NCBI GenBank assembly: GCA_027484685.1
Contig: JAIXSO010000070.1
Location: forward strand, 1 to 51,696
Source: Bacteroidota bacterium
GTDB taxonomy: Bacteria; Bacteroidota; Bacteroidia; UKL13-3
Length of the DNA: 51,696 nucleotides
Direction: 5' to 3'
Numbering within the stretch: the first letter of the stretch is position 1; each line of letters opens with the position of its first letter. The position numbers and the translations under genes are program-made. Shown here piece after piece: positions 1 through 51,696 of the stretch. The notes below the pieces were generated by a model, which did no database searches, was not told where the DNA came from, and worked only from the letters and a program-made list of their open reading frames with translations.

Positions 1-81
1 CCCAAAACCTTGTAAACCCTTTACAGGCTTGTCATCGAGGTAGTTTTTATAAGGATAAAAATGAAAATTGGTTAAGTGCAT
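1..81 (-). CDS. N-terminal fragment of an unrecognised gene cut by the window edge
   Basis: An ATG at 81 (minus strand) opens a frame that stays open for 27 codons to the edge. The peptide begins MHLTNFHFYPYKNYLDD. I do not recognise the family. Support for a real start comes from the upstream sequence: a perfect Bacteroidota -7 box (TATATTTG, 91-98) lies 9 nt before the start codon, and a large inverted repeat follows directly upstream (98-139). The same arrangement is seen at the higBA operon nearby, so this gene may be controlled in a related way. There is no signal peptide in the visible part. Confidence 0.5.
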   Translation of the reverse strand, partial: MHLTNFHFYPYKNYLDDKPVKGLQGFG

Positions 82-90
82 TTTCTACTT

Positions 91-139
91 CAAATATACC
101 AAAACAATAAAGGTTTTTATTACCTTTATTAGTTTTGGT
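91..139 (-). promoter_or_regulatory. -7 box with adjoining 42-nt inverted repeat (candidate operator)
   Basis: The minus strand reads TATATTTG at 91-98, matching TAnnTTTG. Directly upstream, ACCAAAAC (98-105) and AATAAAGGT (106-114) pair with ACCTTTATT (122-130) and GTTTTGGT (132-139), giving 17-bp arms, one bulged base at 131 and a 7-nt loop. No clear -33 TTTG is seen; the palindrome occupies that place. It shares the 11-mer GTTTTGGTTAT with the higBA operator. Confidence 0.5.
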
Positions 140-160
140 TATACTACCTATATTATTACT

Positions 161-195
161 AAAAAACCGCTTTAGTTTTTGGCAGAAGCGGTTTT
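161..195 (-). terminator. Rho-independent terminator after higA (works in both directions)
   Basis: AAAACCGCTT (163-172) pairs with AAGCGGTTTT (186-195) around a 13-nt loop. The A run at 161-166 becomes a T tract on the minus strand, downstream of the antitoxin stop at 280. A related hairpin lies at 1238-1268. Confidence 0.65.
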
Positions 196-279
196 GGTTT
201 TAAGTATTGCGATGCTAATAATGGCTTTCTCAGAGCAGAAAATTATGTTTTATATCTGTAATGCAGTGAATGAGTTTGT

Positions 280-636
280 TTAGTAGGATTGTACCAATGA
301 TTCTAATGGAATATTTAGCTTTTCATGTAGGTTACGAACCATTTCTAAGGTTAATTTTCGCTTTCGGTTTAGTATATCGCTTACACGACTACTAAAGCCT
401 AATATTTCGCCCAATTCCTTTTTAGAAATATTCATTTGTTCCATTCTGTATTTTATAGCTTCAACCGGATCAGGAGAAGCAATTACAAAGTTTTTATCTT
501 CATAGTCTTTTATTACCAAAGCTAACAATTGCGCTTCTTTTCCCTCTGAAGTATTCGATTTTGCAAGAAATATTTCTTCAAACCTATTTAAATAGTTTTG
601 ATATTGTGTTTTGTTTTTAATTACCTCTATATTCAT
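280..636 (-). CDS. higA: HigA-type antitoxin, XRE family HTH
   Basis: This 118-residue protein is the likely antitoxin of the toxin gene just upstream. Its N-terminal half is a helical region of the COG5499 HigA type. The C-terminal half (about 55-118) is an XRE helix-turn-helix, with MNISKKELGEILGFSSRVSD covering the recognition region. In this family the antitoxin neutralises the toxin by direct binding and represses the operon through its HTH. The start codon at 636 lies 2 nt after the toxin stop, so the two are translated from one message with the toxin first, which is the usual order for higBA. A terminator follows at 161-195. The DNA target is probably the nested palindrome at 1002-1040. 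Confidence 0.85.
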   Translation of the reverse strand: MNIEVIKNKTQYQNYLNRFEEIFLAKSNTSEGKEAQLLALVIKDYEDKNFVIASPDPVEAIKYRMEQMNISKKELGEILGFSSRVSDILNRKRKLTLEMVRNLHEKLNIPLESLVQSY

Positions 637-638
637 TT

Positions 639-971
639 TTACGATTTTTTATTCTTTTTATTCTTTTTGTACTTGTCTATTGTATTTGCATCTATTTTAT
701 CATACTCCACATGTGTTCCAATGAATTTGATAAATAACCATCCATTTTCATAGTTTATCTCTACAACTATCCTGTAATCATTTCCTTTAATATCAAATAC
801 TGCCCTGCTATTTTTAAGAATACTAATATTACCTCCATAATCATCTTTCAGCTTATTCGGGCTTTTCCAATTCTTTTTTGATACCTCTTCATACCAAATT
901 TCTAAAGGTATTTTTGAGTCACTGTGCTTAGTATAAAAATCAACTATTGAACTTCGATTGTAAATATTCAT
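639..971 (-). CDS. higB: HigB-type mRNA interferase toxin
   Basis: This is a 110-residue toxin of the HigB_toxin family (RelE/ParE-like fold). The recognisable core is the run NSRAVFDIKGNDYRIVVEIN near residues 54-73, followed by the family signature FIGTHVEYDKIDA at about 83-95. Family members cut mRNA on the ribosome. The C-terminus is a lysine- and asparagine-rich tail (KKNKKNKKS). It is the first gene of the operon; its -7 box is at 988-995 and the leader is about 12 nt. No frameshift or loss of the conserved core is visible, so the toxin looks intact. Confidence 0.87.
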   Translation of the reverse strand: MNIYNRSSIVDFYTKHSDSKIPLEIWYEEVSKKNWKSPNKLKDDYGGNISILKNSRAVFDIKGNDYRIVVEINYENGWLFIKFIGTHVEYDKIDANTIDKYKKNKKNKKS

Positions 972-987
972 GTTTCAAATGCTAATG

Positions 988-1040
988 CAAATATAATGCT
1001 AAATAACCATAATGGTAAATTAATTACCGTTTTGGTTATT
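988..1040 (-). promoter_or_regulatory. higBA promoter (-7 box) and nested palindromic operator
   Basis: The minus strand has TATATTTG at 988-995. Upstream, AATAACC (1002-1008) pairs with GGTTATT (1034-1040) and, nested inside, GGTAA (1014-1018) pairs with TTACC (1024-1028); both pairs share the same centre at 1021. The site covers the -33 region, as expected for autorepression by HigA. The role is inferred from position and symmetry. Confidence 0.6.
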
Positions 1041-1122
1041 TGTTTTGCAAATGCTGAGTAGTTTTTAAATAGTTTAGGCTCATACTAGAATATACAAAAT
1101 TGTAAAGCATCATAACAAGGGT

Positions 1123-1175
1123 CATACAAGTATTTTGGGTGCTTTTAATAGCAATTATCCCAAAACTCTTGTATG
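1123..1175. repeat. Long imperfect inverted repeat with inner stem
   Basis: CATACAAGTATTTTGGG (1123-1139) and CCCAAAACTCTTGTATG (1159-1175) are complementary at 15 of 17 positions. The loop contains a second short stem, TGCT (1140-1143) with AGCA (1150-1153). No T tract follows on either strand, so it is not a normal terminator. No coding sequence overlaps it. Confidence 0.6.
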
Positions 1176-1237
1176 ATTTCGGCATGTCTTTTTGTATTGT
1201 TTTTATTCAGTGAACGCCTATTTTCCTGTTTAATTTT

Positions 1238-1268
1238 AAAAAACCGCTTAAGTTTCTGGCTAAAGCGG
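1238..1268 (-). terminator. Terminator-like hairpin downstream of tRNA-Arg
   Basis: CCGCTT (1244-1249) pairs with AAGCGG (1263-1268), with an A run before it that reads as T6 on the minus strand. It may end the tRNA transcript 210 nt after the gene. The sequence resembles the higA terminator (161-195), including the shared loop text AGTTT and TGGC. Confidence 0.4.
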
Positions 1269-1479
1269 CAGGATTAAAAGTAAGAGTTACAATCAGAAAA
1301 CTTTCGGATTCTTTTTTCATTTAAAATCCGTAGTACCCCTGCAGTTGCTTTGCTGCATACTATGGATAGTAGGGAAATTAAGTTTTGAATAACTATTTAA
1401 ATCGAATTTTATTACAAAACATTTACTTTTAAATCATTACCATTAAATCTGCCCAATAAATAATTGGTTGTTTAATTTG
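1269..1479. other. Non-coding stretch between hairpin repeat and tRNA
   Basis: No credible gene is seen here. The stretch is AT-rich and holds one small palindrome (TACTAT with ATAGTA near 1360-1373). With 972-1268 it makes a 508-nt gene-free interval that otherwise holds the higBA operator, the hairpin at 1123-1175 and the terminator-like hairpin. Confidence 0.5.
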
Positions 1480-1551
1480 TGCACCCGAAGGGAATCGAAC
1501 CCCCATCATCAGAACCGGAATCTAACATTTTATCCATTAAACTACGGATGC
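1480..1551 (-). tRNA. tRNA-Arg (anticodon CCG)
   Basis: The minus strand folds as a tRNA: acceptor GCATCCG (1551-1545) with CGGGTGC (1487-1481), discriminator A at 1480, an anticodon stem TTAGA/TCTGA enclosing the loop TTCCGGT with anticodon CCG (1518-1516), and the T arm with GGTTCGATTCC. CCA is not encoded. A perfect -7 box (TATATTTG on the minus strand, 1561-1568) lies 9 nt upstream. It reads CGG codons, which are rare in an AT-rich genome. Confidence 0.93.
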
Positions 1552-1560
1552 ATTTTGGGG

Positions 1561-1568
1561 CAAATATA
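1561..1568 (-). promoter_or_regulatory. -7 box for tRNA-Arg
   Basis: TATATTTG on the minus strand, placed so that transcription would start a few bases before the mature tRNA 5' end at 1551. No clear -33 TTTG was found. Confidence 0.45.
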
Positions 1569-1598
1569 CCGTTTGAATAATTTAAAACTTTAAATAAT

Positions 1599-1606
1599 TA
1601 ATTTCG
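1599..1606 (+). promoter_or_regulatory. Candidate -7 box for the thioesterase operon
   Basis: TAATTTCG, fitting TAnnTT[TC]G as seen at several other genes of the window. A TTTG lies upstream at 1572-1575, but the 23-nt spacing is longer than usual. Confidence 0.3.
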
Positions 1607-1660
1607 TTTTTATTAAATGTGGGCTTTACTAACTTGCACGCTCATATTTATAGCATAAAA

Positions 1661-2179
1661 ATGGAAATTATTAAATCGACAAAGGAAAGCCACACCATTA
1701 TGAATGAGTTGGTTTTACCCAACGACACCAACACTTTAAACAATTTAATGGGCGGAAAATTATTGCATTGGATGGATATTTGTGCGGCTATTGCAGCTCA
1801 AAAACATAGCGGCAAAACAGTGGTTACAGCTTCGGTTGATAGTGTTAGTTTTAACAAAAATATTCATTTGGGCGATGTAGTTACCTTAGAAGCGCAAGTT
1901 TCTAGGGCATTTAATACTTCTATGGAAATTCATATTGTGGTGCATGCCGAAAATATTCCTAATGGCGAACGTTTTAAAAGCAATGAAGCCTATTACACCT
2001 TTGTGGCCCTAGATAGAAATGGTTCTCCACTAAAAGTACCCGCTTTAAAACCTGAAACCGAAGAAGAGCAAAAACGTTTTGATGGTGCATTACGCAGACG
2101 TCAATTACGTTTGGTTTTGGCCGGTAAAATGAAAGCGAATGAGGCTACAGAGTTAAAAGCATTATTTATAAACGAATAA
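1661..2179 (+). CDS. Acyl-CoA thioesterase, hotdog fold
   Basis: Predicted to hydrolyse acyl-CoA to free fatty acid and CoA in the cytosol. The sequence has the hotdog thioesterase signature of the YciA/BFIT group: LPNDTNTLNNLMGGKLLHWM followed by VTASVDSVSFNKNIHLGDVV, with the conserved N and D/G residues of the active site region. I prefer the ATG at 1661 (172 residues, beginning MEIIKSTKES) over the GTG at 1619, because family members begin just before this segment. The downstream TPR gene starts directly after the stop codon, so the two are co-transcribed. The acyl chain preference cannot be told from sequence. Confidence 0.85.
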   Translation: MEIIKSTKESHTIMNELVLPNDTNTLNNLMGGKLLHWMDICAAIAAQKHSGKTVVTASVDSVSFNKNIHLGDVVTLEAQVSRAFNTSMEIHIVVHAENIPNGERFKSNEAYYTFVALDRNGSPLKVPALKPETEEEQKRFDGALRRRQLRLVLAGKMKANEATELKALFINE

Positions 2180-3673
2180 TTGTTTTCCATCATCAAACGA
2201 CTTGTAATAATATCAATTTTGTTTTTGGGCTTGTGCAGTTTTTTAAATGCCACAAGCCCATATATTTTTGTACTATCTCCTAATTTGTTAGAAGCCCAAA
2301 AACACATAGCTGCTTTAAGGTTAGATAAAGGAAAAGCCTTGGTTGAAGCCGAGAAGCAAGCCAATAAAATGAATATGGCTGTTCATTTGTTTGATAACTA
2401 TATTGATTTTTACCGAGTGCTTTGTTTGCAAAAAAAGGAAGATTTTGATGCAGCTGAAAAAGTAAAATCGAGTAGGATAGATGCGCTTAAACGCATTGAC
2501 AATTCAAATCCATATAAACTTTTTGCGCAAGCTGAAATACATTTACAAAATGCATTTTTAAAAGGCATGTTTGAAGAATATTTAGGCGCAGCTTGGGATT
2601 TTAAAACTTGTTATTCTTTGTTGGAGCAAAACCAAAAAGCATTTCCTAATTTTATTACCAATAAAAAAGACATTGGTGTTTTAAAGGCTATATTAGGAAC
2701 AATCCCCGATTCTTATCATTGGATAGTTGGCATTGCAGGTATGAATGCCGATTTGAACGAAGGCTTGGCCTTAATGAAAGAGTATGTAGAAAAAGCCGAT
2801 GACAAAGAAATATTGATGGAGCGCAAAAATGCACAATATTTTTATGCTTTGTTTAGCCTCAATTTTTTAAAAAATAAGGCCGAAGCGTGGAAACTGGCCG
2901 ATAAATACACTGCAGATTATAAAACCAACTTAATGAGCGTTTGTATAAGGGCTTTTGCCGCTAAAGGAACTGATAACAATGAAGCGTGCGTAGAAACATT
3001 AACCCAACGCCCCACGGGAAGTGATTATATTTCGTTTCCATATTTAGAAATGATGCATGGCTCTGCATTATTGCAACGATTAGATTTAAATGCAGCAATT
3101 CATTTTAAAAAGTTCATAGCTTCTAATAAAGAAAAAAGCGATAACAAAGAGGCTTACCAAAAACTAAGTTGGTGTGCATGGTTAAAAAACGATACAGCCA
3201 ATTATTTACTTTATAGAAATATAGCTGTAAATATTTCGGAGAAAGGCGAAAGAAACCAATTGGCTTCAAGTGGTGGAAAAGACCGTTTTCCAGAAAAAAC
3301 TTTACTAAAAGGCAGACTTCTTTTTGATGGTGGGTATTACGAGCAAGCCGAGCAAATTATGTTGGCCAAACCTATTGGCACATTTAAAACAGATTTAGAA
3401 AAAGTGGAGTATTTGTACCGCATGGGCCGTATTTACCATGAACACAATAAGCTAAGCAAAGCTATTGAATATTACGAACTTACTGTAAAAACCAACTTTA
3501 AAGGAAATGAGTTTTTGGCTGCCAACTCTTGTTTGCAATTAGGTTATATTTATCAAAAGCTCAATTTTAAACAATTGGCAAAAACCTACTTTAACAAGGT
3601 TTTTGAATATAAAAACTACGATTACAAAAACTATTTACAACAACAGGCCAAAGCAGCTTTGGCTAAATTATAA
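2180..3673 (+). CDS. Secreted or periplasmic TPR-repeat protein, unknown function
   Basis: A 497-residue protein with an N-terminal hydrophobic signal segment (about residues 5-24, LVIISILFLGLCSFLNA) followed by an alpha-helical body with tetratricopeptide-like repeats, clearest at the C-terminus (about 410-495: two consecutive helix pairs around YRMGRIYHEHNKLSKAIEYY and CLQLGYIYQKLNFKQLAKTY). TPR arrays bind partner proteins; no catalytic motif is seen. The start is a TTG immediately after the thioesterase stop codon. No other in-frame start would keep the signal segment, and the next methionine is about 60 residues in. It sits in one operon with the thioesterase and the aldehyde dehydrogenase, though a shared job is not evident. 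Confidence 0.75.
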   Translation: MFSIIKRLVIISILFLGLCSFLNATSPYIFVLSPNLLEAQKHIAALRLDKGKALVEAEKQANKMNMAVHLFDNYIDFYRVLCLQKKEDFDAAEKVKSSRIDALKRIDNSNPYKLFAQAEIHLQNAFLKGMFEEYLGAAWDFKTCYSLLEQNQKAFPNFITNKKDIGVLKAILGTIPDSYHWIVGIAGMNADLNEGLALMKEYVEKADDKEILMERKNAQYFYALFSLNFLKNKAEAWKLADKYTADYKTNLMSVCIRAFAAKGTDNNEACVETLTQRPTGSDYISFPYLEMMHGSALLQRLDLNAAIHFKKFIASNKEKSDNKEAYQKLSWCAWLKNDTANYLLYRNIAVNISEKGERNQLASSGGKDRFPEKTLLKGRLLFDGGYYEQAEQIMLAKPIGTFKTDLEKVEYLYRMGRIYHEHNKLSKAIEYYELTVKTNFKGNEFLAANSCLQLGYIYQKLNFKQLAKTYFNKVFEYKNYDYKNYLQQQAKAALAKL

Positions 3674-3687
3674 ATTGTTATCTTACT

Positions 3688-5055
3688 TTGAAAAATTTTA
3701 AATCAATCAACCCTTTTACCGAAGAAGTAATTGGAAATTACGACTTTATAAGCAATGAAAATTTAAATGTCGCACTTGGCAATGCGGCTGAACACTTTGG
3801 CTTTTGGCGCAAAACTACCTTTGCCGATAGGGCAAAATGTGTGCTTAAACTTTCGGAACTTTTAAAAGAAAATGCCGATGAGTTAGCTTTAATAGCTAGC
3901 ACCGAAATGGGCAAGCTAAAAACTGAAGCTAAAGCCGAAGTTTTAAAAAGTGTGCGCCTTTGCGAATATTACGCTACCCGTAGTGCCGATATTTTACAAA
4001 GTAAATTGAGCCAGTCGGAAACGGGCGCAATGGTTGAAATTAAGTACGAACCGCTTGGTGTGGTTTTAGGCATTTTCCCTTGGAATTTTCCTTATTGGCA
4101 AGTATTGCGCAGCGCCATTCCCATAATTATGAGTGGCAATTGTATTTTAATTAAACCCGCTCCAAATGTGCCCCAAAGCAGTTTGGCACTTCAAAATTTA
4201 TTGAATCAATGTGGCTTTGGAAATGGCGTTATACAAACCATTTTTGCCAGCGAAACACAAATAGAAAACTTAATTAAAGATTCAAGAATAGCTGCTACCA
4301 CCTTAACTGGTAGCGAAAAAGCAGGTTCGGCTGTAGCAAGTTTGTCAGGAAAAAACATCAAAAAATCAGTATTAGAATTGGGGGGCAGCGATCCATTTAT
4401 TGTAATGCCTGATGCTGATTTGGAGCAAACTTTAAATGGTGCAATGCAAGCTCGTTTTCAAAACAATGGGCAAAGTTGTGTTTCGGCCAAAAGGTTTATT
4501 ATACATCAAAATGTAGCAGATGAATTTTTAAATGGATTAATTGAAAGGATTGAAAAACTAACGGTTGGAGACCCAATTGACGAAAATGTCGCAATTGGTC
4601 CGCTGTCTCGTAAAGACTTGCAAGAGCTGCTACAAAACCAAGTAAATGAGTCGGTTACTGCTGGTGCAACCATTTTGTACCAAAAGCCTGACTTACCTTC
4701 GAAAGGTTTCTTTTATCCACCCACTATTTTAGGAAATATTCCCAAAACTGCTAGGGCATTTACTGAAGAATTGTTTGGTCCTGTAATAAGTTTTTACACG
4801 TTTACCGAAACTGATGAAGCCATTGCTTTAGCCAATGCTACTAGTTATGGATTAGGTGCCAGTATTTGGAGTAAAGACATTATGCAAGCCAAACAGATAG
4901 CAAACAACATAGAAAGCGGCATGATTTACATAAACCAAATAGTAAAAAGCGATGCAAGGTTTCCGTTTGGAGGTATTAAAAAATCGGGTTTTGGTCGCGA
5001 ATTAGGTGAGTTTGGCTTAAGAGAATTTTGTAATGTGAAGACTATTTGGGTGTAG
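3688..5055 (+). CDS. NAD(P)-dependent succinate-semialdehyde dehydrogenase, YneI/Sad type
   Basis: Oxidises an aldehyde, most likely succinate semialdehyde, to the acid with NAD(P). At 455 residues it matches the short YneI/Sad branch of the aldehyde dehydrogenase superfamily. Visible motifs: PWNFP (131-135) with the oxyanion Asn133, IKPAPN (155-160) for the coenzyme, general base Glu230 in LELGGSDP, and nucleophile Cys264 in NNGQSCVSAKRF. The start is a TTG at 3688; the N-terminus MKNFKSINPFTEEVI fits the family exactly and the next methionine is at about residue 74. It follows the TPR gene by 14 nt. Some members take other aldehydes, so the substrate is inferred. Confidence 0.88.
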   Translation: MKNFKSINPFTEEVIGNYDFISNENLNVALGNAAEHFGFWRKTTFADRAKCVLKLSELLKENADELALIASTEMGKLKTEAKAEVLKSVRLCEYYATRSADILQSKLSQSETGAMVEIKYEPLGVVLGIFPWNFPYWQVLRSAIPIIMSGNCILIKPAPNVPQSSLALQNLLNQCGFGNGVIQTIFASETQIENLIKDSRIAATTLTGSEKAGSAVASLSGKNIKKSVLELGGSDPFIVMPDADLEQTLNGAMQARFQNNGQSCVSAKRFIIHQNVADEFLNGLIERIEKLTVGDPIDENVAIGPLSRKDLQELLQNQVNESVTAGATILYQKPDLPSKGFFYPPTILGNIPKTARAFTEELFGPVISFYTFTETDEAIALANATSYGLGASIWSKDIMQAKQIANNIESGMIYINQIVKSDARFPFGGIKKSGFGRELGEFGLREFCNVKTIWV

Positions 5056-5124
5056 TTGAATTGGCTACTGGCAGCTAGCCTCTGGCATTTAGTTGATAGA
5101 CGATAGACCATAGATGAAAAAAAC

Positions 5125-5211
5125 GTCATGCTGTAAGCATCTTCTTTGTTTGGTTTACCAACATTTCATTAAAAGCAGGTTTCTATGTTTCTATGTTCTA
5201 TGTGGTTAAGT
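5125..5211. repeat. Dispersed repeat, copy 1 of an 87-bp direct pair
   Basis: It begins GTCATGCTGTAAGCATCTTC and ends TTCTATGTGGTTAA. The palindrome ATGCT-GTA-AGCAT lies near its left end. Copy 2 is at 5278-5364 with only a few substitutions. The left 20 bp recur in the tandem array at 50.7-51.2 kb. Confidence 0.8.
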
Positions 5212-5277
5212 TAAAATGGCTGTTAGTTAATATACCATAGACGATAGTAAAACAATACGACTTAATTAACACATTGG

Positions 5278-5364
5278 GTCATGCTGTAAGCATTTTCTTT
5301 GTTTAGTTTACCAACATTTCATTAAAAGCAGGTTTCTGTGTTTCTATGTTCTATGTGGTTAAAT
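5278..5364. repeat. Dispersed repeat, copy 2 of an 87-bp direct pair
   Basis: A near-identical copy of 5125-5211, 153 bp downstream. It ends 5 bp before the -7 box of the following membrane-protein gene. Confidence 0.8.
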
Positions 5365-5369
5365 TTTTT

Positions 5370-5377
5370 TATGTTTG
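5370..5377 (+). promoter_or_regulatory. -7 box of the 5393 gene
   Basis: TATGTTTG matches TAnnTTTG fully; the ATG follows after 15 nt. A -33 TTTG is not evident, since the repeat copy occupies that position. Confidence 0.4.
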
Positions 5378-5392
5378 TTATGACATAAATAA

Positions 5393-6049
5393 ATGATTAA
5401 CCATAAACCACATAAAAAACTGTATTACACATCAGGCTTAATTAGCTTGTTATTGCTGCCTATTTTGTGTGTTTTGTATGTGCAAAAAACCAAGGTTTTT
5501 GAGCGTTTGTATGCTATCGAGTTAAATGCTTGGACTCCTCTTATGTCAGAGTATTGGGTAATGGAAGGCTATGATTATTATATCCATCCTCAAAGAAATT
5601 ACTTAAATATCTACCTAACTGGAAACGAAAAAGAAGATAGAACTAAACTGGATTTTGTGCAGTTGCAATTAAGAGATTTAGTCAAAAGTAAAGATACTCT
5701 TTCTGGTGTTCATATTGTTTTGGGAAACAATTCAAAATATTGGGAGTTTGTTGAAATAATTAACATTTCCATGAAGGAAAAAGCAAGAAGGTTTACATAT
5801 GTTGGCAATGATTTTTGGTTTTTTAATTTTTATCCAAAACCAAAACCATTAATTGATAATGATTTAGTTCAACTGGATTTCAAATTAGTTGAATGTGGTG
5901 GTGTTGTTGACTATCAAATTGTTAAGCAAGAAGACAGTCAGACAAATTGGTTTGACAGCAAAAGCTTAGTTATATTTTACATTTTACTTTCAATCCTTTT
6001 TTTATTTATGTGTGGTATTGAAATCAGAAAGATTTTAAAAATAATTTAA
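5393..6049 (+). CDS. Membrane-anchored protein of unknown function
   Basis: A 218-residue protein with one hydrophobic segment at each end (about 13-30, SGLISLLLLPILCVLYV, and about 190-208, SLVIFYILLSILFLFMCGI) and a roughly 160-residue globular part between them, rich in Tyr, Trp and Lys. With both ends in the membrane, the middle part probably lies in the periplasm. I do not recognise a named domain; a faint likeness to ExbD-like single-span proteins at the N-terminus is not enough for a call. The gene stands alone, with its own -7 box, between a repeat-filled gap and the FAS1 lipoprotein. Confidence 0.65.
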   Translation: MINHKPHKKLYYTSGLISLLLLPILCVLYVQKTKVFERLYAIELNAWTPLMSEYWVMEGYDYYIHPQRNYLNIYLTGNEKEDRTKLDFVQLQLRDLVKSKDTLSGVHIVLGNNSKYWEFVEIINISMKEKARRFTYVGNDFWFFNFYPKPKPLIDNDLVQLDFKLVECGGVVDYQIVKQEDSQTNWFDSKSLVIFYILLSILFLFMCGIEIRKILKII

Positions 6050-6227
6050 GCCTAACAAAACAAATAACTTAATAGTTTTCCTAATAATTTATTTTAGAAT
6101 ATTTTAAGTAAAAACCTTGGTTTTGCAAGGCCTTTCGTAAAATAATTGTCATAGCATATCCTAAAAAAAACTTATTATTTAATTATCATGTTTAAACGAG
6201 TATTACTTATTTAAACATATAAAACAA

Positions 6228-7172
6228 ATGAAAAAAAACATTTTTAAAACGGCTTTATTAAGCTTAACCCTAGGTGCTTTGTTATTTGCATCATGCAAAA
6301 AAGAAGATGACAAAACCACTCCAACTCCAACCACTCCGGCATTAAAAAGTATTTACGAAATTGCAAAAGCTGACACCAGTTTTAGTATTTTAGTAGCTGC
6401 ATTAGACAAAGCAGGTTTGAATGGAACTTTAACCAATGCTGGTACCTACACAGTTTTTGCTCCTAATAATGCAGCATGGAGAAAAGAAGGTATAACGATT
6501 GAGGATATTAACGAAATTACCGATCCTGCTGATATTGCTGATTTAAAAAATGGTTTATTATACCATGTTTTAGGTGAAAAAGTAAAATCAACCGAAGTGC
6601 CTAATGCATATGTAAGTACTTTGTTTTTAGTAAATGGCAATGGTGTTTCGTTACGCACTACAAACAATCCTGTAAAGTTAAACAATGAGGCCAATGTAGT
6701 AGCTGCCGATATTGCTGCAAGTAATGGAATTATTCATGTTATTGATGCGCCATTAAACCCTCAATCAGTAGTGGATATTGCCGTGAATAATCCTGCATTT
6801 ACTTCATTAGTAAGTGCTTTAGATAAAGCAGAATTAGTAAGCACATTGGAAGATGCACCTGAATTAACAGTATTTGCGCCAACAAATGACGCATTTAACG
6901 CTATTAATTTTAAATTGGAAGACTTTACCAAAGAGCAATTAACTCCAATTTTAACATCTCACGTATTAGGTTCACAAGTTAGATCATCGCAAATTAAAAA
7001 TGGCGATATGGTTACTACGCTAAATACCAATACTAAGTTAACATTTAACACTACTTCAGGAGTTAAATTTAGCGGTGGCGATGTTACCGATGTAACAGTT
7101 ACCACTGCCGATATTCAAGCTACAAATGGTGTAGTGCATGTAATTAATAAAGTGGTATTGCCAGGAAAATAA
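6228..7172 (+). CDS. Lipoprotein with two fasciclin (FAS1) domains
   Basis: A 314-residue lipoprotein. The lipobox LFASC puts the lipidated Cys at residue 23, followed by KKEDDK and a Thr/Pro linker. Two FAS1 domains follow, at about 40-178 and 180-312. Each shows the conserved first box (TVFAPNNAAW and TVFAPTNDAF) and the second box with the central His (NGIIHVIDAPL and NGVVHVINKVVLP). FAS1 domains act in cell adhesion and surface binding; the lipid anchor points to the outer membrane or periplasmic face. The gene is monocistronic, ending in the terminator at 7202-7242. Confidence 0.92.
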   Translation: MKKNIFKTALLSLTLGALLFASCKKEDDKTTPTPTTPALKSIYEIAKADTSFSILVAALDKAGLNGTLTNAGTYTVFAPNNAAWRKEGITIEDINEITDPADIADLKNGLLYHVLGEKVKSTEVPNAYVSTLFLVNGNGVSLRTTNNPVKLNNEANVVAADIAASNGIIHVIDAPLNPQSVVDIAVNNPAFTSLVSALDKAELVSTLEDAPELTVFAPTNDAFNAINFKLEDFTKEQLTPILTSHVLGSQVRSSQIKNGDMVTTLNTNTKLTFNTTSGVKFSGGDVTDVTVTTADIQATNGVVHVINKVVLPGK

Positions 7173-7201
7173 ATTTTATAGTAGTCCTTTGCTATTAAAC
7201 C

Positions 7202-7242
7202 AAAAGAGGTTGTTTTCTAAATTGAAAGCAGCCTCTTTTTTT
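7202..7242 (+). terminator. Rho-independent terminator after the FAS1 lipoprotein
   Basis: AAAAGAGGTTGTTTTC (7202-7217) pairs with GAAAGCAGCCTCTTTT (7224-7239), with two G-T pairs, a 6-nt loop and a T run to 7242. It belongs to a family of similar hairpins at 19215 and 32448. Confidence 0.85.
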
Positions 7243-7559
7243 GTTATAGCAGTTTAATTATTTTTTTTCTAAAAGACCTTGTTAATTAATTCTGTCTTAT
7301 TAATATCCCAAAAATCAATCTTGCGGGCAAGGGGTTATTATATTTTAAGGAAATTTTTCATTATAAATTACGGTATACTTTTCTAGATTCAGGTAAAATT
7401 AATAATCAGAATAATAAAAAATTGTTTTTATTGCAATTGATTAATCATTGGTTGGGTTTGTTATTTAAGAAAACCTTTAGCCTTAAGTTAGGTTTTTCAA
7501 GCATGAACTTGATAGAAATTTAACTCAAAAACGTATTAAATATAAGGAGAATTTAATTT
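7243..7559. other. Gene-free leader region before the response regulator
   Basis: About 317 nt, AT-rich, with no coding potential seen. It holds a 10-bp palindrome TGATTAATCA (7438-7447) that could be a protein-binding site, and AAGGAG (7544-7549) placed as a ribosome binding site for the gene at 7560. No convincing -33/-7 pair was found. Confidence 0.45.
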
Positions 7560-8312
7560 ATGACTATGCCCTTTACTGTATTAATAGTTGATGATGAGGT
7601 AATGATTGCTGAGGATATAAAAGAAACTTTACAAGAAGTAGGATACCAAGATGTTTACCGAGCAATAAATTTTGAGCAAGCAACTGATTTACTCGAAAAA
7701 AAAAGTATTGATTTAGTAATGTTGGATATAAACCTGAACGAAAAACAATCGGGCGTTGACTTAGCTGAGCACATTAATCAAAATTACCACATACCCTTTA
7801 TTTTTTTAACATCCTATTCAAGTCAAGAAACAATTAACCAAGTAAAAAAAACCAAACCAACTGCTTTTTTATTAAAACCATATACCGAAAACCTGCTATT
7901 GGCATCCATAGAAATAGCGTTGTTTAATTATTATACCCCTCAAAATTTACCAGATACAGTTACTGATGAATTTAGTCAGGCAGAAACAGATTTGGAACTT
8001 GTTATTAATGGAAATTTGGTAATAAAAGACAAAAAGTATTTTATAAAAATACCAGTTGAAGATATTTTATGGTTGGAGTCAGATAAAAACTATATTGATG
8101 TAAAAACAATTGATAGAAAATACACCATAAGAGGCTCATTAAAAAAAATTATGATTAACTTACCCGAATCATTTATTAAGTGCCATAGACAATATGTGGT
8201 AAATTTAAATCATGTTACTGGTTTTAATTCAAATGTGGTTACTATTGGTGATTATGAAATTCCGGTAAGTAGAAACGAACATGATTTGGTTTTGAATAAA
8301 CTAAAAATGTAG
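7560..8312 (+). CDS. LytTR-family response regulator
   Basis: A 250-residue transcription regulator. The receiver domain spans about 5-122, with acidic pair Asp11-Asp12, phospho-acceptor Asp56 (MLDINL), Thr84 (FLTSY) and Lys106 (LLKPY). The LytTR DNA-binding domain spans about 150-250, with the family signature ILWLESDKNYIDVKT and FIKCHRQYVVNL. LytTR proteins bind paired short direct repeats and activate nearby genes. A good ribosome binding site (AAGGAG, 7544-7549) precedes the ATG at 7560; an ATG at 7566 is the alternative. The histidine kinase starts 91 nt downstream on the same strand and is the obvious partner. The giant secreted protein beyond it is a candidate target. Confidence 0.93.
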   Translation: MTMPFTVLIVDDEVMIAEDIKETLQEVGYQDVYRAINFEQATDLLEKKSIDLVMLDINLNEKQSGVDLAEHINQNYHIPFIFLTSYSSQETINQVKKTKPTAFLLKPYTENLLLASIEIALFNYYTPQNLPDTVTDEFSQAETDLELVINGNLVIKDKKYFIKIPVEDILWLESDKNYIDVKTIDRKYTIRGSLKKIMINLPESFIKCHRQYVVNLNHVTGFNSNVVTIGDYEIPVSRNEHDLVLNKLKM

Positions 8313-8403
8313 ATTGAAATCTAAAAAATGGTTGTTTAACCTTTCTATTTATGAATTTAAAACAACAATCGTTTTAAGATGTTAGCAAAAAAATACAATT
8401 TAA

Positions 8404-10548
8404 ATGAAAAAAACCTTTTTTTTACTATTCTTCTTAGTTTATTGGGTAAACTTGGCTTTGGGTCAATCTAAAATCAATGTGATTGATTCGCTAGAAATTG
8501 TTTTAGTCAATAACCAAAAATTAAGAATAGCCGCTACTAAAAAAGAGTTTTTTAAATTAGAGACCATTAGGGTAAACACCCTAAATTTTCTGTCTAATGA
8601 ATTGATAATTAAAGCTGATTTTAAAAAGGCTGAACCATTAATAAGGGAGGCCTTAGAAATAGCAAACAAAGTTAATTTTAAACGAGGCCAAGTGGATGCC
8701 AACCTCAATTTAGGTGAGTTGCATCGTAGGAAAAGTGAATATCCTCAAGCACAACAATATCTAGAGAAAGCACTAAATATTGCCAAAGAGATAGGATATA
8801 AGGCTGGATTAGCCAATGCGCACCATACTTTGGCAGGCGTTAACAATAATACATCGAATTATCCAGAAGCATTTAAAAATAATTTTGCTGCACTAAAAAT
8901 TAGAGAAGAAATAAATGACAAGTTAGGAGTAGCAAAATCCTTAAATAGCTTAGGAAATAATTATGTAAAAATTGGAAATAATGATGAAGCTTTAAAATAC
9001 TATCTAAAAGCGTTTAAAATATTCAAAGAATTAAATGAAGTAAGATTTATTTCTAATTCTTATAATAACTTAGGTGTTATCTATCAGCAACGTGGAAATT
9101 TTAAAGAGGCACTTATAAACTATTTTGAAGTGGTTAATTTTAGTTTGCAATTGAACAACAGACCTGGTTTGGCTAATGTGTATTTAAATATTGGGTTAAA
9201 TTATTTTTCAATGAATGATTTTGAAAAGGCACTTGACTATAATTTTAAATCATTAAATATCAACAAAAGTATAGGTAATAATTTTGGGGTTGCAAAATGT
9301 TATTTCAATGCAGCAAAGACCTATAAGATTTTAAATCAATTGCAGTTATCCAGAGCCTATTTAGATAGTTCTTTACGTATTTCTAAAGCAATTGGAGCTA
9401 GGTTATTAATTAGAGACTCTTATGAATTAATTTCTATGGTTGATAGTTTGGAAATGGATTGGAAAAATGCTTACCATAATTATATAACTTACACTAAATA
9501 TTACGATAGCATTATTAATAGTGAAAATTCAGACAAAATGAAGCAGTCTCAAGTTCAATATGAGTTGGAGAAAAAGGATTTGGAATACCAAAAGCTTTTA
9601 GAATTAAAGGCTATTCAGTTTGAATACAAACAAAAACAAGCCTTGGCCCATACTGAAAAAGAAAAACAAAAGCTTAAGTATGAGCAAAAAATAAAGGAGC
9701 AAAAGCTAAATTTTGAATATTCAAAAAAAATAACCCAAATAGAATCTGAACAGCAGCAACAACTGACTTTTAATAAAATATTAGCTAAAGAAAATAACTT
9801 AATGATTCAAAATAGCAAGAATGAGTTTATCATTCGTTGTTTAATGATTTTTGCATTGTGTGCTTTTGTAGCCTTTGGAATAAATTATTATAAGAACTAT
9901 AAAAAGCAAAAGGCAGCAAATATTATTATTGCTAGGCAAGGCGAAGATTTAAAAGTATTGATTAACGAGTTAAACCACAGGGTAAAAAATAATTTTCAAA
10001 CGGTTGGGTCTATGCTCAGCATGCAAACACGTTTTTTAGATGATAAGCAATTAATTGATATCTTGTTGCAAACTAAAAACAGGTTTTTGGCCATATCCAA
10101 TGTTCACGAAAAACTATATCAACTCGAAAGCTTTAGTAATCTTCCAATTATTGATTACATGAAAGATATAATTGATAATATTTCAAATCAATTTGGGGTT
10201 AACGAAACCCAATTTGAATATACAATTACCGATGAATGTAATTTAAAAACCAATATTCAAACAGTATTGCCTTTGGTGCTTATTGTAAACGAGTTAATTA
10301 CCAATACATTTAAACATGCATACAGCGCAGATTCTAAGCTGCTAGTAAATATTTCCATAACCAATATTCAGGAAAAAAAATACCAATTGGTTTACACCGA
10401 TAATGGCCCTGGATTACCAACAAATTTTACTGAAACCAATAAGTTTGGAAAAAAAATGTTAAAGTTATTTGCCGAACAATTGCATGGTGATATTAAGTTT
10501 CATAACAATAATGGAGCAGTATTTACCTTAACTTTTGAATATAAATAA
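8404..10548 (+). CDS. TPR sensor histidine kinase, HisKA_2 type
   Basis: A 714-residue membrane sensor. An N-terminal signal segment (1-20) is followed by a periplasmic TPR array (about 60-340), a long charged coiled coil (about 370-465, Glu/Lys/Gln-rich), one transmembrane helix (about 475-495, FIIRCLMIFALCAFVAF), then a HisKA_2 dimerisation domain with phospho-acceptor His525 (NELNHRVKNNFQT) and an HATPase_c domain with N box near Asn629 and G1 box DNGPGLP at 666-672. It should autophosphorylate and pass the phosphate to the regulator encoded just upstream. HisKA_2 kinases paired with a LytTR regulator differ from the classic LytS-LytR pairing. The stimulus is unknown; TPRs suggest a protein partner. 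Confidence 0.92.
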   Translation: MKKTFFLLFFLVYWVNLALGQSKINVIDSLEIVLVNNQKLRIAATKKEFFKLETIRVNTLNFLSNELIIKADFKKAEPLIREALEIANKVNFKRGQVDANLNLGELHRRKSEYPQAQQYLEKALNIAKEIGYKAGLANAHHTLAGVNNNTSNYPEAFKNNFAALKIREEINDKLGVAKSLNSLGNNYVKIGNNDEALKYYLKAFKIFKELNEVRFISNSYNNLGVIYQQRGNFKEALINYFEVVNFSLQLNNRPGLANVYLNIGLNYFSMNDFEKALDYNFKSLNINKSIGNNFGVAKCYFNAAKTYKILNQLQLSRAYLDSSLRISKAIGARLLIRDSYELISMVDSLEMDWKNAYHNYITYTKYYDSIINSENSDKMKQSQVQYELEKKDLEYQKLLELKAIQFEYKQKQALAHTEKEKQKLKYEQKIKEQKLNFEYSKKITQIESEQQQQLTFNKILAKENNLMIQNSKNEFIIRCLMIFALCAFVAFGINYYKNYKKQKAANIIIARQGEDLKVLINELNHRVKNNFQTVGSMLSMQTRFLDDKQLIDILLQTKNRFLAISNVHEKLYQLESFSNLPIIDYMKDIIDNISNQFGVNETQFEYTITDECNLKTNIQTVLPLVLIVNELITNTFKHAYSADSKLLVNISITNIQEKKYQLVYTDNGPGLPTNFTETNKFGKKMLKLFAEQLHGDIKFHNNNGAVFTLTFEYK

Positions 10549-10883
10549 TAGAATATTTTGCTAAAAATTTTCTTACCCAATTAAACCTTTTCTTTTTTAA
10601 TTTTTCCTAGTGCTATTTTTTTATTTCTTTTTGTAATAATTGGTATTAATTCATAACTATTTTATACGGTTAAGTTTGCTGATTATCAAATTGTTATTTA
10701 CCAAAAAAGAAACAAAAATGTAGTTAAAACACTTGCCGCCCCGTTTAAATAAAAATAACATCAGCTAAAACAAATAAATTACCGATACTTTTCAAACGTA
10801 TACAAATTTTTGTATTCCGTCCCAAAAAAATTTTCAGATAAATATTATTAATAACCTTTGATAGGTAATTTACAATATTTAAA
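10549..10883. other. Gene-free region upstream of the giant T9SS protein
   Basis: About 335 nt without coding signal. It contains a 16-bp palindrome, ATACAAATTTTTGTAT (10800-10815), 68 nt before the start codon, which could be an operator. No clean -33/-7 promoter was recognised, nor a terminator for the kinase gene. Confidence 0.45.
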
Positions 10884-13800
10884 ATGAAAAATAGATTTAT
10901 TCTTGCTTTAAAAAATGTGCTTTTAATAGCAACCTTATTTTTTGCTACTAAAGCAGTTGCACAGTTACCCACCATTACATCCTTTACGCCTACTTCTGGT
11001 TCAATAGGTTCCTTGGTAACAATTACAGGTACAAATTTAAGCACACCAACAGCATTATCAATTGGTGGAGTAAGTGCTATAGCTGTTTCACGTACCGCAA
11101 CCAATATAGTCGCCATGGTAATGCCTGGTGCAGCTAATGGAACCATTAGTGTTACAACCGCTGGTGGCAGTGCTACCAGTAGCAGTAGTTTTAGTGTTAT
11201 AGCTAGTGTGCCCCCGGCAGCTCAACAAGGCAATAAACTAGTTGGAACTGGCAATGAGGGTAGTAACTCGGAACAAGGATACTCAATATCAATCTCTGCA
11301 GATGGGAATACCGCAATTGTTGGTGGATATACCGATAATTCTAGCCAAGGAGCGGTATGGATTTATACCCGTAGTGGAGGTGTTTGGAGCCAACAGGGGA
11401 ACAAATTAGTAGGAACAGGCAATGTTGGTACAGCATTACAAGGTAATTCTGTAAGTTTATCAGCTGATGGAAACACAGCTATAGTTGGAGGTTATTTTGA
11501 TAATAGCCAGCAAGGGGCTGCTTGGATTTTTACACGTAGTGGGGGAGTTTGGAGCCAACAAGGGAACAAATTAGTAGGAACAGGTAATATAGGTGTAGCG
11601 CAACAAGGTTTTTCAGTGAGTATATCAGCTGATGGAAATACCGCCATTGTTGGCGGAAAAGATGATAATAGCCAGCAAGGCGCTGCTTGGATTTTTACTA
11701 GAAGCGGAAGTACTTGGAGTCAGGTGGGAAGCAAACTAGTCGGTACTGGCAGTATAGGTGCAGCGCAGCAAGGTAATTCAGTTAGTTTATCAGCAGATGG
11801 TAATACTGCAATAGTGGGTGGAGTTTTAGATAATAGCAATCAAGGAGCTGTATGGATATTTGCTCGAAGTGGAAACGTTTGGAGCCAGCAAGGTGATAAA
11901 TTGGTAGGTACAGGTAACGTTGGTGCGGGAAGGCAAGGTGCATCAGTAAGTTTATCAGCAGATGGTAATACTGCAATAGTGGGTGGAGCTTTAGATAATA
12001 GCAATCAAGGAGCTGTTTGGATATATACTCGAAGCGGAAGCGTTTGGAGCCAGCAAGGTAATAAATTGGTAGGTACAGGCAATGTTGGTGCGGCAAGGCA
12101 AGGATCATCAGTTAGTTTATCCGCTGATGGAAATACTGCTATAGTTGGAGGACCAGGAGATAACAATAATTATGGTGCTGCATGGGTTTATACTCGAAGT
12201 GGTGGAGTATGGAGCCAACATGACAATAAACGAGTTGGAGTTGGAAGTTTAGGAGCTGTTAGTCAATGCCGATCAGTGTGTTTGTCGGCAGATGGCAATA
12301 CTGCAATGATAGGTGCATCATTTGATAATAGTAGCTTAGGAGCTGTTTGGGTGTTTAGTGGTTTAGCACAGCCTCCTACCATTAGTTCATTTTCACCAAC
12401 ATCTGGACCAATAGGAACTTTAGTAACTATAATTGGTACAAACTTAGCCACTCAAACTAGTTTAACTATTGGTGGAGTAAGTGCCATACCTATTTCGAAT
12501 ACTGGAACTAGTTTGGTTGCCATGGTAATGCCAGGTGCTACTACAGGTAACATTAGTGTTGCTAATTCTAGTAGTAGCGCTACAAGTTTCAGTAGTTTTA
12601 CAATAACAACAAATGCAGTACCAGTAAGCCAACAAGGTGATAAATTAGTAGGTACAGGAAATATTGGTGCAGCACAACAAGGTACTTCAATTAGTATATC
12701 TTCAGATGGAAATACGGCCATTGTAGGTGGTTTTAAAGACAATTCAAATGAGGGTGCCGCATGGATTTATACTCGTTCTGGAGGAGTTTGGAGTCAGCAG
12801 GGTAACAAACTAGTAGGGACAGGCAATGTCGGGGCAGCACAACAAGGTTATTCTGTGGGTATTTCAGCCGATGGAAATACTGCTATTGTTGGAGGGATTT
12901 TAGATAATAGTAGTCAAGGAGCAGCATGGATTTTTACTCGTAGTGGAGAAGTTTGGACACAACAAGGTAATAAATTAGTAGGAACAGGTAATAGTGGAGC
13001 AGCTCAACAAGGTTATTCTGTAAGTTTATCCGCTGATGGAAATACAGCCATAGTAGGAGGAATTGCAGATTTTGTCAATAATGGAGCGGCATGGGTTTTT
13101 AACCGCATTAGTGGTGTTTGGAGACAACAAGGTAGTCCACTTCGTGGATCTGGTAACACTGGTGCGGCCCGAAGAGGTTCTTCAGTAAGTCTATCTGCCG
13201 ATGGAAATACTGCCATAATTGGAGGATATTCTGACAATAGTAATCAAGGAACGGCATGGATTTATATCAGAAGCGGGGGAGGATGGTTTCAGCAAGGCAG
13301 TAAATTGGTAGGAACAGGAAATTCAGGTTCAGCGCAACAAGGTAGGTCAGTAAGTATATCAGCTGATGGAAATACAGCAATTATTGGTGGATCTTCAGAT
13401 AATAGCAGTCAAGGCGCGGTATGGATATTTACAAGAAGTGGTACAACCTGGAATCAACAAGGTAATAAACTGGTTGGGACCAGTAATATTGGAGCATCAC
13501 AGCAAGGTTGTTCTGTAAATTTATCCGCTGATGGAAATACTGCAATAGTAGGTGGAAGTGCTGATAATGGTAATATTGGTTCAATATGGGTTTATACTAG
13601 AAGTGGTTCAGTATGGAGCCAATATGGAAGCAGATTTATTGGCTCAGGTAACATAGGCAATGCAAGCCAAGGTGTTTCAGTATGTTTATCAGCCGATGGA
13701 AATACCGCTATGATTGGTGGAAATACTGATGATTCAAATCAAGGTGCCGCTTGGGTCTGTTTTGGTAATCCCCCAGCTCCAACTATAACATCCTTTTCTC

Positions 13801-16800
13801 CTTCTTCTGGAGCAATAGGAACTTTGATAACAATAACAGGTTCAAACTTAGGCACATTATCAACTTTAACCATTGGTGGAGTAAATGCAATAGCAATTTC
13901 AAATAATGGAACTAATTTGGTTGCGATGGTAATGCCAGGCACTGCAACAGGAGCTATCAACATTACAACCGTAGGCGGTACTTCCATCAGTGGGAGTAAT
14001 TTTACGGTTACTGCAAATATACCTATCGGAGTCCAACAGGGTAACAAATTAGTAGGAACAGGCAATACAGGTGCTGCAAACCAAGGATATTCTGTAAGTG
14101 TATCCGCTGATGGAAATACAGCAATAGTAGGAGGATATTCAGATAACACAAATCAAGGAGCTGCCTGGATTTATATTCGAAGTGGTGGAGTTTGGAGCCA
14201 ACAAGGGAGCAAATTAGTTGGAACGGGGAACTCAGGTGCTGCTCAACAAGGTTTTTCTGTAGGGATATCTGCAGATGGCAATACCGCAATAGTTGGAGGA
14301 TTTGCTGATAATAACAATACAGGTGCCGCATGGATATTTACCAGAAATGGAGTAACTTGGAGTCAACAAGGCAATAAACTAGTAGGTACAGGAGTCGTGA
14401 TGACATTAGCTCAACAAGGAAGGTCGGTAAGTATTTCAGCTGACGGAAATACAGCTATTGTAGGAGGAATAGGTGATAATACCAATCAAGGTGCTGCATG
14501 GATTTTTACTCGAAGTGCAGGGGTTTGGAGCCAACAAGGGAGCAAACTAGTAGGAACAGGCAGCACAGCTTCTGCAAGGCAAGGAACATCAGTTTGTTTA
14601 TCAGCCGATGGAAATACAGCCATAGTTGGTGGAAATGCAGACAATTCTAATCAAGGTGCTGCTTGGGTATTTACCCGAAGTGGCAATTCTTGGAGCCAAC
14701 AAGGAAGCAAATTGGTAGGAACAGGCAATACAGGAGCAGCGCAACAAGGTTTTGCAGTAAGTATATCTGCTGATGGAAATACCGCCATTGTTGGTGGAAA
14801 TGCAGACAATACAAATCAAGGTGCTGCTTGGATATTTACTCGAAGTGGAGGTTCTTGGAGCCAGCAAGGTAGTAAGTTAGCAGGTACAGGCAATTCAGGT
14901 GCTGCAAACCAAGGTTATTCTGTAAGTTTATCCGCTGATGGAAATACTGCCATGCTTGGAGGATATTCAGATAATACTAATCAGGGAGCCACATGGGCTT
15001 TTACTCGCAGTGGAAACGTTTGGAGTCAACAAGGTAATAAAATAATTGGTACTGGAAATATAGGCGCTGCTGTGCAAGGTGTTTCAGTTTGTTTATCAGC
15101 AGATGGGAATACCGCTTTTATTGGAGGAAATATTGACAATAGTAATCAAGGAGCTGCTTGGGTATATATCAGTGCTCCTGCTCCTACTTTTGAATCATTT
15201 ACTCCCGCATCAGGTTCAATTGGTTCATTGGTCACCATTTCAGGAACAAATTTAAATACATTTTCTACTTCTATAAGTATTGGCGGGGTCAATGCCATAG
15301 TAGTATCAAATACAGGAAATAGTTTGGTAGCAATGGTAATGCCAGGGGCTACAACAGGAACTATTGTTGTAAATACCAATTCAGGTACCGCCACTAGTAG
15401 TGGTAATTTTACCATTTCAACAAACTTACCTATAGGAATACAGCAAGGAAGTAAAATAGTTGGGACAGGTAATACGAGCAATTCTTCGCAAGGCAGATCC
15501 GTTAGTCTATCGGCTGATGGCAATACAGCTATTGTAGGTGGCCATGGAGATAATGCAAATCAAGGAGCTGCTTGGATATATACACGAAGTGGTGGAGTTT
15601 GGAGTCAACAAGGCAGTAAATTAGTTGGCACAGGAGTTCTTGGCGTTGCAATACAAGGTACTTCTGTATGTATATCAGCAGATGGAAACACTGCCATTGT
15701 AGGGGGGAGCGTTGACAATTCAAGTGTAGGTGCTGCATGGATATTTACTCGTTCAGGTGGTGTTTGGACACAACAAGGAAATAAATTAGTGGGAAGTGGT
15801 AATACTATATCTTCTCAACAAGGTACTTCAGTTAGCATTTCAGCTGATGGTAATACGGTTGTTGTTGGAGGAAGTGGAGATAATGTTAATCAAGGAGCCG
15901 TCTGGGTTTTTACGCGCAGTGGAAATATTTGGAGCCAACAAGGCAGTAAGTTAGTTGGGACAGGCAATTCGGGTGCCGCACGACAAGGTGCCTCAGTAAG
16001 TTTATCTGCCGATGGGAATACTATAATTGTAGGAGGAATAGGTGATAATTCAAATCAAGGGGCTTCATGGATTTTTGTTCGTAATGGAGGAGTTTGGAGT
16101 CAACAAGGGAGTAAATTAGTAGGAACAGGCAATTCGGGTGCTGCACAACAAGGAACATCTGTAAGTTTATCTGCTAACGGCAATACTGCAGTAGTCGGTG
16201 GTCCTTCAGATAATAGCAACCAAGGTGCTTCATGGGTATTTACTCGCAGTGGCAGTACTTGGAGTCAACAAGGTAGCAAATTAGTTGGGATTGCTAATAT
16301 TGGCGCGGCACAGCAAGGAAGGTCTGTAAGTTTATCAGCAGATGGAAATACTGCCATTGTTGGAGGAAATTCAAATAATTCTAACAATGGTGCAACTTGG
16401 ATTTTTGCTAGAAGTGGAAGTGTTTGGGGTCCTGGTTTAGGTGCAAAGTTTGTAATTGGAACGGGTAATACAGGTGCCGCCCAGCAAGGTTTTTCTGTTT
16501 CTTTATCAGCCGAAGGAAATACAGCAATTGTAGGTGGGTTTGCTGATAATAATAACATTGGCGCAGCGTGGGTTTTTGTTCCATCTTCTAATAATGCTAA
16601 TTTAAGTGGGTTGTCTTTAAGCTCTGGTACTTTAAATCCAAGTTTCGCTTCTGGCACAACCAGTTATACCGCTAATGTTAATAATGCAATTTCAAGTATA
16701 ACTGTTACACCAACTGAAGAAGATACTAATTCTATTCTTCATGTAAGGGTGAATGGGGGAACTTATACCCTAGTAAACAATGGCGTAGCTTCTGGTTCAT

Positions 16801-18923
16801 TAAGTTTAAATGAAGGAAATAATACCGTAGATGTTAGGGTTACTGCTCAAGATGGCACAACAATAAAAACATACACTATAACAGTGACTAGAGAACCTTT
16901 GCTCATTACCTGGACTGGCGCTATTAGTAATGTTTGGGACATAGCATCTAATTGGAGTCCAACACAGATTCCAACCAGTGCTAATAATGTAATTATTGCA
17001 ACGTCAAGTAATAATCCTGTTTTGGGCTCAGGTGGTGCTACCGTTAGAAATGTTGCCATCAATAGTGGAGCAACTTTAACTCTAGCAGGAAATTTGATTA
17101 TAAGGGGTAATTTAAATACACAAGGAACATTAAATGCTTTAAGTGGTACACTTTTTTTTAATGGTTCAGTAGCGCAAACGGCTGACGCTAATGGAGGAAC
17201 TGTTCAAAACTTAACCATTGATAATGCAGCAGGTGTAACCTTAACAGGTGCATTGAATTTAACAGGTGTACTAACCCCTACTAGTGGAGTATTAACTACT
17301 GGAGGTTTTTTAACATTAAAATCATTTGCTAACTCAAGTGGAAGCATTGCTAGTAATTTGTCAGGTAGCAATTATATTTCGGGTAATGTTATAGTAGAAC
17401 GTTTTATTTCTGGTCAATCAAACCGAGGCAGGTGGCGCTTTTTATCATCACCTGTAAGTAATGCAACAATAGCTAGTTGGATGAATCAATTTTATGTAAC
17501 AGGTCCTGGCGATAGTGTTCCTGCAAACCGTGTGAATGGCTCAACATTAGGGACTTTAAATACCAACGGTTGGCATACCAATATGGCCAATATTTCATTC
17601 CCTAATTCAACTATGAACTCGAATGTAAATAGTGTAAAAACCACTTCGGTAAGAACCTATAACGAAGCAGTTATAACAGGCGATATAAATAGTGGATGGG
17701 AAAATTTAACAAGTAATACCCAAAACCTAACACCAGGCAGGGGATTTAGAGCATTTATTAGAGGAGATAAAAATGCACCTAACTCAGCCAATACACAATT
17801 AGGTTTAGGAGCAAATAGCAATATTCAAGGTGCCGTAAACCTAACTTTAACAGGCCCAGTAAACCAAGGCGAAATAAATGCCAACCCAACATTTACAAGT
17901 TCAGGTACTATTGGCAATGATGGTTGGAATTTAATCGGCAATCCTTACCCTTGTTCATATAATTTATTTGCACATATCAATGCACCAAGCAATAGCTCCT
18001 TTTTTGCTAATATAAGCCCAACGGTTTATGTTTATAGCGCAGTAACTGGAGGATATGTAAGTTATAATACTGCTGGAGGCGGAGTAAGTGCAGGTTTAGA
18101 TAATGGAATAATACCACCAGGGGCAGCATTTTTTATAAAAGCAACAGGTGCAAATCCAGTGTTTAAGTTCCAAGAAGCATATAAAACAACCAATAGTCAT
18201 TTGACTGGAGGCGTGCATAAAACGGAGATAAAAACGGAAGAATTTGGAATAAAATATTTTAAAGATACCACAGAAAGAGATTACACGGTTATCAAAATGT
18301 ATGATGGTGCAACTTTGAACAATGATGTGTATGATATAGTAAAAGTAAGAAACGAGAACTTAAATTTATCGGCTTATGGAACAGATTCGGTAAATTTAAC
18401 AGCGAGTGTATTACCGCCAATAGTGGAAGAAACCCGTATAAAATTAAATGTAGAAGCCAGCCAAATTGGAACGTATAATTTTGATTTTACCAATATGGAT
18501 AATTTTAATAAAGGTATTACTGTAAATTTATTTGATAGATATACCAACAAAACTATGGATGTTAGAAAAAATACTAAATACACTTTTGAAATGGGTCCAG
18601 ATAGCAACCAATGGGGCAATAATCGTTTTGAATTGATATTGAATTTAGACAAAACCAATGTAGATGAGTTTGCTTTATTAAACAAAACACAAATGTTGGT
18701 TTATCCAAACCCTGCTACCGATGTATTAAATATAAATATTAACAACACTAACTTTAAAAACTCAGAAGTAGTGGTTTATAATATTTCAGGTGCTGAAGTG
18801 TTAAAAACCAATATGGCAGTTAATAATGCTCAATTAAATATTGAAACATTATGCAATGGTGTTTATTTTGTAAAAGTAAGTAACGAAAACGGCTTTAATA
18901 AAACAGTAAAATTTGTGAAATAA
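10884..18923 (+). CDS. Giant T9SS surface protein: 4 x (TIG + seven FG-GAP-like blades)
   Basis: A 2679-residue secreted protein. The signal peptide (1-26, ends AVAQ) leads into four near-equal units of about 468 residues, each an IPT/TIG domain (starting near 28, 497, 964, 1432) followed by exactly seven repeats of about 55 residues. The blade pattern is KLVGTGN..QG.SVSLSADGNTAIVGG..DNSNQGAAWIFTRSG..W, close to FG-GAP_2 repeats, so each unit should fold as a TIG plus a seven-bladed propeller. After them come a cadherin-like beta-sandwich (about 1904-1998), a beta-rich stretch (2000-2200), a large C-terminal region and a type A T9SS sorting domain (about 2600-2679, starting LVYPNPATDVLN). Likely an adhesin on the cell surface. 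Neighbouring blades 4 and 5 are almost identical in DNA, pointing to recent duplication. The kinase/regulator pair lies upstream and a PID-CTERM-like gene downstream. Confidence 0.93.
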   Translation: MKNRFILALKNVLLIATLFFATKAVAQLPTITSFTPTSGSIGSLVTITGTNLSTPTALSIGGVSAIAVSRTATNIVAMVMPGAANGTISVTTAGGSATSSSSFSVIASVPPAAQQGNKLVGTGNEGSNSEQGYSISISADGNTAIVGGYTDNSSQGAVWIYTRSGGVWSQQGNKLVGTGNVGTALQGNSVSLSADGNTAIVGGYFDNSQQGAAWIFTRSGGVWSQQGNKLVGTGNIGVAQQGFSVSISADGNTAIVGGKDDNSQQGAAWIFTRSGSTWSQVGSKLVGTGSIGAAQQGNSVSLSADGNTAIVGGVLDNSNQGAVWIFARSGNVWSQQGDKLVGTGNVGAGRQGASVSLSADGNTAIVGGALDNSNQGAVWIYTRSGSVWSQQGNKLVGTGNVGAARQGSSVSLSADGNTAIVGGPGDNNNYGAAWVYTRSGGVWSQHDNKRVGVGSLGAVSQCRSVCLSADGNTAMIGASFDNSSLGAVWVFSGLAQPPTISSFSPTSGPIGTLVTIIGTNLATQTSLTIGGVSAIPISNTGTSLVAMVMPGATTGNISVANSSSSATSFSSFTITTNAVPVSQQGDKLVGTGNIGAAQQGTSISISSDGNTAIVGGFKDNSNEGAAWIYTRSGGVWSQQGNKLVGTGNVGAAQQGYSVGISADGNTAIVGGILDNSSQGAAWIFTRSGEVWTQQGNKLVGTGNSGAAQQGYSVSLSADGNTAIVGGIADFVNNGAAWVFNRISGVWRQQGSPLRGSGNTGAARRGSSVSLSADGNTAIIGGYSDNSNQGTAWIYIRSGGGWFQQGSKLVGTGNSGSAQQGRSVSISADGNTAIIGGSSDNSSQGAVWIFTRSGTTWNQQGNKLVGTSNIGASQQGCSVNLSADGNTAIVGGSADNGNIGSIWVYTRSGSVWSQYGSRFIGSGNIGNASQGVSVCLSADGNTAMIGGNTDDSNQGAAWVCFGNPPAPTITSFSPSSGAIGTLITITGSNLGTLSTLTIGGVNAIAISNNGTNLVAMVMPGTATGAINITTVGGTSISGSNFTVTANIPIGVQQGNKLVGTGNTGAANQGYSVSVSADGNTAIVGGYSDNTNQGAAWIYIRSGGVWSQQGSKLVGTGNSGAAQQGFSVGISADGNTAIVGGFADNNNTGAAWIFTRNGVTWSQQGNKLVGTGVVMTLAQQGRSVSISADGNTAIVGGIGDNTNQGAAWIFTRSAGVWSQQGSKLVGTGSTASARQGTSVCLSADGNTAIVGGNADNSNQGAAWVFTRSGNSWSQQGSKLVGTGNTGAAQQGFAVSISADGNTAIVGGNADNTNQGAAWIFTRSGGSWSQQGSKLAGTGNSGAANQGYSVSLSADGNTAMLGGYSDNTNQGATWAFTRSGNVWSQQGNKIIGTGNIGAAVQGVSVCLSADGNTAFIGGNIDNSNQGAAWVYISAPAPTFESFTPASGSIGSLVTISGTNLNTFSTSISIGGVNAIVVSNTGNSLVAMVMPGATTGTIVVNTNSGTATSSGNFTISTNLPIGIQQGSKIVGTGNTSNSSQGRSVSLSADGNTAIVGGHGDNANQGAAWIYTRSGGVWSQQGSKLVGTGVLGVAIQGTSVCISADGNTAIVGGSVDNSSVGAAWIFTRSGGVWTQQGNKLVGSGNTISSQQGTSVSISADGNTVVVGGSGDNVNQGAVWVFTRSGNIWSQQGSKLVGTGNSGAARQGASVSLSADGNTIIVGGIGDNSNQGASWIFVRNGGVWSQQGSKLVGTGNSGAAQQGTSVSLSANGNTAVVGGPSDNSNQGASWVFTRSGSTWSQQGSKLVGIANIGAAQQGRSVSLSADGNTAIVGGNSNNSNNGATWIFARSGSVWGPGLGAKFVIGTGNTGAAQQGFSVSLSAEGNTAIVGGFADNNNIGAAWVFVPSSNNANLSGLSLSSGTLNPSFASGTTSYTANVNNAISSITVTPTEEDTNSILHVRVNGGTYTLVNNGVASGSLSLNEGNNTVDVRVTAQDGTTIKTYTITVTREPLLITWTGAISNVWDIASNWSPTQIPTSANNVIIATSSNNPVLGSGGATVRNVAINSGATLTLAGNLIIRGNLNTQGTLNALSGTLFFNGSVAQTADANGGTVQNLTIDNAAGVTLTGALNLTGVLTPTSGVLTTGGFLTLKSFANSSGSIASNLSGSNYISGNVIVERFISGQSNRGRWRFLSSPVSNATIASWMNQFYVTGPGDSVPANRVNGSTLGTLNTNGWHTNMANISFPNSTMNSNVNSVKTTSVRTYNEAVITGDINSGWENLTSNTQNLTPGRGFRAFIRGDKNAPNSANTQLGLGANSNIQGAVNLTLTGPVNQGEINANPTFTSSGTIGNDGWNLIGNPYPCSYNLFAHINAPSNSSFFANISPTVYVYSAVTGGYVSYNTAGGGVSAGLDNGIIPPGAAFFIKATGANPVFKFQEAYKTTNSHLTGGVHKTEIKTEEFGIKYFKDTTERDYTVIKMYDGATLNNDVYDIVKVRNENLNLSAYGTDSVNLTASVLPPIVEETRIKLNVEASQIGTYNFDFTNMDNFNKGITVNLFDRYTNKTMDVRKNTKYTFEMGPDSNQWGNNRFELILNLDKTNVDEFALLNKTQMLVYPNPATDVLNININNTNFKNSEVVVYNISGAEVLKTNMAVNNAQLNIETLCNGVYFVKVSNENGFNKTVKFVK
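11220..16590 (+). repeat. 28 tandem 165-bp coding repeats in four blocks of seven
   Basis: Blocks lie at about 11220-12365, 12636-13770, 14031-15174 and 15437-16590, separated by TIG segments. Units start about 1.40 kb apart (12373, 13774, 15180). Repeats 4 and 5 of block 1 (about 11730-12058) share long identical DNA runs. In blocks 1-3 the seventh blade carries a distinct SVCLSADGNTA version. Confidence 0.88.
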
Positions 18924-18929
18924 ACTATA

Positions 18930-18974
18930 GTAAATAGACCATAGTCCATAGAATGAAAACTATGGTCTATTTAC
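18930..18974. repeat. Perfect 16-bp inverted repeat between giant gene and small gene
   Basis: GTAAATAGACCATAGT (18930-18945) and ACTATGGTCTATTTAC (18959-18974) pair perfectly around 13 nt. It is built from the ATAGACCATAG word also found at 5.1 and 50.6 kb. No T tract follows, so it may slow transcription or stabilise the upstream message rather than terminate. Confidence 0.75.
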
Positions 18975-19012
18975 CTAATTAATCTATCATCTCAATTAAC
19001 TAAACAACGAAA

Positions 19013-19201
19013 ATGAAAAAGACAGTAAAATATATATTGGTATTAGCCATAGCAACAGTAATTGGTTTTGGAGCGCAAGCACAACCAGGCAGTGGAGGCG
19101 GAGGGTTTGATGATGAACCACAAGATGTACCCTTAGATGGAGGCATAGTATTATTAGCAGCAGCAGGTGCTGCTTATGGATACAAAAAATTGAAAAAATA
19201 A
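19013..19201 (+). CDS. Tiny PID-CTERM-like secreted protein
   Basis: A 62-residue protein with signal peptide (1-23, ends GAQA), a Gly/Asp-rich mature stretch of only about 16 residues, and a C-terminal tripartite tail: PLDGG (40-44), a hydrophobic span (45-56, IVLLAAAGAAYG) and KKLKK. This is the layout of PID-CTERM and exosortase-type sorting signals of Bacteroidota (here Leu replaces Ile in PID). Such tails are thought to direct processing by an exosortase-like enzyme, none of which is encoded in this window. It lies 89 nt after the giant T9SS gene and ends at a terminator (19215-19258), so it may share its transcript. Its function is unknown. Confidence 0.8.
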   Translation: MKKTVKYILVLAIATVIGFGAQAQPGSGGGGFDDEPQDVPLDGGIVLLAAAGAAYGYKKLKK

Positions 19202-19214
19202 GAATTGTAGTAAT

Positions 19215-19258
19215 AAAAAAAGAGGCTGTTTTCGTAATTAAAAACAGCCTCTTTTTTT
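19215..19258. terminator. Bidirectional terminator between convergent genes
   Basis: An 18-bp perfect stem, AAAAAAAGAGGCTGTTTT (19215-19232) with AAAACAGCCTCTTTTTTT (19241-19258), around an 8-nt loop. It serves the small PID-CTERM-like gene (plus) and the transketolase C-terminal gene (minus, ends 19278). Confidence 0.9.
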
Positions 19259-19277
19259 AACTATTCAGGTGTAAAAT

Positions 19278-20234
19278 TTATTTTTTTCTAGCTATAACTT
19301 TCAATGCTTTTTCAACTATAGCATTAGCTGTTAAGCCATATTTTTCCATTAGTTGGTCAGGTGTTCCGCTTTCACCAAAACTATCGTTCACAGCTACCAT
19401 TTCTACTGGTGTTGGGTTATTAATAGCCAATAATTGGCAAATACTATCTCCCAAACCGCCATTCATTTGGTGTTCTTCGGCAGTTACAGCGCAACCAGTT
19501 TTAGCTACACTTGCCAAAATAGCTGAAGCATCTAATGGCTTAATGGTATGAATATTAATAATTTCTGCATTAATTCCTTTTTCTGCTAAAATATGCCCGG
19601 CTTCAATGGCTTTCCAAACCAAGTGGCCTGTAGCAAAAATACTTACATCGGTTCCTTCGTTAAGCATTAATGCTTTTCCAATTTCAAATTTTTGGTCTAC
19701 TGGAGTAAAATTAGGCACAGCCGGACGACCAAAACGTAAATAAACAGGTCCTTCATAATCGGCAATTGCCATGGTGGCTGCTTTGGTTTGGTTAAAATCG
19801 CACGGATTAATAACTACCATATTAGGTAACATTTTCATCAAACCAATATCTTCTAAAATTTGATGTGTTGCACCATCCTCGCCTAAAGTTAAGCCAGCGT
19901 GTGATGCACAAATTTTTACATTTTTATTGGAGTAAGCAATCGATTGGCGAATTTGGTCATAAACCCTGCCAGTTGAAAAATTAGCAAACGTGCCTGTAAA
20001 TGGAATATGGCCACCTATAGTTAAACCTGCTGCAACGCCCATCATATTTGCTTCTGCAATTCCTACTTGAAAAAAACGGTTTGGATTATCTTTAATAAAA
20101 GCATCCATTTTTAAAGAGCCAATTAAGTCGGCACAAAGCGCAACTACGCGTTCGTTTTGTTTTCCTAATTCGTGTAGTCCTTCGCCAAATCCACTTCTTG
20201 TATCTTTAATGTTTTGAATTTCAAACGTTTTCAT
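19278..20234 (-). CDS. Transketolase, C-terminal subunit (split enzyme)
   Basis: A 318-residue protein equal to the pyrimidine-binding and C-terminal domains of transketolase. The catalytic Glu61 sits in QVGIAEANMMGVAAGL; the middle domain shows SHAGLTLGEDGATHQ and VYLRFGRPAVP, and the C-terminal domain GHLVWKAIEAG. It must pair with the N-terminal subunit to move two-carbon units in the pentose phosphate pathway. That subunit is encoded on the same strand at 22861-23706, but two unrelated genes and a terminator lie between. This gene has its own promoter (20275-20303). Related split 1-deoxyxylulose-phosphate synthase-like proteins exist, but the residues fit transketolase better. Confidence 0.9.
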   Translation of the reverse strand: MKTFEIQNIKDTRSGFGEGLHELGKQNERVVALCADLIGSLKMDAFIKDNPNRFFQVGIAEANMMGVAAGLTIGGHIPFTGTFANFSTGRVYDQIRQSIAYSNKNVKICASHAGLTLGEDGATHQILEDIGLMKMLPNMVVINPCDFNQTKAATMAIADYEGPVYLRFGRPAVPNFTPVDQKFEIGKALMLNEGTDVSIFATGHLVWKAIEAGHILAEKGINAEIINIHTIKPLDASAILASVAKTGCAVTAEEHQMNGGLGDSICQLLAINNPTPVEMVAVNDSFGESGTPDQLMEKYGLTANAIVEKALKVIARKK

Positions 20235-20274
20235 GTGTAGGGTTGTTGTGTTTTCGTTATTTGTTATTGCTTCG

Positions 20275-20303
20275 CAAAATAATCAATGGAAAGCTAAAAC
20301 AAA
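20275..20303 (-). promoter_or_regulatory. Promoter of the transketolase C-subunit gene
   Basis: On the minus strand, TTTG (20303-20300), 17 nt, then TTATTTTG (20282-20275), one mismatch to TAnnTTTG. The start codon is 40 nt downstream. Confidence 0.4.
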
Positions 20304-20336
20304 CCTAATTTATTGCTATTATTATTAACAATTAAA

Positions 20337-20368
20337 ATAAAAAAGGCCGCCTTTTTGGGGCGACCTTT
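20337..20368 (-). terminator. Terminator after the 20391 lipoprotein gene
   Basis: On the minus strand AAAGGTCGCC (20368-20359) pairs with GGCGGCCTTT (20351-20342), followed by a T tract (A run 20337-20344 on the plus strand). It separates the lipoprotein from the transketolase C-subunit gene. Confidence 0.85.
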
Positions 20369-20390
20369 AAATTATTTTGTTTATTTAAAA

Positions 20391-21344
20391 TTAGTTTTGG
20401 ATAATTAAAACAACTTTAGTTGAGCCAGTTGCATCGGTAGCAACAGCAGTAAATTTAGCTAAACCTTTTACTCCGCTAGCAGTTTGGAAAGCATAAACAT
20501 CGCCAACAGCAATTGAAGTAACTTTTTCAGTTACGCCTGTAGCAAATGTTTCAGCGGCAAATGTATCATCAACCTTGGTGCTTGTTGCAATATTATCAAA
20601 TTGTGTAGCAGTAACTGTGGTAGTTTTAAACTTAGTAGCATTTTGACTTGCCCAAGTATTAATTTCTGAATTCCAAATTACTTTTGCTCCGTCCATATTA
20701 TTTGGTGCTGCAAATGCATTTTTATCGTTTTGACCGTAATAGTACACAAAATCAATATCACCAGAGTTTGTTCTGGCTGTGCCGGTTTCTCCAGGAGTGT
20801 AAGTTGTAAAGTTATTTGCTATACCTAAAAATTTGTAAGGAATAGCAGTATTTGTTTGCGCACCTAATTCAATTTCTTTTGATACAATTACTGCATTGTC
20901 ATTTACAATATTGTAGGTAATTGACGATGTGCCAGTTAGGCCTTTGTTGTCTTTTGCTGTAGCTGTAAAAGTAATTTTTGAGTTTACTGATGCTCCTAAT
21001 GAGTTAATTAAATCGGCTACAGAAATTGATTCTGTAAATCCATTCACTTGATCTGCTTCTAGTGACTCAAATGAGCTTGAACCAAATGTTTGTCCATCAA
21101 CTGCAATTTCTAATTTCATTGAATCGATAGTTGTTCCTGAAACGGGAGTAACAGCAATTTTCATAAACGAAAACACAAAAAAATTGTTGGTGTCAACTTT
21201 GTTAGTGCCAGTGCTATCAGTAATTGAAACTGTTGGGCCTGTTCCTGTTGGGGTTGTAGTAGTTGTTTCGTCTTTTTTACAAGATGTAACTGTTAAAGCA
21301 ATTGCAAAACCTGCAATAAATAGTGATTTGATTGTTTTTTTCAT
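20391..21344 (-). CDS. Lipoprotein of unknown function
   Basis: A 317-residue lipoprotein with lipobox VTSC (Cys22), then KKDE and a Thr/Pro/Gly linker. The rest is beta-rich: a likely Ig-like module at about 40-150 (ending KITFTATAKDNKGLTGTSSITYN, of bacterial cell-surface Ig style) and a second half of about 160 residues with DFVYYYGQNDKNAFAAPNN. No catalytic motif is seen and I cannot name the second half. Likely on the cell surface or the periplasmic face of the outer membrane. It has a full -7 box of its own (21388-21395) and a terminator after it, so it can be made as a single-gene message although it lies between the transketolase halves. Confidence 0.8.
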   Translation of the reverse strand: MKKTIKSLFIAGFAIALTVTSCKKDETTTTTPTGTGPTVSITDSTGTNKVDTNNFFVFSFMKIAVTPVSGTTIDSMKLEIAVDGQTFGSSSFESLEADQVNGFTESISVADLINSLGASVNSKITFTATAKDNKGLTGTSSITYNIVNDNAVIVSKEIELGAQTNTAIPYKFLGIANNFTTYTPGETGTARTNSGDIDFVYYYGQNDKNAFAAPNNMDGAKVIWNSEINTWASQNATKFKTTTVTATQFDNIATSTKVDDTFAAETFATGVTEKVTSIAVGDVYAFQTASGVKGLAKFTAVATDATGSTKVVLIIQN

Positions 21345-21387
21345 TTTGTTTTTCTTAAATGTTTTAGGCTTATTCTAAAAATCGTGC

Positions 21388-21395
21388 CAAAGGTA
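21388..21395 (-). promoter_or_regulatory. -7 box of the 20391 lipoprotein gene
   Basis: TACCTTTG on the minus strand, a full match to TAnnTTTG, 43 nt before the start codon. No -33 TTTG is evident upstream. Confidence 0.45.
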
Positions 21396-21406
21396 GTACT
21401 TTATTA

Positions 21407-22819
21407 TTAATTTAGTGTTAGATTAGTAGCTTGACTCGAAGTTATTTTAAATTCTCTGATAAATGTATTATTACTTCTTGTAGCACCTTTTCCGCGATAA
21501 ATTAGCTTATAATCACCTGGTTGTATAATCACTGTGTGGCGTTGTTGGTCTACTGGAAGTTTATGTACCCAAACTAACTCACCTCTAATTACCTGGTAAA
21601 TATCCATGTAAAATGTTTGTATTGGGCAGGTAATATTTAGTTTTCCAGGTTGTGGAATTTGTATGGTAGTAACCATATTTTGGTCAACAGAGGCATCTTT
21701 AAAAAACATTCTTGGTAAGGTAAGTACCTCTAAATCGTATTTTCCTACAATATATTTTTCTTTTTGATTGGCATTTTGAACATGTAAGGTTTTGTTTTGA
21801 TTACTTGGCCTTACTATAAATTTTAGGTTGTCGTAGTTGGTTAAACCATCAATTTTAACTAAAAGTTCGCCTTGTGGTGCATCAACCCCAATAACGGTGT
21901 GTTTACCTGCAGTTACAACTATATTATCTCTAACAATTGGTGGAATGGTGTGAACTACCATTTTATATTTGTACAATGGATCTAATAAAATTGTATCAGG
22001 ATTTCCGCGCTCATTAATGGTATGCATGTAATTATACAACATGGTGCCTCTTTCTGTTTCGTAAAAAGTCATGTTTACGTTGGTTTCTGTAGGGCGGCTG
22101 TAAATGTCCAATAAATTAACTTGAGCTGTGGTATTGTTCAGTGCTTGAGAAACAACCATATTTAGTACATCGTTAAATTGTTGTTCAGTATTGGCATCGT
22201 AATACCTGCCCACACATTCAAACGCCTTTTGAAAATCGGCTGTGCTACCCAATCCTATAATAAAAGGTTTTAAAACTACGCCTTTGCTTTGCAATGCCTC
22301 TGAAATAGCGCAAGGATCACCTTGACATTCTTCTATTCCATCGGTAATTAAAATAATTACGTTTCTGGTATTGGGTTCTAATGGAAAATCGTATGCCGCT
22401 TGCTGCAATGAATAGGCAATTAAAGTAGTTCCTTTTGGCGAAATAGATTGAATGCGTTTTTTTATATCATCGTGGTTGTTTTTCCTAAACGGAACTTCTA
22501 GTCTAGTATCACGGCAATCGCGCTTGGCGGGTGGCGAAGTATGGCCATAAACCCTGAGTGCAAGTTCCACATTTGCAGCGCCTTGTAAACTATCTACAAT
22601 ATTGGAAAGTAACTTTTTAGCTACGTTTATCCTGGTGTCTCGCTCCATTCGGGCAAACATACTTCCACTAGCATCTAACAAAAATAATATGCGAGTTTTT
22701 GCAGGACGGTAAATTTGTTGGGCATTTACAAAGCTAGTTTGTAAACCATTTAATAAAAAAACAGCTACCAAAATAAGTAGCCATTTTTTACACCAAATAT
22801 TTTTAAAATTATTTATCAA
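21407..22819 (-). CDS. Secreted von Willebrand factor A domain protein
   Basis: A 470-residue exported protein. The signal segment (about 12-33, WLLILVAVFLLNGLQTSFVNA) is followed by a VWA domain (about 42-235) with an intact MIDAS start, Asp49-Ala-Ser51-Gly-Ser53 (LFLLDASGSMFA), and the later acidic turn ILITDGIEECQGDPC. A metal-bound MIDAS binds protein ligands. The rest (about 240-470) is beta-rich with repeated short sandwich-like stretches and no named motif. The gene starts 41 nt after the transketolase N-subunit and so probably shares its transcript. VWA proteins serve many roles; a link to sugar metabolism is not suggested by sequence. Confidence 0.85.
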   Translation of the reverse strand: MINNFKNIWCKKWLLILVAVFLLNGLQTSFVNAQQIYRPAKTRILFLLDASGSMFARMERDTRINVAKKLLSNIVDSLQGAANVELALRVYGHTSPPAKRDCRDTRLEVPFRKNNHDDIKKRIQSISPKGTTLIAYSLQQAAYDFPLEPNTRNVIILITDGIEECQGDPCAISEALQSKGVVLKPFIIGLGSTADFQKAFECVGRYYDANTEQQFNDVLNMVVSQALNNTTAQVNLLDIYSRPTETNVNMTFYETERGTMLYNYMHTINERGNPDTILLDPLYKYKMVVHTIPPIVRDNIVVTAGKHTVIGVDAPQGELLVKIDGLTNYDNLKFIVRPSNQNKTLHVQNANQKEKYIVGKYDLEVLTLPRMFFKDASVDQNMVTTIQIPQPGKLNITCPIQTFYMDIYQVIRGELVWVHKLPVDQQRHTVIIQPGDYKLIYRGKGATRSNNTFIREFKITSSQATNLTLN

Positions 22820-22860
22820 GGTTGTTTTTATTAATAACGTTAATATTTAGCTTTTAAGTA

Positions 22861-23706
22861 TTAGTAATCGCCTAAGGTTTCTGGCAATTGGCTTAATGCG
22901 TTAGCAAGCTCTGCATCGTTTGGTGCTACGCCATGCCATTTGTGGCTTCCCATCATAAAATCTACCGGATAGCCCATTTCTGTTTTCATCATTATAAAAA
23001 TAGGTTGGCCTTTTCCTGTAGCATTTTTAGCTTCTTCCATGGTGGCTAATATACTTTCAAAATTATGCCCATCCATGTGTAACACTTTCCAACCAAAAGC
23101 TTTCATTTTATCTTCAATATCAGCACCAATTCCCATTACTTTTTGCGTGCTTCCATCTATTTGTTGGCCATTAAAATCAATGGTAACAATTAAATTATCT
23201 ACTTTATGGTGAGTGGCAAACATAAATGCTTCCCAGTTTTGTCCTTCTTGAATTTCACCATCGCCCATTAATACATAAACTAAATTTTTATCACCATTTA
23301 GTTTTTTAGCTAATGCTGCTCCTGCAGCTACCGAAACTCCTTGGCCTAATGAACCACTGGCCATTCTAATTCCTGGTAAGTGTTCTGCTGTAGCAGGATG
23401 GCCTTGTAAACGGCTATTTAATTTTCTAAAAGTGCTTAACTCACTTACTTCAAAATAGCCAGAACGAGCTAAAGCACTGTAAAATATGGGTGAAATATGT
23501 CCGTTCGACAAAAAGAAAACATCTTCTTCTTTAGCATCCATATCAAACGATGGATTGTGTTTCATAATATGAAAGTACAAAGCCGCAAGAAAATCAGCAC
23601 AGCCTAATGAACCACCAGGGTGACCCGATTTTACTGCGTGTACCATTCTTAATACGTCTCTGCGCATTTGACTTGAAATAGCTTGAAGTTGTTCTATGTT
23701 TGCCAT
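22861..23706 (-). CDS. Transketolase, N-terminal subunit (split enzyme)
   Basis: A 281-residue protein equal to the thiamine-diphosphate pyrophosphate-binding domain of transketolase. Motifs: SGHPGGSLG (27-35), FLSNGHISP (65-73), and the ThDP/Mg site GDGEIQEGQNWEA (148-160) closed by Asn179 in DFNGQ. It lacks the pyrimidine-binding and C-terminal domains, which are supplied by the gene at 19278-20234. In most genomes with split transketolase the two genes are adjacent; here 2.6 kb with a VWA and a lipoprotein gene lies between them. A candidate -7 box (TACATTCG, minus strand, 23740-23747) precedes it. Confidence 0.92.
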   Translation of the reverse strand: MANIEQLQAISSQMRRDVLRMVHAVKSGHPGGSLGCADFLAALYFHIMKHNPSFDMDAKEEDVFFLSNGHISPIFYSALARSGYFEVSELSTFRKLNSRLQGHPATAEHLPGIRMASGSLGQGVSVAAGAALAKKLNGDKNLVYVLMGDGEIQEGQNWEAFMFATHHKVDNLIVTIDFNGQQIDGSTQKVMGIGADIEDKMKAFGWKVLHMDGHNFESILATMEEAKNATGKGQPIFIMMKTEMGYPVDFMMGSHKWHGVAPNDAELANALSQLPETLGDY

Positions 23707-23835
23707 TTTTTTAAATAAATTTTTCTAAAATAATGAGTGCGAATGTAATTAAGCCAATTGGTTAAGCCATATTTTTGTTTACATAATTTTACCCATGTTA
23801 TGCCAATGTGTAATAAATTACAAAAATAATGCCAC

Positions 23836-24540
23836 TCAAGGAGTATAAACTAATTTTAAATTTCCGCTGTTTTTAACCAAAATGGTATCTTTATCATTAT
23901 TGCTTTCTAAGTCAAAATCGTTTGAAACCTTTTGTTTGGCTAAAGTTTTGGTGTTAAATAAAAAGCTTTGTGGAGGTGTTTCGCTATGCAGTTTAAAACC
24001 AATTTTTAAATAAGCTTTGCCCTCGCTCCAATCTTTATCTACATAAGTCATAATATCTCCTGGCTGCAAATCAATTACAAATGCTTTTAACAGTTTACTT
24101 AATCCACCTGTAACCGAAATATATTTTTTACAACAAAAACTAATCAACTCAAAACCTCGCTTTTCTGGGCTTAATCTGTCCATTTTCCGGCCTTTGCTAA
24201 AAGTGGCTATGGCTACTATTTCATTATCAAAAAATAATGCATATTTATAATAAGCATTTAAATAACCTAGTAAATGGTTTTCGTTTAAAAAGCTTTCAGC
24301 AATGGCTTTGTCAACTTTTTTTACTTGGCAATTTCGGGCAAAAATGGTTTTGTTTTTACCTAAAATAGAAGCAATTATACTTAATACAATATCGTTTTTA
24401 TGGTGCCAATCAAACACATTAAAACATATTTTTTTATTATTGATTGTAATAAAAATTTTATGGTCTAAAGTAGCTGTTTCAAATTTATAATCAGGAAAAA
24501 GCTTGTTTAATGGTTTTAAAATTGATTCTTTTGAAGTCAA
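23836..24540 (-). CDS. Mom-like / GNAT-fold protein of unknown substrate
   Basis: A 234-residue protein. An N-terminal part of about 75 residues (with CFNVFDWHHKND) precedes a domain, about 80-195, whose pattern matches the acetyltransferase-fold family seen in phage Mom-like proteins and at the C-terminus of Hef-like homing endonucleases: FLNENHLLGY, then ALFFDNEIVAIATFSKGR, then FELISFCCKKYISVTGGLSK and YVDKDWSEGKAYLKIGFKL. Mom modifies DNA adenine; other members are uncharacterised, so no reaction is claimed. The start is a TTG at 24540; no other start lies near. The gene is transcribed divergently from the flippase. No phage genes surround it. Confidence 0.6.
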   Translation of the reverse strand: MTSKESILKPLNKLFPDYKFETATLDHKIFITINNKKICFNVFDWHHKNDIVLSIIASILGKNKTIFARNCQVKKVDKAIAESFLNENHLLGYLNAYYKYALFFDNEIVAIATFSKGRKMDRLSPEKRGFELISFCCKKYISVTGGLSKLLKAFVIDLQPGDIMTYVDKDWSEGKAYLKIGFKLHSETPPQSFLFNTKTLAKQKVSNDFDLESNNDKDTILVKNSGNLKLVYTP

Positions 24541-24638
24541 ATAGGTTTAATTTTTTACAAAATAAACAAAATTTCGGTTTGGCACATATTTCGCTAATTT
24601 CTGAAAAAATTAAATTTTTACTAACTACTCAAAAACGA

Positions 24639-25937
24639 ATGGCAGAATTAAAAGCATCAAAAAAATACATAGTTAATACTTCATGGATTTTAATTGAAAA
24701 ATTATCAAGAATCATTTCTGGTATTTTGGTAGGCATTTTGGTTGCTAGGTATTTAGGTCCTGAACAATTCGGAATGATTAGTTATGCATTAAATGTAGTT
24801 GCTATTTTTACTGTTTTTTCGTCTTTAGGCATGGATAGCATAATAGTTAGAGAACTTATTACCAGAAATATTGATAAAAATAAAATACTTGGAACTAGCT
24901 TTTACCTTCGATTAATTGGGGCTATAGCAGTGGTGGCAGTGGCTACATTTTATTCGTCCATAAGAGATGATGCTCAAAATACTTATATTGTTTTTTTAGT
25001 AAGTTTATCAGTAGTGTTGCAAGCCTTTACCGTGGTTGATTTTTATTTTCAATCGCAAGTTTTAGGTAAATATACTGCTATTAACCAAGTAATTACCTTG
25101 GTTCTTTCATCAATTGTAAAGTTACTCTTAATTTATTTCAATAAGCCAGTTGAATATTTTGCATCTATGGTGGTATTAGAAGCAACACTTACTTTAATTA
25201 ATCAATTTTGGTTTTACCGAAAAAATGGACAACAGATAAGCCAATGGCAGTTTTCGTGGAAAGAAGCAGGTATATTATTAGGTCATTCTTGGCCAATTAT
25301 TGTATCGGGTTTTGTTATGATGGTTTATCAAAAAATGGATCAAATTTTAATCAAACGGTTTTTAGATTTGAATGCCTTAGGTAACTACGCAGCAGCGGTA
25401 AGAATAAGTGAAGCATCTTTTTTTATTCCTATGGCAGTTTGCGCTGCTATACTACCTGGAATTATTAACAATAGAGATAATAAGGAATTACAATATAAAC
25501 GACTAACACAGCTTTATTCATTAATGATTTGGGGCGCTTTGTTTATTTGTGCCGGAGGATTGTTGTTTGGCGATTTTGTAATTACATTTTTGTATAAAGA
25601 AAAATATTACTTGTCACCACAAATATTTAAAATACATATTTGGTCAATAATTCCAATATTTTATGGAACAGCATGGGGAATGTGGCTAGTAGCAGAAAAT
25701 AAACAACGATATTTAATAATTTTCCAGTTTTTATCAATGGGAATTGCGTTATTTTTAAACTTAAAACTGATCCCTATTTATGGTGTTAATGGGGCTGCTT
25801 ATTCGCTATTATTAACGTATTTTATTAGTATTATTACTTGCTTAACTTTTTATAATCCAAAATTGTCATGGACATTGTTTTTAAAAGCACTAAACCCGCT
25901 CAATCTTATTGATATCATTAAATACTTAAAACATTAA
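24639..25937 (+). CDS. Polysaccharide flippase (MOP/Wzx-like)
   Basis: An integral membrane protein of 432 residues with about 12-14 hydrophobic helices, of the oligosaccharide flippase (RfbX/Wzx) group. It begins with the typical amphipathic N-terminus (KYIVNTSWILIEKLSRIISG) and the conserved ARYLGPEQFGMISYALNVV. Such proteins carry lipid-linked sugar units across the inner membrane. I chose the ATG at 24639 rather than an upstream in-frame ATG at 24510, because family members start here and the longer form would overlap the divergent gene's start. It opens the glycan cluster. Confidence 0.88.
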   Translation: MAELKASKKYIVNTSWILIEKLSRIISGILVGILVARYLGPEQFGMISYALNVVAIFTVFSSLGMDSIIVRELITRNIDKNKILGTSFYLRLIGAIAVVAVATFYSSIRDDAQNTYIVFLVSLSVVLQAFTVVDFYFQSQVLGKYTAINQVITLVLSSIVKLLLIYFNKPVEYFASMVVLEATLTLINQFWFYRKNGQQISQWQFSWKEAGILLGHSWPIIVSGFVMMVYQKMDQILIKRFLDLNALGNYAAAVRISEASFFIPMAVCAAILPGIINNRDNKELQYKRLTQLYSLMIWGALFICAGGLLFGDFVITFLYKEKYYLSPQIFKIHIWSIIPIFYGTAWGMWLVAENKQRYLIIFQFLSMGIALFLNLKLIPIYGVNGAAYSLLLTYFISIITCLTFYNPKLSWTLFLKALNPLNLIDIIKYLKH

Positions 25938-26063
25938 ATATCTCAAAATGTCAAATAACTTAGTAAATATTATCTTCAAAAGTTTTTAATAATACAATTT
26001 TTAGTTTTGATTAGAAGTCGAAATAAAATTACGTTCAATTAGTTTTAAATATTGATAATATTT

Positions 26064-26094
26064 TTTGGGTTTATTGGAAAATGAATTACTTTCG
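26064..26094 (+). promoter_or_regulatory. Promoter of the FkbM-glycosyltransferase operon
   Basis: TTTG (26064-26067), 19 nt, TACTTTCG (26087-26094): a clean Bacteroidota -33/-7 pair. The start codon is 20 nt downstream of the box. Confidence 0.6.
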
Positions 26095-26114
26095 ACCTTT
26101 ATAAATCTTGATAA

Positions 26115-26879
26115 ATGGGTAGGTTAATTGTATTTTTTTTCAAAATTTTTGGTTTTGATTTTATATTAAGTAAATCAAGGAGTATTTTTACAATAAAAAT
26201 TCATAAACATGCTAAATATATAGATGCGTTTGTTACAATACAAAGCTTGTTAAAATACACTCAGCCCAAAATTGTGTATGATATTGGTGCTAATTCTGGA
26301 GAGTGGAGTCAAACTTTAACTCAGTGTGCTAATAATGTAGAAAGTATAGTTTTTTTTGAGCCCCAACAGAAATTTGTAGATAAATTAAATGTTGTAAATT
26401 TAGGTAAAACTAACAAAAAAATATTCAGGGTTGGTCTAGGAAATGTTAATGAAGTAAGAAATATTGTTGGGGGTACCGCTAGTGCTTCTTTTTTAGATGT
26501 AAAAAGTGATTATGCTTTTGCCTCTGATGTAATTAAGCATGAAGAGGAAGAGGTGGAAATTTTTAGATTGGATGATATAATTAAAAATAATGGCTTGCCG
26601 CAACCAGATACTATAAAAATAGATGTTCAAGGTTTTGAACTAGAAGTGCTTAAAGGTGGTGTAAACACCTTAAAAAACACATCATATGTTATTTTAGAAT
26701 TGTCATTCGATAAGTTCTATGAAGGGCAATATAGTACTTCTGAGCTTTTTAAAATGATGGAAGATTTAGGTTTTATAATGATTGATACAGGTTTTGAATG
26801 GCGTAAGGATTATAAAATTAATAATAGACTTCTTCAATTTGATGGAATTTTTGAGAATTTGAATTTAGTTAAAAAATAG
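26115..26879 (+). CDS. FkbM-family methyltransferase
   Basis: A 254-residue SAM-dependent O-methyltransferase. The SAM site is VYDIGANSGEW (54-64); the FkbM signature TIKIDVQGFELEVLKGG comes later, near residues 175-192. Members methylate hydroxyl groups of sugars or polyketides; here the setting points to a glycan. It is first in an operon with a glycosyltransferase and another methyltransferase. A second FkbM gene in the cluster (38104) is only distantly similar. Confidence 0.88.
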   Translation: MGRLIVFFFKIFGFDFILSKSRSIFTIKIHKHAKYIDAFVTIQSLLKYTQPKIVYDIGANSGEWSQTLTQCANNVESIVFFEPQQKFVDKLNVVNLGKTNKKIFRVGLGNVNEVRNIVGGTASASFLDVKSDYAFASDVIKHEEEEVEIFRLDDIIKNNGLPQPDTIKIDVQGFELEVLKGGVNTLKNTSYVILELSFDKFYEGQYSTSELFKMMEDLGFIMIDTGFEWRKDYKINNRLLQFDGIFENLNLVKK

Positions 26880-26880
26880 T

Positions 26881-26973
26881 ATGAATATAGCTTTAATAAT
26901 ATGTTCCGCTGGGTTAATAAGTAACAAATCGTTAACTTTTATTTCTGATAAATTTGATTTAATAATAAAGTAA
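26881..26973 (+). pseudogene. 30-codon ORF, possible N-terminal remnant of a glycosyltransferase
   Basis: An ATG one base after the FkbM stop opens 30 codons (begins MNIALIICSAGLISNKS) that end 2 nt before the next gene. The start, a hydrophobic strand followed by a small-residue turn, is like the first strand of a Rossmann-fold glycosyltransferase, but the frame stops at once. It may be the relic of a deleted gene, or only a translational spacer. Confidence 0.25.
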
Positions 26974-26975
26974 GA

Positions 26976-28184
26976 ATGACTAAAGTTATTGCACTTGTTG
27001 ACCCTTATTTTAAAGGACACCACTTAACTTATATGAAATTGTTTGTTACGTGTTTGTTAAACAAGGGATACAAGGTTTGTGTATTAATACCTCAAAACGA
27101 GGAAATTAATGATTTTGTTAAAACTTCATTGCCTGAATATGCTAATAAGTTCTTTAGTTCTGGTATTGATAACAAAGAGTTTACATCGTTTTTGCCTTCG
27201 GTTATTAATAGATATTTTAGTACACTTTATCGTTGGTTTTACATAAAAAAGAAATTAGTCAATATTGAAAATACATATAAAATAAAGATTGATTTGGTTT
27301 TTTTTGCATGGCTCGACAGTTTTCTATTCAAATATATCCCTCTTTTTTTTGTTAATAAAATATTCGCTTACAATTGGAGTGGCCTTTATTTTCAGCCTAA
27401 CCATATTAGATTAAACACCTTTAAATCCAGCCATAAAACTACATTTTTTGATAGAGATTATGTTTTAGGTGCTAAATCTTGTAAATCAGTTGCAATTTTA
27501 GACTCTTTTATTTGTGAACAATTAAGTCATAGAATATGTAAAAATGTTATTTCCTTTCCAGATATAATCAATATTGAATTTGATAGAACAAACGATATTG
27601 CCGAAAACATAAAAGCAAAATCATTAGGAAGAAGAATTGTTGGAATTATTGGACTTGAAAAACGAAAAGGTGTATTAGAAATGATTCAATTGGCTAAAAA
27701 CTCTGATGAAAAGAAGTATTTTTATGTGTTTGCCGGGGAAATAAATTATTCGGAGTATACATTGGAACAGAGAGAAATTATTGAAAATTATTTTAATAGT
27801 CAAATTGAAAACAAGTTTTTATATCTAAACTATATTGTTAAAGACGCAACATTTAATGCAATTTTCAACACTTTTGATATTGCTTTCGTAATCTATCAAA
27901 ACTTTTTGACATCGAGTAATATGCTAACAAAAGCTGCTTATTTTAATAAATTAGTGATAGCTGTAGACAAATACTATATTGGTGATACTGTAAAAAAGTA
28001 TAACCTAGGCATAACAACGCCTGAAAATGATTTATCAGAACATTTAAAGGCGCTTAATTTTTTAAATGATAATTATGAGAAAATACTTATTGAAAATGAA
28101 ACATTAAGAGAAGCCTTTTATAGCCAAAATACTTTACAAAAATTAAATGAAAGTTTTGACCAAATAATTAAATTAAATAACTAA
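26976..28184 (+). CDS. Glycosyltransferase, GT-B type (probable)
   Basis: A 402-residue protein without signal peptide. The N-terminal strand IALVDPYFKGHHLTYMKLF and a second Rossmann half starting GIIGLEKRKGVLEMIQLAK, then FVIYQNFLTSSNMLTKAAYF near the donor site, follow the layout of GT-B transferases of the GT4 type, though the usual E-x7-E motif is not clear. Predicted to add a sugar to the lipid-linked glycan at the inner membrane. Its stop codon overlaps the start codon of the next gene by one base (TAATG), so translation is coupled. Confidence 0.7.
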   Translation: MTKVIALVDPYFKGHHLTYMKLFVTCLLNKGYKVCVLIPQNEEINDFVKTSLPEYANKFFSSGIDNKEFTSFLPSVINRYFSTLYRWFYIKKKLVNIENTYKIKIDLVFFAWLDSFLFKYIPLFFVNKIFAYNWSGLYFQPNHIRLNTFKSSHKTTFFDRDYVLGAKSCKSVAILDSFICEQLSHRICKNVISFPDIINIEFDRTNDIAENIKAKSLGRRIVGIIGLEKRKGVLEMIQLAKNSDEKKYFYVFAGEINYSEYTLEQREIIENYFNSQIENKFLYLNYIVKDATFNAIFNTFDIAFVIYQNFLTSSNMLTKAAYFNKLVIAVDKYYIGDTVKKYNLGITTPENDLSEHLKALNFLNDNYEKILIENETLREAFYSQNTLQKLNESFDQIIKLNN

Positions 28185-29065
28185 TGACTCAAATTATTGA
28201 TAATTCATTGTTTTTCAGCAACTGTCCTTTGTGCAATTCTGAGAATATAGAAAAAGTTTATTCTTTGAACTATTCACGCAACTTATTTTACTCAACAACC
28301 CAAATACAACTAACGAATAATCCTGAACTTTGGAATTGTAATCAATGTGAGAGTTCATTCACTCAATATTGTGTGAATGAATTAGATAGTTACGAATTAT
28401 ATGCTCAAAGCCAATCAGGTGAAAGGTGGAAAACAGCCCCTTTTGAAAAGGAAAAAACAAAGGATGTTGTGAATTTCTTTTTAAAACAAATAAAATCGGG
28501 GACTACTGTTTTAGATATAGGTGCCAATACCGGTGAGTTTCTTAATTTTGCAAAGAAACTTGGCGCTGAAACAGTGGCAGTGGAATATTCAGAGCAAAGT
28601 AGAACATTTTTAAAAGCCAAAGCACATAAAGCATTTAAATCAATAAACGAATTAGATTCAAAGGTTGATATGATTACAGCTTTTGATTTGGTTGAGCACG
28701 TGTATAATTTACCTCAATTTATGGATAATTGTCTGGATAAACTTAAGCCCAATGGAAAACTAATCATTTTTACTGGCGATATATCAAGCTGGGGATATAA
28801 AAAGTCTAAAGCAAATTGGTGGTATATTAACTTTCCTGAGCATATTGTTTTTCCTTCCAAAAAGTTTGTTTCAGAATTAAAAGGATTCCGTCTTTTGGAA
28901 AAGAAAAATTGTTATAATAGCCAATATTTTCTTGGTTTAAATTTTTCAATTGCAGCAATTTTAAACTATCCCAAAGCTTTTGGCTTTCGCAAAGGAAAAT
29001 CCCCTTATACCGGTTTGCCTTCCCTTTTTCCAGATCATATAATTTGGGTTTTAGAAAAGATTTAA
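28184..29065 (+). CDS. Class I SAM methyltransferase with N-terminal zinc-finger-like motif
   Basis: A 293-residue methyltransferase. The N-terminus has paired cysteines Cys14-x2-Cys17 and Cys52-x2-Cys55, a zinc ribbon-like module common in sugar C- and O-methyltransferases (Methyltransf_23 with zinc-binding N-terminus). The SAM motif is VLDIGANTGEF (109-119), followed by the acidic VAVEYSEQS and later AFDLVEHVYNLPQFM and KPNGKLIIF. The role is methylation of a sugar in the glycan. It is the last gene of the operon, translationally coupled to the glycosyltransferase. Confidence 0.85.
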   Translation: MTQIIDNSLFFSNCPLCNSENIEKVYSLNYSRNLFYSTTQIQLTNNPELWNCNQCESSFTQYCVNELDSYELYAQSQSGERWKTAPFEKEKTKDVVNFFLKQIKSGTTVLDIGANTGEFLNFAKKLGAETVAVEYSEQSRTFLKAKAHKAFKSINELDSKVDMITAFDLVEHVYNLPQFMDNCLDKLKPNGKLIIFTGDISSWGYKKSKANWWYINFPEHIVFPSKKFVSELKGFRLLEKKNCYNSQYFLGLNFSIAAILNYPKAFGFRKGKSPYTGLPSLFPDHIIWVLEKI

Positions 29066-29184
29066 TGAGTTTTTGCATTAATTGAATTGTTTTCAAAGAG
29101 CAACTTAATATTTTGTTCATGGATTATTTGTAATGAATTAATATTTTTAGTAATTATTTGGATTTGACAATAATTTCACAAATA

Positions 29185-29215
29185 TTTGAAGAGTTTTTGT
29201 TTTGCCTTATCTTCG
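29185..29215 (+). promoter_or_regulatory. Promoter of the 29250 T9SS gene
   Basis: TTTG (29185-29188), 19 nt, TATCTTCG (29208-29215). The start codon is 34 nt after the -7 box. Confidence 0.55.
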
Positions 29216-29249
29216 TTAAAATTAAATCCTATTTCAAATATAAATTAAT

Positions 29250-32200
29250 ATGAAAAAAATATTTACAGTTTTAGTTTTTATTGGTTTTACAAACATCACT
29301 TTTTCTCAAATAAACACTAATTCCTTTGCAGCAAAACTAGATTACCAGTCAGGAACGGGCACTTCAAACCCTCAAGGTATTGTTACTGCTGACTTAGACA
29401 ATGATGGGAAAAAAGATGTAATTGTTGGAAATATTAGCAACTCTTCTATTTCCATATTTAGAAATATCTCTACTTTATCATCAATTAGTTTAGGAACAAA
29501 AACAGACTATGCTACTGCAAGCCCTGTAAACTATGTGCACCCTGCTGATTTGGATGGTGATGGAAGAACTGACATAATCGTTTCTTCAAACTCTGGAAAC
29601 AACTTTTCTATTTTTAGAAATACTACAACATCCATCGGCTCTATTTCTTTCGCCACTAGACAAGATATTACTGGAACTGTAACTCCCAGTAATTTTGATA
29701 TTCAAGATATTGATGGTGACTCCAAAATGGATTTAGTAGGTTGTAATTATTTCTCTAATACTTTTTCTGTCTTCAGAAATACCAGTACAATTGGTACTAT
29801 TAGTCTTGCAGCCAAACAAGATATATTTTGTGGCAATGCTCCAACGTGCATAGCGGTGTTTGATGCTGATGGTGACAATAAAAAAGATGTAGCAATAACT
29901 TTATATAATAGCGCCCAAACAACAATTTTTAGAAACACAACAATTTCAATCGGTAGCCCCGCATTTTCAAGTTCGGTAACTGTTGGAACTGGAGCACGTC
30001 CTAATTTTGTAAAAGCTGCAGATATTGATAACGATGGAAAAAATGATTTAGTAACTGCAAATTGGGATGGAAATAATATTTCAGTTATAAAAAACACAAC
30101 CTCATCCATTGGTTCAATTTCTTTTCAAGCGGCTGTAAATATTACTTCTGGAAGTGGAACATCCAATCCACAAGGAGTTTCATTAACAGATTTTGACAAT
30201 GATAATAAAATTGACATTACTGTTTGTAACAATAGCAATAACACCATTTCTGTTTTCAGAAACATAAGTTCAATTGGCGTCATAAATACCTCTTCATTAG
30301 CGACACAGGTTGTTTTTAACGTAAATACATCGCCTACTGAATTGTTCTCTTCAGACTTAAATGGAGACGGTAAAATGGATGTTTTAGTAGCTAATAATCA
30401 GTCTAGTAACATTTCCATTTTGCGTAATCAAATTATTGCTAATGAACCAACTGTTGCTGCAAGTAATATGGTATTTAGTAATAATACCTCTACCTCAACT
30501 ACATTAACATTTAATAAAGGTAACGGAAATAGAAGGTTGGTTTTGGCTAAAGCGCTGAGTGCAGTTAATGCATTGCCTTTAGATAGTTTTGCTTATTCCT
30601 CGAAAGATACTTTTGGTTTAGGTGCGCAAATAGGTTCTGGTAATTTTGTAGTTTATAACGATACTGGCAACAGTGTAAACATTAAAGGTTTAACGCCAAG
30701 TACCCTTTATCATTTTGCAGTTTATGAATATAATGGAACCAATGCTTATAGTAATTATCTTACATCTTCAAATTTGACCGGAAATACCTCACTTGGATTT
30801 TTTTATTATAGCAAGAGTAGTGGTAGTTTAAACTCATTAGCAACCTGGGGCACTAATCCTGACGGAACAGGAACCAGCCCTAGCAGTTTTTCAAATAATA
30901 GTACGACTTATTATGTGTTAAATAACAGTTCTCCAAATATTAGTGCAGATTGGTTTATAACAGGAACCAATACCGCTGTAGTTTTTGGTGATGGTGTTAA
31001 TTCTAGTAATTTTTTGATTCCAACTGGCGTGTCTTTTGGAGTGGATTCGTTTTATGTTAACAATAGTTTTACACTTACCATTCAGGGACAAATTTTTACA
31101 AATAAGGCAGGTTTTCATACAAGTAGTGTGGCACAATACGTTTTGGGGTCTCCTCAAAATATAATTGCTGCATCGTATGGTAATTTAGTTGTTAGTGGCT
31201 CCACCAAAACCATATTAGGCAATGTAACCGTAAAAGGTGTTTTAGCTATGTTTAACAATATCAACTGTAATGGTTTTACTTTAACATTGGGAGAAAGTAG
31301 TACACAAACAGGTACTTTAAATAGGTCGGCTGGTACAATTATTGGTAATTTTAAAAGGTGGTTTGCTGCAAGTGTCAATTCAGGAACAGCAGGTTTAATG
31401 CCAATTGGAACAGCTAGCTTTTACCGACCAGTTCAAATAAATTTTACCAGTATTCCAAGTTCTGGTGGTGCATTAACTGCTAGTTTTATAGCAAGTAATG
31501 GCGGTAATGCTGGTTTTCCTTTGTTTGATTTTACAACTTCGCCAATAGTTCAATTAACTAAAAGTGCTAATGCTGGATATTGGAGAATATTGGCAACAGA
31601 CGGAATTGCTGGCGGTAGCTATACTTGCACTGTTACAGGAACTGGGTTTAGTGGCATTAGTTCAGTATCAGACTTACGATTGGTACGAAGAAATAATTCA
31701 AGTAGTTCTTGGTCGCTTGTAGGAACATCAGTTTTAGGAAGTGGTACAGTTGCTAGTCCTATTGCAGGAAGTACTGGAATAACAAGTTTAGGCGGAGAGT
31801 TTACCATTGCTTCCGATAGTACTTTAAATTCTCTTCCAGTAAAACTAATTTCGTTAAGTGCAAAATGGTATCAAAATAATAAAGCAGAAATTACGTGGCA
31901 AACAGCCAATGAGGTAAATAACAGTCATTTTGAAGTAGAGAAATTGATAGAAAACGAATGGCAAACCATTGGCAAAGTACTAGGAAAAGGCAATAGCAAT
32001 ATCACTATCAATTATTCTTGGATAGATAATTCAGCACCAATTGGTAAAAAACAATATTACCGATTAAAGCAAGTTGACTTTGATGGAAATTACGATTATT
32101 CTAAAATTGTGTCATTGAATGAGGATATTAACAAGGCAGGTTTTGTTACTATTTTCCCTGTACCAATGCAAAACGAATTGCAGGTAGTTGCCGAAAATGA

Positions 32201-32357
32201 ACAAATTACAATTGTATCTGTTTATGATATGAGTGGTAAAGAACTATTACAAGCAACTAATCAAAACACCATTGATGTTTCGAAGCTTGCAACGGGAATG
32301 TACACCATTAAAGTAGTTACAGACCAACAAACGTATTTTGAGAAAATTGTGAAGTAA
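29250..32357 (+). CDS. T9SS surface protein with seven VCBS/FG-GAP repeats
   Basis: A 1035-residue exported protein. After the signal peptide (1-20, ends TFSQ) come seven calcium-binding-loop repeats (D.DxDGxxD, e.g. DLDNDGKKDVIVGN, DLDGDGRTDIIVSS, DIDNDGKNDLVTAN) over about 40-390, enough for one seven-bladed propeller of the VCBS/FG-GAP kind. A fibronectin III-like region follows (about 400-510), then beta-rich stretches typical of T9SS cargo, and a type A sorting domain (about 965-1035, IFPVPMQNELQVV through MYTIKVVTDQQTYFEKIVK). Exported by T9SS and probably anchored to the surface. It lies directly downstream of glycan genes but has its own promoter and terminator. Confidence 0.93.
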   Translation: MKKIFTVLVFIGFTNITFSQINTNSFAAKLDYQSGTGTSNPQGIVTADLDNDGKKDVIVGNISNSSISIFRNISTLSSISLGTKTDYATASPVNYVHPADLDGDGRTDIIVSSNSGNNFSIFRNTTTSIGSISFATRQDITGTVTPSNFDIQDIDGDSKMDLVGCNYFSNTFSVFRNTSTIGTISLAAKQDIFCGNAPTCIAVFDADGDNKKDVAITLYNSAQTTIFRNTTISIGSPAFSSSVTVGTGARPNFVKAADIDNDGKNDLVTANWDGNNISVIKNTTSSIGSISFQAAVNITSGSGTSNPQGVSLTDFDNDNKIDITVCNNSNNTISVFRNISSIGVINTSSLATQVVFNVNTSPTELFSSDLNGDGKMDVLVANNQSSNISILRNQIIANEPTVAASNMVFSNNTSTSTTLTFNKGNGNRRLVLAKALSAVNALPLDSFAYSSKDTFGLGAQIGSGNFVVYNDTGNSVNIKGLTPSTLYHFAVYEYNGTNAYSNYLTSSNLTGNTSLGFFYYSKSSGSLNSLATWGTNPDGTGTSPSSFSNNSTTYYVLNNSSPNISADWFITGTNTAVVFGDGVNSSNFLIPTGVSFGVDSFYVNNSFTLTIQGQIFTNKAGFHTSSVAQYVLGSPQNIIAASYGNLVVSGSTKTILGNVTVKGVLAMFNNINCNGFTLTLGESSTQTGTLNRSAGTIIGNFKRWFAASVNSGTAGLMPIGTASFYRPVQINFTSIPSSGGALTASFIASNGGNAGFPLFDFTTSPIVQLTKSANAGYWRILATDGIAGGSYTCTVTGTGFSGISSVSDLRLVRRNNSSSSWSLVGTSVLGSGTVASPIAGSTGITSLGGEFTIASDSTLNSLPVKLISLSAKWYQNNKAEITWQTANEVNNSHFEVEKLIENEWQTIGKVLGKGNSNITINYSWIDNSAPIGKKQYYRLKQVDFDGNYDYSKIVSLNEDINKAGFVTIFPVPMQNELQVVAENEQITIVSVYDMSGKELLQATNQNTIDVSKLATGMYTIKVVTDQQTYFEKIVK

Positions 32358-32447
32358 TTGTAATCATAAATTTATTCAGTATTTCTTTGTGAATGTATTG
32401 CGATAAGAACGGTTATAATTTATAATTCAAAATGGCTTTAGAGCTTT

Positions 32448-32487
32448 AAAAAAGAGGTTGTGTTAAAAAAACAGCCTCTTTTTTTTT
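32448..32487 (+). terminator. Rho-independent terminator after the 29250 gene
   Basis: AAAAAAGAGGTTGT (32448-32461) pairs with ACAGCCTCTTTTTT (32471-32484), one G-T pair, then more T. Third member of the AGAGG[CT]TGT hairpin family in this window. Confidence 0.85.
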
Positions 32488-32611
32488 GAAAGAAATAAAT
32501 TGTTTCTGATAAATTAACGTCAAAACAAGTTTATTGAATTTCTTATTCGTTTATTATGCTATTATAAAAATGAAATCTTTCCATATGTTTAAAAGTTCTG
32601 TTCAACATTTA

Positions 32612-35600
32612 CTACCTCAGCAGTGTAACTGTTCCGTGGAAGTTAAACTTCTTTCCATTTGTTCCCTCGGCCGTAATTATGTAAAAATAAACGCCTTCTT
32701 GGCAATCAGTTCCTTTATATTTCCCATCCCACCATTTTCCGTTTGGCATTTGGTATTCATAGATTAGTTGTCCCCATCTATTCCAAATAGTTCCATTGAG
32801 GTATTTTAAAAAATTCATATTATTTACCTTGTTTTCAAAAAAATCATTCAAATTATCTCCATTTGGAGTAAAAACGTTGGGAATTTGAATAATTATTTCA
32901 CCATCAGCAATAATGGTTAAGCTAGCAGTGTCAACACAGCCAGATTTGCTAATAGCAGTTAATACAACATTGTAAGTTCCAATATTTTCAAAAGTATAAG
33001 AAGGGTTTATTTGGGTAGAAATAATATTATTTTCAAAATTCCAAATATACTTTGTAGCATTGGTGCTATTATTATTAAACTGCACGGTTAAAGGTATAAA
33101 TCCATTGGTAATATTGGTTGTAAAATCGGCAATTGCACTATCCAAAGTAATTTTTACTGAATCTGCTGTTTTACAGTTTCCATCACTATTTTGAACGGTT
33201 AATTTGTAAAAACCAGTTTTAGGAGTTGTTATATTAGGATCCAAAATATTAGGATTGCTAACCAATACTGCTGGTTCCCAATTAAATATATCGCCTTTGG
33301 TAGCAATTCCTTTTAATTGGTAATTGGTTCCAATACAAATGGTGGTGTCTAATCCTGCATCTACTATTGGTTTTTCTTTTACAATAACTTTAATAGTATC
33401 TAATGAAGGGCAAGCAGTATTGAAGCTTTTTACAATAAATTCTGTTGTTATTGGTGGAAATGCCTTGGTTATTAAGTTGGTTGAGTCAGTTAAATATTGA
33501 GGATTTAACCAACGAATTTGACTTGCACCTGAAACACTTAAAGTAGCGGTATCATATTCGCAAATTGTTTGATCAACACCTGCATTTATCGGAATTATGT
33601 TGTTTATTATAACTTTAACACTATCAGTGTTTATACAAAAGCCATTATTTGTTGTTAAATAAAAAGTTGTTGTAGAACTTGGCTTGGCATAAGTTATAAA
33701 AGTATTTGCATCATTAACAAAAATGCTTGGGCTCCATTTGGCTATGCCGTCCCCCGAGCCATTTAACATAAAGCTATCGTTTTCGCATATTGTGCCACCA
33801 ATTCCAGCATCTACTAATGGCAGTGGCCTTACTAATACATTAACTGTGTCGTAATAGGTACATGAACTAAAACCACTTCTAACAATATAATCAGTTGTGA
33901 TTTTGGGTTTTACAAACGGGTTCGCAATAGTAGAATCGCTTATATTTATTGCTTTTATCCAATTGTAATTAAAACCACCAGTTGCATTCAGTTTAACGGA
34001 ATCGCCATTACAAATTGCTAAGTTTGTTCCTGCATTCAAAGTTAAAGGAGTTGACACGATAACATCTACAGTATCGTGTTTGATGCATGATCCTGCAATT
34101 GAAGTTAATACGTAATACGTTGAAATATTAGGTCTTACAAATGGATTTAATATATTGGTATTGTTTAAGCCAGCTTTTGTTTCCCAAAAAAATGAACCCA
34201 TTGCCGAGCCATTAAGTTGAACGCTATCTCCTGGGCAAATTCCTCTATCAGATCCTGCATTTGCTGCTATTTGAGTTACATTTACTTTAACAGTATCGCG
34301 TGCAAAACAATGGCCATCTTGCGCTAACAAAATATAATTTGAGGTAATAGTAGGTTTTGCAAATGTGTTTGCCACTAAACTATCCGTCAACCCTGATTTA
34401 GGGTACCATTTTAGTAGATTATAACCTGTGCCGTTTAATTGAATACTATCTCCTAAACATATGTTTTGGTCTGTTGAAGCATTGCTATTTGGTGCAAAAA
34501 CAGTAACGTTGATAGTATCGCGTTTAACGCATGCGCCACTTGTGGCTTCTAATACGTAAAGTGTGGTTGTTTGTGGTTTAACAAAAGGAGAAAGTTGATT
34601 TGGGTTGGTTAAACTTGGATTGGTTTGCCACAAAAACGAACCTATAACTGTAGCACTTAATTGTATGCTATCGCCCTTACAAATTGAAGTGTCTTTGCCA
34701 AGTTGAACTTGCACTTGATTTATAAAAATTTGAACAGTGTCTCTCTGAACACATCTGCCAATTGATGATGTTAAATAATAGGTACTATTTATACTTGGTT
34801 TTGAATAAGTGATTACGTTTGAGGTATCGTTTAAGTTGGTTTTAGGAGTCCATTTTAAAACTCCATTGCCCGTTCCGGTCAATAAAACACTATCTCCTAA
34901 ACAAATTGTTTTATCTGTACCCGCATTTGCTGCTGGGCTATTTACTGTAATTTTTACCGTGTCTCTTCTTGTGCAGCCTAAATTTGTAACTTTTAAAACA
35001 AAATTGGTTGTAATATTGGGTTTTATAAAAGTATTTAAAGCATTGCTATCACTTAAAAATGAACTTTTTTCCCAAATAAATGTGCCAACTGCTGACCCAT
35101 TTAATCTGATACTATCCCCATTACAAATAGTTGAATCTGATCCTGCTTGCGCCAAAATAGGCCTAGTATTTACTTTGATAGTATCGTAAGCAATACATGT
35201 TCCACTAATTCCTCTTACTATATAGCTTATTGTATCAGTTGGCTTGGCAACAGGGTTGAAAATATTTACATTGTTAAGGCCTAGCGAAGGTGTCCAAAAG
35301 TAAGAATTTGCTCCAGAAGCCGTAAGTTGTACACTATCACCTCGACAAATAGTTGCATCAATACCAGCATTAACCGAAATATTTGTAACAGTTAATGTTA
35401 TTTCCTCCGATGAATCTACTTCACTACAATTATTAGTTACTTTGAGTTTATATGTGCCCGAAATTTTAGCGAAATAACCAAGTTTATTAGCACCAGCTAT
35501 GGCAATATTGTTTCTGAACCATTGAAATGAAACTCCATACATTGAATCAAGAAGTTGGAGTAAAATACTATCTCCATTACAAATGCTTGTATTAGTTGGT

Positions 35601-37057
35601 TTAAGTTTAAATGGGGCAGTAGGTGCTAGCTTTGCAAAGTACGAATCTTCAGCCCCTGAACTTGTTAAACTATTTGTTCCAAAAGACGCTGTGTTTGAAA
35701 AGTAACCACAAGTAAAAAGGTTCCCAAATTTATCGCAAACTGTTGAGTAACAATAATCATTTCCACTGCCGCCCATTTTAACACCACTTATGGCTTGTCC
35801 ACTCATTGGGTTAATTATGCCTATAAACCCATCTCCAGATCCGTTTGAGTTAAGAATAACGCTGTTACCTAAGTTAATTGTATTATTAAAATACCCACTA
35901 ATTACTAAATTTTTTTCTTTATTTATACTAACTCCCCAACCATATTCAATTCCACTACCTCCTATTACTTTAACCCAATTTAATATGCCAACACTGTCAT
36001 AAGAAGACAAACAAAAATCATAGCCTCCGTTATTAGTTAATGGTAAACTAGTTCCTGGAAAGTTTGAACTAAATGAAGAGTTACCTTGGCCAAAATGACC
36101 GACAGTATAAATATTTCCATTTTCATCAGCTATACAACTCGATAACCCTTCGTCTGCAGCACTTGTCATGCCATTAGCCCAAATCCAATTACCCGCATTA
36201 CTAGCCTTTGCTATATAACCTCCCCAGAATGAAGAATTGTTTATTGTGATAGCTCCGAATGTTGCTGAATATCCTGAATATCCAAAATTACCAACCACAT
36301 AAATGTTATTTTGACGATCAATAGTTATATCTATTGCTAGGTCAGGGCCTTGTCCCCCAGCTGAACTTACCCATTGTAAAATACCTGCTGGAGAGTATTT
36401 AGAAATAAAGATGTCATGACCACCAATACTTGTTTTGTTCATAGTTGGTCCACTTTTTGTGCCGAAGGTTGCTGTACTACTGAATAAACCACCACAAATA
36501 ATATTCCCATCATTATCTAAATTTAAACTACAGCCTTCATCTGAACCATTTCCACCAGAACTAATTACCCAGATTAATACCCCTGATGTATCATATTTGG
36601 CAAGAAAAGCATCATTTCCTCCATTTGAACTTAATGTTTGAGATGTTCCTGATGTGGTTGAAAAAGTTGCAGTTCCACTAAATGTTCCTGTTGCATAAAT
36701 ACTACCTTTATTGTCGTATTTAATTTTTAGGAAAAAAAAACTACCGCATTCGTTTCCACTTCCACCAATAAAGTTTTTCCAAATCAAATTTCTATTACAA
36801 TCCATTTTTGAAATATAAACATCTACTCCTCCCATTGAATTTATTGATCTAGATGCTAAGGCTCCCGTGCCAGGAAAAACTATTGTTCCATTAAAACCGC
36901 CAATCAGGAAAGTATTTCCGTTATTGTCGGTATCTATTGCCCTCGCGAAGTCAGACTGAGTGCTTCCAATTTTTTGAGCCCATTTAAAACTTTGGGCTTG
37001 AACCGAATTGAAATAAATAACTAAATAAAAAAACAAAATAAAAGATCTTTGATTCAT
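32612..37057 (-). CDS. T9SS type B protein: seven SBBP blades, ten Ig-like repeats, PKD
   Basis: A 1481-residue exported protein. Signal peptide 1-21 (ends SVQAQ). Residues about 25-480 hold seven SBBP-like repeats (pattern D..GN.Y..G.F, e.g. DNDGNIICGGLF, DENGNIYTVGHF), again one seven-bladed propeller. An Ig-like module (about 485-565) is followed by ten tandem repeats of about 74 residues, each NAG.D.TIC.GDSIQLNGSG..W..........NPF.KP..TT.Y.......C...DT..V.V, with two Cys likely forming a disulfide. A PKD domain and the gliding-motility type B sorting domain end it (PNVFTPNGDNLNDFF, WNRWGQLIYEY, FNFHGTVTLLR). Surface or secreted protein. It is a paralogue of the 39633 gene in its C-terminal half. 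Confidence 0.93.
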   Translation of the reverse strand: MNQRSFILFFYLVIYFNSVQAQSFKWAQKIGSTQSDFARAIDTDNNGNTFLIGGFNGTIVFPGTGALASRSINSMGGVDVYISKMDCNRNLIWKNFIGGSGNECGSFFFLKIKYDNKGSIYATGTFSGTATFSTTSGTSQTLSSNGGNDAFLAKYDTSGVLIWVISSGGNGSDEGCSLNLDNDGNIICGGLFSSTATFGTKSGPTMNKTSIGGHDIFISKYSPAGILQWVSSAGGQGPDLAIDITIDRQNNIYVVGNFGYSGYSATFGAITINNSSFWGGYIAKASNAGNWIWANGMTSAADEGLSSCIADENGNIYTVGHFGQGNSSFSSNFPGTSLPLTNNGGYDFCLSSYDSVGILNWVKVIGGSGIEYGWGVSINKEKNLVISGYFNNTINLGNSVILNSNGSGDGFIGIINPMSGQAISGVKMGGSGNDYCYSTVCDKFGNLFTCGYFSNTASFGTNSLTSSGAEDSYFAKLAPTAPFKLKPTNTSICNGDSILLQLLDSMYGVSFQWFRNNIAIAGANKLGYFAKISGTYKLKVTNNCSEVDSSEEITLTVTNISVNAGIDATICRGDSVQLTASGANSYFWTPSLGLNNVNIFNPVAKPTDTISYIVRGISGTCIAYDTIKVNTRPILAQAGSDSTICNGDSIRLNGSAVGTFIWEKSSFLSDSNALNTFIKPNITTNFVLKVTNLGCTRRDTVKITVNSPAANAGTDKTICLGDSVLLTGTGNGVLKWTPKTNLNDTSNVITYSKPSINSTYYLTSSIGRCVQRDTVQIFINQVQVQLGKDTSICKGDSIQLSATVIGSFLWQTNPSLTNPNQLSPFVKPQTTTLYVLEATSGACVKRDTINVTVFAPNSNASTDQNICLGDSIQLNGTGYNLLKWYPKSGLTDSLVANTFAKPTITSNYILLAQDGHCFARDTVKVNVTQIAANAGSDRGICPGDSVQLNGSAMGSFFWETKAGLNNTNILNPFVRPNISTYYVLTSIAGSCIKHDTVDVIVSTPLTLNAGTNLAICNGDSVKLNATGGFNYNWIKAINISDSTIANPFVKPKITTDYIVRSGFSSCTYYDTVNVLVRPLPLVDAGIGGTICENDSFMLNGSGDGIAKWSPSIFVNDANTFITYAKPSSTTTFYLTTNNGFCINTDSVKVIINNIIPINAGVDQTICEYDTATLSVSGASQIRWLNPQYLTDSTNLITKAFPPITTEFIVKSFNTACPSLDTIKVIVKEKPIVDAGLDTTICIGTNYQLKGIATKGDIFNWEPAVLVSNPNILDPNITTPKTGFYKLTVQNSDGNCKTADSVKITLDSAIADFTTNITNGFIPLTVQFNNNSTNATKYIWNFENNIISTQINPSYTFENIGTYNVVLTAISKSGCVDTASLTIIADGEIIIQIPNVFTPNGDNLNDFFENKVNNMNFLKYLNGTIWNRWGQLIYEYQMPNGKWWDGKYKGTDCQEGVYFYIITAEGTNGKKFNFHGTVTLLR

Positions 37058-37139
37058 TTTTAATTACATTATTTGCAATAATAGGAATTACAATTTAATT
37101 ATTAATTTTAAGAAAACTTTTTAAATACTTGTTATTTAT

Positions 37140-37147
37140 TAATTTTG
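37140..37147 (+). promoter_or_regulatory. -7 box of the 37167 glycosyltransferase operon
   Basis: TAATTTTG matches TAnnTTTG fully; an AAAAGGA ribosome binding site (37153-37159) and a GTG start (37167) follow. Confidence 0.4.
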
Positions 37148-37166
37148 AACTCAAAAGGATTTTACA

Positions 37167-38075
37167 GTGTTCAATACTCCAATTTTATTTTTAATATTTA
37201 ACAGACCAAATACAACCAAGGCAGTATTTGAAAGTATAAGAGCGGTAAAGCCTTTAAGGTTATATGTTGCTGCTGATGGTGCAAGAACTGATAAAGTTGG
37301 AGAGGGTCTTTTGGTCCAAGAAACTAGGGCTATTTTAAATGATATTGACTGGGATTGTGAAGTAAAAACTCTGTTTAGAACAGAAAATTTAGGTTGTAAA
37401 ATAGCTGTAAGCTCTGCAATTGACTGGTTTTTTGAAAATGAAGAACAAGGAATAATTTTAGAGGATGATTGTTTGCCAGATTTAAGTTTTTATAGCTATT
37501 GTGAAGAACTTTTGGAACTCTATAAGTCGAATCCTAAAATTCTCCATATAGGTGGCGTGAATTTTCAAAATGGAAGAAAAAGAGGTAATGCCTCTTATTA
37601 TTTTACTTCATATAACCATGTGTGGGGTTGGGCTTCATGGCGAAGGGCGTGGTATTATTATGATGTTAATTTGAAAAATGTTGAAGAATTTGAATTAAAG
37701 AAACTTCTTGACACCAAATTATCGTGTAAAAGAGAAAGAAGGTATTGGAAGTATATTTACAATATGGTAATTCTAGGAAAAATAGGTACCTGGGACTACC
37801 AATGGTTATTTTCAATTTGGTTTAACGATGGAGTCTGCATCTCTCCCAATGTAAATCTGATTAAAAACATTGGATTTAATAATGTTGGTACTCATACTGT
37901 GGGTGATGATGTTTTAGGTTTAAGTAATATTGAGCTTAATTCTCTTTCTAAGTTAATTCATCCTGATAAGGTTGTAATTGATAAAAAAGCAGATAGTTAT
38001 GTTTTTAGAAATTTTATTAATCCTCCCTTTTTTTTATACCTTTATAAAAAGTTAATTTTTTTGCTAAGTAAGTAA
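37167..38075 (+). CDS. Glycosyltransferase, GT-A nucleotide-diphospho-sugar transferase type
   Basis: A 302-residue protein starting with GTG, helped by an AAAAGGA ribosome binding site. The N-terminal PILFLIFNRPNTTKAVFESI, the segment RLYVAADGAR and the acidic metal site GIILEDDCLPDLSFYSYC, then YHVWGWASWRRAW-like text (NHVWGWASWRRAW), match the GT-A family often labelled hemolytic protein HlpA-like. Predicted to transfer a sugar from a nucleotide donor. It opens a plus-strand trio with an FkbM methyltransferase and a DUF5672 protein, set between two minus-strand T9SS genes. Confidence 0.85.
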   Translation: MFNTPILFLIFNRPNTTKAVFESIRAVKPLRLYVAADGARTDKVGEGLLVQETRAILNDIDWDCEVKTLFRTENLGCKIAVSSAIDWFFENEEQGIILEDDCLPDLSFYSYCEELLELYKSNPKILHIGGVNFQNGRKRGNASYYFTSYNHVWGWASWRRAWYYYDVNLKNVEEFELKKLLDTKLSCKRERRYWKYIYNMVILGKIGTWDYQWLFSIWFNDGVCISPNVNLIKNIGFNNVGTHTVGDDVLGLSNIELNSLSKLIHPDKVVIDKKADSYVFRNFINPPFFLYLYKKLIFLLSK

Positions 38076-38103
38076 TATATTTGTTTTTAATTGATGAAAT
38101 TTT

Positions 38104-38892
38104 ATGTTTTTGAAAGCTGAGAGGTTAGGTGGTTTTTTAATTAAATCCGTAGATATAAATTATCTTGATAGGGTTTTGTTATTGTTTCGCAAAAGATTTA
38201 TAAAAGGCTTTGTTAAACTGAAAGGTAATAGATTTTATTATACTGATTCTGTCTCTTTTTTGACAATTTTTAGCGAGATTTTTATTAAGAAAATTTATAA
38301 ATTCAAATCGAATTCCAACCAGCCAATTATATTTGATTGTGGTGCTAATATAGGTTTAAGTGTATTATATTTTAAAATGTTATATCCCAATGCTATAATT
38401 CATGCATTTGAACCAGACCCTGAAATTTTTAAATTATTAAATCAAAATTTGCGACCTTATAATTTTAACAATGTTTTTCTTCACGAAAAGGCAGTTTGGA
38501 TAAATAATCAAGAATTGTCTTTTTTATCTCAAGGTGGCTCTTCAGGTAAAATCGGCTCTTCAGGAAATGCCATTAAAGTTGGTGCCATTAGGTTGAAAGA
38601 TTTTTTGCAGAATCAAGAAATTGATTTTTTAAAAATGGATATTGAAGGTGCTGAATACAATGTATTACTTGATTGTAAAGATGAGCTTAAAAATATAAAA
38701 ACGCTTTTTATAGAATACCATTCTTTTTATGACGAAGAGCAGCACTTGGATGAGATTTTATTGTTTATTAAAAGTGCAGGGTTTACGTATTATATTCAAC
38801 ATGAAACCACTAGTAACAGCCCATTTGTTTCAATTAATTCAATTGGTAATATGAATTTACAAATAAATATTTTTTGTTATAAGAACTTTTAA
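38104..38892 (+). CDS. FkbM-family methyltransferase
   Basis: A 262-residue SAM methyltransferase. SAM motif IIFDCGANIG (75-84), the acidic strand end HAFEPDPEIFKLL and the family motif DFLKMDIEGAEYNVLLD later. It should O-methylate a sugar of the surface glycan. It follows the glycosyltransferase by 28 nt and abuts the DUF5672 gene with no gap. Confidence 0.88.
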   Translation: MFLKAERLGGFLIKSVDINYLDRVLLLFRKRFIKGFVKLKGNRFYYTDSVSFLTIFSEIFIKKIYKFKSNSNQPIIFDCGANIGLSVLYFKMLYPNAIIHAFEPDPEIFKLLNQNLRPYNFNNVFLHEKAVWINNQELSFLSQGGSSGKIGSSGNAIKVGAIRLKDFLQNQEIDFLKMDIEGAEYNVLLDCKDELKNIKTLFIEYHSFYDEEQHLDEILLFIKSAGFTYYIQHETTSNSPFVSINSIGNMNLQINIFCYKNF

Positions 38893-39627
38893 ATGAAGAG
38901 TGTTTGTATAGTTGTACCTGTTTATAGAAAAATACCAACTCCTTTTGAAATCGTTTCGTTAAAACAATTGGCAAAAGTTTTAGGAGAATTTGATATTTTT
39001 TTCATAGCCCCCAATGGATTAGATATTAAGCCGTACAATAAAATTATTTCAAACGCAAAAACTGTATTTTTTGAAAAGAATTATTTTAATAGCGTAAAAA
39101 GCTATAGTTCTTTATGTAAAAAGGCGGATTTCTATAAATATTTTTTAGGCTATGATTATATGCTTATTTATCAAACAGATTGTTTTGTATTTAAGAACGA
39201 ACTAATTAGTTGGTGTAATAAAGGTTATGATTACATTGGTGCACCTTGGATATCTCAAGAGTGGATGGTTGGGATGGCTAAGGATTTAAAAATGCCATTT
39301 ATTTACAAATATTTTAATAAAGTCGGTAATGGAGGTTTTTCCTTACGTAAAATTAAGAAGTTCTATTACTTTGCTTTCATTAATTCTTTAATAGCCAATT
39401 ATACCAATTTCAACGAAGATGTTTTTTGGTCAAATCTTCCAAGAATATTATTTCCACGATTTAATTATCCATCTTTCAATGAAGCTTTGTTGTTTGCTAT
39501 TGAAGAAAACCCTAAAGAATGTATGAAAATAAATAGTAATAATTTGCCTTTTGGTTGTCATGCTTGGGAAAAATACGACTTAAATTTTTGGAGAGAAGTT
39601 TTTGTGGATTATGGGTTTGAAGTTTAA
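38893..39627 (+). CDS. DUF5672-family protein, probable glycosyltransferase
   Basis: A 244-residue protein of the DUF5672 family: YMLIYQTDCFVFKNELISWC, then GYDYIGAPWI, VGNGGFSLRKIKKF and NEDVFW, in that order. The acidic QTDCFVF site and the NGGFSLR motif resemble GT-A transferases that handle a nucleotide sugar, and the family usually sits in glycan clusters, as here. Enzyme activity is inferred. It is the last gene of the trio and stops 5 nt before the stop codon of the convergent T9SS gene. Confidence 0.82.
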   Translation: MKSVCIVVPVYRKIPTPFEIVSLKQLAKVLGEFDIFFIAPNGLDIKPYNKIISNAKTVFFEKNYFNSVKSYSSLCKKADFYKYFLGYDYMLIYQTDCFVFKNELISWCNKGYDYIGAPWISQEWMVGMAKDLKMPFIYKYFNKVGNGGFSLRKIKKFYYFAFINSLIANYTNFNEDVFWSNLPRILFPRFNYPSFNEALLFAIEENPKECMKINSNNLPFGCHAWEKYDLNFWREVFVDYGFEV

Positions 39628-39632
39628 ATCAA

Positions 39633-42020
39633 TCACCTCAACAATGTAACTGTTCCATGGTATTCAAACGTTTCTCCATAAATGGTTTTGATATTAAAAA
39701 TGTAAAAGTATACACCCTCTGAACAGAAGTTTCCATTATAAGTTCCATCCCACCAAGTTTTTGTAGGATAACTAAATTCATAAATTAAGCCGCCCCATCT
39801 GTTCCAAATGGTTCCTTTTACATATGCTATTTGGCTTGAATCAGAGAAAATTATTTTAAAAACATCATTTAAATTATCACTATTTGGGGTGAAAACATTG
39901 GGGACATTAAGTTTTATATTTCCATTTACTATTATTTCATCCGTTGCTGTGTCTTTGCAATTATTTAAATCAGTTACAATTAATGTTACTTTGTACTTGC
40001 CTGTTTTAGTGTAGATAATATATGGGTTAGTTAAACTAGATGTGTCACTATTTCCCAAATCCCAATAGCTATTGACGTTTTTTGGTGTGCTTGTATTATT
40101 AAATGTTACTGTTAAAGGCACTATACCAGCAGAAGTAGATGCTTTAAAATTAGCCTTCGGATTGTTAACTGTTATTTGTATTGTGTCAAAGTTTATGCAG
40201 CCATTGGTTGAGTTTTCAGCTTTTACTACATATTGTAAACTCTTATCAGGTGTTGTTTTTGGACTTTTAATTAAATAATTGTCAAGAAAATTATTTGGCA
40301 GCCAAGTAAACTTATCTGCATCTGAAATGGTGTTGATTAAATACGATTCTCCTTTGCAAATAATTTTATCCAAGCCTCCATTGATATTGGGTTTTTCGTT
40401 AACGGTAATTGTTATGGAGTCTTCGGCAAAACAAGTTCCTGAGCTTGATTTTAAATAATATTTTGTGGTAGTATTAGGGCTAGCTACTGGATTTGGAATA
40501 TCGTTGCGACTTAGCCCAGCACTTGGTGTCCAAATAAAATTGGTTCCTCCTGTTGCCATTAGTTGAATGCTATCATTTTTACAAAGGCTAGTGTCTTTTC
40601 CTGCATCTATAATCAAACTACTAACAACAAAAACTTCTACTGAATCAATTTTTCGTTTACAAATTCCATCACTAACTAAAACATAATATTTGGTATTGGC
40701 GGTTGGTTTTGCAAATGGGTTATAAATGCTAGTATCGCTTAAAGTATTATTGGTTAACCATTCATATTTTGTGCCTCCACTTGCATTTAGTTGTGCGCTA
40801 TCACCAATACAAATACTTTTGTTTAATCCAGCATCTGGGTTAATGGTAGAAACATCAATTCTTATTGTATCTTTATTTGAGCATGAACCAATAAATCCTT
40901 CAACAATAAAAGTGGTATTGGTAATTGGTTTAGCTATCGGATTTGAGATAGTATCACTGTTTAAATATATTCCATTGTTCCAAATAAATTTGTCGGCACC
41001 AATAGCATTTAACTGAATGCTATCTCCTAAACAGATAGTATTATCTCCAATAATTTTTACAGCTGGTTTGTTTTTTACAGTTATTCTCACGGTGTCTTTG
41101 TCTTCACAAACACCATCCGAAACAGTTAAAATATAATCTTTTATGTTCAAAGTTCTCGTAAATGGATTTGAAATGGTATCGTTGCTTAAAAATGTTCCAT
41201 TATTCCATTTAAATTTAGGCCCACCGCTAGCATTTAGTTGAATGCTATCTCCAATACAAATGTTTTTATCCGTTCCAGCATTAGCATTTAATGAGTGTTG
41301 GAAATTATATAAAGTAACTACTTCGCTATAGCTCAATGCTCTATTATAAATCCTAATATCATCTATTTTTCCTGTGTAATAATCGGTAAATCCAGGGTCG
41401 TCTTTACCAATGTAAAGTGGATTGTTGGTATTTAATAAAAATGTTGAGGGACTAGAATTTTGTCCTATAAGTACACCATTTTTGTAGTAATTTAGTGTAT
41501 TACCATTCATCGTAACCACAAAGAAGTCCCATTTGTTTAAATCATTTGTTCCTATAAAATAGTCCCAAATTTTGTTGTTTAAAATTCCTGAAATTCCTGT
41601 GCCAATAAGAGAAACTCTATAATGGCATGTAGTTGCTGAATTTGACTTACTTAAAATAGAACCGTAATTAACACCAAACCAAACTGACCAAGCAGAAGTG
41701 TTTGCCCAAAATGCAACAGTAATGCTTGAAGTTGGAGAAGATAAACTTGTTGAATTAGGAACTAAAATATAAGAACTTCCATTAAATGAGTAAGCTGAAT
41801 TAGGATTGCCAAATCTATCTGTTGTTAAGGTTGCACCATAATTAGTACCATGATTGTTAAAACCTGATTGGTCCTGAGCATTTCCACTGAAAGGATAGCA
41901 GGCTACAAGTCCGGTATTAATGGGGTTTGCTATGGCACATTGATTACAAATAACTTGTGCTGTTGTATTATTTAGTAATAATATTAAAAATAATAAACTA
42001 GCTACAGATAATATTTTCAT
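39633..42020 (-). CDS. T9SS type B protein: LamG domain, five Ig-like repeats, PKD
   Basis: A 795-residue exported protein. I chose the ATG at 42020 (MKILSVASLLFLILLLNNTT, a clean signal peptide) over one 30 nt upstream. A LamG/concanavalin-like domain (about 30-240: GLVACYPFSGNAQDQSGFNN, ending KIDDIRIYNRALSYSEV) may bind carbohydrate. Five repeats of about 74 residues follow, each with NICIGDSIQLNASGG-like text and two Cys, then a PKD domain and the gliding-motility type B sorting domain (PNVFTPNSDNLNDVF, WNRWGGLIYEF, EYHGTVTLLR). Its C-terminal two thirds resemble the 32612 gene. Promoter at 42032-42061. Confidence 0.92.
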   Translation of the reverse strand: MKILSVASLLFLILLLNNTTAQVICNQCAIANPINTGLVACYPFSGNAQDQSGFNNHGTNYGATLTTDRFGNPNSAYSFNGSSYILVPNSTSLSSPTSSITVAFWANTSAWSVWFGVNYGSILSKSNSATTCHYRVSLIGTGISGILNNKIWDYFIGTNDLNKWDFFVVTMNGNTLNYYKNGVLIGQNSSPSTFLLNTNNPLYIGKDDPGFTDYYTGKIDDIRIYNRALSYSEVVTLYNFQHSLNANAGTDKNICIGDSIQLNASGGPKFKWNNGTFLSNDTISNPFTRTLNIKDYILTVSDGVCEDKDTVRITVKNKPAVKIIGDNTICLGDSIQLNAIGADKFIWNNGIYLNSDTISNPIAKPITNTTFIVEGFIGSCSNKDTIRIDVSTINPDAGLNKSICIGDSAQLNASGGTKYEWLTNNTLSDTSIYNPFAKPTANTKYYVLVSDGICKRKIDSVEVFVVSSLIIDAGKDTSLCKNDSIQLMATGGTNFIWTPSAGLSRNDIPNPVASPNTTTKYYLKSSSGTCFAEDSITITVNEKPNINGGLDKIICKGESYLINTISDADKFTWLPNNFLDNYLIKSPKTTPDKSLQYVVKAENSTNGCINFDTIQITVNNPKANFKASTSAGIVPLTVTFNNTSTPKNVNSYWDLGNSDTSSLTNPYIIYTKTGKYKVTLIVTDLNNCKDTATDEIIVNGNIKLNVPNVFTPNSDNLNDVFKIIFSDSSQIAYVKGTIWNRWGGLIYEFSYPTKTWWDGTYNGNFCSEGVYFYIFNIKTIYGETFEYHGTVTLLR

Positions 42021-42022
42021 TT

Positions 42023-42030
42023 TATATTTG
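42023..42030 (+). promoter_or_regulatory. -7 box for the 42067 gene
   Basis: TATATTTG, full match to TAnnTTTG, 36 nt before the TTG start. It forms a palindrome with the -7 box of the divergent gene (ATATTTG-G-CAAATAT, 42024-42038). No -33 TTTG is seen. Confidence 0.45.
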
Positions 42031-42031
42031 G

Positions 42032-42061
42032 CAAATATTAAAGCATACAATTATATCCAAA
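42032..42061 (-). promoter_or_regulatory. Promoter of the 39633 T9SS gene
   Basis: On the minus strand TTTG (42061-42058), 18 nt, AATATTTG (42039-42032), one mismatch to TAnnTTTG. The start codon at 42020 is 11 nt away. Confidence 0.45.
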
Positions 42062-42066
42062 ACACT

Positions 42067-42651
42067 TTGAAAATCCTACTGCTCGATAACTATGATTCGT
42101 TTACCCACATGCTTAAAGATTATATTGAGCAATGTGGCGCTGCATGCTTGGTTTTTCGCAATAATGAAATTTCTGTTGCTGAAATAGAGTTATTAAATTT
42201 TGATGCTCTAGTCATTTCTCCAGGTCCTAAGGCGCCAAAAGATGCAGGTATTTTAATGGAATTAATCGCTTGCTATTACAATAAACTTCCAATTTTGGGT
42301 GTTTGCCTTGGGCATCAAGCTTTGGCGCAATATTTTGGTGCTAATTTAACCAAAGCGCAATTGCCTAGGCATGGAAAAGTTGATTTAATGGAACATAATC
42401 ACGATGAAATGTTTAAGAATGTGCCAACTCCTTTTTTTGCTACTCGTTACCATTCGCTAATTATCAATAATTTGCCTGAAATCCTTGTTGCTACGAGCAA
42501 TTGCAATGGCGAATTAATGGCTTTTAGACATCAAAATTTACCTATTTGGGCGGTTCAGTTTCACCCTGAAAGTAGCCAAACGGTTTTTGGAATTGAAATT
42601 ATTAGAAACTTTGTAAATCAGGTTGCAAAAACTAAATTGTTGCAAACCTAG
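42067..42651 (+). CDS. Glutamine amidotransferase, TrpG/PabA type
   Basis: A 194-residue class I amidotransferase that releases ammonia from glutamine for chorismate-using enzymes (anthranilate or aminodeoxychorismate synthase). The triad is visible: Cys80 (GVCLGHQAL), His166 and Glu168 (VQFHPESS). MKILLLDNYDSFTHML matches the family N-terminus, which puts the start at the TTG at 42067; an upstream TTG at 42028 would overlap the -7 box. No TrpE or PabB partner is encoded in the window, which favours a PabA role with a distant pabB, but trpG cannot be excluded. Confidence 0.85.
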   Translation: MKILLLDNYDSFTHMLKDYIEQCGAACLVFRNNEISVAEIELLNFDALVISPGPKAPKDAGILMELIACYYNKLPILGVCLGHQALAQYFGANLTKAQLPRHGKVDLMEHNHDEMFKNVPTPFFATRYHSLIINNLPEILVATSNCNGELMAFRHQNLPIWAVQFHPESSQTVFGIEIIRNFVNQVAKTKLLQT

Positions 42652-42669
42652 TTATAGTAAGTATATTTG
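42640..42669 (+). promoter_or_regulatory. Promoter of the CBS-nadK operon
   Basis: TTG (42640-42642), 19 nt, TATATTTG (42662-42669). The CBS start codon lies 13 nt downstream. The -33 part overlaps the end of the amidotransferase gene. Confidence 0.5.
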
Positions 42670-42682
42670 TTTAAATTTATTC

Positions 42683-43339
42683 ATGTTTGCATATCAACTC
42701 ATATCTAACGAAATGTTTGCCTTAAAACCAAGTGACTCCGCATCGAGTGCATTGGTTTTTATGGAAGATTGGCAGGTAAAAGATTTACCTGTGGTGCAAA
42801 ATGGTAAGCTAATGGGAACTGTTAGCGAAAAAGTACTTTTTGACAATGAAAATGAAAAAGTAGCCAATATTTTAAACCCGAATCCTGCCTTTTGTTTTGA
42901 AAATACGCACTTTTACGATTTGGCTAAGTTGTTGTTTATTAGAAATTTATCTAGTATTTCGGTTTTAGATAAAGAGCAAAGTTTTAAAGGAATTATAGCT
43001 GCTAAAGATTTAGCCAAACAACTTTTTGATCATAGTACACTTGCGCAAGATGGTGGAATAATAGTTTTGCAAATGAATGCGCGTAATTATTCATTGGCTG
43101 AAATTGCAAGAATTACCGAAGTTAATAATGCTAAAATTTTATACCTCCATGTAAATCCTTTGGCCGATGCTGAAAATAATATTCAGGTTTCGTTAAAATA
43201 TAATATTACTGATTTAAAATACATCATAGCTACTTTTGAGCGATTTAATTACCAAGTAATATTTAGTAGTCAACAAATAGATGAGGATGATGCCTCAAGC
43301 AAACGATACGATTGGTTAATTAAATATTTGAACACATAA
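42683..43339 (+). CDS. CBS-domain protein
   Basis: A 218-residue cytosolic protein with a CBS pair at about 8-120 (SDSASSALVFMEDWQVKDLP and LLFIRNLSSISVLDKEQSFK) and a C-terminal alpha/beta region (about 130-215) that may be ACT-like. CBS pairs bind adenosyl nucleotides and often sense energy charge. I chose the ATG at 42683 (MFAYQLISNEM), because an upstream ATG at 42623 lies inside the previous gene and in front of the promoter. It is 6 nt from nadK, a pairing that recurs in Bacteroidota, which suggests it senses a nucleotide linked to NAD kinase. Confidence 0.82.
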   Translation: MFAYQLISNEMFALKPSDSASSALVFMEDWQVKDLPVVQNGKLMGTVSEKVLFDNENEKVANILNPNPAFCFENTHFYDLAKLLFIRNLSSISVLDKEQSFKGIIAAKDLAKQLFDHSTLAQDGGIIVLQMNARNYSLAEIARITEVNNAKILYLHVNPLADAENNIQVSLKYNITDLKYIIATFERFNYQVIFSSQQIDEDDASSKRYDWLIKYLNT

Positions 43340-43345
43340 AAAACT

Positions 43346-44245
43346 ATGCATTTAGCCATTTTTGGTAGATATTTTAAAGAAGAACGCTACACTGAATTGC
43401 AGCAGTTTTTTGATTATTTAAAAACTAGTAAAATTAATTTTACAGTTTATAGAAAGTTTTTAGAAGATGGCTTACGCAATGGCTTAAACATTTCACCTAA
43501 AACTAAAACTTTCGATACTTACGAGGATTTTAATAAAAATAATTTTGATTACGTAGTAAGCATTGGTGGTGATGGAACCATATTGATGTGCTTGGAATTT
43601 GTACGCGAGAAAGAAACACCCATAATTGGTATCAATACTGGTAGATTAGGTTTTTTGGCTGGGGTTGCAGCTAAAGATGCATGCCAAATGGTAGATGAAT
43701 TAGCCAAAGGCAGATACACAATCGATTCAAGAACAGTGTTGAAATTGGATAGCAATAAATCAGAAATGTTTGGAGGAGTAAAATACGCCTTAAATGATTT
43801 TGTGATTCATAAAAAAGACAGTTCGAGTATGATTACCATTCATACTTTTATAAATGGCGAATTTTTAAACTCTTATTGGAGCGATGGTTTGATAATTTCA
43901 ACTCCAACTGGGTCAACAGGTTATAACTTAAGTTGTGGTGGACCTATTTTGTATCCATCATCAGCTAGCTTGGTTATTACCCCAATTGCACCACATAATT
44001 TAAATGTAAGACCAATTATTATTTCTGATAATAATGTTATTTCATTTCAAGTTGAGGGAAGGAGTACCTCGTTTTTAGCAACATTAGATTCTCGTTCAGA
44101 GAGCATTGAAGCAAATACCGAGTTAGCAGTTAGTAAAGCCGGTTTTAAAATGAATTTATTACGTTTAAATAACGAAAATTACCTACAAACACTTCGCGAA
44201 AAATTGATGTGGGGAATTGATAATAGAAATTTTAAAAATAGCTAA
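43346..44245 (+). CDS. nadK: NAD kinase
   Basis: Phosphorylates NAD to NADP in the cytosol. At 299 residues it has the expected length. The catalytic motif GGDGT is at 74-78 (Asp76), followed by GINTGRLGFLA (95-105) and the conserved DGLIISTPTGSTGYNLSCGG. It follows the CBS gene by 6 nt in one operon. Its stop codon is 3 nt from the stop of the convergent 44249 gene, leaving no room for a separate terminator. Confidence 0.95.
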   Translation: MHLAIFGRYFKEERYTELQQFFDYLKTSKINFTVYRKFLEDGLRNGLNISPKTKTFDTYEDFNKNNFDYVVSIGGDGTILMCLEFVREKETPIIGINTGRLGFLAGVAAKDACQMVDELAKGRYTIDSRTVLKLDSNKSEMFGGVKYALNDFVIHKKDSSSMITIHTFINGEFLNSYWSDGLIISTPTGSTGYNLSCGGPILYPSSASLVITPIAPHNLNVRPIIISDNNVISFQVEGRSTSFLATLDSRSESIEANTELAVSKAGFKMNLLRLNNENYLQTLREKLMWGIDNRNFKNS

Positions 44246-44248
44246 TAG

Positions 44249-44881
44249 TTATTTTATTTCAATTTTTTTTCCAAAAGTTAAGGTTTTCAAGTCTAGTTTT
44301 ACATAATAATAGTCGTTTTCCGAATTCCTAAAATTGCGGTCATCGTTGGCATCTCTTTGTATTTTTAATAGTGCAAAGTTGAGTTTTTCAAAAATTTCGA
44401 AAGATTCTACATTTTCACTAGGCAAGGTTAACGCCCTCAAATTATTTCCGTAAATATCGCATACATAAAGCACTGCTGGATCATATTCGTCAATTTTACC
44501 GTTGTTGTTATAATCAACATTTTTTACTCTACAAAAAAAGTGCTGTTTCGTAAAATTCTTATTGGGCTTTTTATTGTAAAAAGTTTCGTATCGGTTATTA
44601 ATATTTAAAATATAAGTGTTGTAGCCAAATAACCTTTTACTGCTATCTGTTACAAAGTTGTAGAAAATTAAATTAGCACAAACATCTTCCCAATTGGCAA
44701 TTTTATTATTTGAAAAATAGTTAGAATTGTAGCTAATTGGAATAACAATAGTAGAAGCACTATCAACCATTATTGGGTTTTCAAAGTCGAATTTTAGGCT
44801 GCTACTTTGTGCAAATATTTGATTGAAGAACAATAAAGTAACAATTGAAAACAAAAGAGCATGTTTGTTAAAATGGGCCAT
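44249..44881 (-). CDS. Exported protein of unknown function with an EF-hand-like loop
   Basis: A 210-residue protein with a signal peptide (1-24, ends QIFAQ). The mature part is beta-rich with many Asn and Tyr. A single EF-hand/dockerin-like loop, DYNNNGKIDEYD, near residues 123-134 may bind calcium. No named domain is recognised. A good ribosome binding site (AAGGAG) precedes the start. The gltA terminator lies between it and citrate synthase upstream, so it is expressed on its own. Confidence 0.7.
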   Translation of the reverse strand: MAHFNKHALLFSIVTLLFFNQIFAQSSSLKFDFENPIMVDSASTIVIPISYNSNYFSNNKIANWEDVCANLIFYNFVTDSSKRLFGYNTYILNINNRYETFYNKKPNKNFTKQHFFCRVKNVDYNNNGKIDEYDPAVLYVCDIYGNNLRALTLPSENVESFEIFEKLNFALLKIQRDANDDRNFRNSENDYYYVKLDLKTLTFGKKIEIK

Positions 44882-44930
44882 TTTATAATAATTTTCTCCT
44901 TAAACGCTTGGAGTATTGGTTTTGTTACAC

Positions 44931-44964
44931 AAAAAAGCCCCTAAGTTTTACTTAGAGGCTTTTT
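44931..44964 (-). terminator. Terminator after citrate synthase
   Basis: On the minus strand AAAAAGCC and CTAAG arms (44964-44951 with 44945-44932) form a 14-nt stem with one mismatch and a TAAAA loop, followed by T6. Confidence 0.85.
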
Positions 44965-44983
44965 AAATATCAATACTAAATTA

Positions 44984-46300
44984 TTATGAAGTTGCTTTTT
45001 TAGCCGCAACTGTATTTTTTAACCATTCGTATGTTACTGATTTTGGTCTTTCTAAAGGTAATCCTAAAGCTCTGTCCCAAAGTAACGAAGCCATTACACC
45101 TAATGCTCGACTTACACCAAATAATACGGTATAAAACTCATATTCAGCAAAGCCATAGTGTAATAACAATGCACCTGAATGTGCATCTACATTTGGCCAA
45201 GGGTTTTTAATTTTTCCTGTATTTTCTAAAATAGGAGGAGCTACTTTGTATATTTTCCAAACTATATTAACTAACTTGTCATCAGCCATATATGTTTTAG
45301 CAAATTCTTGTTGAGCAGTAAAACGTGGATCGGTTTTACGCAACACTGCGTGTCCGTATCCTGGAACCACTTTTCCTTCAGTTAATGTTTTTTGAATATA
45401 GCTCGCAATTTGTTCTTCAGTTGGATCTTCACCAATTTCTTCTTGCATGTCTTTTATCCAACGAATAACTTCTTGGTTTGCTAATCCATGTAATGGACCT
45501 GCTAATCCGTTCATAGCTGCTGCTAAACTTAAATATGGGTCAGATAAAGCTGAACCAACCAAGTGAGTAGTATGAGCTGAAACGTTTCCTCCTTCGTGAT
45601 CTGCGTGAATAACTAAATATAAACGCATTAATTTATAAAATTCATTTTGGTCGTAACCTAACATGTGAGCAAAATTTGCAGCCCAATCTAATTTCGGGTC
45701 AGCAGCAATATGCTCATTGTTTTTATAAGTTCTACGGTAGATATATGCTGCTACTTTTGGTAAACGAGCTAATAATGTGCAAACATCTTCGTAAGTGTAA
45801 TCCCAATAATCTTTTTTGTTAATTCCGTCTTTGTATGCTTTTGCAAATACCGAATCAGTTTGTAATGCATTGATAGCAATTGAAAACTGAGTCATAGGGT
45901 GAGTAGTAATAGGCATTGCATCTAAGGCTGCGTAAACGTGCGCAGGAACTTCGGCACGTGTAGCCCAATTAGCTTGAATATCCAATACATCATCATAAGT
46001 TGGTAATTCGCCTAATAACATTAAGTAAAACAAACCTTCTGGAAGTGGTTCAGTTCCTCCTGGTACTTTAGGTAATAATTGTCTTAATTCGGGGATGGTA
46101 TAACCACGGAAACGAATTCCTTCGTTTGAATCTAATAAAGAAGTTTCTGTTAATAAGCCTATTATTCCTTTTTGTCCGGCATATACATCTTCTACAGTAA
46201 AATTACCAAGAACAACATCGCCATTTTCTTTTACAAAGTTTCTAATTTCTACAGCTAGTGGAAGCGCTTTTTCAGCAAATTTTTTCTTTAAATTACCCAT
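44984..46300 (-). CDS. Citrate synthase, eukaryotic-type (Si)
   Basis: Condenses acetyl-CoA with oxaloacetate to citrate. The protein has 438 residues and aligns with the eukaryotic-type branch rather than the usual bacterial Glt[20 protein letters not shown] at the N-terminus, catalytic His271 ([10 protein letters not shown]), His317 ([13 protein letters not shown]) and Asp372 ([10 protein letters not shown]), each three lower than the pig heart numbering (274, 320, 375). No mitochondrial-type leader is present. Single-gene unit with a promoter at 46357-46387 and a terminator at 44931-44964. This type is known from several Bacteroidota, so it is not by itself evidence of recent transfer. Confidence 0.95.
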
Positions 46301-46356
46301 TTTTTATATATATGATGTGATTGCCATTTTGTGGCATGATATAATTGTTAACCGCT

Positions 46357-46387
46357 CGAAATTAGTATTTGTTTTCTACGAAGCAAA
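46357..46387 (-). promoter_or_regulatory. Promoter of citrate synthase
   Basis: On the minus strand TTTG (46387-46384), 19 nt, TAATTTCG (46364-46357). The leader would be about 50 nt. Confidence 0.55.
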
Positions 46388-46428
46388 AAATATGAACAAA
46401 TATTTCGTTTTTTGATGATAATCATCGT

Positions 46429-46842
46429 TTACTGTGTTCCTGCATGATTTCCCTCAGTTATTACAGTTCCTTCGGTATCAATTATTTCTAGCTTTCCATC
46501 TAATTTAACAATGGCCCTTCCATTTTTAAATGGTCCAATATAATCAAATTTGCATTCAATTACTTCTTCGCCCTGTTCGTTAATATAGCCAAATTTTCCA
46601 TTGCGTTGCACTTTGGCTATTCCTCTTTCAAATGGATAAATTTCTTCGTATTTACATGGAATAAATTCCTCGCCTTCCATATTTATATAGCCATATTTGC
46701 CATTTTTATATACTTTGGCTTTGCCTTTTATAAATGGATATATGGCATCGTAACCTTTAGCTACAGTTTTTTTCTTAGGCTGAGCACTGCTGCTCATAAA
46801 AGCCAAGGTTAATATAGTTATTAAAAATATTATTTTTTTCAT
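46429..46842 (-). CDS. Exported WG-repeat protein
   Basis: A 137-residue protein with a signal peptide (1-20, ends SSAQ) and three to four WG-type repeats: YPFIKGKAKVYKNGKYGYIN, YPFERGIAKVQRNGKFGYIN and GPFKNGRAIVKLDGKLEIID, each ending before a charged turn (EGEEF, QGEEV). WG repeats are beta-rich binding modules without known catalysis. It ends with a His/Gly tail. Its promoter (46851-46881) would start the message only about 3 nt before the ATG. Confidence 0.85.
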   Translation of the reverse strand: MKKIIFLITILTLAFMSSSAQPKKKTVAKGYDAIYPFIKGKAKVYKNGKYGYINMEGEEFIPCKYEEIYPFERGIAKVQRNGKFGYINEQGEEVIECKFDYIGPFKNGRAIVKLDGKLEIIDTEGTVITEGNHAGTQ

Positions 46843-46850
46843 TAGGAGGG

Positions 46851-46881
46851 CGAATATGCTAAATTGTTTTAAATTTTCAAA
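46851..46881 (-). promoter_or_regulatory. Promoter of the WG-repeat gene
   Basis: On the minus strand TTTG (46881-46878), 19 nt, CATATTCG (46858-46851). The start codon at 46842 is only 8 nt from the box, so the message may be almost leaderless. Confidence 0.4.
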
Positions 46882-46885
46882 GTAA

Positions 46886-47917
46886 TCATTGTTTTAAGTT
46901 TATTTCATCTAGTTTACTTAGCAAAAACTCAAATTCTGAGTCAGTTATATTTAAATGTAATACAAATCTAACTAAATTATTTCCCATACTCACTGCATTG
47001 ATTCCATTTTCTTTTAAATTATCAATTAGCTGAGTTGTGGTCCTGATTTTAGTGTTGACTTTAAATATAACAATATTGGTTTCTACTGGATAAATACTTT
47101 CAACAAATAAACTGTTTTGCAAAACGCTTGCCAAACTTTTAGCTCTTTCGTGGTCAATTTTTAAACGCTCCACATTGTTTTGCAAAGCATAAAGTCCCGC
47201 AGCAGCTATAAAACCAGCTTGGCGCATGCCACCACCCATTGCTTTTCTAATTCTGGTAGCTTTTGTTATATGTTCTTTATTTCCAAGTAAAAGCGAGCCA
47301 ACAGGTGCGCCTAAACCTTTGCTTAAACAAATGGAAATGGTATCGAATAATTGGCCATATTTTTTGGGTGATTGGTTTTTGGCAACCAATGCATTGAATA
47401 GCCTGGCCCCATCTAAATGTAAAGCCATATTGTTATTTTGGCAAACAGCTTTAATTTTTATCATTTCGTCAATTTCCCAACAAGCCCCACCACCTTTGTT
47501 TACGGTGTTTTCAATGCTTACCATACTGCTAATTGGAAAATGAATATTGTTTCTATCGTTGATGTTCTCTAAAACTTGGTTTGCTGTAAATCTTCCTAAA
47601 TTACCTTCTAGCAATCTAACAGAGGCACCCGAGTTGGAAGCTATTCCGCCACCTTCGTATAAATAAATATGCGAAAGTTTATCGCAAATAACTTCATCAC
47701 CTGGCTGAGTGTGCAATTTAATAGCAATTTGGTTGGTCATGGTTCCGCTTGAACAATACAATGCTGCTTCCATTCCAAACATATCAGCTGCAAAATTTTG
47801 CAATTCGTTTACGGTTGGGTCTTCACCAAAAACATCATCCCCAACTTGAGCCTCCATCATAGCTTGTAACATTTGTGGGCTTGGTTTGGTAACGGTATCG
47901 CTTCTTAAATCAATCAT
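46886..47917 (-). CDS. ltaE: Low-specificity L-threonine aldolase
   Basis: A PLP enzyme that splits L-threonine (and allo-threonine) to glycine and acetaldehyde. With the start at 47917 (MIDLRSDTVTKPSPQM, the family N-terminus) it has 343 residues; a start 30 nt upstream would add a tail not seen in the family. PLP contacts: CSSGTMTNQ (55-63), Asp169 in LHLDGARLF, and Lys200 in CLSKGLGAPVGS, which forms the Schiff base. Full length. No other amino-acid genes adjoin it. Related beta-eliminating lyases share the fold, but the DSDTVTKP-like start is typical of this enzyme. Confidence 0.92.
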   Translation of the reverse strand: MIDLRSDTVTKPSPQMLQAMMEAQVGDDVFGEDPTVNELQNFAADMFGMEAALYCSSGTMTNQIAIKLHTQPGDEVICDKLSHIYLYEGGGIASNSGASVRLLEGNLGRFTANQVLENINDRNNIHFPISSMVSIENTVNKGGGACWEIDEMIKIKAVCQNNNMALHLDGARLFNALVAKNQSPKKYGQLFDTISICLSKGLGAPVGSLLLGNKEHITKATRIRKAMGGGMRQAGFIAAAGLYALQNNVERLKIDHERAKSLASVLQNSLFVESIYPVETNIVIFKVNTKIRTTTQLIDNLKENGINAVSMGNNLVRFVLHLNITDSEFEFLLSKLDEINLKQ

Positions 47918-48082
47918 ACTTAAAGTTTCAGTTTTATTGCTAAGCAATTAATAAATATTTTATGAAAGTGTTGGAACTAAAATTCCTAATTATTAGCATA
48001 AAATAATTATAGTTCAATTCATTGTATTAAATATTACAAAGCAAAATTATATTGCGGTCAAAATTAACACTCATATATTTAA

Positions 48083-48856
48083 ATGGAACCAATTATTAGT
48101 TTAAAAAATGTATTTAAAAATTATGGCTCAAAACAAGTATTAAAAGGAATAAATTTAGATATTTATCCTGGGCAAATTATTGGTTATATTGGTCCAAATG
48201 GTGCAGGTAAAAGTACTACCGTAAAAATTTTGTGCGGCTTAATTTCTGATTTTGACGGTGATGTGTTAGTAGGTGGATTAGATATAAAAACCAATGCTTT
48301 GGCCATAAAAAGCAAAATTGGTTACGTGCCTGAATTGGCAGAGCTTTACGATGTGTTAACGCCTTTAGAGTTCTTAAATTTTATGGCACAATTGTACAGC
48401 ATTGATGAACACATAGCTGCTGAGCGAATGAGTAAAATGCTTACTGCTTTTGGTTTAGAAGCTGTAATGAACCAACGTATGGATACATTTAGCAAAGGTA
48501 TGCGCCAAAAAGTGCTCATTATTTCGGGTTTGCTTCACAATCCTGATATTATTATTTTAGATGAACCACTGAGTGGTTTAGATGCCAATAGTGTTATAAC
48601 TGTAAAAGAATTAATTAGCAAGTTGGCCAAAGATGGTAAAACCATTTTTTATTGCAGCCACATGATGGATGTAGTTGAGAAGGTGAGTGATAGAATAGTT
48701 TTAATTAACAATGGAACTGTAATAGCTGATGGTAGTTTTGAAGAGTTGAAACAAGAACAAGGCAATCAAAGTTTGGAGCAAATATTTGCGGTGTTAACCC
48801 AAGGTTCAAGTACTAACGATGCTTCCGATCAATTGATGAATGCGTTTAATAACTAA
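48083..48856 (+). CDS. ABC transporter, ATP-binding protein
   Basis: A 257-residue ATPase subunit. Walker A GPNGAGKST (37-45), signature FSKGMRQ (136-142), Walker B IIILDEP with Glu161, D-loop SGLD and switch His193 (CSHMM). The FSKGMRQKV form is typical of ABC-2 exporter subunits. It pairs with the permease 13 nt downstream to form an exporter; the substrate is unknown. No helper or outer membrane gene adjoins it. Confidence 0.93.
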   Translation: MEPIISLKNVFKNYGSKQVLKGINLDIYPGQIIGYIGPNGAGKSTTVKILCGLISDFDGDVLVGGLDIKTNALAIKSKIGYVPELAELYDVLTPLEFLNFMAQLYSIDEHIAAERMSKMLTAFGLEAVMNQRMDTFSKGMRQKVLIISGLLHNPDIIILDEPLSGLDANSVITVKELISKLAKDGKTIFYCSHMMDVVEKVSDRIVLINNGTVIADGSFEELKQEQGNQSLEQIFAVLTQGSSTNDASDQLMNAFNN

Positions 48857-48869
48857 TTGGAAAGTTTGA

Positions 48870-50591
48870 ATGAATTTTATAGATAAATTTTTAGTAAAAT
48901 TAGTGCTTTTGCCAACCTCGTTTTACCAAGGTTTGGGCATTGATACCACGCAGTTAAAAGCCATTTTACAAACCAAAATAATACTTGGCGATAGAACGCC
49001 AACAGGCATAAGAGCCATAAAACGTGCCAATCAAAAAAAGCCAACCTCAGGTATAAGTATTACCCAATTTATAATGAGCGTAGTTTTAGGTTTAGTTTTT
49101 ATGTTCTCGTTTTTTATTGGCATAAATTACGAAACCAAACTTACCCTTTATTTCTCAATGTTTATGTTCATTTTGGCATCTACTTTAATGGCCGATTTTA
49201 CCACTGTTTTAATTGATGTGCGCGATAATTTTATTATACTTCCAAAACCTGTAAACGATATTACCTTTTTAGCTTCAAGGCTGCTATACATTATAGTTTA
49301 TATTTTAAAAACTTCGCTTCCTATGACTTTTATGGGAATGGGTTTTGTAGGCTATTTTATTGGTATTTGGCCTTTGATAGTATTTATTGTGATGGTTTTA
49401 TTGGTTACATTATTAACCATATTTTTTATCAATGCCATTTATATTGTAGTGTTAAAAATTACTACTCCTCAAAAGTTTAAAACCATTATTTCTTATTTTC
49501 AAATTGCAGTAGCTATATTAATTTATGCCAGTTACCAAATAGTGCCGCGCTTAATAAGTAAAACGGAGTCTGCCACATTTAATATCAATAATAACGATTG
49601 GATTTTTTTAGCTCCGCCTTATTGGTTTGCTTGTGCGTGGCAATATTTAACCACATTCAACGGTGGTTTTACTATGGTTTTTTATACAATGTTGAGTATA
49701 GCAGTTCCGTTTGTAAGTATTTGGTTTGTAATAAAATATTTGGCACCATCGTTTAATCAAAAATTGGCCATGATAAGCAGCAGCAGTGGCGAAGAACAAA
49801 CCTTTAAACAAACTATTCAAACTCAAAAGCCAATTAGTAATAAAACTGGTTTGATAGAAAAAATAAGCAAATGGGTAACCCCAATTGGAGCTGAAAGAGT
49901 TGGGTTTATGCTTACTTGGAAAATGACAAGCCGTAGCCGCGATTTTAAAATGAAAGTTTATCCTTCATTAGGTTATTTGGCGGTTTATCTGGTGTTGATG
50001 TTTTTAAATAATAATAACGATGGTAGCGAAAGTGGTTTTAAATTGCCACCTGCCGACTCATTTGTATATATTTTTGTGGTATATTTTAGCAATTTTGTAT
50101 TGATTACAGCTTTGGGTTATTTGGTTTATAGCGAAAAATACAAAGCTGCTTGGATGTATTATATTCCGCCAGTTGATAAGCCAGGAAAGTTTATTTTAGG
50201 TTCGGTAAAATCAATTTTGTTTAAGTTTTATGTGCCTTTGGTTATAACCATTTTAGTGGGTGCTTATTTTTTATTAGGCGCTGCATCGTTGCCTAATTTT
50301 ATGTTAGGTGTATGTAACCAAGCATTGATTATTTTAACCATAGCCTATATCACCATTAACCAAATGCCATTTTCGGCTTTGGCAGGTAATAAAACCAAAG
50401 GCAATAGTTTTGTAAGAGGATTATTTACCATGTTAATTCCTGTTTCGGTTGGTTTGGTGCATTATTTAATTAGAAGTTTTTTACCTGTGGTGGTATTGCT
50501 AACTTTACTTTCGGGCATTGCCATTTGGATGATAATGGACTCCATAAAGAACAAAACTTGGGAACAAATAAAAGTGCAAGAGGATTTGTAG
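48870..50591 (+). CDS. ABC-2-type transporter permease
   Basis: A 573-residue membrane protein with about 10-12 hydrophobic helices in two clusters (about 75-270 and 390-560) separated by a soluble loop (about 295-360, with SSSGEEQTFKQTIQTQKP). The N-terminal 60 residues are cytosolic. It belongs to the large ABC-2 exporter permeases of Bacteroidota. Co-transcribed with the ATPase gene. Substrate unknown. Downstream there is no terminator, but a repeat-rich gap begins at once. Confidence 0.85.
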   Translation: MNFIDKFLVKLVLLPTSFYQGLGIDTTQLKAILQTKIILGDRTPTGIRAIKRANQKKPTSGISITQFIMSVVLGLVFMFSFFIGINYETKLTLYFSMFMFILASTLMADFTTVLIDVRDNFIILPKPVNDITFLASRLLYIIVYILKTSLPMTFMGMGFVGYFIGIWPLIVFIVMVLLVTLLTIFFINAIYIVVLKITTPQKFKTIISYFQIAVAILIYASYQIVPRLISKTESATFNINNNDWIFLAPPYWFACAWQYLTTFNGGFTMVFYTMLSIAVPFVSIWFVIKYLAPSFNQKLAMISSSSGEEQTFKQTIQTQKPISNKTGLIEKISKWVTPIGAERVGFMLTWKMTSRSRDFKMKVYPSLGYLAVYLVLMFLNNNNDGSESGFKLPPADSFVYIFVVYFSNFVLITALGYLVYSEKYKAAWMYYIPPVDKPGKFILGSVKSILFKFYVPLVITILVGAYFLLGAASLPNFMLGVCNQALIILTIAYITINQMPFSALAGNKTKGNSFVRGLFTMLIPVSVGLVHYLIRSFLPVVVLLTLLSGIAIWMIMDSIKNKTWEQIKVQEDL

Positions 50592-50655
50592 TTAGTTGAT
50601 GGTTGACAGACGATAGACCATGGACGATAGTTGATAGACCATGGTTGATGGATTA
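50592..50655. repeat. Cluster of GATAGACCAT-type words
   Basis: Variants of GATAGACCATGG and ACGATAGTTGATAG occur back to back directly after the permease stop. The same words occur at 5.09-5.25 kb and, as an inverted pair, at 18.93 kb. Confidence 0.6.
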
Positions 50656-50695
50656 AATTTGAAACTATTATTTACTCAACACTTTTTACTCCGCA

Positions 50696-51259
50696 TTTCG
50701 TCATGCTGTAAGCATCTTCTTGGTTATAAGTAATTATTTGCCATTAGCTAACTTGTGCTGACACATAAATGTCATTCGCAATTGATTTTTTACTCCGCAC
50801 TCAACAATTCGCATTCCGCATTTCGTCATGCTGTAAGCATCTTCTTAGCTATAAGTAATTACTTGCCATTAGCTAACTTGGTTGCCTCATAATTGACTTT
50901 CGCAATTGATTTATTACTCCGCACTCAACAATTCGCATTCCGCATTTCGTCACGCTGTAAGCATCTTCTCGGCTATAAATAATTATTTGCCATTAGCTAA
51001 CTTTTGCTGACACATAAATGACTTTCGCAATTGGTTTTTTACTCCGCACTCAACAATTCGTACTTCGCATTTCGTCATGCTTTAAGCATCTTCTTAGCTA
51101 TAAATGATTATTTGCCATTAGCTAACTTGGTTGCCTCATAATTGACGTTCGCAATTGGTTTTTTACTCCGCACTCCAAATTTCGCACTCCGTATTTCGTC
51201 ATGCTGTAAGCATCTTCTTGGTTATAAGTAATTATTTGCCATTAGCTAACTTGGTTGCC
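50696..51259. repeat. Tandem array of 124/125-bp units, about 4.5 copies, alternating subtypes
   Basis: Copies start with TTTCGTCATGCTGTAAGCAT at 50696, 50821, 50945, 51070 and 51194 (periods 125, 124, 125, 124). Copies 1 and 3 carry GCTGACACATAAATG in the middle; copies 2 and 4 carry GGTTGCCTCATAATTGAC; the partial copy 5 begins the second type. Each copy has the palindrome ATGCT-GTA-AGCAT (changed to ACGCT in copy 3 and TTA in copy 4). No ORF runs through it. Confidence 0.9.
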
Positions 51260-51348
51260 CAATTAAGGAGATGCCCTGCATAACGAAAGTATTTATCTTT
51301 AATATTGCTAATAGAAAAACTGAACTATGAATAACGAAAAGGCGCGGG

Positions 51349-51406
51349 AACATTTCCCCCTTGTGTATTGGATTTGTTGGTAAGAGAAGGGGGCAAGGGG
51401 GATGTT
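51349..51406. repeat. Inverted repeat with G/C-rich arms
   Basis: AACATTTCCCCCTTG (51349-51363) and CAAGGGGGATGTT (51394-51406) pair apart from a 2-nt bulge. A G run in a low-GC genome makes it stand out. No T tract follows. Confidence 0.65.
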
Positions 51407-51485
51407 ATGTTGTGAAAAAACACCAAAAAATTCAATAACTAACTCTTTAAAATCAGGGTCTTGCTGCAAGCATCTTCTTATCGCC

Positions 51486-51548
51486 ATTGCAGGCGTCCTC
51501 GCCTGCAATAAAAATGGCCTAATTGATGTTGGCGAGGACGCCAACATC
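51486..51548. repeat. Two REP-like hairpins with complementary loops
   Basis: Hairpin 1: ATTGCAGGCG (51486-51495), loop TCCT, CGCCTGCAAT (51500-51509). Hairpin 2: GATGTTGGCG (51525-51534), loop AGGA, CGCCAACATC (51539-51548). The cores GGCGTCCTCGCC and GGCGAGGACGCC are reverse complements of each other. Upstream, at 51460-51480, a TTGCTGCAAGCATCTTCTT variant of the dispersed repeat occurs. Confidence 0.8.
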
Positions 51549-51668
51549 GGCAAACCACTGAACCGCCAATTTCTTGTAGGTGCTGTTGAACAAAACCTTC
51601 GGTAGCCTCCTTTGCTACAACAATAATATGCAATAATTTTATTAAACAGAACTCATAATCAAAAAAAA

Positions 51669-51696
51669 TATGAGTTTTAAGAAAGAAGATTACAAC
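51669..51696 (+). CDS. First codons of a gene cut by the window edge
   Basis: ATG at 51669 opens a frame beginning MSFKKEDYN that runs off the window. Too short to identify. AACTCATA and TATGAGTT form an 8-bp stem (about 51650-51676) across the start codon. It is a likely start because the repeat block ends before it, but the evidence is thin. Confidence 0.35.

Follow-up and report, generated by a model that had tools for sequence, protein, structure and literature searches.

The window, the whole stretch of 51,696 nucleotides that was analysed, holds a split transketolase locus that is probably (roughly three chances in four) a derived form of the old tktN-vwa-tktC operon of the Bacteroidia, in which the insertion of a lipoprotein gene and a terminator within the window's genus separates tktC from the genes before it. 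Four consecutive genes lie on the minus strand in the order TktN, VWA, lipoprotein and TktC. The gaps are 41 bp between TktN and VWA and 62 bp between VWA and the lipoprotein gene, and the 1172 bp between VWA and TktC hold the lipoprotein gene and the terminator. Gene order and Pfam domains agree with an earlier note on this DNA, which had described the halves of a split transketolase parted by a VWA gene and a lipoprotein gene. The features of the locus are as follows.

22861..23706, minus strand: TktN, 281 aa, the thiamine-diphosphate (PP) domain subunit; Pfam Transketolase_N, E 6.9e-53
21407..22819, minus strand: exported VWA protein, 470 aa, TTG start; Pfam VWA, 4e-13
20391..21344, minus strand: lipoprotein, 317 aa, lipobox TVTSC (by eye); no Pfam family
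20342..20368, minus strand: intrinsic terminator, 10-pair hairpin and T run, 3′ of the lipoprotein gene
20300..20331, minus strand: candidate TktC promoter, TTG at 20331-20329, 21 nt, TAGGTTTG at 20307-20300
19278..20234, minus strand: TktC, 318 aa; Pfam Transket_pyr, 3.8e-39, and Transketolase_C, 2.4e-28

TktN aligns to positions 7–271 of the 334 in Transketolase_N and has no Pyr domain in Pfam, and so comprises the PP domain alone, while TktC carries the Pyr and C-terminal domains on one chain (Transket_pyr and Transketolase_C). The closest solved structure for both halves is a split enzyme, rather than a fused transketolase, DXS or E1. TktN is best matched by the N-terminal chain of the split transketolase 6yak (E 9.1e-72; best fused enzyme 5e-42), and TktC by the C-terminal chain of 6yaj/6yak (E 1.3e-92; best fused enzyme 7.8e-48). 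A second, full-length transketolase, which the earlier note had raised as a possibility, was not found in the window's genome (99.87% complete, 72 contigs), where TktN is the single strong Transketolase_N match. The other match there, a 330-aa frame on contig C57 (E 1.7e-4), looks like an E1 alpha subunit, a putative label. With no full-length enzyme found, TktN and TktC together presumably form the transketolase of this genome. By analogy with the solved Carboxydothermus split enzyme, they would assemble post-translationally into an alpha2-beta2 enzyme.

The Carboxydothermus enzyme, ChTK, divides its domains in the same way, with the PP domain on one chain and the Pyr and C-terminal domains sharing the second, and separately made ChTK chains give an active alpha2-beta2 enzyme (excerpted text of PMC7661550). 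As in the window's genome, no fused enzyme was found in that organism; among genomes with split halves, our own check for a fused enzyme covered the window's genome. According to the same excerpt, no bacterium other than C. hydrogenoformans has a split transketolase alone; the window's genome is a further case. Unlike those of ChTK, the window's halves are separated by a gene for an exported protein. The same domain division as in the window is also described for the two-subunit 6-deoxy-6-sulfofructose transketolase, G and H, of sulfoquinovose pathways (available portion of PMC11659671). The G and H genes sit in a catabolic cluster, whereas none of the window's neighbours that were read suggests such a cluster.

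The arrangement of tktN, vwa and tktC was scored per genome in 139 genomes from 59 families of the window's class; multiple matches per genome were permitted and one arrangement was tallied, with gap limits of 2000 bp (N–VWA) and 3000 bp (VWA–C). Both halves were present in 121/139 genomes, whereas the accessible part of PMC7661550 presents the split enzyme as belonging to archaea and certain thermophiles. A split transketolase is also noted in Lachnospiraceae (in the extract of PMC11964587), and the portion of PMC5248499 at hand does not mention transketolase. The commonest arrangement in the class was N-VWA-C, with VWA on the same strand, in 79/139 genomes (the window's included) and 35/59 families. 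No description of tktN-vwa-tktC was found in the open-licence PubMed Central literature. An exported VWA family that is unstudied thereby gains a precise genomic address, between the transketolase subunits in 79 genomes.

The premise of the earlier note that split halves are normally adjacent is true of just 17 of the 121 class genomes with both halves, and no VWA ortholog was found in those 17 at E 1e-40. Archaeal halves likewise occur adjacent (Sulfolobus solfataricus) or separated (Methanocaldococcus jannaschii), with no exported VWA protein between them mentioned in the sections seen of PMC7661550. The 79 genomes and 35 families also rule out VWA as an intruder peculiar to this genome, and with it the claim, as far as it concerned VWA, that surface-protein genes had abnormally split the pair. 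That an adjacent tktN-tktC pair was disrupted recently, and in a way peculiar to this genome, is therefore extremely improbable; this is refuted for the VWA gene by its presence between the halves in 35/59 families, but the reading stands for the lipoprotein gene, which at this locus is confined to the genus. The description of the halves as pushed apart fits the lipoprotein gene, which is local to the genus, and not the VWA gene: what the earlier note gave as grounds against its reading, an arrangement shared by the wider group, holds at class level for VWA, but not for the lipoprotein. There are two events of very different age, an old VWA gene between the halves and a lipoprotein gene that is a genus-level addition.

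VWA adjoins at least one transketolase half in 91 of the 100 genomes with a VWA ortholog. The spacing between VWA and TktC is usually operon-like: it has a median of 9.5 bp and is at most 20 bp in 35/52 loci; three further genus members were excluded from these statistics and kept in the trees (55 sequences). The ATG starts set automatically for the spacing analysis lacked precision, hence N–VWA spacing can be given only roughly, and N–VWA overlaps of 74–79 bp are probably artefacts of these starts. In the window's own family both halves were recovered in 59/64 genomes. Outside the genus, the TktN–TktC gap measures 1375–1547 bp and holds one VWA gene in 36/36 same-contig genomes; within the genus, the gap is 2622–2948 bp in 7/8.

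VWA tracks the transketolase halves about as well as the halves track each other (Mantel r: N–VWA 0.61, C–VWA 0.54, N–C 0.54; 0/2000 permutations reach any of these). On a transketolase tree of 94 genomes, VWA is gained or lost 10 times, where shuffles give an expectation of 24 and a minimum of 17 changes; the polarity, early VWA presence followed by losses, is that given by parsimony on a midpoint-rooted protein tree. As 12/30 strong transketolase splits clash with some strong VWA split, there may have been some transfer, or the trees may be poorly resolved. In a phylum-wide draw, a VWA ortholog was found at 1e-30 in 6/198 genomes, all of the window's own class and including the window's own genome and one partial match. 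Of the 192 misses, the 20 that were listed belong to families in which the class survey found no VWA ortholog. How often VWA is seen therefore varies with the way genomes are sampled.

No split matches were found in 15 class genomes. A Transketolase_N search of 10 of these showed a long-frame enzyme (663–712 aa) in every one, accompanied in G064 and G166 by a shorter frame of ~300 aa. VWA was present in four genomes from two families in which no split halves were found and which have a fused enzyme (open frame 669–701 aa). There it lies 3′ of the TsaD gene in 4/4 (TsaD was Pfam-tested in one and assigned by similarity in the rest), and the sigma factor seen 3′ of TktC elsewhere is downstream of VWA in 2/3 readable loci. 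Because VWA stays where both transketolase halves are gone, its product, an exported VWA/beta-domain protein, would have a function of its own.

It is unlikely that VWA is instead a neutral passenger that arrived through a single chance insertion and was kept only through the joint need for its two flanking genes, unlinked to transketolase and with little function of its own. Several lineages have the halves scattered, which shows that they need not be tightly linked, and VWA is absent from adjacent-half loci with otherwise similar downstream genes, as a passenger might be. A passenger would not, however, be expected to persist in the four genomes without split halves, to be intact at other sites in families f21 and f26, to be tandemly doubled in loci L153, L157, L175 and L277, or to have 78 positions that are conserved in 50 or more of the 55 sequences. 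VWA has the look of a long-standing neighbour that is useful in its own right, rather than of an intruder.

The VWA protein comprises a signal peptide (by eye), a VWA domain with a MIDAS-like LDASGS, and, after it, ~240 residues of beta domains. Lipobox and MIDAS motifs follow their customary definitions, and the DxSxS motif occurs in 44/55 VWA sequences, some of whose starts were placed too late. An AlphaFold2 model has a pLDDT of 82.5 and a pTM of 0.55, and the C-terminal part alone reaches a pLDDT of 91.0. Structure searches returned general matches only. The top Foldseek match was SpaC, a pilus-tip protein (E 3.2e-14), and the VWA domain of Mfa5 from Porphyromonas gingivalis aligned with Z 21.4 (rmsd 2.0, 176 aligned), many other VWA domains scoring Z 20–22. 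The beta domains resemble transthyretin/CnaB folds with Z ~8, and such matches are not diagnostic. SpaC and Mfa5 similarly combine an exported VWA domain with beta domains, and sequence identity to adhesins with VWA plus CnaB/transthyretin-like domains is 9–16%. No pilus genes were recognised beside VWA among the partly annotated neighbours (ten proteins compared with Pfam). An envelope role for the protein is putative.

Within the genus, 9 of 10 genomes carry the lipoprotein gene at the locus. The exception, G043 (locus L102), has neither the lipoprotein nor a hairpin that the script accepts. A lipoprotein gene between VWA and TktC was seen in the window's genus only, and relatives of the lipoprotein occur elsewhere in genomes of the family. 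The protein is fast-evolving, with 56–65% identity in genus-mates compared with 90–98% for TktC of the same genomes. It is proposed that a member of this lipoprotein family, together with a terminator, was inserted between vwa and tktC of the ancestral operon in the window's genus.

The terminator placed after the lipoprotein gene by the earlier note is real as a structure: the hairpin at 20368-20342 (minus strand) has 10 pairs, 6 of them G-C, followed by a T run, and 0/100 shuffles were as good. All 8 lipoprotein-bearing loci examined in the genus (a set of 8 of the 9, L261 included and G038 left out) have an equivalent with 3 or more G-C pairs, and in 7/8 there are 4 or more, L100 having 3. 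Shuffling of seven genus terminators again gave 0/100 as good in each. Hairpin sequences vary among the eight loci, and hairpin and T run are kept in all. Outside the genus, the same script found no VWA–TktC terminator in 51 loci, a weak control because just 14/51 stretches reach the 60 nt needed. When the tail rule was relaxed in a different script, one weak hairpin there passed (G113), and TktN–VWA stretches contained a weak hairpin in 2/51.

As no VWA–TktC terminator was found in those 51 loci, tktN, vwa and tktC look like one operon in most relatives, and VWA is probably co-transcribed with the tkt genes. The short, terminator-free VWA–TktC spacing of the class operon is absent in the window. 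Since its 1172-bp gap contains a terminator and the gap of relatives is mostly short, the window is a derived form of the class operon, with the last step broken. In the genus, TktC and TktN are probably on separate transcripts, judging from the lipoprotein gene and terminator that separate VWA from TktC and from the terminator's presence in 8/8 loci. The predicted boundaries are a tktN-vwa-lipoprotein transcript that would stop at the inserted terminator, and a tktC transcript that would rely on a promoter in a conserved block upstream of tktC. Separate transcription of the halves, as the earlier note had it, is likely in the form of two transcripts, and a promoter of the lipoprotein's own is unsupported.

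One transcript may alternatively cover TktN, VWA, lipoprotein and TktC in the genus, with the hairpin merely dampening expression or setting a 3′ end. This would suit four genes on the same strand with short N–VWA and VWA–lipoprotein gaps, but is improbable given that hairpin and T run are kept in 8/8 loci despite differing sequence, and that the block upstream of TktC seems better conserved than the rest of the gap (by eye).

The Bacteroidota promoter consensus is TTG-N17-23-TANNTTTG. As the window contains 99 copies of TANNTTTG and chance alone would give 101.4, a lone box proves nothing. The box upstream of TktC is exact in L202, L097 and L260; L100 and L101 have other TANNTTTG matches and L103 and L259 none, so that the box is inexact in 4/7 lipoprotein-bearing loci. 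The TTG 21 nt upstream of the box and a block of ~75 nt around it, conserved in the genus (by eye), give moderate evidence for a TktC promoter near TAGGTTTG; the TktC promoter claimed previously thus gains from the TTG and the block, and not from the box motif alone. The -7 box assigned to the lipoprotein, TACCTTTG at 21395-21388, is not supported as a promoter: it lies 11 nt past the VWA stop codon, is a motif at chance frequency and has no TTG at 17–23 nt. In the VWA–lipoprotein gap, TANNTTTG is present at varying distances in 4/7 genus loci and absent from L097, L259 and L260. Sigma-70 consensus sites were discarded as evidence (16 found, 22.3 expected).

The class offers natural experiments, since some of its genomes have VWA but lack the split enzyme, others have the split enzyme but lack VWA, and one genus has a new terminator between the subunit genes. 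That genus could test how much co-transcription matters for equal subunit amounts.

It is quite unlikely, in our judgement, that VWA is deliberately co-expressed with the pentose-phosphate enzyme, in an ancestral Bacteroidia locus where YchF lies divergently beside tktN-vwa-tktC-sigma factor-(putative anti-sigma)-LTXXQ-like protein, and that the genus insertion of lipoprotein and terminator uncouples TktC from this control. If true, central sugar flux would be coupled to adhesion or stress responses of the envelope. Spy/CpxP are relatives of LTXXQ proteins. The neighbour labels 'ECF' and 'anti-sigma' are putative. The LTXXQ label stems from one match below the Pfam cut-off (21.5 vs 24.3 bits) and from sequence similarity, the protein of L281 being unmatched. 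Counted by eye, the sigma factor follows TktC in 25/52 N-VWA-C loci and in 16/19 named loci with adjacent N and C.

TktN, the PP-domain subunit of the split transketolase, and TktC, its Pyr and C-terminal-domain subunit, lie in the window within a run of four minus-strand genes, transcribed in the order TktN, VWA protein, lipoprotein, TktC:

23706-22861, minus: TktN (Pfam and NCBIfam)
22819-21407, minus: VWA protein (Pfam VWA domain)
21344-20391, minus: lipoprotein (no family in Pfam or NCBIfam)
20234-19278, minus: TktC (Pfam and NCBIfam)

This gene order confirms that the halves are parted by a VWA gene and a lipoprotein gene. Convergent with TktC is a repeat-rich, apparently exported 2679-aa protein (10884-18923, plus strand), the C-terminal segment of which resembles, by eye, a type IX sorting domain. 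Past the end of TktC (~19217-19258), a hairpin with poly-A and poly-T flanks is, by eye, an apparent two-way terminator, although the terminator scan did not list it.

The earlier note took adjacency as the normal state of split halves; for the VWA gene, the comparison goes against this. TktN, TktC and VWA were searched separately in 139 genomes of the class Bacteroidia (≥95% complete; 59 families), with arrangements assigned by script.

Table. Arrangements of TktN (N), TktC (C) and VWA in the class sample (n = 139).
N-VWA-C: 79 genomes, 35 families
N-C adjacent: 17 genomes
N and C apart, without VWA: 11 genomes
N-VWA, C elsewhere: 6 genomes
VWA-C, N elsewhere: 3 genomes
N and C apart, VWA elsewhere: 5 genomes
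N-VWA, no C found: 2 genomes
VWA-C, no N found: 1 genome
VWA, no split halves: 4 genomes
None of the three: 11 genomes

VWA adjoins at least one transketolase half in 91 of the 100 VWA-bearing genomes, and no VWA ortholog was found elsewhere at E 1e-40 in the 17 genomes with adjacent halves. A phylum-wide draw gave VWA matches in just 6/198 genomes at 1e-30, all from the window's class (the window's genome included; the match in genome G133 partial), and the frequency of VWA therefore depends strongly on the families drawn. Most of the oddity is not peculiar to the window's genome; of more interest is that an exported VWA gene is embedded in the transketolase locus across the class. No literature on a VWA gene between transketolase halves was found within open-licence PubMed Central.

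The window's family was sampled as 64 genomes of 14 genera, and an order-level search returned the same 64. Both halves were found in 59, sharing contig and strand in 44. Among these 44, TktN and TktC are 1375-1547 bp apart in all 36 genomes from other genera; in the window's genus the gap is 2622-2948 bp in seven of eight, the exception being genome G043 (1643 bp). Where loci were read, the short gap contained a single VWA gene, the long one the lipoprotein gene as well. The halves lie on separate contigs in the other 15 genomes, including all those of genera g3 (n=5), g7 (n=1) and g8 (n=3). Contig breaks explain some of these cases; in genome G020, each half lies >100 kb from its contig start.

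The lipoprotein was seen at this site only in the window's genus, in 9/10 genomes by coordinates, G043 lacking it. Related lipoproteins occur elsewhere in family genomes (35/62 searched match at 1e-5, genus included), and the window's genome carries a distant paralog with 29% identity (G000:C43:113488-114438). Among genus-mates the lipoprotein is 56-65% identical where TktC is 90-98% identical; to judge from these sequences, it is evolving fast. The terminator proposed to follow it is well supported: a hairpin and T run, differing in sequence, stand 3′ of the lipoprotein in 8/8 lipoprotein-bearing genus loci tested, 7/8 with at least four G-C pairs, and none of 100 shuffles for each of seven loci was as good. 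G043 (locus L102) lacks the lipoprotein and the hairpin's left side and keeps remnants of both lipoprotein flanks and the block upstream of TktC, a state that fits a deletion.

That block, conserved in the genus by eye, contains in the window a TTG and, 21 nt further on, TAGGTTTG. An identical box recurs in genus loci L202, L097 and L260, and L100 and L101 have other TANNTTTG matches upstream of TktC. The block favours a separate TktC promoter, as had been suggested, but the motif alone is at chance level in the window (99 observed versus 101.4 expected), and among the genus loci examined L103 and L259 have no TANNTTTG match upstream of TktC. A promoter of the lipoprotein's own is unsupported; the tktN transcript more probably ends with the lipoprotein gene, which lies 62 bp after VWA.

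Spacing was compared across 52 N-VWA-C loci, one of them the window's. VWA and TktC lie a median of 9.5 bp apart (≤20 bp in 35/52; ≤100 bp in 46/52). No terminator was found between VWA and TktC in the 51 loci outside the genus, but just 14 of these stretches are long enough for a terminator, which makes the control a weak one; a second script accepted one weak hairpin there. An old tktN-vwa-tktC operon, into which lipoprotein and terminator were inserted in the window's genus, is given a probability of roughly three in four. Pairwise distances of VWA correlate with those of the halves (r 0.61 and 0.54) as the halves do with each other (0.54), and 0/2000 permutations reached any of these values. 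Every tree comparison among the three proteins has 18-20/52 splits in common; 12/30 strong Tkt splits conflict with some strong VWA split. A midpoint-rooted tree of 94 genomes needs 10 changes in VWA presence, where shuffling gave a mean of 24 and a minimum of 17; early presence followed by several losses fits best.

The split enzyme appears to be the sole transketolase. For both halves the nearest solved structures are the split transketolase chains of Carboxydothermus hydrogenoformans, with fused transketolases, DXS and E1 enzymes far behind. The proposed check for another full-length enzyme found none by Transketolase_N and Pyr-domain searches of the window's genome (99.87% complete, 72 contigs). 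A second Transketolase_N match has E 1.7e-4 in a 330-aa frame; six other Pyr-domain matches lie in frames of 328-912 aa which, by size alone, would suit DXS and 2-oxoacid dehydrogenases. The genome is thus a counter-example to the statement in PMC7661550 that C. hydrogenoformans is the sole bacterium having only the split enzyme; split transketolase is already noted in Lachnospiraceae by PMC11964587. According to PMC7661550, the Carboxydothermus enzyme requires both chains for cofactor binding, and active alpha2-beta2 enzyme was reconstituted from chains made separately. By analogy, the same cofactor binding and assembly would be expected of the window's TktN and TktC. Since assembly is post-translational, the halves could come from separate transcripts, as scattered halves in other lineages suggest. 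If the transcripts are separate, the window's genus would lose equal subunit dosage from a single mRNA.

VWA also occurs as a gene of its own. The four genomes of families f48 and f57 have VWA and no split halves, each encoding transketolase as a single open frame of 669-701 aa; full-length transketolase was found in 10/10 tested of the 15 class genomes without split matches. In these families VWA comes after TsaD in 4/4 (by Pfam in one, by similarity in three), and a sigma factor like that after TktC elsewhere follows VWA in 2/3 loci with a readable next gene. At L262, L263, L264 and L265, VWA stands beside TsaD near a divergent TamB-like gene; the transketolase is fused and no split halves were found. 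Recurrent genes downstream of TktC encode a sigma factor, an LTXXQ-like protein (a match below the Pfam cut-off) and a class-III aminotransferase, an envelope-stress-like neighbourhood. By eye, the sigma factor follows TktC in 25/52 N-VWA-C loci (flank only ~1.5 kb) and in 16/19 named N-C-adjacent loci, 14 of the 16 being named Pedobacter; YchF lies upstream on the opposite strand in 20/52 N-VWA-C loci. From these neighbourhoods, it seems that VWA and the Tkt halves were lost independently of each other from a single ancestral locus.

A tandem VWA pair lies between or beside the halves at L153, L157, L175 and L277. Cysteines C102, C165, C170 and C202 are present in 55/55 VWA sequences, and 78 positions are kept in at least 50 of the 55; signal peptides were assigned by eye. 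In the predicted structure the VWA domain is good, matching numerous VWA domains at Z 20-22; the beta domains after it are similar to transthyretin/CnaB sandwiches at no more than Z ~8. From this model, the exported protein may have an adhesin-like or envelope role.
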